Positions 1 through 64,000 of a stretch of DNA of 64,000 nucleotides are shown here, piece by piece. Below the pieces are notes generated by a model, which saw only the letters and a program-made list of their open reading frames with translations, was not told the origin of the DNA and made no database searches. The stretch's first letter is position 1. Every line of letters begins with the position of its first letter. The DNA is taken from contig JALRME010000009.1 in NCBI GenBank assembly GCA_026120035.1, positions 744,001 to 808,000 on the forward strand, read 5' to 3'. The translations under genes and the position numbers were made by a program. Source of the DNA: Coleophoma eucalyptorum (Eukaryota; Ascomycota; Leotiomycetes; Helotiales; Dermateaceae).

Positions 1-210
1 CCCGCAAGCCGCGCCATTAACCCCGCTTACGTAGTTGAGAAAATCCTATTCATCAACAATACTACCGCTTTTCCACCGCTGTAGTCATCATCCGGGCGCT
101 AATTGACAGCCATTCGTGAGCAGATCTTATTGTTCCAAGTGCTTGGTTTCTAGCTACAAATTTCTCTCAAATACCTGGGGTTGCCGTACACTTGAGGACT
201 CTCATCGACG

Positions 211-3200
211 ATGGCAGAGGATGGATCAGTACCTGCTCCGAATCAGGATGCTATAACGAAGCCAAACCATGGACAACCACTTTCTGGGAAGCAAGAACAC
301 TGTATGCGATCAACCTATATCCTCAAGAGTATATCATCTGCTAATTCTATACAGATCTTAAGCGCGAGCTCATTTCTCAACAAGTCAAGTTCGAAATCAC
401 CGAGCTCAACTCACCCACTGCATTACAAAGATTCGGCGCACCTTTCAAGTCAGAGCTTGGCGAAATTTCGCCGCTGGATTCCGAATTGCCGATATTAAGA
501 TACATCTTCGTGCATCATGTGCGCGAGTTTCCATTCTTGGATAAGGCTAAGGAAAAAGAGTTCTGGCAAGACAAGCTACAAGTGGTTAGTTGGCAATTGG
601 TTAAGGCTTGACAACAATAAGGGGAATGCTGACATAATTTTGGTATACAGTTCCTACAGTCATTTGCGAATAAACACATTTCTTCTTCTGAAGATCGATT
701 AGAAGAGACGAAGCGAAGGAAATTATCTCTAAAATGCCAAAAACTTGTAGAGCTTATGATGGTCTCGGGTGTGCCAACTGCATCAGGATACGAGGAGAGG
801 ATCCGATTTTCCGAACTTGAGGTGGTGGATGCCGGTGCCATCGTCCAAGGTGTATTCACAACTTTGCCCGAAGGCCATTATGTGAATGGCTGGGATGTGA
901 ATGTTGCTGGTGTTCGAGTTGTCTCCGTCAAAAGAAATATCAGACATCACAAGCACGCGGTATGATCCTTGAAACTTTTCCCTTCAAGCTAATACTGAAC
1001 GATATACTAGGAATTTATTCTAAGGGTAAAGAAGAAGGGCGATATCGAACATTATATAGGCCGACGTTACGGAGATTTTGCTAGGCTGCACAAAAGATTA
1101 CGCACTGAACTCCCTGGAAAAGTTTTACCACCATTGCCTAGAAAGAACAAACAGAGCTCAACCGCTTCCAACCTTTTAAGTGGAATAACTGGTGGTGGTA
1201 ATGATGACGATGCATCGTCTATGTCCTCGGTCTCAACTGCAGGCTTACCAGATGCGACATCTCGACTTTCTGTTCGTGGTAGGTTGAATCCTGTCTTTTA
1301 GAGTATTTACTTGATTTAATATTCCTCAGATCACCGTCGCACGCCATCTGCGATGTCCTTTGGAAGATCTTCACCAAGAACATCTGTAGATGGGCGCCTG
1401 TCGACCGATGGAGCACGAACTCCAACCACTCCATCTACCCCAACCTTTGGAGTGAGCATCCTTTCCATATTTGAAAATTACTTCTAATTGAAAAAATAGC
1501 CTGTGACTTTATGGCGTGAAAACCAGCGTATCTCACTTCGTGCATATCTTCGTACTCTGCTACAGACCCCCCAGATTGCTGCTACCAGAGCAATCCAGGA
1601 TTTCCTTACCCTGACCCCGATCACGCCTAGCGATGACGATATCGAGGATATATCGAAAAGGAAGGCTATGGATGAGAAGCGTGTTGAGGAGCAAAAGCAG
1701 TTCTATGAGATTGCAAGAAAGCGTGCTGCAGACCTAGATGTTTACATGGAGCAGTAAGTACCTCACTGATTTTGTTGGGATCAGTAGAACTGATAGTTAC
1801 AGATTCCGTCGTGATATTGTGGAGAGCAATGGCTTGACAAAACTTTTCAAGGAAATCAAGGACAAGCCAACTATACAGGATCTCAGTATTCAATATCAGA
1901 AATTCGCCGAATGGTTACGAATCGAGGTCGCTGCCACAATCTACCACCTCTTCCTCGCCGAGGATAACTCGCCAGAACTATTCGCCCAAATGAAAAAGAT
2001 CCACTCGATGATTCCTTATAGTCTCATTAAGAACGCAATCCGCATCGCCAACCCAGCTGCGGTGATGTCAAGTATTCTAGACATTTTCTTAGCCCAGCCT
2101 TTTGGTGCACGCTCGCTCATGCAAAGAATATTCTCGCTTACTCTTAACGACGGGATCAGAAGTTTCCAGAAAAGTATTGATGCTCTTACCACGAAAATTG
2201 GGGAACCTGTATTCTGTGAAAAGCTACAGAAGTTCTCCGAAGCCCCAGAGGAAATTAAAAACTCGATTCGAGCAGAAGCCGCATCTGATGATGTGGATCT
2301 GATCGTAGCAATCCTGAGATCTGAACTCATTGAACCTCCATTGAATTCTGAGCAAATAGGCAAGATTTTTAACGCGTACGTTGCATGGAACCATGTGGTT
2401 GAGCATGTAGATGAGGAAATGAAGCAAGGCGCTCAACTATTCTCGCATTTGAAGCAACTGCTCAAATTGTATACTCGACAACGCGACAAGGCTATGATGC
2501 TCAGTATGATTGAGGAGCCAGTCACATTACATCTGTTGCGAGATTTATTTACCATCTTCTATGAGCCGCTAGTCCGAGTTTATAAGTCTGCCAACGTGTA
2601 CAGCAGTGTAACAGACTTTGCTGTCTTTATTGACGATATGATTTTGGTAGGTTATATCACTTTCAGTCCAGGCTACATACTTACAATGTTTAGGTCATCG
2701 ACAAGTGTAGAGATCAAGATGCATCCGCCGACCCTAACCAGACCGTACAAGCATTTATTGATCTATGCCAACGTCATGAGCATAACTTTTACAAGTTTGT
2801 GCATGAGGTTCATACGCATGACAATGGCCTTTTCACGCAATTGATGGGCTGGATTGAAGGGATTCTGGAATTTCTACGAAACGGTCCCAAAGCTGGCAAG
2901 CTAGACATCAATGCTCTCGTGGCTGGTGCAGTCAGTGTAAATCAGCTCGATATGCCGAAGGCCACTGCCGAGATCGACTCTTTGATTGCCTGGCAAGAAG
3001 CTCGCAAGAAGTGGCACCAGGATAAGACTAGACAGAAGATGGCAGCAGAAGGAACTGCCGGTGTACAAGTTGAAGCCGTCCCGGGAGGCATAACATTCAA
3101 GTCCAGCGACTTCGGATTAGATCAAATGGACCTGGAAGATATCAACTATGAAGACGAGAGCGAGAGTGGGGACGAGGATTCAGAGGATGACGAGTTGGAT

Positions 3201-3347
3201 CCTATTGCAGCAGAGAGGAGGAGAAGAGCGAAGAAACAGGACCATCTTCGACGAACAGCTGGAGAGCCGACCAAACCTAATGTTGTGGAGATTTATAATC
3301 TGAAGGAGAGCTTTTTGGCAATGCTAAGGATGGTCCTTGCGGAGTAA
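211..3347 (+). CDS. PX-domain protein with fungal PX-associated and DUF3818-type regions
   Basis: Eight exons fit one frame of about 922 residues: 211-301, 355-581, 651-959, 1011-1278, 1330-1451, 1500-1753, 1803-2646 and 2694-3347; all introns are GT-AG and phase-compatible. The N-terminal part resembles the PX-associated helical domain. A phosphoinositide-binding PX core follows, visible as RRYGDFARLHKRLR and a proline-rich PGKVLPPLPRK near residues 225-250. A Ser/Thr-rich linker leads to a long helical C-terminal half of the DUF3818 kind, with an acidic stretch (EDESESGDEDSEDDE) near the end. This architecture matches the fungal relatives of yeast YPR097W, lipid-binding proteins linked to membrane trafficking; that role is family knowledge. 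The ATG at 211 is chosen because the frame continues through the first splice junction into conserved sequence. The family call is firm, the small 5' exons less so. Confidence 0.85.
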
Positions 3348-3929
3348 GCTGATATCTGGGGATGTAAGACATATTCTAGGCATCGTTGATCACTGTGAAT
3401 GCATTGTTAGGGCAATAGACTAGACTTTAGAAGCTATGGATTCTCTCTAGGCCAAAATACTGATTCAGGAAGGAAATGGCCAAGACAGCCTGTTTCGACT
3501 CCCGTATGTGAGCATCAACGTGACGATCGGAGACACATGGGTATTCATATATCCGAGCCACTCATCAAGTAACTGGAAATGCTATTCTTTTGCTGGACAT
3601 TCTTACCTTCTTCGTAGTCAGTGACAATCAATTCGCAGGGTTGGCCAGGATGACCGTACTGTCAGCATAAGTATTATGACCTTTAAGCCTTATATCTGCA
3701 GGAATGCCATTTCAGTAAAGTCTCTTTCGGATCAATGTTGGCCTCGGTAGAAGACAGCGGACAAAAACGGCAGCGTTGCCGGTAAGCAAATCCATATGGC
3801 CCATGATTGGTCAGCTGTTCTTAGAGCATTTCGTCGTCGACATCAACGACGAATGCTTTACCTTCCTTGACATATATCTAATACACACTTCACTGTTGTG
3901 ATCTCTCCTCTCAACTCCTCCGGTTCAGC
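3348..3929. other. Intergenic, SDH1 upstream region
   Basis: No coding potential beyond short random frames. It must hold the 3' UTR of the PX-domain gene and the promoter and 5' UTR of SDH1; a pyrimidine-rich tract (about 3900-3920) lies just before the SDH1 ATG. Confidence 0.6.
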
Positions 3930-6160
<2,231 letters not shown>

Positions 6161-7964
6161 ATGAAGAAAGAAGCTTAACAAAATCTTATCAAAGAATGTA
6201 TACGTCATCCTTTCTTATTGTCACTAGTTGTCCTTTCCCCTCGATATTATCTTGGTCTGTTGATGGAGTTTTGCTCTTGTTTCCTGGTGGACGGCTGTGT
6301 AAGATGGTGCATCGCGTACCGTAGAGCTCTTCTAGATGAGCTTTGTATAAGAGCTAGGAAAGCAAATGCAAACATCTTCTAAACCTGTAAAAGTTCCTCA
6401 AGCGAGTGATTAACTTATTCCAAAACAAACATCGCAAGTACACATATAATAACCTGCTAATTTCGACATGAACATCTGATAGATAGTCCGCTGGACTATA
6501 TTCAGGTTTGAATAGTATAGTGTGTAGGTTGCATAGAGTGTGAGTAATCAAATCAATCAAACTACTTATAGTTGCCTTTAATCCTCGACCCAAAATATTA
6601 GAATTATGTAGCAAGCATCGGCTGTTATATCTCAACTTGGGAAGATCTAGGATGAGGAAGGATAGCTAGAGTGAGAAAGGAGTTCCCCATTAGGAGAGAG
6701 GAGGACTATTCTGCTTAGATGTGAGTGCAGGTGAGGTACCCAGTTGCCACACCTCGCTTGACTTCCATGCCCCCCTTCTTTTAGAATGCCAGACTTATTT
6801 GGTTACAGACTGTACCTACTGTGCAGGCCCCACCCGAGAGTTTTCCCCTCTCGCACCAACAACGGGTTAGATTAAATCCCTCGGGTTCGCCAGTATGCAG
6901 TTCCTTCTGGCAGCAAAAAGATACCCGCTGGCAAAAAGAACCAAAAAGGTATTTGTGAGTCCCTCAGGCGCGAGTCGAACGCTGTGACAACTGTTTAGCA
7001 AGTTGTCTGAGAGTAATTGTGGACGTGTATCCTTACCGCGACATTCCGGTGAGCTGATGACATTACAGCCGGACGCCATAAACCAACTAGACGACCGAGG
7101 GTTGAATGTTTTGGGTGTTTGTTGAGCTTCGGCGACTAAATTGAGCATATGAAGACAACTTGTTGGAGAGTCCTAAGTTTATGTGAAAGCCAGGTTTCGG
7201 TGTTAAGGCATTGTGTGAATAACATAACATAATGCGACATCGCAGAAAGCCAGAACAATTATCTGGGTGCGGCCAGTGAAACACGTGACTACAACACATA
7301 GTCGAAGCATGGTTATCTTAGCTTAAACCAGTGAAATAGCTGGCTTTATTACGTTTTAGTGAATAAAGGTCTAGGAGCTTTGTTTTACTATATTTGGCGC
7401 AATGAGGGGTAAGAATATCTCCGTATACCTTATATTTTGTCCACCTTCATTCATTTGAACAACCTGCTACGAAAAGATGCATGGATTAATGATGTACTTT
7501 AGCTACTATGGAAGATAATACTGTAGTTGATCTGCCTTTTTTACAATTTTGTTGACTAGAATGAATTCTTTCGAGACTGGCCTTTGGTGTAACACTTAGC
7601 TATGGCAGAATCCTTATCTTATCGCCTATGGTCCCTTAAAGTGCTGTGCTGTAGACGGTATGTACTGATGAATAAGAATAACAGAACGAAGTTCTTCCTT
7701 CAAGCAGACCTGGGCCCACAGAAATGCTTTTCCCTTTTTTTACATGTAATTTCCTGCCTAATATCTTGTCTTTCCATTGATTTCTGATGCAGCCCGTATT
7801 TTGATGCGACTCTTGGAATGAGGGGGTGACATGCATTCCTCCTTGACGATAAGAGGGTGGCTGGTACAGCTTTAACAACAATGTTTCCTAGCAACAAGCC
7901 CGCAACCATGATGGTACGATATAAACCTCTGTAAAGCCTTTGTTCGACCTCAGCCTAGCTGTTA
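6161..7964. other. Intergenic, 1.8 kb, no convincing gene
   Basis: Short frames on both strands show no recognisable domain and no consistent splice chain. The only structured element seen is a tRNA-like fold on the minus strand at 6961-7013 (listed separately). Confidence 0.5.
6961..7013 (-). ncRNA. Possible D-armless tRNA-like fold (weak)
   Basis: Read on the minus strand, 7013-7007 (CTCTCAG) can pair with 6967-6961 (CTGAGGG) over seven positions with one G-U wobble. Inside lie a seven-pair hairpin (GACAACT/AGTTGTC) whose loop contains T-GCT-A, like a Ser anticodon, and a TTCGACT loop closed by GCG/CGC, like a T-arm. There is no D-arm and the T-stem is short. It could be a tRNA relic or chance; expression cannot be judged from sequence. 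Confidence 0.15.
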
Positions 7965-9007
7965 ATGAATTATTCGACCATGCCCTCTACACCACAAAAG
8001 GACACCCCTCGGAAACACCCCTACACTCCGACGACAAACCGGAAAGGTCTATTCTCAGATGGAGTCTGGCACTGTAAGTCAGAGCTGTTAAGTACCATGA
8101 ATATTTACTTAACAGTTCAAAAGGTGACTGCGATCGTCGACTTCCAGCCTCTCACCTCATCGTAAAGAAAGCGGGTCCAAACAGAGGTCGAGGGTTTTAT
8201 ACATGTCAAGAACGCCAGGGGACGGGCTGTGGATTCTTTCTGTGGGAAGACAGCGCAACGCCGAGGGAGATGCGAACAGTGTTGGAAAATTCGAGATCAG
8301 AGCCAGAATTTGCCATGGAATCAGCTCCTCCGCCGCCCGAGAAGCAACAGAAGAGAGTTCTAGATAGTCAATCTACCGCAACCACGGATTCGGATAACGA
8401 TGATGAGTTTGGAGACTTTCCTTTGTCGCCAGCGGATATACAAGAGGCAATTACAGTAGCGGAGAGGAACTCTGCACATCCAGAAACTCCAAAAAAACCT
8501 ACCAGGACGGATTATATGGCCACACCAGGTACGAAGAGGAAGAGAGGTGAAGCAGAGACCTTACCGACTCCTGCGACATCCCATGGAAGCATGTTTATGA
8601 CACCGTCAACTTCAAGATTTAAGGGTATGATTTGGGATCGCAATGAACCATCCGTTGCCAGTAGTTCGACAACGACCCTGACTCCAGGTAAAGGCAGAGA
8701 AGGAGAAAGTGAAGAAATAAGAGGAGAAGGGTATGAACTTACAGAAGAGGCCATGGACATACTAAGAAACGAAGATATAAGTATCGAAAGTTCGTCTGCT
8801 CTCCGTGAACTCTTGAACAAGTTTGCCTTGAAAGCATCGGGTGTTGCAAAAGGACGCGATATTACAAGAGTGGCTTTGAAATCGAAGGATGCAAAGATTG
8901 CGGAATTGCAACACCGAATTTCGACCCTGGAGAGTGAGCGCGAAATGGATAAAGCTGTTATCAGACGGCTGAGAGGAGACATCCGCTCCTATGGCACTAC
9001 AACTTAG
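7965..9007 (+). CDS. GRF-type zinc-finger protein
   Basis: Two exons (7965-8073 and 8124-9007) give about 330 residues. Joining at the acceptor ending 8123 creates the cysteine pair WHCDC; the next fragments, GPNRGRGFYTC and GCGFFLWED, complete a GRF zinc finger (C-x-C...GR.FY.C...C.FF.W) in residues 35-80. Such fingers bind single-stranded nucleic acid in proteins such as topoisomerase III, APE2 and NEIL3. The rest is low-complexity (acidic SDNDDEFGDF near 110) with a C-terminal coiled coil (SKDAKIAELQHRISTLES). No catalytic domain is attached, so an adaptor or DNA-repair accessory role is inference. A nearer acceptor at 8115 would run into a stop, which decides the junction. ATG 7980 is an alternative start. 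Confidence 0.8.
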
Positions 9008-10372
9008 TGCTTGACGGTGCAACGGCCCACAAAATTGCTCATCCTTTCCATTGAATGAAATTAACATACTTTACGAACAACGCATCTGCAAGTCCACTGC
9101 ATGGACTTGCCTCAGGAGCGAAATAATATCTATGCCCAAGCTACGCCAGGGAAGATACTGAAGAGATGGTTCAAGCACTACGCAATACAGACCGGAGTCA
9201 GACGTCTAAAGCATCAGTAATACGCTTGACGATATCATGTAGAACCTTCTACGGCTCCAGTGTAGCTGGGAAGCAGCTCAGTCATATGAACATCTCACAA
9301 AGCATAGATTAGCAGTCCTGTATGCATATCGACTGAAACATGAGGAAAAGCTACAAACATTTTACAAACCGCGAATTGTTAATCAGCATTTTTTGTCCCA
9401 CGAAAATCAGATACACTGACATAATAAAAGCTTCTGTTGGCAGAATGGGATTATTTGTCTAGGTCTCCCTAACAACTGTCATATCGTCGTTCGGGGTTTC
9501 CGTGACCGGATGCTGGGTATTGGAGAATGATGAAATGGCTCTTCAATTTGTTTCTGGGAGGAATAGTCATTATTTGCATTATTTAGATCCATCAATCGGG
9601 CATAGCAGCTCGACATGTATTTTACACGGCGATAATATGCTTCATGAATTTCATATTTGGCTGATCACAGATCTCTTCCTATCATCGCATGCTGCTGAGA
9701 GCCTAAGACAAGGAAGCTCTCAATCCCCGAAATGTAGAAGATATCAGCCCTAAACCCGATTCTACAATACCGTGGGGGTGAGAAAGCTTACCACGGGTCG
9801 TTTTGTCCATGGTATTCTTCAGTACGCTGTCAGCCAAAAGCCATCTAGTTGAAAAGCGCAGTCAGGCTTTTGTTTGTCTATCCTCTCCGTATTGCATCGC
9901 ATGCGAGAACCCTGGACGTCCAGTCCACGCCGGTGGATTTAACTGATATTCGATTTCCATGACGTCCCTATCTAACTTTTGGATTGAGTCATAGATGAAA
10001 TGATCACCAGCCCCAATATTATGTCTAGTGCTACACATGCAGGAGCAGGGTGGGGAAAACTTGGGCAGTGAGCTAAATGGTTACAGTGTCCAGCTTACGC
10101 AGGCCTTAAATCCGAAAGGGCCTCGGGTATAATGTGTACTTCCATTGTAGCCAATCTTGAGTCTTTAAATCTTAGTGGAGAGACAATTCACAGGAGCATA
10201 TAAAAACTATATAAATCAGGGTTCCTTAAAACCTTAACCGCCGATATTTAGATTTACATTGTGTTCTGCATCGGAAGACCAATCCTCATTTCAACCATTA
10301 ACTTAACTCCACAAGCGAGCTCACAAGCAGACAACATCTACCGGCCTGTTATCTACTCAGCACCAAATCAGA
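9008..10372. other. Intergenic, 1.4 kb
   Basis: No gene recognised. A perfect 12-bp palindrome (CTGGACGTCCAG, 9912-9923) is present and may be a factor site for the downstream dehydrogenase, but its distance (about 450 bp from the ATG) makes this tentative. Confidence 0.5.
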
Positions 10373-10732
10373 ATGTCAGAGAGCGCTTCTCCAGTATGGC
10401 TCATTACAGGAGCATCATCTGGGCTGGGAGCCTATCTAGCACTACATGCATTGAGAGCTGGCCATCGAGTCCTGGCCACTGCACGCAACGTGAGCAAAGC
10501 TGAGGCAGCCTTTCCAGAAATCACAAAGCTAGGTGGCCAGTGGCTGCAATTGGATGTCTCTGCTGCTGATGTGGAGGCAAAAGTCAAGGATGCCGCTACT
10601 ACCTATGGTCGTTTGGATTTCGTGGTTAACAATGCTGGGTATTCGCTTTTGGGCGCTTGTGAGGACATTAGGTATGTTAAATTGTCTTTATTATGACCTT
10701 TGGAACCGATAACCAGTTATGTTCGAGATGTA

Positions 10733-10766
<34 letters not shown>

Positions 10767-11447
10767 ACTACCCGGCACCCTATCTCCCGATATCTATTGG
10801 CTCGGTGGAATGGCTCGACTGACATGTCACAGTGATGCGGAAGCACATGCACAAATGGAAACCAACTTCTTTGGCCCGTTGAAAGTGATTCGAGGGGCCT
10901 TGCCAACCATGCGAAGCCAAGAAGCGGGAACCATTGTCAACATCACAAGTATTGCCGCTCTTGACGGGCTGCCGACTTGTAGTCTATACGCCGGATCTAA
11001 ATTTGCTCTTGAAGGTTCGACCCTTTTTTAAGAAGGATCTAGAGACTCACTGACCATATGAAAGGGGCTTCGGAGAGTCTCGCTCGCGAAGTGTCCAAAT
11101 TCAACATCAGGGTCCTCCTCGTAGAACCGGGAGCGTTCCGGACAAACTTCCTCTCCGCCTATGATACCCCCAAGGTTGGCATCAGCGAGCCATACAAGGA
11201 GGGACCTGTCGCCGATGTGATGAATGCTTTCACAAATATGAATGGCAGCCAAATTGGAGATACGGAGAAAGGTGTCGCGAGGATCTTTGAGGTTGTGACT
11301 AGGACTGGTCAAGCAGCTGATTTGGGTGAGATCCTACGGCTGCCCTTGGGCAGCGATTGTGTGGCTAGGGTTGAGAAGAAACTCAAAACTCTGCAGGGTG
11401 ATTTGGATAAGACCAGGAGTATTGCTCTCAGCACGGATTATGCATGA
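10373..11447 (+). CDS. Classical short-chain dehydrogenase/reductase
   Basis: Three exons (10373-10671, 10833-11014, 11065-11447) encode about 287 residues. The N-terminal cofactor motif is ITGASSGLGAYLA (TGxxxGxG), followed by LDVSAADV, the NNAGYSLLG strand, a serine in INITSIAAL-like sequence (read NITSIAAL), and the catalytic YAGSK. VLLVEPGAFRTNF matches the PG motif after the active site. These features place it among classical SDRs acting on small carbonyl or hydroxyl substrates with NAD(P)H; TARN after the second strand suggests NADP preference. No signal peptide. Intron 1 is longer than its neighbours (161 nt) because of an AT microsatellite. Substrate unknown; no metabolic cluster surrounds it. 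Confidence 0.9.
10735..10764. repeat. (AT)15 microsatellite in SDR intron 1
   Basis: Uninterrupted AT dinucleotide run inside the first intron of the short-chain dehydrogenase gene; likely length-variable among strains. Confidence 0.95.
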
Positions 11448-12157
11448 GCTTTGGTCCAATCCAATACTGTTTCTTTTGGAACGAGGATTCACGGCGCGCA
11501 AATATATTTCATATCTGTGCTGCCGATTCCCAACAGTTTACACTGATCTATCATGAATCAAGCTCAGAACCATTGGACGTCAGCTGTTGATGTTGTGAGA
11601 AATTTCACTTCAGATGACCATTGCAAGGAACGTAGCACAACCACTCAGTTCATATACTATTAAGCCGAGCGTGGAAACTCATATAGACTCATATATCTGA
11701 ATGTAACATGAAAAATATCAAATAAGTATATTTAGCCTTGACTGACTGCATCTGTCGAGACTGAACCCTTCAAAGTTGTCCACCTTTGCTCCAGTATATG
11801 GAGCCATACTGGAGATGGGGGGCTGAGAGGATGTGCTGACGTGGGGAAATGGAAAAGGGGTCCTGCACCTACGAATGGTAGACGAGCAAGCCTAGCCCAC
11901 TTCCAGCCAAAGCACGGCCAAACGAGTAAGGTAGGAACCGTGACAACGCGACTTTCTTTTGATTCGAGTCCACCAACAAAACACTAAGACGGCGTGTTTA
12001 GTTTTGTTTTCCCCTGATCACAACATTGCATGTCTCCTGAAGACTTCCTACGAGGACAAAATCACGAATGTACATCACTGTCTTCAGTTTTATTCTCGCT
12101 GCTTCCTTACCCTGAGCTCAAAATTGCTTAATTGCTTCGCGGGCACGCGATAGGACC
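11448..12157. other. Intergenic, 0.7 kb
   Basis: Terminator of the dehydrogenase and promoter of the ELMO-domain gene; no other feature seen. Confidence 0.6.
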
Positions 12158-14347
12158 ATGGATCAAGCAGATATTCCGGCGCTGCTCTCGCGCCTTTCCA
12201 GCGATGAGGATGCCATGCGCAAAATGGCTGTCTTCAAGCTGCAGTCCTCAATCAACGATCCTGCCTTCGCCGACGTCTTCATCTCCTCGGGCGGTCTCGG
12301 TATTCTTCGACGACTTATTCTAACGACCGGCGGAAACACTCTGGCATACTCTTTACAGAGTCTAAGCCGTTTGCTGGAGGTAGATATGGGCTGGGCCATC
12401 TTCGAGGCGACAGGCGCTGGCGAATTGGTTGAGCGACTTGTCGAACTGATTGTCACCCATCCACTGGTCAATATTCTCCGTGGTGCAATGTCTATCTTGG
12501 TAGCTGTTGTCAGTTATCTGCAATCTTCACGAGGCACCACGCGGACGCCTGGGGCTTTCGGATTTCGAGCACTCAAGCCTGCCGTGGCAGTATATCCCCA
12601 ATTCTTCGAAATGGTCGTATCTCAGCTCAATTCGGCTGATCATGCATTATGCGCCAATGCGCTCATGCTACTCAATGCGCTGATACGAGATGCGGTTACA
12701 AGTGAGTCGAAAGATGGCGGAGGAAAGAGTAGTGGTACGGGAGAAGAGTGGCCGAAGTTCATAAAGAGGTTACAGGATTTGGGTGTTATTAAGGCAGTCT
12801 ATATCCTCATGCAGAGTTCGGCGTTACAGGATTTGGCCCACCCATTACTGGAATTTCAAGCCTTGACAAAAGTTCTTTTAAGGAAGTGGAGAGATGTTAG
12901 GGTAGACTTGGAGAGACCGGAACATAGAAGAGCGCTGAAAGGATTGCACCTATCGAGCGCGCCTGAGAGGAGACAGAATATAGACCCTGGGACACCAAAA
13001 ATGGAAGAACCCGCACCACCACCACCTCCGGGTGGGCGAAAGGGAAGCAAGCGGCACAACCCTGAGAAATGGAGAAGATTGGGATTTGAGACGGAAAGCC
13101 CTGCATGGGAATTCGACACGACCGGCTTCTTAGGAATGATGGATCTGACAGATTACGTCAGGAAACAAGAGGATGGCTTTCAGAAACTTCTATTGGAGCA
13201 GTCTTCCAAGCCAATGCATGAGAGGTGTCCAATCGCTAGAGCGAGTCTAGCAGTAACCTTGATTTTATATGAGCACTTTGAGGTAGATAAGTCTGATGTC
13301 GAGGATGCGAAGGCCTATCTTGTCTTGGATGGCATGAAAAACTACGACAAGATCTTCCGACCACAGCTGTTGCAGTGGTCGAGACTGCATACAGCAAGTC
13401 TACAGTCATTCTTTCGACTGTGGAAAGCCACTGGTGCGACACAAGACGACTTCGAGAAGGTGGCAGATCTCGTTAGCATTCTCATTGAGCAAGTTGTTGG
13501 ACAAGCTTCAAGAACGAAAGACGTGCAAGAAGTGGAAGAGGAATTGTTTGAATATGATTACTCTCGATTACGAGAACTTCAAATGGAGCTTCTGGAGCTG
13601 ACATTTGAGGAAGAATGGGGACATCACCTATATCAAGTTCGAGACGAGCTAAAGCATGAAGCGCTGCAGTTCGTCAAGGAGCAAAGGATACGATGCCTCC
13701 TACAGGGAGCTTGGTTTCCAAAGATGACGAACATGCAAAATACCACCGATGAGAGCCACGTAAGCAGGCTAGGTTCCAAGAAACACCTACCATGGCGATA
13801 CGTGAAACTCTCTCATAATCGGCGATTTCTTCACTACTCAGATTTCGAGATCCAACCCGCACTGGAGCCACTGCTGGAACAGCTACAAGAGAAGATAGAT
13901 CTCAGCACAATCAGCTCTGTTGTATCCAATGTATCGGCTTCACGCGACGATAGGTCTAGCATATCAAGTACGTCGACACTCAAAGACATATCGCAAACAC
14001 CAAAGCAAACATCAACGACCAAGATTACTATAAACAGCTTCGTAAATGCCCCAGAGGATGGAGCGCAGCCTTCACGTGGTGACGAGCCTGGTGAACGAGC
14101 AATTCTGACACTTCTTCCACCTACGCATAGCCTTGCCTCAGAATGGCTCGATGGCCTTCTCATGCTACTGAATCAAGCTCCCATCACGGCCGAGACCAAC
14201 AAGCTGGTAGGACTGGTCAGTGACTACGGCCTCAAGATCCGTTTGTTGAACATGAGGGTGGATGATGGGTATGCTGGGCAGCCGGAAGGAGCGGGTATTG
14301 TGCCCAGTAGGGAGGGGTTGGATGATGACTATTATTACGAAGTTTGA
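12158..14347 (+). CDS. ELMO/CED-12 family protein
   Basis: Single uninterrupted frame of 729 residues starting at a good ATG (gaccATGg). The first 250 residues form helical armadillo-like repeats. A polyproline stretch (APPPPPGG, about residue 285) precedes the ELMO core, with KWRRLGFETESPAWEFD and GFLGMMDLTDY near residues 300-330 and ending about 460. A long helical segment and a PH-like region (WRYVKLSHNRRFLHYSDF, about 545-570) follow, then a Ser/Thr-rich linker and an acidic DDDYYYEV tail. In animals ELMO pairs with DOCK exchange factors to activate Rac; fungal members are presumed to act in polarity with a DOCK-like partner (family knowledge). The order arm repeats, ELMO, PH matches the family, so the call is secure, the role less so. 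Confidence 0.88.
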   Translation: MDQADIPALLSRLSSDEDAMRKMAVFKLQSSINDPAFADVFISSGGLGILRRLILTTGGNTLAYSLQSLSRLLEVDMGWAIFEATGAGELVERLVELIVTHPLVNILRGAMSILVAVVSYLQSSRGTTRTPGAFGFRALKPAVAVYPQFFEMVVSQLNSADHALCANALMLLNALIRDAVTSESKDGGGKSSGTGEEWPKFIKRLQDLGVIKAVYILMQSSALQDLAHPLLEFQALTKVLLRKWRDVRVDLERPEHRRALKGLHLSSAPERRQNIDPGTPKMEEPAPPPPPGGRKGSKRHNPEKWRRLGFETESPAWEFDTTGFLGMMDLTDYVRKQEDGFQKLLLEQSSKPMHERCPIARASLAVTLILYEHFEVDKSDVEDAKAYLVLDGMKNYDKIFRPQLLQWSRLHTASLQSFFRLWKATGATQDDFEKVADLVSILIEQVVGQASRTKDVQEVEEELFEYDYSRLRELQMELLELTFEEEWGHHLYQVRDELKHEALQFVKEQRIRCLLQGAWFPKMTNMQNTTDESHVSRLGSKKHLPWRYVKLSHNRRFLHYSDFEIQPALEPLLEQLQEKIDLSTISSVVSNVSASRDDRSSISSTSTLKDISQTPKQTSTTKITINSFVNAPEDGAQPSRGDEPGERAILTLLPPTHSLASEWLDGLLMLLNQAPITAETNKLVGLVSDYGLKIRLLNMRVDDGYAGQPEGAGIVPSREGLDDDYYYEV

Positions 14348-15762
14348 GTATTTTTTTAGCGTAGGGTCTTGTCTTATAAGTCTGTCTGTTTTGATACCCG
14401 GAAAGGATTTTGGTGTACGAGTAGCTAGCAAGCAAAAGATCTATCCTCATGTAACAGTATGTCAGTCATGTCTTAACATGCCTAAGACCAAGAATCTCCT
14501 CGTAGACCAAGATTCTCGTGTAGTCCGGAATTTACGTTAGCGTATGGGATCCCACCCTTACACCTTCAAAAGAACCCAGTCTTTCCGTCCATCCATCCAT
14601 CCACGCAGTCACTCCATGGAAACCATACAACGGGCAGAGCAATGGGAAAGAGAAGTTTGTTGCACGTCGCGATTTATGCCCAGAGAAAAACGGTGCCGAT
14701 CTTCCGACCTTCCTTTGGTGGTTGGTTTCGTACCTTACTCGTTACCAGCCTAGATACTTACTCTTGTACCTGACCGAGGCGAGCCGCCATTTCTTCGGCT
14801 CTTCGGCGCTTCTCTGGGCGCTGCTGGCGGAACGTGGTGCAGTGATGCGGCGTTGTACTGCGGGGACTGCAGAGAGGAGCGATCATCCGGATTCCCTTTT
14901 TAAGGACCGCCAATCTTCAGATGCTTCCGGTACGGCGGCTTGGGGGAGGGTTAAAAGAGTAGCAGGCTATTGTTTAACCTCATCGCATTTTTCTTGGAAG
15001 TTCTTATTGCAAGACGATTTAGGAGCTTTGGGATACTTTTCGTCGAGCAAAAGAATTACCTTCTTGATTGAGGTTGTGCAGATTTTTCTAGATGCACGCA
15101 GGTTGTAAGAAGGGGTATAAAAACATACGAGTACGGCTAATTAAACGTGCAGCCGCCCCTCCCGTCCACCCACTCACCATCTCGTGTTCTTGGGATGGGA
15201 TGAAACTGCCTGAGGGGTGGTCAGCAGGCAACGTCTTTTCTCCGACTGCTCAAACCATTCACCCGTTTGGGGCTTTCGGATTCGCTGGAATCAAGCAGAT
15301 CCTTGATATACATTGTAATCACCGGGCTGAAAAGAGGGAGGGATAGAAAAAGAAGATAGATATTTCTGTTAGGTGTTAAATTTGAACCTATTTGTCCCAG
15401 ATGCATATCATCTTGTCGTTCTGTGACCGGTAAAAGGTACCTAGTTTACAAGCGTTGCTATGCAGTCGCTAACATTCAGCAGTACTGGCAGTTAGATGAA
15501 GTATCTATGAAAGGCTGCGAGCAAGACTAAGCCAGAAGATACATACGGCGCAGAACTCAATCTTGGTTCACGAACCTTTGTTCTGCTCCAATTTCTGACC
15601 ACTATTCCGTCGCTTATTCCCAACAGAGTACAGAATATCTATTTGCTGTTGCGACATATGAACATGAAAGGTCTCATCGTACCAAGCACAAACTTGAAAA
15701 AGTAAATAGATCCCCCACTCAAGACCTATAGCTCAGTATGCTTTGCCATTTGCAATTAGAGT
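14348..15762. other. Intergenic, 1.4 kb, between convergent genes
   Basis: Lies between the 3' ends of the ELMO gene (+) and the GH45 gene (-). Short frames only; no domain recognised. Confidence 0.55.
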
Positions 15763-16997
15763 CTACGAAGGTAAACATTGATTGTAGTACGGAGTTTTAA
15801 CCTTGCAGGTAAAGCCAGCTTGGCAAACGGTGTCGCCTGACCAGTGAAGACCTCCACATTGCTTATATGCTGCGATTCCTGGGAGTCCAGGGATAGGTAG
15901 GCATTCACTGTAGTAGGAATCTGCTTCCTGGCACATGTAACCGGCTCCGCATTGAGTGGCGCCGGTCCAGCCTTTACCACCGCATTGGTCGTATGCAACC
16001 ACTGCTATCGCGCCTGGGGTTGCGGAAGTAGGTGTGGCACTTGTCTTACTTAAGGCTGGGCTGGATGCCACTGAGCCGCTTGATGAAGCTGTTTGCTTTG
16101 AGCTAGGAGGTGACGGGGCCTTGGGGCAAGGAGCCTTGGTCGACTTTGACGAGCTTCCTGAGCTTGATGCTTTGGAAGAAGATGCCGGGACGGCAGATCC
16201 ATAAGTTGGTACGATGGTAGAACCGGTAGGTTTCTCGCTGATGCTATCATCTGCCCGAACACAGCCAGACTTAGCGGTCAGCGCAGCCGGGCAAGTGACC
16301 TGCTTAAAAGTCATGTTTGGATTGTCTGCGTTTTGGAACCAGTCGAAGCGCCAGTAGCAGCCAGGTTGGAGTGCTGCTGGGAAGTTGTCACATTGAGATC
16401 GAGAGGAGATCCCACCGTACTGAGCTCCCCAGCCGCCTACTGGAGTCTTCCATTCGGTAGTACAACCGTCGAATAGACCAACACCACCTCCCGGCATCTG
16501 CAAAAGAAGAGTCAATTGAGACAGAGGGTAGTTTTCCGAGGTTCACTTACCGCGAGGTCAAATTGGTTACTATCAAGGTCACCGCCTGTATTAGTCGCCT
16601 GCACAATCATCTTCTTGCCTGCAATGGCAGTAGAAGTAAAGGTCAACTCATAACAGGCACAACACCAACTAGCTTCCGAGCCACCGGCGACAGTTGTTGC
16701 AGCAAAGCCGTAGCTCAGCGTGTCCGAGACGGCCCAAGGTGTCTGATCGCTACAGGTAAATGCAGTTCCTCCATTGCATCCTGACTGTGCATCGAAGCCA
16801 GTGAGCGGGTTGTCATGGATATCGCAAGACTTTACTGGGCCTGAGCCGCTAGCGAATGCTGCCTTCCCTGTAAATCCACAAGAGGGTTTGCAACAGTCAA
16901 AATATCGAGTCGTTTTTCCACTACCGGAAACTTGTGCAAGTGCTACATTAGGAAAGATGGACAAGACCACGATGTGGATTATACTTGAGAGATGCAT
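15763..16997 (-). CDS. Secreted GH45 endoglucanase with two C-terminal CBM1 modules
   Basis: Two exons (16551-16997 and 15763-16497, intron 53 nt) encode about 393 residues. The only ATG giving a signal peptide is at 16997 ([15 protein letters not shown]...ALA). The catalytic domain begins with [14 protein letters not shown], carrying the nucleophile Asp of GH45, and the proton-donor region reads [17 protein letters not shown] across the splice junction. Many paired cysteines match the family. A Ser/Thr/Pro-rich linker (about residues 225-300) leads to two cellulose-binding modules, [11 protein letters not shown] and [11 protein letters not shown], each with the usual C-terminal tyrosines. 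The enzyme should hydrolyse internal beta-1,4 bonds in cellulose outside the cell. The motif residue usually Trp (RYWDCC) is Phe here, and the tandem CBM1 pair is unusual. Confidence 0.93.
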
Positions 16998-17616
16998 TAT
17001 GGAATGAGGGTGGAACAAAAAAAAAGGAGATCTTTTTCAAGGAAAGCAAGACCTCTTGCGGTTGGCTGAGGAGAATTGGAGATATCTTAGAGAAAGGTGG
17101 TTCGTTGCAGAGTCACTATATATGGAAGCGCAGCAGCCCTTGAACAACAGTTGCAGCAACCCTTTCCGCCATACCACGTAATAAGACCTCCTCCTGTCCT
17201 TGCATCTACGAAGGGGGCACTCCATTAATTCAAGTATCCAGACTCAAACCTTTATGTTATGATGTTTGTGGAGTTTCAGCAACAAGCATTAGACATTTCA
17301 GAGCTGCGAACGGAAAGAGAGTATATGAGTCTCGGCCGGCGAGTGGGACCGCTTAATTCAGGGGGCTTTCTCCTCGCTTCGCTTGACAGGAAGCGGACAA
17401 TCTTCCTACGTCCAGTCTTTCGGGCTACCAGACAAATACATGATGTGGCACTTGCCATGAAGACTGCTTTCATATATTAATTCTTGTAATTGGGACGCTC
17501 GTTCCCGAATGTTCCTTAATGAAACGCCAATATAACGCGAAACAAGCCAATCACGAGCTAGCCATAGAATTAAAGCAAGGGATATTGGCTTCCCGTTCAT
17601 CAGCTCTGCACGATGG
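16998..17616. other. Intergenic, GH45 promoter side
   Basis: Upstream of the minus-strand GH45 gene and downstream of the minus-strand acyl-CoA ligase. An A-rich tract sits just before the GH45 ATG (17016-17025 region). No gene seen. Confidence 0.55.
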
Positions 17617-19573
17617 TCACGATGCAGTTTCCTCTACAACCAAAGCGTTACCAAGGTCCCGGAGTTCGTTCTTCTTCAATTTCCCGCTTCCTGTGGTTGG
17701 AAAACTCTCACAGACTCCTTCGTCGCCTAGCCAGAAAAGATAAATTGGGACTTTGTGCCTTCCGAGGGCTTCTCTGACCCAATTCTGCAGTTCAGCTGGG
17801 GTGGGACGGGTGGATGTACTCTGAGATCTTTGCCCGTCAATAAATGCAGCAGGGACCTCGCCATATTTCCTGTCGTGGAGTCCAACAACTGCTGCTTGCG
17901 ATATGCCCGGGTGTTGTGCAAGACGCTCTTCGATCTCCAAAGGATAGATATTCTCTCCGCCTATAACTAGGGCTTAGTTTTTGTAGCGTGGAATAGAATT
18001 AAGCTTTAGTATTCCCTCGGAAACATTACCTCTAATAATGATGTCTTTGATCCGTCCCGTGATCCTGCAATATCCACGGTCATCTAGCGTCACCTCGTCC
18101 CCAGTCCTCATCCATAACGTTCCGTCCTTATCCCTGACCATGACCTCATTGGTCTTTTGGGGGTCATTAAAATATCCTACTTGAAGGTTATAACCCGACA
18201 CACATAACTCGCCTGGCACGCCTCTCGGCACGATCTCATGTTTGTCATTGATGACTTTAGCGGTCGTGTGCGGAAGGATCCTCCCAACAGTCGAGAGTTT
18301 CTCTTGCAAAGCATCGTCTACAGATGTCATAAAACTCGCAGGTGATGTCTCAGTCATTCCTGTGAGTGAATCTGGTCAGCTACATTCTCTCTACCAAAGA
18401 AACCAAAAATTTGATGGGTAGAACAACCATAAGTAATAGTTAGATCCGGAAGCCCAAATATCTCTTGCAAGCGCGCCATGAGACTAGGAGATACAGGCGA
18501 ACCTGCTGCGATACCAGTCCTGAGGTTGATCTTTCCGAGGCCTTCATGTTGACGCAGATAGTCCAACTCGGCAATGAACATAGTGGGCACACCATGCAGA
18601 CCGGTGCATTTTTCTTTAACGACAGCCTGCAGAACGGCTGCGGGATCAAAGGTTTCACTAGGCAATACAAGGGTGGCTCCGTTCGTTATACACGCTAGAA
18701 GCCCAAGGACCAGCCCGAAGCAATGAAATAGCGGGGGTGGGCAACATATACTATCCTGGTCTGTTAATTTCATCCTGTGTCCTATGAAGTGGCCATTGTT
18801 TATTATATTGCTTATCAAAGTTAGTCATTCCGATCCTCGAATAATCGAGGAATAACTCACTAGTGAGTCAACATGGCAGCTTTGGGTTCTCCTGTAGTCC
18901 CGCTAGTGTATTGAAGGTTGGCAACGTCCTGAAAATGGACCGAACCACACGCCCTGTCTAGATCTACATCGGTAATTCGACTTCCTTGAGTAACGAACTC
19001 ATCATAGAACATCGAGGATTCAGATAGTGGCTGCTCAGCCGATCTGAGAAGAACAATATTCTTAAGGCATGACACAACCGCTTCTTCACTGACACCAGTA
19101 AGTAGCTCTAGATGTGGAAGTATGCTCTTCTTGCCAATCTTTGAGGAAGTGAACAACATGCGGCATCCTATTCTAAATCAGTCTCCAAGGATAGATTATT
19201 CTAATAGTGAATTACCTGAGTGTTCAAGTGCACTCGCACATTCCTTGGGCGTATATGTATTATTCAGCACCACTACGATGGCTCCAATGAGGGCAGCCGC
19301 AAAAAATACTTCAACATAGCGCTCGCAATTGCCGGATAAAATCCCCACACGATCTCCTCGTCGGATCCCAAGGGCAAGCAAGGCTTTAGCAAGTTGTCTA
19401 CTCCGCTCATACAGCTGTTCATACGTGTACCGTGTGCCGGTCCATGAGCAGACTATTGCTTCAGAACTGGAGTGCTTGACAGCCTGTGCCTTGAGCAGTT
19501 GTCCCAGAGATAGCGCAAGTAAGGCCGGCTCCGATGGTCCCTGGATGAAGGATAGCTTCTGTAACGTTGCCAT
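17617..19573 (-). CDS. Acyl-CoA/AMP-dependent ligase
   Basis: Five exons (19216-19573, 18861-19167, 18428-18810, 18030-18359, 17617-17960) join in phase to about 573 residues. Adenylating-enzyme motifs appear in order: LQYTSGTTGEPKAAMLTH (phosphate loop), YGMTETSP (formed across the third intron), MRTGDEVTLDDRGY, GRIKDIIIRGGENIYP (across the fourth intron) and the catalytic lysine in TTGSGKLKK. These show ATP-dependent activation of a carboxylate to acyl-AMP, probably then acyl-CoA, as in fungal medium/long-chain acyl-CoA synthetases. There is no carrier or reductase domain, no obvious peroxisomal tripeptide (end ETAS) and no signal peptide. It lies 0.7 kb from the UstYa gene and 6 kb from the PKS, so activating or recycling a polyketide acid is plausible but unproven. 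Its strand matches most cluster genes. Confidence 0.9.
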
Positions 19574-20239
19574 GGCGGATCCGTAGGACCAAAGGAGTAA
19601 TTATAAATACCAATCACGGCGAGGCTCTGCGAACTCAGGCCACACGTAAAATATGGGCTCTGCTCTGCAACGATGGATGTGAATATCTTCACAAGATTCC
19701 CTCAATCGGATAAGGCACACGTGGCCAAGCAATGAATCTTACATGCAGTGAAGAGCACCCTGCAAAAACCTTTACGGTACAAATGCACCAAGTCTGTAGT
19801 AAGCAACCACTCCCCCATGCAAGCGATACGCCCTCCGCCAATTTTCCTCGTTAAAGTTTCCGAACTAGCCAATTAAATACCTCCTTCGTGCTAGTAAGCT
19901 TCATGTCCAGCTGTCTATCTTATCTTCAACTCCTATTTGCTTACGATAGTACGGAGTAGATTTGAACGGAGTAAATCTGAATGTCTGGAGGGGATTGCAA
20001 TCGCACACCGTCTTTCCACGATTTTCCTTATTCTCTCATTGCAATACAACAATTAACTACACTGGTTGGCGAAACTATGTCTTCAAGCGCTAAGCAAGGC
20101 TCCAAATTCATGGTCTCAAGACTAATAGACTTGTCATTCAAATTATAAGTGTTGGCATATATCCTTAGAGATACAAATTCGAACGGAAAGGCTACAGCTG
20201 TCCTGAAAGTACCACAAGCCTTTATTTCCCTCGATTTCT
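19574..20239. other. Intergenic, acyl-ligase promoter region
   Basis: Between two minus-strand genes; serves as promoter for the ligase and 3' region for the UstYa-like gene. No coding signal. Confidence 0.55.
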
Positions 20240-21188
20240 CTAGTCATGAGCCTCTAGGAATGCTTTCAAGTGAGAAGGCAAAGGAAAAACAGCTGCATCT
20301 GCAGGCCTTATCATTTTATCCCTCTTTGCATTCAAGTCAAGCACCATTTCCCTCTTCTGAAAATCCAATAACGCCTGGGTATTCTTGCACATCTTCGTGG
20401 TGTCAAAGTCTGGCACCGGAAATCGTTGAGTCTCGATCCAGTTGTAAGTAATGAGCTCTGTAGAGCCGGTGCACATCACATTTTGATACAAGATATGCAC
20501 ACAATGCATCCAGTGTTCCTTCTGGAAGTCCCAACGATCATCGTGGGCCACGGGGTACTCTTCTCGAAAGGCGGCTTTGCGAAGCTGGTTGACGCAGTGG
20601 AGTTGATGGTTTAGATCCATCATCGCAATGTATTTGTTGGAGCCATGGCCCCATTCTTCAGGCGCACGAACTAGGTCTGCAGGATTCTTCCCCAGAGAGC
20701 GCGCCTCCGCATCCGTGATTGTTATCCACGTAGGTTCGGCGGTTGCATGCCAGGCATCATCTGCAAATTTGGAAGGCAAGGCTCGGAACGGGTCTGGGGG
20801 AAACCCTTCGTCCATGAAGCTTCCGTTAATAGCTGTAAGAGATGCTGAGATCGGTACCTTGTCAAAGAGAGGAGCTGTAATGAGGTTAGCACTGAGTAGA
20901 TGGATTTTATGATATAAACTTACAGAACGAGGACATTCGAACGACATCTTTTGAACTAGCCTTCTTACTGAATGATGAAATGTCATGCATAACGAATAGA
21001 CCAACCACAATCCCAAGGCAGACATTCGCAATTATTGAGACAAGCAATATATAGTTTCTTGGTTGCTTGGCCTTCGGCTGTGATCCAAGAAAACTCTCAG
21101 ACTGTGCAGATTCCTCATCTGACTTCTCTAGACTAAAGTATTCCTGGCTCCGAGAAAAGAATTTTCGTGGCAACTCAAAGAAGTCCAT
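20240..21188 (-). CDS. UstYa-like (DUF3328) oxidase
   Basis: Two exons (20924-21188 and 20240-20874, intron 49 nt) encode about 299 residues. A single transmembrane helix lies at residues 46-67 (YILLVSIIANVCLGIVVGLF) after a charged cytosolic tail, giving the type II topology of the family. Both diagnostic motifs are present: HQLHC (residues 178-182, in LNHQLHCVNQLRK) and HWMHC (209-213, followed by VHILYQNVMC). In ustiloxin, asperipin and phomopsin pathways such proteins cyclise or oxidise ribosomal peptides during secretion, often at Tyr or Phe side chains (family knowledge). Its divergent neighbour is a secreted repeat precursor, the expected substrate. The longer upstream frame was rejected because the family normally starts shortly before the membrane helix. 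Some UstYa-like proteins serve other pathways, so substrate is inference. Confidence 0.93.
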
Positions 21189-22241
21189 GATCAAGGAGGG
21201 CCGGAGAGAAAAAATTGGAATAGCTGAGAGAAAGTAGAAGAAACTGGACTTAAAAGGAAAGACTACGGAGACAGGCTTCTCATCTGGAATCATGGGCTCA
21301 TCTTGAATCATGGGCTGTTCGGGGGAACAAGAGAATACCTGATGTTTTCCCCCGCTGCTTAGAGGCCTGCTTACAATCAGTGCCCATCATTACTGAAATA
21401 AGTAAAAGTTTATACAAGCTTCATGCCAAGACGGAGTACTGTTTGATAAGCTTTGCTACCTTCTGACTTTGGCTTGGGCTCTTCGTTTTAACGAATACCT
21501 TATGCAGCCACTTTTGAAGAAGTGGCGCAGTGACGGCATAGCACGGTTAGCAACGTTTACAGCCTTTGATACTTGTTGGTTAAGCGAGTATAATCATTCT
21601 TATCAACTGTAGTAACTATTTTGTCTAATTGTTATGTACCGTGAAATTGCAGTAACGCTCTTTGAACTGTTGGTAAAATACCAATAACTCATAATGGAAA
21701 GTAAGTCTGAAACATTAGGCACCGTAATCAAACCGTTTCCTAGTTTCCTTATGCATAGACATGACAACGCATGTAGATACAACAAAGTCCTCACTTGGCC
21801 TGAAATACAATCCCCAAACGTCTACGCCATGAAGCTGCAGGAAATGGCGCCAATGTCACTTTGGAACTCTCTGATCATACAGCTACCGGGATGAAGATTG
21901 TGCATTATCTTAAGAATCATCGTATTGAAAGCTTGGCCACTGACCCCGCACGTAAAGGTCTATATCAATTGTCCATGAAAGGTTTTTACGTAGCTCTCGG
22001 CAGAAGTGGGCCGCGGGGAGTGGATAGTGGCAAGAGAAGCGGAATGCCCCAGTAAACCACTTGTGCACATAAGGAAGGAGTGTATAGACCAATGCGATGA
22101 ATCGAGTTCTAGTCTTGGATGTTGATCTTTCTTGCTGTTCCCTATATCTTCTGTCTCTGTCTAGAGAACCATCGAATTTTGCAACCGTTCTGAACTTGCT
22201 TTTCTAAACAATTCCTCGTCTTAGTGTTCTAAACCTCCATC
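21189..22241. promoter_or_regulatory. Shared divergent promoter of UstYa-like gene and repeat precursor
   Basis: About 1.05 kb separates two outward-facing start codons with no credible gene between. Head-to-head placement suggests coordinated expression of the modifying enzyme and its presumed peptide substrate. No specific factor site was identified. Confidence 0.5.
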
Positions 22242-22783
22242 ATGCAATTCCAAAACATCGTAGCCCTTGCGGCAATTCTTCTAGCATCTAGCGTTGCTGC
22301 TGCTCCGGTTGCTGGTGAGTATCAAGTTCATAGTCATAGGCTACTGCAAGTCTAAGTCCATATCTAGAACCAGCAGAGCTTTATGGCTGTGCTTCTAACA
22401 CCAAGCGAGATATCCTCGGTCGTTGCATCAAGGAACGCGAAGCTTCACCTGATCCAGCTGAGCTCTATGGTTGCGCGTCGAACACCAAACGAGACAACTT
22501 CGGTCGTTGTATCAAGGAACGTGAGGCTTCACCTGAGCCAGCTGAGCTCTATGGCTGTGCTTCTAACACCAAGCGAGACAATTTCGGCCGTTGCATCAAG
22601 GAACGTGAAGCTTCACCTGAGCCAGCTGAGCTCTATGGCTGTGCCTCTAACACCAAACGAGACAACTTCGGTCGTTGCATCAAGGAACGTGATGCTTCAC
22701 CTGAGCCAGCTGAGCTCTATGGCTGTGCTTCCAACACCAAGCGAGACAACTTCGGCCGTTGCATCAAGGAACGTGACAACTGA
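22242..22783 (+). CDS. Secreted Kex2-type repeat precursor, candidate dikaritin-like RiPP
   Basis: Two exons (22242-22314 and 22368-22783; intron gtgagt...ctag) give 162 residues. The N-terminus is a clear signal peptide (MQFQNIVALAAILLASSVAA). The rest is five head-to-tail units of 28 residues, the last shortened: PAELYGCASNTKR then a DNFGRCIKE-type half and an acidic ASPEP linker. Every unit has one Lys-Arg pair for Kex2 cleavage, two cysteines and one tyrosine. Unit 1 has DILG where the others have DNFG. Repeats differ at many synonymous sites while residues are nearly fixed (for example three or more different codon sets for GCAS), which points to selection on the peptide. Signal peptide, KR-punctuated repeats and a UstYa-like neighbour match ustiloxin/asperipin-type precursors; a plain secreted repeat peptide (KEP) without crosslinks is the alternative. 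The frame would be missed by single-exon searches. Confidence 0.85.
22370..22780 (+). repeat. Five tandem 84-bp repeats of the peptide precursor
   Basis: Units at 22370-22453, 22454-22537, 22538-22621, 22622-22705 and 22706-22780 (last unit 75 bp before the stop). The period is exactly 84 bp, so frame is kept. Differences are mainly third-position changes such as GGC TGT GCT TCT against GGT TGC GCG TCG. Confidence 0.95.
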
Positions 22784-22855
22784 GCCCTATAATATGGCTT
22801 AACCACCAAGCGTAGTATCAATGACCGTTGCACTACTGAAGCGGAAGTATAGGTC
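22784..22855 (+). pseudogene. Decayed sixth precursor repeat after the stop
   Basis: Immediately beyond the precursor stop, in the same frame, the sequence reads TAT GGC, then ACC AAG CGT, then CGT TGC, then GAA GCG GAA before a TAG. This keeps the order YG, TKR, RC and EAE of a repeat unit but has lost the first cysteine and is cut off by TGA (22781) and TAA (22790). Confidence 0.6.
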
Positions 22856-23485
22856 TCCTACTATGCTTAAAAGTATTATAGGTAGTGGCACTGAGTTTGG
22901 ATAGAAGTGTGTAAGGACGGGGATATTGAACTTGGAAAATGTGAAGAAGTGAATAGGCAGTTAGTATCAATTGACGGAGATTATCTTTTATGAACTAGCA
23001 GTAGTCTTTGGTGGGTAGTACTTACAAGGTACTAGAATACTTTGAAATCCATACCTCTATATTCTATATAGTATCTTTCCACAGCCGCAATTCATAATGA
23101 GTCTTCATTGCTTTACATCCCCCCCCCCTCTTTCAATTTCTACCCAATAGAATGCTTTGCTGTCAAGTATCAAAATGCTAAACGGGGAAAACCCATACTA
23201 AGCCCTTAAGGTTGCAATGAATTTTAGCCAAATTGTCTTTGTGAGAGAAATCAAGTATCGAAGTGCCTTTATTGATGTTTAGGTATATTTTAGTATGCAA
23301 AGTCAGTTCTCTGATGAATATTTAATTCTCAGAGGAAAATCTAGCCTCTATAGGCTTTGACTTGAATATCATCAAAATATCTACTAAGATTCTAATTTTT
23401 CTACATAGATTCTGAATATCAACCCATGTCACATCACTTTACTGAGTAAGTAAGCATAAAATAGAAAAGTCAACCCCAATATCGT
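22856..23485. other. AT-rich intergenic between convergent genes
   Basis: Holds the 3' regions of the repeat precursor (+) and the membrane protein (-). A poly-C run is present near 23110. No gene seen. Confidence 0.6.
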
Positions 23486-25050
23486 TTATAAATGAGGAAT
23501 ATATTCTGACCAAGAAACTGTCATATACGCAGAAGACGGCAAACTCCTCAAGCCAATTACATCCTCGACAAGGATAAAAGCCCTGCATAAACAGTAGAGC
23601 GCACAAATGACAGTCATGGGAAAGAGAACTCTTAAGGGAATATTAAGATACGGATCTTGGTCCGGGGAGATGTTCCCCAATCCCTCCAACCACCGCCATA
23701 TCCTGTGCTTGAGACTCGAGGAGTAAATCCTTGGTGTTTGTGACATAGGTAGTTCGGAACCCCCGTGCGACCCGCGACCTTTCAGGATTACCTTGTGGCA
23801 ATACCCACAATAGGTGCCGCCGGCCAAGCCGAAAGTCAGTGTGAAGATGCTGACGATGCGCCATAGCAATCGTTCGGTTGGAGAAGGGAAAGTAAAATTC
23901 CACGCAAACATGAAGGTACCGCTGAAGAGGGCAATCGCAGGCGCGCATAGTAGTTCGGCCTTCAGATCCGTTGGAGGAAAGTTGTCGCTTGGGATACGAT
24001 CGTATGGTCGTGAGGTGACAGGACGTGAGAATATGGGAAGGCCCAGATTTAGCAGGATTTGTGAAAAGTAGCGCCAGATCAAGCTGCAGAACCACTCTTC
24101 ACGATGGGCGAAATCGAGAGGCGTTTTATACCACCGCATGGACGCGGAGGGGCTTTCTGTCTAGTTAAAAGGAGAAGTATCAATAAATTTACCACATGCC
24201 TTTTTAATTGTAGAATTAAAGCTGGAAATCTTACTAGTTGGTACATGTCAGAAATTTTCATCTTAGTTCTGATGATATCTGCCCGCATGATGCCAAGAGG
24301 TTTGTGGTGCCAAAAAAAGGAGATCGCAAACAACACAACGATGAAAGAGAGCGTTGTTAACTCGAAGGTGGTCAAGAAAAGGCCTTGGATTGGACGTAAG
24401 ATACAGTTGATTGTGAACCAGATGGCCTGGCAGATGGTTATAAACCTTTTGCGCCAACATTAGCTATGGTTTGCTATATCCTGTATGAGTAGAAATCACC
24501 GTGCGAGCCCATCCGCCTTGTTTTTATCTGTAATCTCCTCCACCTTAATTTGTGGGGGTTCTATATAGCCCTTCTTGACTAAGTAGTACAGCTGTTCTGC
24601 GTCAATGGGAAATTGGAATTCAGGGTAATCAGGCGCTTCGAGTAAGAAACCACCCATATCAGCAAAGAAGGCGTGAGTCATGGTCCACCCTTTCTCACGG
24701 TCCAAGTCGTGGAACTTCTATTAAATCATTAGCAGTTGCAGCATCAGAATGCTCGACGGAGTTGATACCTTCACTGAGGTTCTTGCTGAAGCCCATTGTC
24801 CCGCCGCCAACATCAGGATAAATTCAGGGCCGAGAAGTCCGATGAAAGCGAGACTTAGTCGGTCTTGAAGGATTTTCCATTGGCTGTCGTGTTTGCTAGG
24901 AATATTGGGACATACTGAAGTCCAGCAACATAAGACTATGGTTAGAATACACGATTGCAGGATGTCCCATGTTCCACGTCCGTCAGGGGTTGACGTCCAT
25001 CCTTGGGTAGTCAACTCGTTGATAGCGGGCGTAGTGATATTTGCCGACAT
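23486..25050 (-). CDS. Multi-pass membrane protein of unknown function
   Basis: Four exons (24769-25050, 24500-24717, 24235-24445, 23486-24160) join in phase to about 461 residues. Roughly seven hydrophobic helices are visible, including WDILQSCILTIVLCCWTSVC, FIGLLGPEFILMLAAGQW, FLTTFELTTLSFIVVLFAIS, LLCAPAIALFSGTFMFAW and LLWRIVSIFTLTFGLAGG. Conserved-looking polar motifs are PDGRGTWD near the start and THAFFADMGGF in exon 2. I recognise the GRGTWDI and HAFFADMGGF pattern as a widespread fungal family without known function, so no activity is assigned. It sits between the precursor and the PKS on the same strand as the PKS, making it a candidate transporter, tailoring enzyme or self-protection factor of the block. 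The small exons depend on splice calls and could shift by a few residues. Confidence 0.8.
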
Positions 25051-25814
25051 GTAATAATTGGAAGGTTCGCAGAAACTAGCAAGCTTGCAGGAAAACAACG
25101 AAGTAAAAGTCAATAAAGAGAAGGAGAGGAAAAAACGATAAGAGCAAGAGAGTAGAGTTAGAGAAGCAGGTCAAGTGGGACTTATCATGTAGGCGGTAGA
25201 TGACCGATAGAGCTACCTGCATCGTTTACCAGGAGGCATGGCTGCATACAGATATCTTATTTGATACAGGCCACATGTATGTGACCAGGGATGTTCGCCA
25301 ATCATGGGCATCATTTAGCACAAGGTTCTCGGGATTCCTTGACACCTCGAGAGAAGCATCGAACAAAAGTAAATCCAAGAGTTTCAGCCTCGCTCAAGTA
25401 GCTAAATGACAGGCCAGCATAGCACCGTTCGTTGAAGGGTCGTTGTTATCAGGTCGGTCCGTCCCGATTCGGTGGTGACTGGACGGACCGACCCGAAAAG
25501 CTAGAATGATCGCTTGCACTGACAACTTCAACTCTGTAGCCGCCCACCCTGCATGCAAGTGCCTCAGCTGTGTCAACTCCAAAGATCTAGCGCCTATTCC
25601 AGAAACTTGTCTGCATCACGAAACAACGTTCAGAGTGTGATGGCAATCCCAGTCGTTACACATAATCCCAACTGGCTATGCCAACATGTCGCGCCCTCAT
25701 GCATGGCACTTAATAAGACACGAATAATGTATTATGTATTTATATCTCGAAATTCATCTGCAGACAGTCTACTAGAAAGATCAGACTTAGTCACTCGTCT
25801 ACTCACATTTGAAT
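25051..25814. other. Intergenic between PKS 3' end and membrane-protein start
   Basis: No coding signal. Contains a perfect 13-bp inverted repeat at 25452-25493 (listed separately) about 400 bp upstream of the membrane-protein ATG. Confidence 0.6.
25452..25493. repeat. Perfect 13-bp inverted repeat with 16-bp spacer
   Basis: GGTCGGTCCGTCC at 25452-25464 is the exact reverse complement of GGACGGACCGACC at 25481-25493. Each arm contains an internal GGACGGACC/GGTCGGTCC repetition. It lies between two cluster genes and could be a dimeric regulator site or a transcript hairpin. Confidence 0.85.
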
Positions 25815-28800
25815 CTAGCCCAACTTAACAAATTCGCTTTGCAGTGCAATTTTCTCTGCCAAAGTTCTCAGACTCTTACTTTGCAAAACATCAAATATCG
25901 AGACATCAGCCTTCAACTGTCGTGAAACCCAGTTTCGAAGCTCAGCGGCTACGAGGGAGTCAACTCCGTAAGAGGCAAGCGACTCGTCGAAGTTGATGTC
26001 TGCTTCGGCGATCATAAAGTCCTGGGAGAGCTTGCCGGCAATTGCTTTGCAAATGAGACTTGCTGCATCTTGCAAGGTTTCCACTCTTGCGAGCTGCGCT
26101 GGGAGACCTGAATCTTGATTCTGTTTACTATCAGCAGCTTCTTCTGCAGAAACCATCTGGCGGAATATCGAGAACTTTGCATCGGTGGACCATGGTGTGC
26201 CTTCATTCTCTTGGCCCAGTCCAGAAACGATTTGGCTTGCCTTGAAATCTGGAATTGGATCAATTATCGCTGACTCAATCATGGAAAGTAGCTGTTTCTC
26301 CTTGATGAAGACGTGCCCAAGCTTGTTAAGTCGTGTAGCTAGCTCCTCGTTCTCGGCCACATATCCGACATCGCCTATCACTCCAAGGTCCAGTGTAACC
26401 CCAGGCATACGCTTCGATGCTCTATGGCGTGCAACTGCATCAAGGAACGTTGATCCTGCTGCATAATTGGCTTGTCCTGGGTTACCACCTATTCCAGCAG
26501 CAGAGGAGAGCATTATAAAAAAGTCTATGCCATCCAAGAAGTGCTTGTGGAGGTTCCAAGTTCCTTTGACCTTCGGATCTAGCGCCTCAACATATGAATC
26601 ATAAGACATCTGTTCAAAGATGGAGTCCTGAAAATACAAGTCAGTTCATGTTAGGAATGCCGTAACCGTACACGGGGGTTCAAACCTTGAGTGCCATTGC
26701 AGCCTGTATAACGCCGCGGATTGGAGGCATTGAGACAGCACATTTTCTCAAGATCTTGCTTAATTGATTTCCATCAGCAATATCACAGCTGAAAACTGCA
26801 ACGTTACAACCAGCTCTCACAAGCTCATCTGCAAAATCTCTTGCAGCGCGCCGCGTCAACCCACTACGGGAGAGAAGAATGAGATTTTTGACTCCTTGGG
26901 TGACCATCCATCTAGATATTGACCTGCCGATCCCGCCAAGTCCGCCAATGATCAGATAAGATGCATTATCTTCAAATCGCGCGGTCGAGCGGTGAGGGTA
27001 GACCTAATTAGATTTAGCCATTTATTCATGCCATCTTAAGAATTCATACCTTCACATTATCCTCTTTGCGTGGCTCAATGACTACCTTGCCTCTATGCTT
27101 TCCTGACTGCATCAAACGAAATGCTCGCTCAATTTCAGACATGGAGAAAGTCGTGATTGGCTTCACAGCATGGATAAGGCCAGACTTGAATAACTCCATA
27201 CAGTCACCCAGGATAGTTGATAGTATTGAAGGTTTGTACTTCATAACATATGTCAAATCGATCGATGAGAAGGTTACGTTCCGTGTGAATGGTGCCATTT
27301 CAAGGTGGCTATTCAACTCGATATCCCGTTTCCCGATCTCGACAAATCGTCCGAGCATAGCAATACAATTCCATGTTTCCTGCAGCATTTCGCCAGCAAG
27401 ACAGTTCAGTATCACATCCACTCCTTTCTGGTTTGTATCTTCCATGATCTGTCTTGCAAAAGCAGTGGTTCTGCTGGAGAAGATATGGTCTGGATCTATA
27501 TCATAGGTTTCGATTAGGAAGTCTCTCTTCTCTTTTGTGCCGACGGTGACAAATATTTCAGCCCCCAGGAGACGAGCCAGCATTATAGCTGCTTGGCCGA
27601 CACCACCAGCTGCAGCATGTATCAGAATCGTCTCTCCTTTTTGCAACTGTGCTGTGTTGTAAAGACAGTAATAAGCAGTGCAAAATACCATGGGCAGAGA
27701 TGCAGCAACGTCGAAAGGCATGTCTTCCGGAATCTTGCCAACTGTCTCCCATGGGACTCGAACCAAGTTTGAATAGTTTCCTTTCATCATGACGCAAACT
27801 CTATCTCCGACGCGATACTCGGGAGGGACTGCTTTTCCAGTCTGAGTAATCACTCCGCTGCACTCATAGCCCATGACGGTCTCATCCAGTTGCCCCATGC
27901 TCACCATAATATCTCGAAAGTTGAGCCCAAAGGCTCTAGGCTCAATTTCTACAATATCATCAATTATTGGTGTAGCCATCGTGCCATCGTCAACGAATCC
28001 AAGTGTATCCAATAGTCCTGGAGTCCCAATCTTCATCATGAGTGGCCGACCAGCTTGATAGAACGGCTCTAGCTGCGGAGTTAAACTGTCTTCCTGGTAC
28101 GAGAAGATTTTGTTCGTGTTTACATCTTCCAATAATCTGGGTATCAGTATTTTCCCGCCTCTTTGAGCATATTCCCAGTCGATCATCGTCTTCAGGGCTG
28201 TTGAGTCGATCGCAGCTTTGAGGATGTTTATGATGGCCGAAGACGTTACTGAAGTAAAAGAATCTTGCAGTGGATCAATATCAAGAGTCAAATATCTTGT
28301 ACCGGAATTTTCAGCTCTTAGGACGCGGAAAAGACCAGTTGCCAGACTGCTTTCAGGCGCTTCACACTCTATAACTCCCCCATGTGTGATCCATAGCACG
28401 GATTTGGCAGAGATTAGAGTATTCTTTAGACTTAGAAACTCTTCTGCAGTCAAATTGGCCAACAGTGGCTTTACAAGCTCCGCCATCACGACAATCATTT
28501 TGCCCGTATGATTTCGACCATCAAGAGAGGCGATTTCTGGCTGATTGCCGACAATAGATGCCAAACTAGACTCAAAAGTTTGCCTCCACGACTCTGGTGG
28601 ATATCTGTCGCCATAAATAAGTGATATTGACGGTTTCTTGGAAAATTCATCAGAGTTAGGTTGGGATTCATGCCTGACAGCAGAGATAAAGCTTGGAACG
28701 ATGGCATCGATAGTGAGCCCATCTTCCATGAGAAATGCCGATAACAGCTCGTCATCTTTGCTTGGGCATCCATAGTCCTGGATCATGATCAACCTCCCAT

Positions 28801-31800
28801 TTAACTTAAGCAGCTTTCGGATGTTTGGTAAGGAGAGCTTGAGAGTTTCTGTAGGCTCCGATGTTCTGGCTACAAGTACTAGGTCATATGAGTCCGGTTC
28901 CAGACCCTGTTCATGAGGGTCACGTAACGTATCAAAATGCATCGTACGAATAGAATTCTTTTGGTCCTTAAGCATTTCCGTGGCCGAAGGTTCAGCATCC
29001 ACTTGATTATATGCAATATCAAAGTGAGGTAAGGATCCGGTCTTGGCAGCAGCTTTTTCTAAAGTATCTAGTATTGCGGCCGACATCAAAAAGCCAGTAG
29101 CATCAAGTCCAAGGTATCTTGCTCCTGGATACTTGTGTGTATGCCGTCGAAGGTACTCCTCGAGTTGAGAACCATTGTCGAGGTTCGTGTAGGTTTCAAG
29201 CCCATTCAGCTCCGCGTCGAGCTCCCAGTGCATCTGGAAACAGAGCTTTGTTTGCTCAGAAGTATCATTCTCTGTTGCCGTATTCCCAATTGTCTCACAG
29301 CGGAACCCTGCAATTTCCATGACTGGAGAAGAGATGCCATCGCTATTATGCGCAACAGAAATCGAGGAAACGACGCTCTTAGTCGATATTTTGTCGATGA
29401 CAGAGGTCGCTTGTAACCGACTTCCAGGTTTACTACAAATATCAGTGGATATGGAGATTGACTTAAAGGATTTGGGAAGACGAGTCGACTTTTTCGTTTT
29501 ATTTGACTCAGTTAACAGTACCGGATAGATCGCTTGCAGGACTGTGTCAAATGTGGTCGGGTGAATGATATGTTCGTGTTCGAATCCGTAAGGCATCAGC
29601 GAAGCTGTATCCGGAATCAAAATAGTCGCAAGAGATTGGGTAGGTGCAACTTTAATATTCTCTAAATTCTGGAATGCTTTCCCATGACAAATTCCGTCGG
29701 ATTTGAGCATTTCATACACTTTGGAAGAGTCGTATGACTTAAAAGCCGTAGTGTCAGCCGCATGGTGGACACTAGAGGACGCATCTCCAATTTTTAGCCC
29801 GTTGCTCCAGTTCGAATCCTCTGTCCTGGATCTGAATTCTGATGAGATGAAGCCTGTACAGTGCTCGGTCCACTTGTCATCCTGATCTGGGGCGACCGAG
29901 TGAACATGAAATTGGTACCAGCCTTGGGAAGAAGGGAGTTTATCTGCTGCTGGCCTGAGAGACAATTGTAGCTCAATGCCTTCTGTGGTGTCTGGAATCA
30001 GAGCCGCACTCAAAACCTCAATATCACGCAGCCTGTATTTAGCAATGTCTTGGTTGTCTTTTGCAAATGCTTGTCGAAATCCCTCAATCGCCATGCAGAT
30101 GTACCCGGCCGCTGGGTAGATGAATGAACCTTGAATAAGATGATCTCGAACCCAAGGTATGTCTGCTGTGCGAATAATATGACGCCATGTAGGTGATAGT
30201 GGATTCGAATTTGTAGCCGGCACTCCAAGAAGATCATGTGGAGCACCTTTCCTTAGACGATGTCGTCTGTTTAAATGAGACTCATGCCAGTGTCTGATTT
30301 TATGAGACCATGGATAAGAGGGCAAATCCGCAAGAACTTTCAAATCGGGCTCCCTGCCCGGGAAGTTCAATCTTCGTACATCGACCCGATATCCGATACC
30401 TAAAATAGTGCATGCCATCTCTTGCATAGTCTTTTCTGCATCTTCCTTTCGGGTCAGGCATGACGCGTACGGAATTGTTAGATCTTTCAACTCTGGCAAT
30501 CTGAAAATTTGTCGGATTGGTCCAGCCAAACCACTATGCGGACCAATTTCGAGGATAGCATCTATTGCTGGTTCAGATGCTCCTACGGATGAGTGTGATT
30601 GTCCCAGAACCATATTGCGAAGAGAATCTGTGAAAAGAACAGGTCTTATCATATTTTGTATCCAATACTCGGGTCCAAATACATCTGAACTAGCGACAAA
30701 GTCCCCAGTAACTGAAGAGGAGTAGGTTACCTTGCCAGACCATTCTTCGGTCTTCAAATGATGTTTATGTAGAAGCTTTCGATAGTCATTTGCAATAACT
30801 TCCATATGATGGGAATGATATCCTGCATCTACGGGTAGTCTACGGACAAAGACACTATCTGCTTCAAGAAGCTTCTGCATCTCATCAATGCCGCCAATGT
30901 CTCCGGAGACAGTGACACTATTAGGACTGTTGATGCACCCGACCACAATCTTACCAGATGTGACACACTTGATATAGGCTTCTGCATCTTCTCTTGAGAG
31001 CCCGACAGCAATCATAGAGCCTTTGAGACCGGGTGAGTTGATCTGTATATTAGTGGTAACTAGGCCCCTAAAATATGAGACAGTGATAGCCGACTCCAGA
31101 TTCAGAGCTCCAGCAGCATATGCTGCTGCAACTTCGCCGCTCGAGTGGCTAGTAACCGATGTAGGTGTTATGTCCCATGACCGCAACAGATTGACCAGCG
31201 AAACTTGTAGTGCTGTACATAACGGCTGGCTGTACACAGCTTCGTTCACAAATGAAGACTTAGCATCTTTGTGCAATTCATCTGTGCCCAGATTAGCTGT
31301 TAATTTCACGAAAGAAAATCAATTTTTACCCATAATGGACCAGCTTGCTCCTATATTCTTCATATGCACGTCTGCAGCTACCAGGGTCTCCCTGAAGACT
31401 GGGTATGCTTTTATCAATTCCCGACCCATAGCATACCATTGAGATCCTTGACCTGTAAACACAAAGCCAAGTCTGACATTCTCCTTGCGCCGTGTTGCCT
31501 TGAGATTACTCTCTTCTAGTGAACTAACGAGTTCATTCACTGATGCTGCTGTTGTCGATATTGACCATGGAAATACTGTACGTCTTTCAGCAAGTGTATA
31601 TGCAAGATTATCCAAGACTTCATTCTCTCCCAGATATTTTTGTTCTTTAAGGTAAAGTGCTAGGCTCGTAACCAGGCCACAGGTAGCATCTTGGTCTTTG
31701 GCACTGAAAGTGAACAATCTACGTCGAGTAGGTATAAGGCTCTGGCTCTCAGTCATTTGAGAGCTTGTAGAGGTACTTTTAATCGACATATTCGGTGCAA

Positions 31801-34542
31801 GAGATAAAAATTGCTCCAAAGATTCCATGATAACGTGTCCATTTGTCCCACCATACCCAAATGAATTCACAGAAACTCTGCGAGGACTCCCCTTGGGCCA
31901 TTGTTCTAATGTCTGGGGTAGCTGTTAAATCGTTAGTTATTGTATCGACCTTTGTAGACATGTAATTTGCACTCAAGGCATTTGTGACTTATGATGAGTA
32001 TTATCACGAGATTGGATAAAGCTCAGTGGTTCCTAGTACAGCTTTGGCTTTTTTTATACTCAACAAACGTACCTTAAGTTTCCATTGTGAGAACGGTATC
32101 TTGGAATTTGCTTTCTCAAAATTGATGGAAGGGGGTATCGATCCTTTCTCAAGTACTAATGCAGCCTTTATAATCCCTGCAAGGCCGCTGCCAGCTTCCA
32201 AATGACCAATGTTTGTTTTCACAGATCCAATATAGACAGGTTTGTCAACAGATCTACCTTTTCCGAAGACAGATGCAATTGCACCTGCTTCTAGAGGGTC
32301 TCCAGCCTGTGTTCCCGTACCGTGAGCTTCGACATATGGAGTTTCGGCGGGGTCAAGTCCGGCGGCAGTATAGCAAGATTTGATGAGATCTTCCTGGGCA
32401 GACTGACTTGGTAGTGTGATACCATTTGTCTTGCCATCTTGGTTGAGGCTCGTCTGAACCAACACAGCCCGAATATTGTCGCCATCTTTCAAGGCATCCT
32501 CTAATGGTTTTATGATTATACTTGCAACACCTTCGCCACGGCCATATCCAGAAGCACGATGATCAAAGGCATAAGATCGTCCATCTGGGGACACAAAGCT
32601 GAGATGGTTAGGCAAGACAAGAAAGAGAACAAGGATATACGTACCCAAAGCTGCTCATCGCTGTGATCATATCAGGATTTAGCATGAGATTGTTCCCGCC
32701 AATTATCGACATTTTTGACTCTCCTGATTTCAAGCTTTGGCAGGCTAAATGTAGCGCTACAATACTTGTGGAACAGCCAGTATCTACAGTCATGCTGGGG
32801 CCTTTAAGGTCAAAGAAGTATGATATTCGATTAGAGAACATTGCGGCACCATTCCCCGTGTTGAAATATCGTGGAAGAGTCTCAATATCACGAAACAAAC
32901 TTTCATGGTAATCTCGGGCAAAAATTCCAGAATAGACAGAGGTATCTGAATTCACAATTGAATCAAGCCTCAGCCCAGCTATTTATCGTCAGTGACTTAT
33001 AATAGTAATGTGTAGGAATGCACTCATACCATTTTCGAGAGCTTCATATGTACACTCCAACTGGAGACGAAGTTGAGGATCCATTGCCTATGTATGAATT
33101 AGTATCTGATTTCTTCGGATGGCATTGAAGCAGACATACCTTAGCTTCTTCGAGAGTGATATTAAAGAAAGGCGCATCAAACAGCGAGATATCTTCTTTC
33201 AGAAAGTGTGCACCTCGTACGTTTGTCTGATCAATAAAGTCAACTTAATTTCCCAAGTGCCAAAAAAACATACTTACACTTCCTTCTCGTGCTCCATTAG
33301 GATGGAAAAATGATTTCTGGTTGAATCTAGAAGCAGGAATTTCCGACCAGGCATCAGAGCCAGCTGATACCATCTCCCAAAGCTTTTCCGGACTTGTAGC
33401 ATCCCCCGCAAACCTACATCCCATCCCAATGATTGCAATCGGCATATTACTGTCTTTGGAAGCTGTCTTGGCTGTGGAGTAATTCTGAGCTTTATTCACC
33501 AACCCCGGTTGGGCATGTTTGAGTGGTTCGGCCGCCACCTTGTCTGACACAGGGTCAGATGGCACGGGTGTGTAATGTGGTGATCTGAGTAACTTCTCGA
33601 ACCAGTACAAGCCTTGTAGATTTAAGAGGCTGATAGATGAGAGCTGAATAATGGCTAGCCATGCAGGAAGTGGGGGTATACTATACAAATTGGTAGATTC
33701 TAGATGAGCTAGTTTAGTTGACTGAAGTAGATAGGTTACTGGTATTTTTGGGTCTTGCTCCTGAATTGCATTAAAAATATCTCTGGACATCAAGATCTGA
33801 AAGTAGATTCCAGGGATGAGACGTCCAAAAAGATAGGTTGCGAGAAGAACATATCGGTTGTAGGTCCGTAGTGTTGATTGCCGAAAGCCGTTCTTGTCGA
33901 GAAACTTCTGAATGTTCAAAAAGATATTGGGGAACTCCATTAGTAAGAATGCAGGACAGTAGTATAAAGCAAATGGACGCTATAAGGATCAGCAATAATT
34001 CAAGTATTTAGAAGTCATAGTAGACATACAAACCCAAGAGCACATAAGATCAAGCAGGCTGTTCCATGGAAGACAAAGATCCAGCCCTCGATATGCCTGT
34101 GAACTATTTCTTGACCAAGGTGCCATAAGAAGTATCCAGTAGCAATTCCCAATGCGGAACCAGTCATACTTTGATAACCCCAGATCCTCTCTTGCCAAGT
34201 CATATCCCTTTCTGGGCTATTCGACCAGAGAAATGAAATTGCTAATGAACTGTTTACCACTGATTGCACCAAGGAGACGGCGCAGACATCCCAGTCGAGC
34301 TTCAGTACCCCCGATAGTTTTGGATATCTCCATGGTGACAGTCTGGCAGAGAGAAACGGGAGGATATATCGATAGAGCATCTGGTAGAATGCTGTCATGA
34401 GAAGAACTTGGTGTATGTGAAGAGGGAGGGCAGGTAAAGACAGGAGGTCGGCAAGCGGTTGCGTCAGGTCTCGGATGATGCTGCTCCATCCTTGAGACTT
34501 TGCATATAAGAAACCAGCGTCAGAGAAATTGGAAGCCGCCAT
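25815..34542 (-). CDS. TLC-domain / highly reducing polyketide synthase fusion
   Basis: Ten exons (34030-34542, 33278-33979, 33140-33226, 33030-33087, 32645-32978, 32073-32598, 31330-31921, 27050-31296, 26686-27003, 25815-26627) keep phase for 2,729 residues. Residues 1-300 are a multi-span TLC-type membrane domain ([71 protein letters not shown]). After a Pro/Ala linker the same exon runs into KS at about residue 350 ([11 protein letters not shown]). Then: KS Cys in VDTGCSTS (about 522), EAHGTGT and KTNIGH; AT ([16 protein letters not shown], about 990); DH ([16 protein letters not shown]); a short methyltransferase-like region lacking a glycine motif; ER ([10 protein letters not shown]); KR ([17 protein letters not shown]); and ACP (YGVDSL). 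There is no release domain. The product should be a reduced chain; the enzyme is probably membrane-bound. Intron 7 would be only 33 nt. Confidence 0.88.
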
Positions 34543-34597
34543 GCTTTCATTGAGGATAGTTGTGAATACTTGGATGAATGATTTTTGAATCTTTCCG

Positions 34598-35121
34598 TCA
34601 TGAGGAAAGGTTGTAAAAATGGCGTGCCTGGAGTGTGAATGTATAGAGCATAGCACGTTGAATAGTGAACCTTGCATTCAACTGATGTTGATCATATCTT
34701 CAGCCGTCAGCTAGCTGCGTCGTGACCCAAGTCAGCTAAAGTCTTACCACGTCCGGAGCTGAGAGATCCCTTGTATCCCAGACCCACAAGCCAATATTGC
34801 AACATTGGAAAGGAGCATCAGAATGCAACCAGCCTTTGTCTGCACCCACGTAGAAGTAGTCTACAGGCCACTCCAGTGTAGTGAATTCCAGATCGAGCAG
34901 AAAGGCAGACATTTTCGGCAGTCCCGGCCACGACGAAGAAAGCTCCAGCAGTAAATAGAAAGAAGCATTGCGATCTGTGGAGGAATCAAGGTACGAGATA
35001 GTGTTGCGGCGCGTGATGACCATGTTGGGCAATCGCACTTACCGGTAATGCACTTAGTAATCCAAATCTCATTCTCACCTGCATGACCGACACTCGATAA
35101 AAATATGGGGGAGGCTGTCAT
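34598..35121 (-). CDS. Candidate small three-exon gene upstream of the PKS
   Basis: Exons 35043-35121, 34748-34974 and 34598-34681 join with canonical gtaag donors and cag acceptors in consistent phase to 129 residues, beginning MTASPIFLSSVGHAGENE. The middle contains FLLDLEFTTLEWPVDYFYVG and NIGLWVWDTRDLSAP; I recognise no family and see no signal peptide or clear membrane helix. The stop is only 55 bp before the PKS ATG, too close for an ordinary separate fungal gene. Exon 2 could alternatively splice to an acceptor ending at 34637, which would fuse it in frame to the PKS N-terminus. Real gene, PKS 5' extension, or chance remain open. Confidence 0.4.
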
Positions 35122-35420
35122 TGGTCCTGCCGCCTCCTCCCAAGAACTAAGAAGCTATGTTTATCCGCAAGATTCCAGTGCATCCTTGTGTAAGCATCTG
35201 TGGTCAAGCTGACGGCAGCATCGCACCTTAAGTCGGTGGGGTGTTCCGGGTACAGTAAGGGGGTTTGCAGATGTCCATCACGAAATATGGATGCTGCAAC
35301 TACACCTCTACCTCCGTTCTCTCCCAAGTCTTCCGCTGCAATCGCATCTTTCGAGTGAAAGGTTTACTCCAGCATCTCTTCTTATCTTTTTTATTTCATT
35401 GCATACCTTCACACCCCAAC
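35122..35420. promoter_or_regulatory. Divergent promoter between PKS side and MFS exporter
   Basis: About 300 bp between the candidate small gene (-) and the exporter (+); if the small gene is not real the shared promoter extends to 34543. The outward orientation fits co-regulation of PKS and exporter. Confidence 0.5.
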
Positions 35421-37233
35421 ATGGCCGACCAAAATGACCCGTTGCAAAAGGCATCTGGTCACGCGACCAAGAAGTCTCGAGCCTTCAAGTTTGCTTTTGT
35501 GTCGTTATGTGCTTGTAATTTCATCTCCATCCTCGATACTGTCATTATCGCTTCTGCTTTGCCAGCTATAGCACATGCTCTCAATGCAACAAGTAATCAG
35601 GCATATTGGTGTGGTACAGGGTTTCTCTTTGCTGAGGCTGCTCTGCAACCTGTATACGGTGCTTTGTCGGAGATCTTTGGAAGGAAGATCTGTCTTATTA
35701 TTGCTTTGAGTACCTTCACAGTGGGGAGCTTACTATGTGCTGTAGCTCAGAGCATCTCCTGGCTCATCGCTGCACGTGTAGTGAGTGCATCTTTTCACCT
35801 ATTTCATTAAAGCCGTACTCACGTGCTATTAGGTCCAAGGCCTTGGTGCTGGTGGAATAAGTGTCTTGGTCACCATGATTGTAGCCGACATGGTGGCTCT
35901 ACGTGAGAGAAGCAAGTATATTGGTATTATGGCTTTAGGAAGTGCTGTCGCCTTGGTTTCTGGTTACGTACTCGGTGCAGCGATTGCTGGAAGGTCGACT
36001 TGGCGACTGTAAGTCAGAGAATTGTTCGCTTTGTACAGGGCTAACCGAGGGCAAGCATCTTCTATATCAATCTTCCAATCTGTATTCCGTCGCTACTATG
36101 CATCATGAAGTTCCTCAATCTTAGGACGACTACTCTGTCTGTGAAAGAAAATCTCAGACGAGCAGACTGGTTAGGAATGTTTATCCTCACTGCTTCGATG
36201 ATCTCACTCCTTTTCGGCGTCACCAGCGGCGGTGTTCTATATCCATGGGGATCAGCAAACGTACTAGCGCCACTTATCATTGGAGCAATTGGAACTGTTC
36301 TATTTTTTGTGTTTGAGGGTACCATTGCAAAACACCCCATGATGCCCCTTAGACTCTTCGGCAATCGAACGTCAGTGTCTGCATACTTTACGTCTTTTGT
36401 CCTCGGTCTCACACTCTGGGCTATGGAATATTACCTGATATTATATGTAAGTGAATGTGCAACAAAGATAATGCATCATCACTAACATGCTGGTCCAGTT
36501 TCTGGTAACCCGACAAAAGTCCCTCCTTGGCGCCGCAGTTGATATCCTACCAGGAACAGCTACAGTACCAGTCTCAGCAGCGGTCGCAGGATTTGTGATA
36601 GCATCAACCCAACGCTTTCGAAATATCAACAGCATTGCACTAATTTTACTCACGACCGGACTAGGGCTAACGTCGCTTATACGCCCAAATTCCAACAAAG
36701 GCGTTCAGTTTGGATTCCAGGTCCTTTACGGCATCGGCGGTGGCATTCTCTTCCCAGGAAAACAGATCGCGGTCCAAGCATCGCAAGCTGACGAAGACGT
36801 GCCCATGGGAACTGCTCTGACAACATTTACCATCAGTCTCGGCGAAGCTTTCGGAGTGGCCATTGGCGGGTCCATCTTCCAGAATGTCTGGAACAGTAGG
36901 GTCGCCAGTAGCCACCGTGAAGGCTCTATTCCTACAACCTATATCCTTTCCCATCAAGAGGCCGAGCAAGCAGGGAGCCTGATTAAGGATTTTCCCGAGG
37001 ATGTTCAGGTTGTCTATAGGAGGATCATGTCCGAATGTATTAATGCGATCTTCATCGCGCTGGCGGCATTTGCTGCTCTGGCTGCGCTGGGCAGTTTTGT
37101 GTCCAAAAATATCAGCCTTGATCGTGATTCGACAAGCGCACAGGAATTTGTTGAGGTTCAGAAGGTGGAGGCATTGGAGTTGGGTGTCACTACAGTGGGG
37201 TCAGGCGTAGTGCCGAAAGGAGTCGAGAAGTGA
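35421..37233 (+). CDS. MFS drug/H+ antiporter-type exporter
   Basis: Four exons (35421-35780, 35833-36008, 36056-36446, 36499-37233) encode about 553 residues. The first transmembrane helix holds the DHA-type LDTVIIASALPAI motif; GALSEIFGRK is the loop 2-3 signature and RVVQGLGAGGI lies in helix 4. GSAVALVSGYVLGAAIAG matches the antiporter helix-5 motif. Around 14 hydrophobic helices are visible, as in the DHA2/14-span group that exports fungal toxins and drugs. Divergent placement next to the PKS suggests it exports the pathway product; substrate is inference. The charged C-terminal tail (EVQKVEALE) is cytosolic. Confidence 0.93.
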
Positions 37234-38329
37234 CAAAGCAGTCGATGGTGGTTGTCTTTCTGGTATATGTCCCTGGAAGTGTTTTATTACATTTATATCC
37301 ATGAATTAGGCTTATGCGAAGGTTTCATTGAAGTGAAGAAGAACATCAGTCGAATACAGCGAGATAGACCAGAGACACAACATAGTCAAAACAAAATATG
37401 ACCCTACACTAGATATGAGGCTTACAATTGTAGAGTTCAGTCTAAACACGGGGTTTACCCTATGGGATCAGACCATAAGCCTAGATCCAATACAGGATAA
37501 TATCCGTTAGCAAACAGTAACACCAAGCACATCCAAACCAAACGAACAAAACGTACAAGGGCCTTCCAAGCCAGCATCGAAAACTTGCCTCTCCAATCTT
37601 TCAACGAATAACACCACGACTACGATCCACTAGAAGCCCCCAACACAAGATGAAAAAGGAGAGGGGGCATTAAAGATATTGAAATATCGGACAGAGGGGG
37701 GCATATATACATCATCTAGGCAATAACAAGAGAAGAAGTAAAAATAACCCGAAATTTCCGTTATTTCCACAGGTCAATTTATCGACTGAGGAAACGCAAG
37801 GCTATCATGTTTTCAAGTGAACTAAGTCTCTAGATTCCGTCGCAAAGAAAATGCTGCTCGCTTAACTTTTTGCCCTCACCAGACTCTGCCCCTCCCGTTG
37901 TTCGAGCCGAGGGCGCAAAACCACCGATCAGGACGAGAGGATGTATGCAGAGGAAAGGCGCGTTGACTTGGCAATCTCGGAGATGGAGTAATTAAGCAGG
38001 AGAGAGAGAGAGAGAGTTACGGATTTACGGTGTGACTACTTTTTATGCTGGCAGTTAAATGTCTGCTTTCTTTTTAACTTCAGCACGGGAATTAAACCAA
38101 CGCGGGATAGAGAGTTCTTTTTTCAAAAGAAGCTACCATCAGGCATCAAAATACCCATAGTTTTGTAGAAAGTGAACATGTTAAGAAGCTCGTAGATTTC
38201 ATAATTTCATTACCGTCCATAATAAATACAAATCCTCCTGCGAAGACAGGCCTCGTATATACATCTCCAACCATCTCTAACCAGCAAAGATGACGAGACC
38301 AGATCAAACCGGGATTGCAGTAGTCGCTC
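37234..38329. other. Intergenic, 1.1 kb, after the exporter
   Basis: Between convergent 3' ends of the MFS gene and the secreted-protein gene. Contains a (GA) run at about 38000-38016. No gene seen; this is the apparent right limit of the biosynthetic block. Confidence 0.55.
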
Positions 38330-39019
38330 CTATGAAATCCCCAGTGCCGTATTGGCCCTCGTCCAATACGCCAACCTATCACTCGTAGCTGTGGTGCCGA
38401 CACAGCCCAAATATGCCTCATAGCCCGCTTGCCCACCGGCCTGCACCTGCGTCCTAACATCGGCACTGCATTGGGTACTATAGAACCAAGCAGCGCTAGC
38501 CCACGAGTACTCGTCTGGGAGGACCAAAGCCCTGATTGAATTCAGCTGGTCATCAGTCAACCCCGATGTCGTCGTCGCTGTCGTGGTGGCTGCAAGTTTT
38601 GTCGAGAGGGCAGAGATGGACTGCGCATAGAGCAGGTTGTAGTTTGCCATCTGCATATTGCGCGTTCCCTGACCCGGACGGCCTGGTGAAGGATAGTGGT
38701 TCTTGGAGTACTTGAAATCTCCCGTCTCGTAGGCAATGAGGGAGAGCAGCGCCGCGATCTCGGGTGCGGACGTAATGGAGTAATTTTGCATGGCGCTGAT
38801 GAGATAGGGTGCCGCTTGATCGGCAGTTTCGCACTCATCGGCGTAGGTTGCGCCACTGCAGGTATTGGACGTTGGTGCGATTTGGAGGATTTGTGACGCA
38901 GCCGTTGCGGCCCGTCGAGATAGTGCTGAACCGCCGAAACTGAATGAGCCTGAAGGGATCGCGGCACCAGTTGCCAGACCAGCTAGGAGCAGAGCCTGGA
39001 ATGTGTTTCTGAATAACAT
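38330..39019 (-). CDS. Small secreted protein of unknown function
   Basis: Single exon of 229 residues when started at the ATG at 39019, which gives a signal peptide (LFRNTFQALLLAGLATGAA); the longer upstream frame lacks a signal and was not used. The mature part has four cysteines (TCSG, DECET, TQCSAD, LGCVG), enough for two disulfides, and the conserved-looking stretches AALLSLIAYETGDFKY and GRPGQGTRNMQMANYN. I know similar secreted ascomycete proteins only as uncharacterised; the glutamate in YETGDF followed by an Asn/Gln-rich loop is reminiscent of lysozyme-like folds, which is speculation. It may be an apoplastic or cell-wall protein and is probably unrelated to the PKS. Confidence 0.8.
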   Translation of the reverse strand: MLFRNTFQALLLAGLATGAAIPSGSFSFGGSALSRRAATAASQILQIAPTSNTCSGATYADECETADQAAPYLISAMQNYSITSAPEIAALLSLIAYETGDFKYSKNHYPSPGRPGQGTRNMQMANYNLLYAQSISALSTKLAATTTATTTSGLTDDQLNSIRALVLPDEYSWASAAWFYSTQCSADVRTQVQAGGQAGYEAYLGCVGTTATSDRLAYWTRANTALGIS

Positions 39020-42000
39020 GGTGTTGTCTTGGTCTAATAATTTCGAAAATACGGTATGTACAGTATGGTTCTCTGGATAATCACGGCGACTGAGAGAGAT
39101 ATTGAATACCTGACAAGAGCTTTGTTTGAGAGTGCTTTGGGAGGAACAAAGAATGAGCGAAAGGAGCCTGTACAAAGAACGAATGGCTTTGCTGCCCAGC
39201 AGAGACTGATCGAGATCCTGAAAGCGACTAAAAGAGTGTGAAGGTAGACGAAACTGTGAGAATCAGTAAGGAGGAAGATCGAGGGGTTATAGCAAAAAGG
39301 CCTGCAGGTATCCGAGCCATCGTGGCCCCTGACAGGAAGGCGCTCCTTTGGGGTTGAGGGGCAAATGTTTTGCTGGACACGAGAAGAAACATCGTGAGAA
39401 GCTCAGATGAACACGACCAGGTGAGCTGAAAGGTGCCTGTTCTACAGAGATTTGTTTCATGCGATGGAGTTGGCACTGAGTCCGCCCAGCCAATCGTTCG
39501 TTGAAGGATGCCTCCCGCTGCGATCGCTTGGAAGAAGCGAGTTTCATCTTGGGGACGGTGGCAAAGCCTTCGAGCATTTGGTTTGCTGCTCTGTGTTTAT
39601 GGACCTGGACGGTGGTGAGGAAGGCGCGAAGAGAGCTGGAGGGAATATCTCTTATTCATGTCTTTTAAGTCCCAATCTTTCGACGCCTTTCGGGGTAATT
39701 GGGAGGAGACACAAAGTCACGAGACCTGCGATAAAGTTCATGTATTTCAGATAGGAGGGTCGGCGATAAGATAAGGACGTTCCGATAAGGTACTGTATAG
39801 AATCGTCTTGTGCGATCCGCACGGGAGGAAATCTTCCTCCTGAGAGAAAAAATTATGTTCCAGTGCCTGATCTCTGGTCTCTAGTCCTTGCACACTTGTC
39901 AAATAATGAACAGACGATTATGCAAAGTTACGAGAGGCTGCCTCGAGTAGTAGTAATTTCTCCTGGGTAAGCTATAGAGTAGCTACAGATGTGATGGTAC
40001 TAAGAAGTGACCGCCTTGGACCAACCCTCAGAAGTACAGGAAGAAAGAAATACAAAGATGAGCATCATGAACAGACAATTCCAAGTCCTAGAACTTATTG
40101 ACGGCATTGCACAGCGACAATCATTCTAGAGTAGGACTGTTGAAGGACTTCGCAACGTCGCATCAAAGATCGGCACGACCCAGGGGTTGGGCTCGCGTGA
40201 GGAATCCACACAAACCTCGGATTTCGATGCGCAGCAATCCGAATCTGCGAATCCACTCGATGCTTTCCAGGCCTTCGAGCTTAGCGGGCTCAGCTTTGGA
40301 CAGGGGAGCCCACAATTGTGCCAGTGGCCGCTCATCTCGTACAATTGAGCCAAACAAAATCAAGCATCCGTTAAATGGCGCAATGAACAAACAAGCTCGA
40401 GTCCAGGAGAAATGATGCAGTATAGGCCTGCATGCAGTGGCCGGGAATGGGAAGGGGAAATGGAGAGAAATAATACCTCACCTCGACCCCTTCTAAGGCT
40501 GTAGGGCTGTCCAATCCACGAATGGTGGCAATTTTCTGCCAGCTCACAGCTCGACGATCCTCCATGAGAGGTTTGAAAGTGGTCCTCGTGGCCAGACGGC
40601 AGAGGGATGACTGCGGCCAGATATTGGTTTGACGCAAGCCGGGAATCCAAATATTGGCAGAAGGCCCCATGCCGCAGGGCTGCAGATGTCTCCCATGCCT
40701 GCTCCGTCAAAACGGACGGGTTGAGTCACGGAGGATTAAAACGAAAATGAAAAGGAGGCAAAGGAAGACAGCCGATTCGCGAGGATACGTTTTTGACGCT
40801 TTGCATTTTGACTTCCGGCGTGCCGCTCTGTCTAGAGCTGGAGCATGGGAAAGGAGTCACGAGAAAGGCAGCGGAATGAGGTAGAGGGGAAAGGCGGAAT
40901 TACGTCGGGTCCGATGGAATGGGGACCGAGACTCGGACATACGAGTAAGATGGATGGATGCTGGCTCAATCCAAGTGCAAGATCCAAGTCCGAGATCAAG
41001 TCCGCGATCAAGTTTTTTTGGAGATACGATAATTGTTTTCTTGGGATGATGTCCTTCCGGAAGGGTTATTGGACTGCTTCGTGGACAAGTCTTTGACAAG
41101 TCTTTACCGGTGCGTCTGACGACGCTCGTACAGCAAGCTTCCTCTTCCAGACAAGATTCAAGCTTAACGCACAGACGGAACCCAATCACCGAATTGCAAA
41201 TCGCGATGTTTGCGATAGTTGGTCCATCACCTGCTACCTGGATTCCTGGGCACACGGGTCCAACGTTGCGTAATGGGCCATCAAGATATGGGAATGTGAC
41301 GGTTGACTAGACGGGGTTTATATGATGGGAGACGCAATGGAAGTCGTCAGTAGCCAAGATTCGAATGCTGACGCTGAAGTCGAGATGCATCGACGAGTGA
41401 AAAGGTGAGGGCCAGGAGAAAAAGCGGCAACCAGAGCGTTTTCATGCAATCAAGTGAAGTCAAAATCATGTCAAGTTTGAAGTCAAGTCAAGTCCCGCCC
41501 AGTCCTGGACCCTGGGATGACTGCTACGGAAGGCGAAGGCCAAGAGGAGCGGGGAATGGATTCGGAAACAAAAGGAAGAAGAGGAATGGATCAAGCTTCA
41601 CCGTGCCTCAAACATTCTCACCGGCGCCTCAAACGGTAAACGGCAGTGTGATAGATACGATACAGGAGCGATGATGCGACGGATAGTGAGAGTAGTGGCA
41701 GTGACAGCAGCATACATTAGGACCTACACCGAAACAAGTGGCCGGTGGTGGCTCATGATGGCTGTGGTCTGCGGGTGTGAGGGACAGGACAGGAAATGAC
41801 AGGAGAGGACCGGACATGACAGGACAGCACAGCATCGCACCACACAGTACTGGCTGCTTGAGCTTGAGCTTGACCTAACCACCTATGACCTATGACTATG
41901 AGGCTCAACTCGGTGACTTGGGTTCCGCCGTTGACTGTTGATTATTGACGGGTTGACTCCTACAGTCGGACTGATTATCCGCCGTCTTACTGAGCTCGAA

Positions 42001-43202
42001 AGTCAACCAATCAGCTCTTGCGGAGGGTGCCCAAGCTTTTTTTGGATTAATCAGAAAGTCGGACCCTTGACGTACAGAGTCCCAGAGCGAGAGCGAAATC
42101 AGCTAACCCCATGGATCCATGCCCAGGGGTGCGGATGGTCGGGTTTGCTGCGAATTGCTTCAATTTGAGTGCAGAAAACTACCTTTCTTCGGTTTGGCAA
42201 GCTTGTAGTGTCGGCCGCCAGCTCATGTACCTGGCGTCCCTCTGTCCCATCTCCAGCGTCATTCTCGTATGCTTTGTGAGATGATTGCAGCACCGTTCAT
42301 TGACTTCGCCCCAATCCACCAAACCATTTAAGCATCGCGCTTACCCCGAAACAGGCAGCGAAGCGACAGCAATCACTCTCGACGCTGACTGCTGCCTGGA
42401 GTTCTCGTGCCGCTTTTCGTGCTGTGCAACCGCGTTCATGAGAGTGGTGAGGCGTACTCGTAGGCAAACCATCTTCATTTCACTTCACGGTCGTCCGCTT
42501 CTTCCTCCCATCCCTTTCTCGACCTTCGACCTTCGACCTTTGCCCAAGTTTCTCGTGTTGCTGCTGTGTCTTTCATCAGCTTCGGCGCTGCCATCATCAT
42601 CGTTCCGCCGTGTCCACGAATCCACCTTGCGTTGTCCTTGATTGTGCTTGTCCTTGTCCTTGTCGATAAGCCACTAAACCCTTCAACCTCCACGCCGACC
42701 CTCCCGGACAACCTCTGTTCCTATATACTTCTTGCGTGTCCAACGTCGTCCACCTCCACCGCTCGTTGTGTGCCCAGTAGCAGCTTTCCTCGGGTCCAAG
42801 CCTCTCTTCTATACGCAATCGACAACCTGAATACCAGCATCAAGCCTCGCGAGCCAACACCACCTCTCGACCCCGATTTGACCTCGACCTCGTGCAGGCC
42901 GTGGCTCTCGGAGTACCCCATCGCCAGCCGAGAAACAATCTGTATGCAAGCATCTTTTTCTTGTGTCTCCCCGAGCTTTTATCAGTCCTAGGGCGTGGGA
43001 TGTCTGGATTCCATTGACGAATCGCTGGGATATATCTTCGAGTGAAGCTTAGAACCTTGCTCGATCAGGACCGTTCAGTCATCCGATTGACCCTCTGAGT
43101 CACACCCAAGCACTGCATGAGTTGAAAGGCATCGAGGCTAATTCCTTCCCCAGTCCTGGAACAGATACCGACATAGGTGTACTTTAGACCCAACCACTCA
43201 GC
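39020..43202. other. 4.2-kb gene-free region with low-complexity tracts
   Basis: No protein family recognised on either strand. It holds CAAGTC-rich repetition at about 40968-41015 and 41450-41500, a GGACAGGA/GACAGGA tract at about 41780-41835, a CCAAT-containing stretch near 42004, and CT-rich leader-like sequence (repeated TCGACCTT and TTGTCCTTG) at about 42480-42670. The last 800 bp are probably the long 5' leader of the C2H2 factor and contain several upstream ATGs. Confidence 0.5.
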
Positions 43203-45857
43203 ATGTCTTTCACACACCCACGCCGAACTACAAAGTCCACATCGTCTGCTCTGACTCCTCCGTCCAATGCGTCAGGCCGTCCAGCAGTTAATACCAACAT
43301 GTCCCTCCGTAAAGGAGCCACCTTCCACTCATCTCCATCATCACCCGAGAGTGAAGCACCATATCATTTCAGAGTTCCCTCCCTCCCTCGTGCCCATACC
43401 ACACTCGAGGATGTTGTCGACGCTCACAAACGTCGTGTCGCCTTGACTTTGGGCAACATCGATCGTAGCCTAGCTGCCCTTGAGGAACCATCGCCTTCCA
43501 GCCGACAGTCCTTCCGTGACGAAGGCTCGCCAGTTCCCCAAGGATTCTTGAACCACACCGTCACTTCACCTTCCACCCGATCATACAGCCCCACCATGGA
43601 TGGTGTTATGGGTTCAGAGCCTTCGGGCATTGGAAGACACTCCCTTCGCCAGCGACCAAATCGGCGATCAGCACACAACCACACATCCGACAGCGGTCTC
43701 GGATCTTCTGTCATGTCAGCTTCAGAGAAGCTGGGTGCGGGTTCCCTGCACGGAGACGACCACTGTGCTAAGTCTATTGTTGCAGCTTCAGCTATAACTA
43801 GGTCTGCTGCCGTCACTTGCAATAGCGAGAGTCTTCCCAGACTTTCTACACGCGCCAGCAATCGCATTCATGAGTACATCCTGAAGCCGTTGCTCGCCAA
43901 ATCTTCTTTGAAAGACTTCCACCCAATCGTGAAAGATTGCCCGAGAAGAATCCACGGAAAGGAGATAGTATGCCTTCGTGACCTTGAGAAGACGTTGATT
44001 TTTATGGCTCCTGTAAGTGAAACCCAAGATGATGTTGCAGGGGGAGTTGCTCACTGGTATGTTCGCCTGAAGGAGAGGACCAAGACCGCCAAATTATACC
44101 TTGATTTCTGCCTTACGTCCATTCGGTGCATCCAAGCAACTGTCGAGTTTTTGAGCGAAAGAGAACAGACCCGACCCCACGACAGGCCTTACACTAACGG
44201 TTACTTCGTGGATCTTGTTGACCAGATCAAGCAATACGCACAGCAGGTTCAATCAGCAAAGGAAAAGGAGGCCAAGGGCGAGAAACTGGGCGAGATGGAT
44301 GCCGATTCGTATGTCACCCTCAAATCTGCCTTGTTTTCCATGGTTCGCATTTGTGAGCCTCAGCGGGTGACTCAGAAGACTCACCGAGAAGCGAATTCCA
44401 AACCATATCTACAAACAACTCGGACACTTGCTAATTCTTTCGATGATAGAACCGATGAGATTCGTCTTCACGGCGGTCTCACCAAAAACGGTCGTCCAGC
44501 TGAACTCGTCCGTGTGCGAAAGGACGGCAAGGCCATCTCCATTGCCACCGGCAAACCTATTGAGTCCCTCGAGGAAGACAGTAAGAGCGCTCTCAAGATG
44601 AAGCGTTCAATGAGTGAAGAAGCTGAAGATGATGAGTCCATCATGCGATCGATGGCACGTCGCAAGCGGTCCGCTTCTGCCGCTGAACTTGCCCCAAAGC
44701 GATGCCGTGAGCCTGGATGTGACAAAGAATTCAAGCGCCCATGTGATCTCACCAAGCACGAGAAAACTCACTCTCGACCATGGAAGTGCCCAGTGGAGAC
44801 CTGCAAATACCATGAGTATGGTTGGCCAACCGAAAAGGAGATGGACAGACACCACAACGACAAGCACTCGGCAGCTCCAGCGATGTACGAGTGTCACTTC
44901 AAGCCTTGTTCCTACAAGTCCAAGCGCGAGTCAAACTGTAAGCAGCACATGGAGAAAGCCCATGGCTGGGAATATGTTCGATCCAAGAACAATGGTAAAG
45001 CTCCCAAGCGTGAGAGCAATGGTTCTAGCGTTTCTGGCGCTCTCCCGACCCCACAGATGACCAACATGCAAACTCCTAGCAGCGATGGCCATGGAGTTAA
45101 TACTCCCGAGGAAGAAGATTTTGATATGGGATCGGGCTTCGATGGTTCAGTCATGTTTGATCAACACCTTGCAAATGACACACTCATGTTCCCCCCATAC
45201 AACCAGGACTTGGACATCTTTGTTCCTCAACCTATATTTAACTTTTCTCCCATCTCCGACAATAACCAATCACTTGGTTCTTCCAATGAATCACCGTTCA
45301 TGGGAAGTGGAATGCCAGACAACAACACCTTCCAGGACTTCAATGGAAACAGCGTAGATTTCAACCTTTTCGGAGACGAGGATCTCTACAATGCCCATGT
45401 CCAACTACCTACCCCAGATCCATCTGTGTTCCAACAAGCGCTTGGTCAGTTCGATACGTCAGGTATTCCTTACCAATCCAACCCGGTGCCTCACATCTCA
45501 CCTGTTGGTCACGGAAACCACATGCTTTACTCACCAACTTCCCTGCGAGAGGTGGATGAGGGTTTTGAGGACTTTGTACCAAGCAACACCCACATCGGCC
45601 CAGACTTCCAACTCTTTCCTTCGGGGTGTGGAAGCGGGCCTTCGTCGTCGGCCAACTCTGGACTATTTGGAGAGATTCCATCGATGAACAACAACAACAA
45701 CCTGAATGCCAACTTGCCACCCCTTGCAGGTATGACGGCGCAGGAACTTCTGAACTATTACACAGCAGTTACTTCCCAAGTGGGCATACCGAACGGCGGC
45801 ATGGACTGGAGTTCAGATGACCAATATTCGGGCTACAACAACCAAGGCCGCCGATAA
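43203..45857 (+). CDS. C2H2 zinc-finger transcription factor
   Basis: Single-exon frame of 884 residues. The DNA-binding part (about residues 500-590) has three fingers: CREPGCDKEFKRPCDLTKH (finger 1), CPVETCKYHEYGWPTEKEM with HHNDKH (finger 2) and CHFKPCSYKSKRESNCKQH (finger 3). Basic clusters KMKRSM and RRKRSAS just before can serve as nuclear signals. The N-terminal 200 residues are Ser/Pro-rich and disordered; a helical region with a weakly repressive or partner-binding look spans 220-400. The C-terminal third is rich in Asn, Pro and acidic residues (EEEDFDMGSGFDG, MNNNNNLNAN), typical of activation domains. I recognise the general fungal type but not a named regulator. The unusually long upstream region suggests complex control. 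Confidence 0.88.
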   Translation: MSFTHPRRTTKSTSSALTPPSNASGRPAVNTNMSLRKGATFHSSPSSPESEAPYHFRVPSLPRAHTTLEDVVDAHKRRVALTLGNIDRSLAALEEPSPSSRQSFRDEGSPVPQGFLNHTVTSPSTRSYSPTMDGVMGSEPSGIGRHSLRQRPNRRSAHNHTSDSGLGSSVMSASEKLGAGSLHGDDHCAKSIVAASAITRSAAVTCNSESLPRLSTRASNRIHEYILKPLLAKSSLKDFHPIVKDCPRRIHGKEIVCLRDLEKTLIFMAPVSETQDDVAGGVAHWYVRLKERTKTAKLYLDFCLTSIRCIQATVEFLSEREQTRPHDRPYTNGYFVDLVDQIKQYAQQVQSAKEKEAKGEKLGEMDADSYVTLKSALFSMVRICEPQRVTQKTHREANSKPYLQTTRTLANSFDDRTDEIRLHGGLTKNGRPAELVRVRKDGKAISIATGKPIESLEEDSKSALKMKRSMSEEAEDDESIMRSMARRKRSASAAELAPKRCREPGCDKEFKRPCDLTKHEKTHSRPWKCPVETCKYHEYGWPTEKEMDRHHNDKHSAAPAMYECHFKPCSYKSKRESNCKQHMEKAHGWEYVRSKNNGKAPKRESNGSSVSGALPTPQMTNMQTPSSDGHGVNTPEEEDFDMGSGFDGSVMFDQHLANDTLMFPPYNQDLDIFVPQPIFNFSPISDNNQSLGSSNESPFMGSGMPDNNTFQDFNGNSVDFNLFGDEDLYNAHVQLPTPDPSVFQQALGQFDTSGIPYQSNPVPHISPVGHGNHMLYSPTSLREVDEGFEDFVPSNTHIGPDFQLFPSGCGSGPSSSANSGLFGEIPSMNNNNNLNANLPPLAGMTAQELLNYYTAVTSQVGIPNGGMDWSSDDQYSGYNNQGRR

Positions 45858-46490
45858 AGGCCGAAAAATCGAGCAGGGAACTAGCTGGACTGGTGGAAGC
45901 TGCAGATTGAAACCAAAATAAACGACGATGATTAGACGAATACAATGTTGTGTGATATTATAGCAGGCGCGTGCTTTCTCTTCTCGTTCTATGCCGAGGC
46001 AATTAATATTTGGGGGCTTGCGATAAGCATGGGATGGTTTGGAGAACATTATCTCAACGGGGTGGCTTGAACAAGCTGGCACCGGGGACGGGTTGGATTT
46101 ATGGGAGTGTATTTTTTGATGAATCAGCGATCAGATTTCAACCACATTTCTCGATGGGTCAAGTAGGAGATAGATCTCGCACTACTTTGAAGATTTAGCT
46201 GATAAGCATTGATTTGATATGGGACAAAATAACAGTCACAACTCAACTACACACGTCTTCTGCAAATTGTGATATGATGAAATGTGATGTCTTCCTGCCT
46301 TTACACACTCTATGCTGGTTGGGCGATAGTCGAGATATTTCGCGAGGATGTTGTGCTCACTTGACGTCACATCACTTAGAAGTATTCTCAGCATCGCCAT
46401 CTTTTGGCACACCATCTCAATTCCCTTTCCTGCACTCATCCCCCTGCCTTCTAAAGCCCCCAAACAACTCAGACAATAGCATTCTCAAGG
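45858..46490. other. Intergenic, 0.6 kb
   Basis: 3' region of the C2H2 factor and promoter of the kinase gene. A CT-rich stretch precedes the kinase ATG. No other feature. Confidence 0.6.
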
Positions 46491-47999
46491 ATGCCGCCTG
46501 TATCTAAAACCCCAGACTCAGCAATCCTCACAGCGCTGAACCTTGACCCACAAACAGCTAGTATCGCTTCTCATGGGGGATCGGGATTCTCAGAGACTCT
46601 AAAGCTGATTGGGAGGGAGAATGAGAAGGTTGACGGAGAGAGACAGGAAGGTAGAAGGGAGAGAGTTTTCTTTGTCAAGATGGGCAAGGAAGGGGGCATG
46701 TTTGAAGGTGAGTGACGACAATATGAGGGGCGGCCCGGGGTTAGTGAGGTGAGGGGAGGTGTTTGGGGCTCGGGGCTTGGGGCTTGGGGAAATTGTGAGT
46801 GAAAGTTAGACGATGTCAGAGAGAAGTCTCTACTATACTTTCACAGGTTTACCTCCAACGTATACGATTAGTTGGAGACGACAAGACATGGGAGGACAAC
46901 ACATATCACGTGCTCATCTCTCCACCTACTCACCCACCACCCACCACCCACTTCATCCTCAAACTCCTTAGGCCCTCTCTTGTGCTGTTCCAATTCAAAG
47001 ACTCAGCTAATATCTTCTCCCGAACCCAGGCGAACACAAATCTCTAAACGCCCTCTCCACATCCGTCCCCTCCCTCTGCCCAACCTCCCACGCTTTCGGT
47101 CCCCTTGCCCAAAAGTCCAGTACCTATTTTCTAGCCACAGATTTCCTAGATCTCTCCTCCTCCATCTCCTCCCTAAAATCCAACCCCAAACCCCTCTCCC
47201 TCGCACGGAAATTAGCAACCCTCCACTCTACACCCGCACCTATCCCTCCCGGCTTCTCCAACCCACAATTCGGCTTCCCCGTCCCTACATATTGTGGGAA
47301 CACGGTCCAGGACAACACGTACAGCGAAAGCTGGGCGGAGTTTTACGGCGAGAGGCGATTACGGCATGTGGTGAAAGAGGCGGCGAAGCGGAACGGCAGT
47401 GACGCGGGCTTGCGGAAACTGGTGGAGGATGTCGTTGGGCAGGTCGTTCCGAGGCTGTTGCGTGAGGGCCATCTGCGAGATGCGCGGTCTGGTGAGAAGG
47501 TGATGCCCGTGGTGGTGCATGGCGATCTCTGGAGTGGAAACTTTGGGGTTGCGAGGATTGTTTCGCCTGCCGCCGAGGGTGGAGGTCGTGATGGTGTGGA
47601 TGGGGGTTCTGGGGGAGAGGTGGGTGAGATGGTATTTGATCCTAGTGCTTGTTATGCGCATGCTGAGTATGACCACGGGATTATGAACATGTTTGGTGGG
47701 TTCGGGGCTGGGTTTTGGCGCGAGTATTTTCAGGCGAAGCCTAAGGATGAACCGGTGAGTGAGTATGAGGATAGAGTGGACTTGTACGAGTTGTGAGTAT
47801 TGCCCTGCTTCTTTCTTTATTCCTTTCCCAGGGTTTTGGGGTTGGTTGAAGCATGGGGAGAGATGCTAATGCGCATAAAAGATATCATCATCTGAATCAT
47901 TACTCGATGTTTGGGGGAAGTTATAAAGGTGGTGCTGTTAGCATTATGAAGAGGTTACTGGGGAAATATGGAAATGGCGGAAGTGAAACCAGTGATTGA
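46491..47999 (+). CDS. Fructosamine-3-kinase-like protein (protein-ribulosamine kinase family)
   Basis: Three exons (46491-46707, 47030-47792, 47882-47999) give about 365 residues. The catalytic motif VVHGDLWSGNFG (HGDLWxGN) and the following metal-binding region FDPSACYAHAEYD, a variant of DPAxxYGxxExD, define the family. Upstream, YFLATDFLDL and LARKLATLHS match the small-lobe/hinge segments, and NTVQDNTYSESWAEFY matches the conserved NxxxxxWxxFF helix. These kinases phosphorylate sugars attached to lysines so that glycated proteins are deglycated. Intron 1 is 322 nt, much longer than elsewhere in the window, and holds a G-quadruplex motif. The middle exon has very high GC with a Gly-rich insertion (EGGGRDGVDGGSGGE). 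Confidence 0.9.
46765..46789 (+). repeat. Canonical G-quadruplex motif in intron 1 of the kinase gene
   Basis: Four runs of four G (46765-46768, 46772-46775, 46779-46782, 46786-46789), each separated by three bases (ctc, ctt, ctt), on the sense strand. Additional G runs lie upstream (about 46728-46760). Confidence 0.85.
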
Positions 48000-48059
48000 G
48001 CTTTGGATAAAATACAGGATAGGAATGATTGATCTTAGATAGAGAAAATGATATCTTGC

Positions 48060-48663
48060 ATCCACGTCTATAGCATGGGTTCAACATATGAAGAGGTTGG
48101 CGATGCCATTCGGAGCAGGTTCTGCAGAAGTACAAGTAAAAGAACAAGCTAACAAGCCCGAGTGTAAACATAAATACTTGTTTAACGCTGCCAATGTAGG
48201 GCACAGAGCCGGCAAATCTTAATACCTTCTTCCTGCCAAAGCACCCACCAATCAGGAAAAGCCAACAAGGCGCCAAAGAAGCAACCGGCTTGGAATATTG
48301 ATACAAGATATTGCCCTGCCACGAATCATGAAATTTCGCAGAGTCCCAACCAGATTGAAATCATATTTGAAGGATTTAAGAGTCAGTGTAGATATCGCCC
48401 GAAATTACAGTAGTTTGGTAGCGTTCTCCCAAGGAACTTTAAATCTGTCGCTTAATTTACACGGGGATTTACCTATTCCTCCCAAGACCGATGTCGTAAT
48501 CTATTCTGACCGCAGCCATCAGGATAATCATGGCTATGGTGGTGAGATGGTCTAGCGCTTCGAATAGCTGGGGAGGTTTATCGGGATTCGATGTCTGCTG
48601 ATTAGAGTTGTGCGTGACTGAGGTGGACGTTGGCACGAAGCCACCGACGTGTCGCCTCTTCAT
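48060..48663 (-). pseudogene. Remnant of a fungal rhodopsin-domain integral membrane protein
   Basis: On the minus strand, three pieces join in phase: one ending at 48473 (LDHLTTIAMIILMAAVRIDY then DIGLGRN), a 28-nt mini-exon 48409-48436 (SLGERYQTT), and one starting at 48315 (GNILYQYSKPVASLAPCW...FAGSVPYIGSVKQVFMFTLG). The order (D)D.T..A, GLGRN, K.YQYS, CF, then a TM helix and a WNP-like LNPCYRRGC, matches the middle of the fungal seven-helix rhodopsin-domain family. The first helix and the whole C-terminal half are missing, so this is most likely a decayed copy. The splice fit makes a chance match unlikely. Confidence 0.5.
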
Positions 48664-49004
48664 CAGCTCGGGTATTGCGCCTGGGCCAATGTCTTTCAAA
48701 ACGAGCTTTTCACGACTTGGGTAATCTAAGACTCGAACTTATGTCTATGCCAATTCATGCCAAAATCCTTCTACTCGCTGAGAAACGCCTTTGTCTGTAT
48801 CCACCTTTATTTCCCCCATACTTAAGTCAGGGCGTAGAGGGTTGATAAAAGTGCCTGTGAAGTACCTCAATGCCGGAATGGGCCAACATGTTGGACGAAA
48901 AATAACCTAGCAGCAAAAGGCTCGAATCCTCAGCGCGTGGGTTTTGCTTCCTTTTCTTAAAGCATTAATCCAAGACAAATTCCTAGCCAATCTCTTCTTC
49001 GCGC

Positions 49005-49050
49005 TCGCCAAGCAGCAGAGGCGGACTACTCCGCCGCCGTTGCTTGGCGA
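49005..49050. repeat. 46-nt near-perfect palindrome (hairpin)
   Basis: Outer arms tCGCCAAGCAg and tTGCTTGGCGa pair over ten Watson-Crick pairs plus one G-T, the inner arms (aggcgga/tccgccg) pair over six to seven more with two mismatches, leaving a four-base loop (ctac). Confidence 0.8.
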
Positions 49051-49438
49051 AGTGGCAACCGCCCTCCGCTGATGCGTCGAGACCACCCAAGGTAGAGTGG
49101 CAGAGTCCCAAGTCTTCAAAACGACTAGAGAGCCTCGCGGAAAGTTAAGTAGGAGTTATCAAGAGCCCAGATGAGATTGTGACGTTCTACTTCCTACTCA
49201 GCCTCTCTTGGGGCCCGTCAATGTCTACTACCTGCCTGGACTAGCGAGCGCCTGCCTGCTCAACCTGAAAGAAACTCAGCCTTCGTCCTGCCTCATAAAG
49301 GAAGCGACTCCTGACAGCCCTTTCAAACAGAACACATCCGTGAAACGCTGCCAAACAACAATACACATACATAATTGGCAACGGCCTTGCATCGCTACTA
49401 TCACCTTAATTTCTGCATTTCACATTATTATTTTCGAC

Positions 49439-52400
49439 ATGTTAGAGGTACCGCGAGTCCACAGCAGTGGGCAGACCGTAAGCATATGGATTGACATCAA
49501 GCTATGTCAGCCACCTCAACAACTAAGGCTAATTCATCATACAGTCGCAGAACGATGACGATGAGATCACAGCACCGCGATCAAGAGCGGCCTCACATAC
49601 ATCCTTTCTGAGCAATTCAAAAACGCTCACAGAAGAGACCTCAACATTGAGGCCTAGTACTGCATATACTGAGAAAGACTTACAAGAAGCGCTTCATCCA
49701 GATCCCGGAACTGAGGCGGAGTTCAATGTAGAAAATAATAGTTTCGCCTTTAGTCCTGGTCAGCTAGGCAAACTCCTAAATCCAAAATCATTACCGGCAT
49801 TCGCTGCTCTCGGGGGACTATCGGGCATCGCTCGAGGTCTCAGAACCAATGTTACTTCTGGCTTGAGTATAGACGAAAACAAACTCGAGGGCTCAGTATC
49901 CTTCAACGAAGCTACCAGGTCCGAATACTCTAAAGAATCTTCATCTGCAACCGCGGTGGAGTTTATTGGACAAGATTCAGCGGCACAGCAAGGAAGCTTT
50001 ACCGATCGGATCCGAGTCTTCAACCAAAATATCATACCGGGAAAGAAAGCGACGCCATTATGGAAGCTGATGTGGATTGCGTACAAGGACAAAGTCCTGC
50101 TGCTATTGACTGCCGCAGCCATGATTAGTTTAGCACTTGGAGTATGGCTTCTTTGTACCCACCAGCCTATATGATGCTAACTCTGTCGCAGCTATACGAA
50201 ACTCTTGGAGTTGATCACCCTGCTGGTTCACCACCACCAGTCGACTGGGTTGAAGGTGTTGCTATCTGTGTCGCAATCATTATTGTCGTCTTGGTTGGCA
50301 GTCTCAACGACTGGCAGAAGGAACGTGCTTTTGTCAGGCTTAACGCGAAGGTTGGTGAACAAAAGGAGAAACAACCCTGAGGTAAAGAACTGACAAATAC
50401 TGTATAGAAAGATGACCGAGAGATTAAAGTCATCCGCTCTGGAAAGTCTATTATGATTAACGTCGCCGATATTCTGGTTGGCGATGTGATTCATCTTGAG
50501 GTATACAATCTTGCGTAGTGTCAAAATATATTTTGCTAATCTCAACCCACAGCCTGGTGACATGATTCCGGCAGATGGCATCTTCATCTCAGGACATAAC
50601 GTCAAGTGTGACGAATCCTCGGCGACTGGAGAGTCTGATTCCCTCAAAAAGACTGGAGGTGATCAAGGTATTTTGCATAATATCTATAAATATATTTGCC
50701 ACTGACAACATCATAGTTATGAGACTTCTCGAAGAGGGACACAGCAATTTGAAAGATCTCGACCCATTTATCATCTCTGGAGCAAAGGTTTTGGAAGGTG
50801 TCGGTACTTACCTGGTCACGGCTGTTGGTGTCAACTCAAGTTTCGGAAAGATCATGATGTCCATGAGAACAGAACCTGAAGTCACGCCTCTCCAAGCGAA
50901 GCTTGATGGATTGGCCGGCGCTATTGCAAAGCTTGGTTCTGCGTAAGTCCACAATCTGGAGCTACTTAGGAATGGTCACTGATCTGGCGCTTCATAGTGC
51001 TGCTGCCTTGTTGTTCTTTGTCCTCCTCTTCCGATTTTGCGCCAATCTGAAGAACAATCCTGATTCACCCGCAGAGAAAGCCTCAACCTTCATGGATATC
51101 CTGATTGTAGCCATTACAGTGATTGTAGTGGCGGTACCGGAAGGTCTTCCATTAGCTGTCACACTAGCACTCGCCTTCGCTACCACTCGCCTGCTCAAGG
51201 AGAACAACCTCGTACGAATCCTGAAAGCCTGTGAGGTCATGGGGAATGCTACCACAGTGTGCTCCGATAAGACCGGCACGCTTACTACCAACAAGATGTC
51301 CGTTGTAGCAGGTACATTCGGCCACGAGGGTTTCGATGTCGAGAACAGCGCAGCTTTCTTCAAGGGTTTACCGAAAGATACCAAAGATCTCATTCGTCAA
51401 TCCATTGCAATAAATTCCACAGCATTTGAGGGTGAAGAAGACGGAGTTGCCACTTTTGTCGGATCGAAGACTGAAATGGCACTTCTCAATCTTGCTAAGG
51501 ATCATCTAGCCATGGGACCTCTGTCCAATGAACGAGCCAATGCGGAAGCTGTCCAGCTTTTCCCATTCGACTCCAACAAGAAATGCATGGGAGCTGTCAT
51601 TAGACATGGTAATGGGTATCGTCTATTTGTCAAAGGTGCATCCGAAATTGTCTTGGAAGCATGCTCGGCTATGGCAGACCCCTTAACAGGCCAGGTCTCA
51701 CAACTAACAGTGCCATCCAAATCCAAAGTTGAAGATATTATACAAAGCTATGCACGAAAGTCTTTGAGAACCATTGGATTGACATACCATGACTTCCCAT
51801 CATGGCCACCAGTATCTTGCCAAACTAAGGCCGATCCAATGATGGCAGACTTCGACATGGTGTTCAAGGATATGATATTCAGCGGAGTGGTTGGAATTCA
51901 AGATCCCGTACGACCTGGTGTCCCAGAGGCAGTTGCAAAATGCCAGCTTGCTGGCGTCAAGGTTCGAATGGTTACTGGCGACAACATCATAACAGCCAAA
52001 GCCATTGCTACTGAGTGCGGAATCATTAGTGGTGATGACAGCAAAGATATAGTCATGGAAGGCCCAACATTCCGGAAGATGTCTGACGATGAAATGACCG
52101 AGATTTTGCCACGCTTGGCTGTTCTCGCTCGATCATCTCCGCAAGATAAGCAGATTTTAGTTCAGAAATTGAGAGCTTTGGACGAGACTGTAGCAGTCAC
52201 TGGAGATGGAACCAACGATGGTCCAGCCTTGAAAGCTGCCGATGTTGGATTTTCCATGGGTATCGCTGGAACCGAAGTGGCCAAAGAAGCCTCTGCTATC
52301 ATTCTTATGGATGATAACTTCGCTTCAATAGTGAAGGCACTCATGTGGGGTCGAGCTGTCAATGATGCTGTCAGCAAATTCCTGCAGTTCCAGATTACAG

Positions 52401-53233
52401 TTAACATTACGGCTGTTCTGTTGACCTTCGTCTCTGCCGTCTCGAATTCGAACATGGAGAGCGTTTTGACTGCGGTGCAACTTCTTTGGGTCAATTTGAT
52501 CATGGATACTTTTGCAGCACTAGCTCTTGCCACTGATCCTCCTACCGAAAAGATCTTGGATCGGAAGCCCGCAGGCAAGAAAGCACCCTTGATTACGACG
52601 AACATGTGGAAGATGATCATTGGACAAGCGATATTCCAGTTGACAGTTACATTCATACTTTACTTCGCTGGTGAAAGTATCTTAGGATATGAAGACACCG
52701 AGCAAAAGAAAAAGGAATTGTCTACCATGGTTTTCAACACCTTCGTTTGGATGCAGATCTTCAACGAATTCAACAACAGACGTTTGGACAACAAGCTCAA
52801 TATCTTTACTGGGATTCATCGCAATTTCTTCTTTATTGCTATCAACTGCATCATGGTCGCTGCTCAAATTGCCATCATATTTGTTGGTGGAACAGCGTTC
52901 TCTATTACGCGTATTGATGGTGTGCAGTGGGCCATCTGCATTATATTGGCTGCATTATCCCTTCCCATGGGTGTGCTTATTCGATTCTTCCCAGACCCTT
53001 GGTTTGCAGTCATTGCCCATGTTCTAGGGTCACCGATTCGAACGGTCTATCGAGCCATCAAACGATTCTCCTCCCGTGCATTCGCAAAGCTTTTCAAGCG
53101 TAGCCGCAAGAACAAGGGAGTGGCTGAGGAGCAAGACAGTACGGTCGAGACAGTCCCCGCTATTGTTGTTAACCCAGAGATCAACGCAGAAACAATTGAT
53201 CAAAGAGATGTCGAGCAGGGGTTCAGATCATAA
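49439..53233 (+). CDS. PMC1: P-type Ca2+ ATPase, PMC1/PMCA type
   Basis: Seven exons (49439-49477, 49545-50141, 50192-50350, 50408-50500, 50553-50667, 50717-50942, 50998-53233) give about 1,154 residues. It pumps Ca2+ out of the cytosol, in fungi mainly into the vacuole. Visible P-type features: actuator loop [11 protein letters not shown], helix-4 site [17 protein letters not shown], phosphorylation site [13 protein letters not shown] (Asp near residue 500), nucleotide-binding [22 protein letters not shown], and hinge [19 protein letters not shown]. Ten membrane helices can be traced. The N-terminus is the short disordered PMC1-like tail; the C-terminus (after about 1,070) is a basic segment without an obvious calmodulin helix. 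The first exon of 13 residues is inferred from splice phase. The yeast name is used for the family; orthology is not proven. Confidence 0.93.
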
Positions 53234-54172
53234 GGTAGTCAAAGACAGCCAGGAAATACACATTGTAGCGTTGATTTTGTGGGCGTTCTGAGCAATTTAG
53301 AGGATTGGGTAAAGGCGTTCGGGTAAAGGATGACTTCTGTATATAATTTGTATTAAATACTGTAACATGAAACACTAGACTTTGCAGCTTTCTTTTCTTG
53401 ATCCTTCATACTTGACGTCGTCATGATCGTGATGTCCTTCAAGCGCTTAATGAATTACCGGTGCCAATATTAATCCGGCCCGCAACTCTAAATGCGAGTA
53501 CGAAAGCTTGGGCTTGGTAATCGACCCCCCTCTGGCGCAAAGTTAGAAGAGTAGGATTCCTGATGTTAATCACATCGTTGGATAGAACATGCAACTAGAA
53601 TGGCCTTTGAGCGCAAGAGCCAAACTTGGCATGTGCTGGGCAGGTCGGCAGAGTAAAGAGGTTGGGTATGATTTCCCGATCGCAAGGCCTTAGATCAAGG
53701 ACCAATGCGGAAGGACAAGAGCGCTGCGCCTCAATCCAAGAGTCTTGTCTTTGTAACCCTCGAAACCTTTCCAGTTTGCGACAAGATGGCAAAACTACTG
53801 ATTATTGTGGCCTGTTCGAGTTTTGTCTTGTCAAGGAAACAAAGTCCTCTTGAATCGCCCTCATAATATCTGCTCTTGTCCAAGCAACATCTTTCTTGAA
53901 ACGAGTTCCACGCGTGTTTGTATCGCGAGCGCCGCCCCATCTTCTCTTATCTCTCCTGCTGGGCACTGCGAACTTTTGCCTTTACACCGTCTCTTGTGGA
54001 TGTTTGACTCTTGCTATATACACTCAACGAACCCTCCTTCCCGGATGAAATGGAAGGGTTAAATTCACAACCATTCTCGCACTGAGGAAAGTAAGAGGGT
54101 CGGTCCAATCTGAGGGGCGGAGAAGGAAAGCTTCGGTTCTTGGAGAAAGTTGGGGGTGTGCGGTATAAAGAA
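53234..54172. other. Intergenic, 0.9 kb
   Basis: Promoter and leader of the Zn2Cys6 factor and 3' region of the ATPase. Frames on the minus strand are shadows without domain content. Confidence 0.55.
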
Positions 54173-55919
54173 ATGTCGTCTCTCGTGTCGGGTCGCCAGA
54201 CACCCACCAAAAAGGCACCTCGCTCGACAGCTTTGAGGGCTTGTGACCGATGTCGTAGAAGGAAGAGAAAATGCGACGAGTACTTTCCTTGTGGCACATG
54301 CACTCGTTTGGGTGTACAGTGCCAGGTAACCGAACCTGAAAAGCAGCAGGAGAAAAGCCACAGGTAAGTTTTGTCTGCAAATGTGCACCAGACCTGGTTC
54401 TAAAGGTTCCCTTTTACTAAGATTCGGTACCAGTTATCTGGAGGCTCGAGTTAAAAGACTGGAAAATCTTTTGGCTGCGAGCAATTCTATGCTTGAGTCA
54501 CAGAATCAGTATCAGTTTGCCCAAGAGTCTTCTGCATATTCTTCGGCACCGATGCAGGAAGGGCCATCGAAGCTTCGACTGCAAATACCTTCGGCATCGT
54601 CTTATTCACAGAACGACCCGGAATGGCATTCAACTCTGAGCTCGGATTTCTCAAACAGTCCTACACCAGGAAGTCCACATCAAACATATCCTCCCTTGGA
54701 TTTTCCAGCTACGTTTGACATCCCTCAATGGTCTAGTCAGATCTTCGAATCTGAATCTAGTCCCTTCGTTCAATCTCCGCTCCCAAGGCGACGTGCACTA
54801 TCGTCCCCGTTTCCTCTTAGTGAAGGAGAGGAATATCACAATGCACCTGATACCTCTTTCGACTTCAATGTCGATACTGATTTGCTCTCACCTGACATAC
54901 CCACAATTCAAGTTACGTCTTGGGATACACAGTCAAATGGTTCAGCTGGAACGAGAGGTATGGGCTTGAACGACTATTCACTGATGACGCCCGAACTTAG
55001 TGTCGGCTCCTGGAGTGGTCCTCCATCACCGACATTAACCGCTGCCAGTAGTCAATTCAACTATGATGACCCTCTCTTCCTGAATCCTGGAAGTCGTTCT
55101 CACTCAAGGAGATCCTCATTTGCATTCTCAGATCGTTCTTCCGATAGCCATGACTTCTTGGCGCCTGGTAGCGCCGATACAATTTTCAAGTCTCAGCCCA
55201 AGGCGTCACTATTGCCATCAGCACAAACCGCTTACTACCACGCACCTCTTCCGGCTTCCGCACTTCCGTCAAAATTGCAGCTAAACGAGAATGAGATTCA
55301 GTATGCGAATGTCTTCTTCGGCACTGTCCGGCCCCTTTTCCCTGTTATGTTGCGCGAGGACTTTACGTCGATACTCAATCAAAGCCCACATACCTACATC
55401 CATAACTACCATAAAGCCACTGTATTCCTCATCCTGTCAATCGGCTGTCATCTAATTCCCGATGCACAACCGAACTCGCTCAAATACTATACTCTCGCCC
55501 AGCAATGCTTCGACACAAAATCCCTGTCAGGCACCCCATCAATCGAGGTAATACGCACCTACATCTTGTTGTCTCTTCGCCGCGTTATTTGTATGGACCC
55601 CACAGAGGAGTATGTACCTGGTCTTTATATGCTCAATGCATATATTGGTGCTTCATGTATTGCCCTTAGTTTTCACCAACAACATCCGGGCGATGAGGAG
55701 GGTGATTTATTCTTTACTGCATATGCGCTTGATAGGACTATCGGTGTGATTACCGGGAAACCATACTGTTTGCATGATTCGGATATTAGCGAGGATTTAC
55801 TAGAGTGCATTCTAGGGCAGGAAAAACGGGTGAAAGATAGACTGCAGAATGACGCAAGTTTTGGTGGTCTTGGAGGGCATTATGGCAGACTTCTGGAGTG
55901 GTACGGGATGACTGATTGA
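54173..55919 (+). CDS. Zn2Cys6 fungal transcription factor
   Basis: Two exons (54173-54363 and 54434-55919) encode about 558 residues. The binuclear cluster is near the N-terminus (ACDRCRRRKRKCDEYFPCGTC, residues 22-42, then LGVQC), spacing C-x2-C-x6-C-x5-C-x2-C-x6-C. A coiled-coil segment follows across the intron (YLEARVKRLENLLAASN), as used for dimer formation, then a long Ser/Pro-rich linker. The fungal-specific middle homology region starts about residue 345 (ENEIQYANVFFGTVRPLFPV) and includes LSIGCHLIPDA and AYALDRTIGVITGKPYCLHD. The C-terminus is short for the family, ending soon after that region. Target genes unknown; it lies 17 kb from the biosynthetic block and need not regulate it. 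ATG 54140 in frame is an alternative start. Confidence 0.88.
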
Positions 55920-56695
55920 GATTTTACTGATGAACTTGTACGCTCATGATCCTCTGATAAAATAGAAATAAAAATATAATTCTAAGCAGCATCTTTCCAG
56001 GTCTTCCTCACCAGCTCCCTCACAAGAATCAATTCTCCTACATCTATCCCTGTCATTCTCTTACCTGAGTATCAATTCTTGCCTACAAGCAAATGCCCGA
56101 GAGTCTCGATGTCACCAGCTTGCTCAGTATCATACTCTAGCTACTTTCTCGCATGGAATATGATGCTCCTCGTATAGGCTCTAGATCTAAACTTGGCGCT
56201 ACAGATGATTATAACAGTTCGTCGCTAAGGCGCACAGCTCGCGTAAACATTGCGAGGGTTTTGAGACGAGAATTTCAGTTCCTTGTGGTCCCGGTTATTA
56301 TTGGCCCAGCAAGATGTAGTTTCTTTGAGAAGCAGACCCCGAGCTTAAGTCCCATGGAATAACGGCTAAGACCAACTTTGTCCTAGCCATTTCTACAAGT
56401 TCCATAGAAAATAATGTGTTTGAGAATGGAGCAGGTTAGAGACATTTTCGTCAAATGTACGACACTCTAGAAAACACGAATAAAAACCTTCTTTCTTCTT
56501 ACTGTTTCAGAGACTCCAGGACTGGAAAAGATAATGGTTCTCAAGGCCACAGTGGTCTTGACAGCGCAAGACGGGATTAGTATAAAGTACTTCATCGTTT
56601 CCTGCACGAGATGAAAACAAAATAATTCAAACATATCATCCATCTGAGCCTGCTCTTGAGCTAGTCAGCAATTACTGTACTCCCCTACACCAACT
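55920..56695. other. Intergenic, 0.8 kb
   Basis: A 69-codon frame at 56153-56362 has no recognisable content and no intron partners; otherwise nothing seen. Confidence 0.5.
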
Positions 56696-57968
56696 ATGCC
56701 ATCCTCGTCCTCGGATCGACCAGCCATTAAAGAAGGTGCCAAAGTTGAAGATATGTACTATCTCCGCAAAGACGAAATAACCACAAGACTGAGTCGCGCC
56801 GGAATTCTCTATAAGGACTCCTCCTTGAAGCACGATGTCCAGGCTTCGTGGGCTTTGGCCAATCTTGGTCTCATTGGAAAGACGGCACTCCAGGTATATT
56901 ATTTTTGGACAAGGTTGCAGCTCGGTGCAAAATGATGGTTTCTGAGCAGCTCAAAGAGCTAGAGGGAAGGAAACTGAGCATCTTAGGTACAAATTGGGAC
57001 CATGTTGCGACTTTGATAAGAGCCGAGTATGAGAATCCTGCTTCTGGCGTTGGCTCTAAGTTGTTGATTTACGATTGCGGAATGGAAACCACTGAATCCG
57101 CCTTTGCCAAGCTGGAACTGAATGCCAATTAAGTTTCTGGGATAAGTGAAGAAGCCTTGCCACACTACACAGTAGTCAATCTGCTGGTTGCAACCACTTA
57201 CGCAGAGACTGTCAGGTCTGGGAATACTACTCTACTTCCAGGGTGTCCAATCCCCACCGTTCAAGAACTTCAAAACTGCATGGGTACGTTGCAAAGTTTT
57301 ACAACGGCTCAGGCTTTGGCGCAGTCGATGTCGCTCCCTAGATCTGATCTACATGGAATGCTAGTTAATTGGATCTGTGCCCAGTTTGGTCAACAAATTC
57401 AACCAGCATCGGTCCCGTTCTATATCGCTCAAATGCCACAAGATGTACACCAGTTTGTCCTGACGCGGCCAGCACCTGCATTGCAAGCTCGTTTGATAGA
57501 TACAATGGTTGAGACGAATGCCGGTTCATGCATCCTGTACCATGGTACCCCACTGTCAAATTTACGTTCCATTATCTCCACTGGATTTCTTCCTGCCACG
57601 ACTGCAGCGTATGATCCAGTCATTTATTTGGCCAAAGATCCAGTGGTAAGCTACCGGTATGCTACATTCCGCCCAGTCATACAAGAGTGGAAGCACACTC
57701 CTTTCGCGAGCTACGGGGTTGTCTTGGGTGTGAGGTGGCAGGCCATGGCAACCCAGTACACATCGCACCAAGGCTCCACTGTATCAACGTGTTGAGCTCC
57801 GTCATTGTCCGTTATATTTTTCTGGTTACGTCGTGCAGCCAGACACCACCTAGCGGAAGTCATCTCTTGAAATCGATGCGTGCGGTAATTAGTGCAATTC
57901 ATAGGCGGCTCGATCACCTGGAAGGGATCATCAATAAAAGATGGCTGATAAGTGCTAGACTTCGATGA
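56696..57968 (+). pseudogene. Disrupted PARP-like ADP-ribosyltransferase gene
   Basis: Coding similarity runs through the region but in different frames. From the ATG at 56696 about 66 residues are open, then the frame shifts at about 56894-56913; a 20-nt GT-AG interval there is too short for an intron. The second frame runs to an in-frame TAA at 57130, and the same frame continues afterwards through the diagnostic SCILYHGTPLSNLRSIISTGF and YDPVIYLAKDPVVSYRYA, the H and Y positions of the PARP fold. Near 57721-57735 it shifts again: the expected LGCEVAG and SSVIVRYIFLV are in the neighbouring frame, ending at 57968. Three lesions make function unlikely. The catalytic part resembles the PARP6/8-like group of filamentous fungi; the N-terminal part is unrecognised. 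Sequencing error is a lesser possibility. Confidence 0.7.
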
Positions 57969-58589
57969 GGCATATATACTTGGAAGAGATAATGTTCTCG
58001 AGGACATTGGGTAACTGAGAAGCTACACGATTTCCAAGGATAGATGACATAAACTAGAAATATTTAAATGGAAAGAAGAGTATTTAAACACCGACGGCCT
58101 CAATTGTCTTATTGATCAAAGCCGACTCTTTTCTAAATTGTTAGACATATGCCGGGCTGCTTTGCGTACCCCTCAATGAGATGAAGTTGACGAGGTAGAG
58201 AAAGACTGCTCTCGTACCTTTCATTGTACCTGCGGGAAGCCTAACTGTTTTTGGTCAAGACATGCGGTTGCTTGCCCACCCCACAGCCGAGGCCCCAAGG
58301 CGAGCTCATCAGCCGAACACTTTGACTTCCAGGCCGGCCGTTCGCATCTCCAACTGCATTTCTGCTTTCATAGAGAATTGTATGGACTTGGTAGAAATAT
58401 CTGGCCAGTTTTACGCCTCTCCCTATCGCCTGTGAGGACGACATTGCTGTCGCTGCTGGGGCACCATCTCCCCCTCCACAACCTGAGCTACCGCCGAGCA
58501 TGAACCAGCACGACTCGTAGACAACTCTCGACGCGCCCGAAGCTTCTTACGCGATACCGGCGGACAGGAGCTGGGGAGGTAACTATACC
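57969..58589. other. Intergenic, 0.6 kb, PEX6 upstream region
   Basis: No gene recognised; contains the PEX6 promoter. Confidence 0.55.
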
Positions 58590-61500
58590 ATGGGGGAGCA
58601 GATACCACTTCCACATCAGCGGAAGCGCAAAAGGAGGCGCCGGGAAGACAAAGGTGCAATATCTGCGAGATTGGTCTTGGACGATCATGTGAAAGGAGAT
58701 GTTGGCATACTTTCCGAGGATCTATTCGCAGAGTTATTCCCTACTACAGCCCAAGGTTTGTCGTCTAGCTGAAGGTACTTATTAAATTTACTGACCATAC
58801 TGCCCCAGCCCAGGAGAACAATGGCAACGTTCCTGAGGTCCGACATGTTGCAATCTCGCCATGGACGCCGTCAGAAGCGGTTGAGGACTCTAGCTGGACT
58901 GTTGTTTCTGTTCTACCTTCAAGTGCTCTTGCACATTCGACCGTACAATTCTCCCCTTCTTCGTTATCCTTACAAGTCTTTGCGGAAATCCTCCAAAAGA
59001 TAGCACCTTCGAAACTATCGAACCATAGTCGCAGTGGGATAGAGATACGGGTCATAGATGTAGTACCACTGGCTTTGGATACAGTTTTTGTGACTCTGGA
59101 AGGAGATCTAGCAAAACGACTGGAGAATGGCGAAGGCACGTTTCATAGCGAACATCCACGCACAAATGGCAGTACAAGCGGGTACAAAAAACCAGTCACG
59201 CCGGAAGAGCACCTGACATTGGCAATTCGGGAAGCATTATCAGCCTTGAAGATTGTCCACACCGGCGACTACTTTTCTCTGCCTCTTCCTCCGCATCCCG
59301 TAACTCATGTTCCAGCTCCGCCAGCTAAAGTGAACTTATGTGAGCCGGTAGGGCAAGGAATTTTGCTACCACAAACCAAGATTATTATTGCACAAACACA
59401 TCACCATGCAAAGGCTAGCCGGAAAACCCAATCCTTACCTCTTAACCGCGCTTTGAATGAAGTGGCTGAAGATGACGAAGACACGGCCAACGACCAATTT
59501 TATTCAGCTGCGGAAGATCGATACAAGACAGACACCGCTGTGGAAGATGAGCTTGGAACGGAGACAGAAACTGAAGAGTCCAGTGCCGAAAATGAAATTG
59601 ATGATCTCTCTGATGACTCTATGGATGATATGATATCCCTACAAGCTCCGACTCTTCCAGCTCACAATGCTAGTGGGTTGACGACAGTAGGCCCTGGGAC
59701 GCCACAGACTATTCGAAATGGACGAAAAACAAACGGCATAAATACACCAGGCTCTGTTTTCTCGACTTTGACAGCGACAACTGCTCGAGCCGGTGGGCAG
59801 CAAGGCCGTCTATTCAAAGCCCAAGGCCTTCTAAAACCTTTGCCAGAACAGATCCTGCATCCAAAGCCAAGTAGTGATGAAGACGAGGAAGCTCGCGTAT
59901 TTGTAGATATTAATTCGCTTACGAAAATCGGCTGTTTCTCAGGAGATTGGGTTCGCCTTGAGGCAGCGACAGAGCCACCAGCGAACGGCATGGGACTCTG
60001 GGGTCTTGGAAGCTTTGGAAATCAAGAACCAGAGGAGCCAAATTGGCGTCCCGTGAAAGTGTTTGGGCTTCCAGAAGGCTATTCAGTTCGACCTGTAACG
60101 AAAATTGCAGGTAGCAAGCAGGAAGGGCGAAGGTTGTCGTTTTTTGAATCTCAAGTACAAAAGCCATCAAGTCCAACTGTTTATCTTTCGCCGGTACTGC
60201 TCGCCAATATGGAGAACACTCCGTATTGCCGTATTTCAGTTCTCAAACGCCCAGCAACGTTTGGAACGGTAGCCGCGCCAAAAATAACAAGCTCATCTCG
60301 TCCTCCGAATGCTCGCGAGCTCACCTTACTCAAGATCTCCACACCATTTTCAACCGAGCGTGTATTGCAGAATGCGCTCTTTGCAGGACTGAAACATCAC
60401 TTTGCAAGCCGTAACCGGATAGTCAGGAAAGGTGATCTGATAGCTGTGGCAATAGATGAAAGCCTTGGCCGCACCTTGTATCAACCGTCGCCTGCAAGTG
60501 ATGATGCAGATGTTGATGAATTATTACGGGGCAACCGCGATGACCCCAGACCATCAAAATCTCTCAAAACTACGGGAATTGGTTGGTTCAAGGTAAGCTA
60601 CATCGGTGCGGCCAAGACAGAAGGGGCTGAGCACTTTGATGGGGATGATGTCTGGGGAGGGGTTGCCTCTATTGATGCAGGCTCTACCCATATGATGCAA
60701 TCTGGGAATGAGAACAGTCGACTACCAGCAACCATGGAGAACTCTTGGCAGTACTACCTTGGGCTCAAGACTATCTCAAAGTCAGATTTTGATGCAGTAC
60801 CAAATGCTCTACCAGAACCACGACAACCCCACGTATCTGCTCTCCAACGCCGGCTTAGAGAGCTAATTGCTGCTGCAACAAGTCCTCGGGCCATTCATCT
60901 AAAGCTCAAGCCGCTTGCGATTCTTCTGGTATCTACCCAGCGAAACATTGGCAAAGCGTCTTTGGCAACTCGAGCCTCAGCGGATATTGGACTTCATACT
61001 TTTAGTATCGATGCTTATGACATTGTAAGTGAGGGGAGCTCAGGAAGTGATGTCAAGACAGCAGGGTTCTTGGAGGCTCGTGCAGAGCGAGCCATGACTT
61101 GTGGTTCAGAATTCTGCACTTTGCTTCTCCGTCATGTTGAGGCCTTGACCTCTGATAGGATAGCTTCGACGCTGAAAGAAATCTTGGCCGGTGTACGCGT
61201 GTTGATCGCGACCACTACCGAAGTTGACAAGGTGCCAGACGCCATCCGGGGACTTTTTACACATGAGCTACAAATGTCTGCTCCTGATGAGTGGGAGCGA
61301 GAAGGAATTCTCCGAAGTATAATTGATAATCAAACAGTAGGACTAGCACCGAATGTGGATCTTAGTGCTGTCGCCGTAAAGACAGCTGCTCTTGTAGCTG
61401 GGGATCTTGTCGATGTTGTTGATAGAGCCCTTGTAGCTCGCAACACTCGCCTCGAAGCCCTTGCTTCTATCTCTACGACAGACGAAAATAAGGTCACGGT

Positions 61501-62931
61501 GCGAGATGTTCTTGTAGCCGGTGGTCCATCAGGCCGTTGTCTAGTAAAAGCAGATTTCGACTTGGCAGTCGACGCTGCTCGGAAGAATTTTGCCGATGCA
61601 ATTGGAGCACCCAAAATTCCAAATGTTAGTTGGGATGATGTCGGTGGTCTGACAAACGTCAAAGATGCTGTGATGGAAACTATTCAGCTTCCTCTCGAGA
61701 GACCAGAACTCTTCGCTAAGGGCATGAAAAAGCGTTCTGGAATTTTGTTCTATGGTCCTCCAGGAACTGGTAAAACACTGCTTGCCAAGGCAATTGCTAC
61801 AGAGTTCAGCCTGAACTTCTTCAGTGTAAAAGGTCCTGAGTTATTGAACATGTACATTGGAGAGTCTGAAGCGAATGTCCGACGAGTATTTCAGCGCGCT
61901 CGAGATGCAAGACCCTGCGTAGTGTTCTTTGATGAGTTGGATTCGGTCGCACCAAAGCGAGGGAACCAAGGTGATAGTGGCGGAGTCATGGACAGAATTG
62001 TGTCTCAATTATTGGCAGAGCTTGATGGTATGTCAGATGGAGAAGATGGTGGGGGAGGTGTATTCGTCATCGGAGCAACCAATCGACCAGATCTGCTCGA
62101 TGCAGCACTCTTGCGACCTGGTAGATTCGACAAAATGCTCTATCTAGGTGTCTCGGATACACACGAGAAACAGCTGACCATCATGGAAGCTCTGACGCGA
62201 AAGTAAGTTCCTCTCAAATCACTATAATTCTTTGAGCCTTTACTGATTTTCTGCCAAGATTCACACTCCATCCTACCCTCTCTCTCGCTCGTGTTGCCTC
62301 CCTCTTACCCTTTACCTACACGGGTGCCGATTTTTACGCCCTCTGCAGCGACGCAATGCTCAAAGCTGTCACGCGACAAGCTTCCCTCGTTGACACCAAA
62401 CTCCTGCAAATCAACAAGCAAAAATCTCAGCAAGGCCAACCCAAGATTAGCACAGCGTATTTCTTCGACCACTACGCCACCGAGGAAGATGTTGCAGTGA
62501 TGGTTACCGAAGAAGATTTCTTAAATGCGGAGAGGGAGTTGATTCCAAGTGTTAGTGCCAAAGAATTAGAACACTATGGAAGGGTAAGAGGCATGTTTGA
62601 GAAAGTTGCTGATAAAGCCGACGCGGACGTTGAAGACGGTGAAGCACCAGCTCAGGCGAGAAGGCTAGGCATTCCAGATCGATCCGTCTCTGCTGGCAGT
62701 ATTAGGAGTAACGGCGACCGCAAAGGAAAAGGGAAAGCTGTATCTACTAGTACTTCTTCAGGGAAAGGCAAGGGTAAAGAGAAGGCCGTGGCAGACTGGA
62801 ATGACGATTATGATGTTGATGCTGATAGAGAAGAGGAAGCGGAAGATGAGACGAATGGATACAGGGACAAGGGGAAGGGAAAGGCAGTCTTTGATCATGG
62901 AAGCGTGGATGATGACGAAGGACTATACTGA
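58590..62931 (+). CDS. PEX6: Peroxisomal AAA ATPase PEX6
   Basis: Three exons (58590-58755, 58809-62202, 62259-62931) encode about 1,410 residues. With PEX1 it forms the hexameric motor that extracts the PTS1 receptor PEX5 from the peroxisome membrane. The second AAA domain is intact: Walker A YGPPGTGKTLLAKAIATE (about residue 1035), Walker B CVVFFDELDSVAPKRGNQG, the second region of homology GATNRPDLLDAALLRPGRFD, and the PEX6-typical continuation MLYLGVSDTHEKQL. The first AAA domain (about 700-960) lacks a canonical Walker A, as usual for PEX6. The N-terminal half is variable with an acidic patch (TETETEESSAENEIDDLSDD). The tail after residue 1300 is a low-complexity KGKGKAV-rich extension. 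The first junction uses the acceptor at 58808, which keeps phase. Confidence 0.95.
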
Positions 62932-63488
62932 TTGCTAGTTGTATATATGAGGTAGACGTACATAAATGTGTGAGTCTGTTTTGCAGTTTGATGTACTCCT
63001 TGCCAATTGCTCTTGTGGTTTATCTTGATTAATAAATCTTTGTGTTTGTCCGTCTACTCAATATCGTACTGTGAATCCTGTGATTCCATATGCATCCAGT
63101 AATTCGAGTCAGCTCTAACACGAAGGCTGTTTTCTAATATTGCTGTTTAGTCCTGCTAAGGTGCAATGGCAGTAATCGCGTGTTGAATACTTAAATGTCC
63201 ATGACTTATGAGACAATTTGGTGCTTGGCTCAAAAAATTTGAATTTGCACACAATGATTTCCAGACTGTTAGCCCACAGTTTGCAAATCACAGATAATAG
63301 GCGAATTCAAGATACAATTTATTACTTTGAAGGATGAAAGGTTTAGCAGTGAGGCGAGTCTTATCTTATCGCGGCACTTAGTAGCTCCAGTTTCATCGTG
63401 TATACAAAGCGTGCATTGCATACCTTCATTCCGACACTATTCCTCATGTATAATCAAGAACACGAAGGCCTCCTTCTACTATCTAGAC
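62932..63488. other. Intergenic between convergent PEX6 and TLC gene
   Basis: Only short frames; AT-rich 3' regions of both genes. Confidence 0.6.
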
Positions 63489-64000
63489 TTACGCAGCCGG
63501 TGGAGCAACATCTTCATCTCCAACCTTTCGTCGACGAACCTCTGTGTCGTCCACTGCAATCTTCTGTGAGCCATTTGCACCAGTGCTACGCATAGCTACA
63601 GCCTTCTCCTTGGTCTTGCGTTCCTTGGGTGGTTGGAAGCGCTTTCGTACCGTCTCAATCATCTTGGCGAACCAGAAGAAGTTGAGAGTGTTGAGAATGA
63701 CATTGCTTGCAAGATAGGTCAGGGCAAGCCAAAGTGGAATGTATTCTTCGCCAGCATATTTCATGATTTCATTGTGGATTGGCATGGCGCTCTTTCCAGC
63801 TGCAGCGTCCATAGCAGCATTCGTGCTGTTGTTGAGAATATCGAGGTGAATGCCTGCTGCTGCTGGTTTGTGGTGAAGCGCAGCCCATACATCTTGGTAG
63901 ACGCGTACAGATTGATAGGTTCCCCAGACCAGGCGGCAGGAGAAGAACATAGCAAGTAGAACAAGGCCATTGTATAATTGTGCTCGGGATCCGGTCATAT
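63489..64000 (-). CDS. TLC-domain membrane protein, 3' part (cut by window edge)
   Basis: The last roughly 170 residues of a gene whose 5' part lies beyond 64000. The frame is open to the edge; the Met at 63998 is probably internal, because the conserved domain should start further upstream. Visible are LYNGLVLLAMFFSCRLVWGT and YIPLWLALTYLASNVILNTL followed by NFFWFAKMIETVRKR, the last membrane spans of a TLC (TRAM-LAG1-CLN8) domain, then a Lys-rich cytosolic tail ending VAPPAA. TLC proteins act in ER lipid metabolism or sensing. The same spans, in order YN.xVLLA, RL and WLA...LN..WF, occur at the end of the TLC domain fused to the PKS at 34.5 kb, marking the two as relatives. Confidence 0.82.
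   Translation of the reverse strand, partial: MTGSRAQLYNGLVLLAMFFSCRLVWGTYQSVRVYQDVWAALHHKPAAAGIHLDILNNSTNAAMDAAAGKSAMPIHNEIMKYAGEEYIPLWLALTYLASNVILNTLNFFWFAKMIETVRKRFQPPKERKTKEKAVAMRSTGANGSQKIAVDDTEVRRRKVGDEDVAPPAA

What the first reader, a model, noticed from the sequence alone, without database searches (positions are those of the whole stretch)
33278..34542. TLC membrane domain fused in frame to the N-terminus of a highly reducing PKS
One exon (33278-33979) encodes both the last TLC spans ([25 protein letters not shown]...LYWFEKLL) and, 45 residues later, the KS start [11 protein letters not shown], with no stop between. Fungal HR-PKSs normally begin at or just before KS and are soluble. 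A TLC domain would place the synthase on the ER or another membrane and could sense lipid, present substrate or take part in chain handover. The Lag1-type double histidine of ceramide synthases is not obvious here (one His in VFHGTACL), so N-acyltransferase activity is doubtful. I know of no described PKS with this layout.
Basis: partly seen in the sequence, partly recalled or inferred. Interest (0 to 1): 0.88.

Follow-up and report, generated by a model that had tools for sequence, protein, structure and literature searches.

The report
Membrane acyltransferase-like domain fused to PKS
A fungal polyketide-making enzyme carries, in one protein chain, a membrane domain related to lipid acyltransferases that keeps the acyl-holding histidine but has changed a neighbouring key residue, suggesting a membrane-anchored assembly line that may take in or hand over fatty chains.

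Summary
On the minus strand, 34542 to 25815, ten modelled exons give one uninterrupted 2724-residue protein: a complete TLC domain (residues 83-303, E 1.8e-24) and, 47 residues on, a highly reducing PKS. Three deposited fungal proteins (two Coleophoma, one Xylogone) and one metagenomic fragment share the layout. No transcript was available.

The TLC domain is most related to fungal proteins around yeast Ale2/YPR114W and human TLCD1. These are acyltransferases; TLCD1 works through an acyl-histidine (PMC11838012, sections read). But the Asp that TLCD1 needs to pass on its chain (D98) is Asp in 15 of 15 standalone rows and His141 in 5 of 5 fused-type rows.

Best reading: a membrane-tethered PKS whose TLC domain holds an acyl chain on His159 and exchanges it with the PKS, as loading or release. 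Tethering is likely; catalysis is inferred; a dead anchor is the main rival. Text searches listed no description.

The parts
25815..34542 (-). TLC-HR-PKS fusion gene; 10 exons 34030-34542, 33278-33979, 33140-33226, 33030-33087, 32645-32978, 32073-32598, 31330-31921, 27050-31281, 26686-27003, 25815-26627; 2724 aa
   Evidence: splice model made by hand, one ORF with terminal stop, GT..AG introns of 46-58 nt plus one of 151 nt; N-terminus MAA.. shared by P0001 and P0002
33584..34296 (-). TLC domain, residues 83-303, split by intron 33980-34029
   Evidence: PF03798, 1.8e-24, complete profile; coordinates
34120..34122 (-). His141: replaces the Asp of 'FLWD' (TLCD1 D98 position)
   Evidence: Asp in 15 of 15 standalone rows, His in 5 of 5 fused-type rows having this exon; P0123 is counted though its fusion is not shown
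34066..34068 (-). His159: position of the acyl-carrying nucleophile (TLCD1 H117)
   Evidence: His in 15 of 15 standalone and 5 of 5 fused-type rows and in TLCD1 and YPR114W
33935..33937 (-). Glu186: TLCD1 E145 position, kept
33821..33823 (-). Arg224: conserved TLC arginine, kept (lies in the stretch aligned with CLN8 'HCRMV')
   Evidence: 15 of 15 standalone, 5 of 5 fused-type rows; CLN8 alignment
33446..33583 (-). linker, residues 304-349, low conservation, no stop, no good intron
25860..33442 (-). HR-PKS part: KS - AT - DH - degenerate MT - ER - KR - ACP, no release domain
   Evidence: Pfam on window exon 8 (AT, DH, ER) and on whole P0001 and P0002; active-site motifs of the window protein
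28784..29146 (-). degenerate C-methyltransferase: SAM motif E(I/V)G(A/G)GT of relatives replaced, here GLDATG
   Evidence: lost in 4 of 4 fused, kept in the 10 non-fused rows printed
35421..37233 (+). MFS transporter, divergently transcribed, probable cluster member
   Evidence: PF07690 above cut-off on the first frame, below cut-off on the last; start read
17617..19600 (-). AMP-binding acyl-CoA ligase-like gene, possible cluster member
   Evidence: PF00501 on three frames and PF13193 on one

Best explanation
The gene encodes one membrane-tethered polyketide synthase: a TLC domain, expected to span the membrane seven times, at the N-terminus, a short linker, then a soluble HR-PKS (KS-AT-DH-dead MT-ER-KR-ACP). 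The C-terminal end of the TLC domain should face the cytosol, so the PKS works there with CoA substrates. The TLC domain derives from TLC proteins of the TLCD1/Ale2 kind. It keeps the half of the active site that takes up an acyl chain from a phosphopantetheine thioester (His159, Glu186, Arg224), but has lost the Asp that in TLCD1 is needed to pass the chain to the acceptor (now His141) and has other fixed changes nearby. I infer that it forms an acyl-His159 intermediate and exchanges that chain with the fused PKS. Either it primes KS/ACP with a membrane-derived acyl group, or it takes the finished chain from ACP and gives it to a new acceptor. Shown: one reading frame, conservation of the fusion, nearest relatives, which residues are kept and changed. 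Inferred: topology in this protein, acylation of His159, direction of transfer.
Against: No expression, localisation or activity data. 25 of 68 strongly conserved family positions are changed in the fused rows, which also fits a domain that lost catalysis and became an anchor. H195 (15 of 15 in standalone) is Gln in 5 of 5 fused rows. D98A of TLCD1 is a dead end for acyl transfer, so D141H may simply be inactive. The fused rows amount to two branches only (Coleophoma-like and Xylogone), so 'uniform' changes may be single ancestral events. The fused TLC itself was not modelled; the model is of a standalone relative at 39% identity. The sequence link to ceramide synthases is weak (hhalign probability 10.6% for the standalone profile, 0.15% for the three-sequence fused profile).
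Confidence: 0.5

Rival explanations
1. Anchor only: the TLC domain is a catalytically dead membrane anchor or lipid sensor that places an otherwise ordinary HR-PKS on the ER next to membrane partners.
For: 25 of 68 family-conserved positions changed, including D141 and H195; the non-fused PKSs in the list of 120 carry no TLC domain; location of such enzymes at membranes or vesicles is a known theme, including a viriditoxin PKS (PMC10816013 passages).
Against: His159, Glu186 and Arg224 are kept in every fused-type row covering them although many other family-conserved positions changed; D->H and H->Q are the same in both branches rather than scattered.
Confidence: 0.35
2. Two separate genes: a TLC gene and a PKS gene transcribed apart, with an undetected intron or internal start at M350.
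For: A start Met directly before the KS motif is the annotated N-terminus of at least seven listed PKSs, and a Met stands at this place in the window protein, P0001, P0002 and P0003 and P0122; linker openness alone has 10-25% chance.
Against: TLC then has no stop codon; no good splice pair in the linker; Coleophoma and Xylogone gene models, apparently from different projects, and one metagenomic contig show the same frame; no linker indel between the window, P0001, P0003 and P0122.
Confidence: 0.06
3. Self-protection: the TLC domain is a resistant copy of the product's target, as cluster ceramide synthases are in fumonisin producers.
For: Ceramide synthases are linked to self-resistance in fumonisin producers (titles and starts of abstracts); the same genome has a PKS beside a ceramide-synthase-like gene on C71.
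Against: The fused TLC is not a ceramide synthase (no Lag1 HH; other nearest relatives); known resistance copies are separate genes (recalled); the active site is altered rather than preserved.
Confidence: 0.05

Closest known systems
Ale2/YPR114W, TLCD1, FLD-1 (TLCD lysophosphatidylethanolamine acyltransferases)
   Same: TLC domain, His at the nucleophile position (H117/H159), Glu (E145/E186), single-His motif as in YPR114W
   Different: fused to a PKS; D98 position is His; conserved 'STPxLNxHWF' of fungal standalone proteins is '[10 protein letters not shown]'; activity untested
Ceramide synthases (Lag1/Lac1, CerS6) and CLN8
   Different: no Lag1 HH..D motif; different subfamily; fused
Squalestatin tetraketide synthase / LovF-type HR-PKS
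   Same: domain order KS-AT-DH-MT-ER-KR-ACP, no thioesterase (recalled for these); SQTKS is a characterised relative in the list (2126 bits)
   Different: N-terminal TLC domain, MT SAM motif lost; the fused group lies apart from SQTKS (P0050, P0064) in the tree
N-terminal SAT domain of fungal non-reducing PKSs (recalled)
   Same: an acyl-handling domain directly before KS; possible analogy for starter loading
   Different: SAT is soluble and unrelated in fold; no homology claimed
C. cylindrospora BP6252_00193, C. crateriformis BP5796_01023, Xylogone sp. PMI_703 PKS
   Same: same TLC-PKS fusion; named only 'hypothetical protein' or 'putative polyketide synthase'
   Different: no difference in layout seen; the crateriformis model starts in exon 2 and so lacks exon 1

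Membership tests
Highly reducing type I PKS | KS, AT, DH, ER, KR, ACP domains in this order | tested here: met
   Pfam of window exon 8 (AT, DH, ER) and of whole P0001 and P0002 (all); KS; active-site motifs of the window protein intact
Highly reducing type I PKS | functional C-methyltransferase (optional, not required) | tested here: not met
   SAM motif lost in 4 of 4 fused; no MT Pfam in window exon 8 or P0001, weaker MT hits remain in P0002 (best 1.4e-7)
TLC domain (PF03798) | profile match over cut-off, full length | tested here: met
   87.2 bits, cut-off 24.6, 1-198 of 198
TLCD1/Ale2-type acyltransferase | nucleophile His (H117 position) | tested here: met
   H159
TLCD1/Ale2-type acyltransferase | acceptor-side Asp (D98 position) | tested here: not met
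   H141 in the window and in 5 of 5 fused-type rows covering it; so it is called a relative, not a member
TLCD1/Ale2-type acyltransferase | acyl transfer to lysophosphatidylethanolamine | not testable with these tools
   needs purified protein
Ceramide synthase (Lag1 motif) | HH..(H)D..D Lag1 motif | tested here: not met
   one His; 'FHGTACL' and '[12 protein letters not shown]'
Ceramide synthase (Lag1 motif) | 7-TM ceramide-synthase fold | tested here: inconclusive

The most novel reading that the evidence does not exclude
A membrane-embedded loading domain: the TLC part charges His159 with an acyl chain from membrane acyl-CoA and, because the acceptor Asp was replaced by His141, passes it not to a phospholipid but to the thiol of the fused PKS. 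This would be a lipid-primed HR-PKS and a membrane counterpart of the SAT domain.
Probability: 0.22. Interest if true: 0.9.

Novelty: new variant of a known kind. Interest (0 to 1): 0.72.

Why it matters
Fungal HR-PKSs are usually treated as soluble enzymes whose starter and release partners act in trans (general knowledge). A PKS with a built-in membrane acyltransferase-like domain would join lipid metabolism and polyketide assembly in one chain. The natural change at the residue whose loss locks TLCD1 in its acylated state makes a clear prediction: acyl-His forms, transfer to lysophospholipid fails, and the acceptor is new. It also gives a possible tool for placing a PKS on membranes.

Tried and rejected

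Counts: the conservation count used 15 standalone rows (13 database plus 2 of this genome) and left out fragments P0135-P0138 and P0141. The fused-type rows were the window, P0001, P0002, P0003 (no exon 1), P0121/P0122 joined, and P0123 (exon 1 only, fusion not shown). The PKS search scored 7995 candidates, 6798 passed, 120 were listed. The PKS motif check aligned 45 of 121 sequences and printed 14. The PKS tree used 64 of 121.

Full report
Observation. On the minus strand the gene runs from an ATG at 34542 to a stop ending at 25815. I built ten exons by hand with GT..AG introns; the product is 2724 residues with one terminal stop (one search was off by one at two borders and was corrected). 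Pfam finds a complete TLC domain at 83-303 (1.8e-24) and the KS start from 351 (3.4e-24) in the first 453 residues.

Is it more than chance? Openness of the 46-codon linker alone is not strong evidence: 10% of sequences with flanking non-coding composition and 25% with linker composition are open. But the TLC part then has no stop codon, and the exon holds one match to GT(A/G)NGT only, inside KS. A search with residues 1-350, restricted by the tool to proteins of PKS length, returned three proteins of 1551 candidates at E <= 0.01: P0001 Coleophoma cylindrospora (86%), P0002 Xylogone sp. (57%) and P0003 C. crateriformis. The N-termini of P0001 and P0002 agree with my start; P0003's model begins inside exon 2. 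A TLC-sized search gave 21 proteins, among them metagenomic P0122 with TLC and KS together (Pfam check). In the PKS search these three are the top hits and the only ones of the 120 listed that carry PF03798; the score falls from 3405 to 2578 at the next hit. The four fused PKSs form one group with SH-aLRT 100 in a quick tree of 64 of the 121 available sequences. The four fused TLCs group at 94/90, short of the tool's star, with very long branches for TLCD1 and YPR114W.

What the TLC part is. Its nearest relatives are standalone fungal TLC proteins (32-39% identity for P0124-P0134, 30-43% over all 18 hits other than P0121-P0123), and profile comparison with them is unambiguous (E 8e-54). The intron between '..GF' and 'RPF..' is shared by the standalone gene at C101:808 kb and the fused gene. 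The published biochemistry of such proteins is recent. TLCD1 and yeast YPR114W/Ale2 are lysophosphatidylethanolamine acyltransferases; for TLCD1 the chain is carried at H117, and D98A accumulates the acyl-enzyme, which the acceptor does not release (PMC11838012, sections 7, 8 and 14 read). I aligned TLCD1 and YPR114W, translated from the sequences printed there, with the fused and standalone proteins. H117 maps to His159, E145 to Glu186, D98 to His141. TLCD1 H54 maps to Gln93; it is Gln in active YPR114W too, so that difference is not telling.

Kept and changed. Of 68 positions conserved at 90% or more in 15 standalone rows, 35 are the same in the fused-type rows, 25 are changed and 8 are mixed. 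D141 is Asp in 15 of 15 standalone and His in 5 of 5 fused-type rows; an alignment of 18 non-fused proteins also lists this Asp and the motif His among its invariant columns. H195 and W196 are Gln and Lys in 5 of 5. H159, E186 and R224 are kept. TLC identity to Xylogone is 59%, close to the PKS part (63%), while the linker is 18%. So the TLC domain appears to be under selection, but in an altered form. This is what one expects if the donor half of the reaction is kept and the acceptor half changed; it is also compatible with an anchor, and the fused rows are in effect two branches only.

The PKS part. KS, AT, DH, ER, KR and ACP motifs are intact, while the methyltransferase SAM motif is lost in 4 of 4 fused and kept in the ten non-fused relatives printed. 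No release domain was found. Among 20 frames between 10 and 39 kb scanned with Pfam I found an AMP-binding ligase, a UstYa protein and an MFS transporter, but no thioesterase or soluble acyltransferase; this scan is not a full annotation. In related pathways the chain is moved by separate acyltransferases: LovD for LovF, and the ligase Mfm9 with Mfm4 for SQTKS (PMC8902786, passages).

Mechanism. Tethering follows almost directly from the fusion. Catalysis is inferred from the kept nucleophile site. Direction is open: loading (placement before KS, as for SAT domains, recalled) or release (no other release enzyme seen). I give acyl exchange of some kind about 0.5, anchor only 0.35.

Novelty. The layout sits in public databases without a specific name; three text searches of the held library listed no description. 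Domain additions to HR-PKSs are known: strobilurin PKS has an unusual C-terminal part according to the start of its abstract, and P0083 carries a PF00248 aldo-keto reductase match, with its KS motif some 416 residues in. I therefore file it as a new variant of a known kind.

Noticed in passing
22242-22783 (+): Small precursor-like protein, 162 aa: signal-like N-terminus and five repeats around 'PAELYGCASNTKRDNFGRCIKER.ASPE' with KR sites (84-bp unit x 4.8), next to a UstYa protein at 20243-21031: looks like a dikaritin-type RiPP cluster (type recalled) beside the PKS; whether both belong together is unknown.
   Followed up: partly
G000:C71:46841-52999 (L035): Another PKS with a ceramide-synthase-type TLC gene (HH motif, own stop) and, by eye only, an alpha-oxoamine-synthase-like frame beside it: separate genes, resembles sphinganine-analogue clusters.
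   Followed up: partly
63654-64000 and beyond (C101:807654-808587, -): A standalone Ale2-like TLC gene about 30 kb from the fusion, same strand, 33-37% identical to the fused TLC.
   Followed up: partly
23486-25170 (-): Frames of membrane-like proteins between the PKS and the precursor gene; three frames without a Pfam match, two of them also without an NCBIfam match.
   Followed up: partly
P0083 (Hyphodiscus hymeniophilus): Another HR-PKS with an extra part before KS (PF00248 aldo-keto reductase listed, KS motif at about residue 416); true fusion or gene-model artefact not checked.
   Followed up: no
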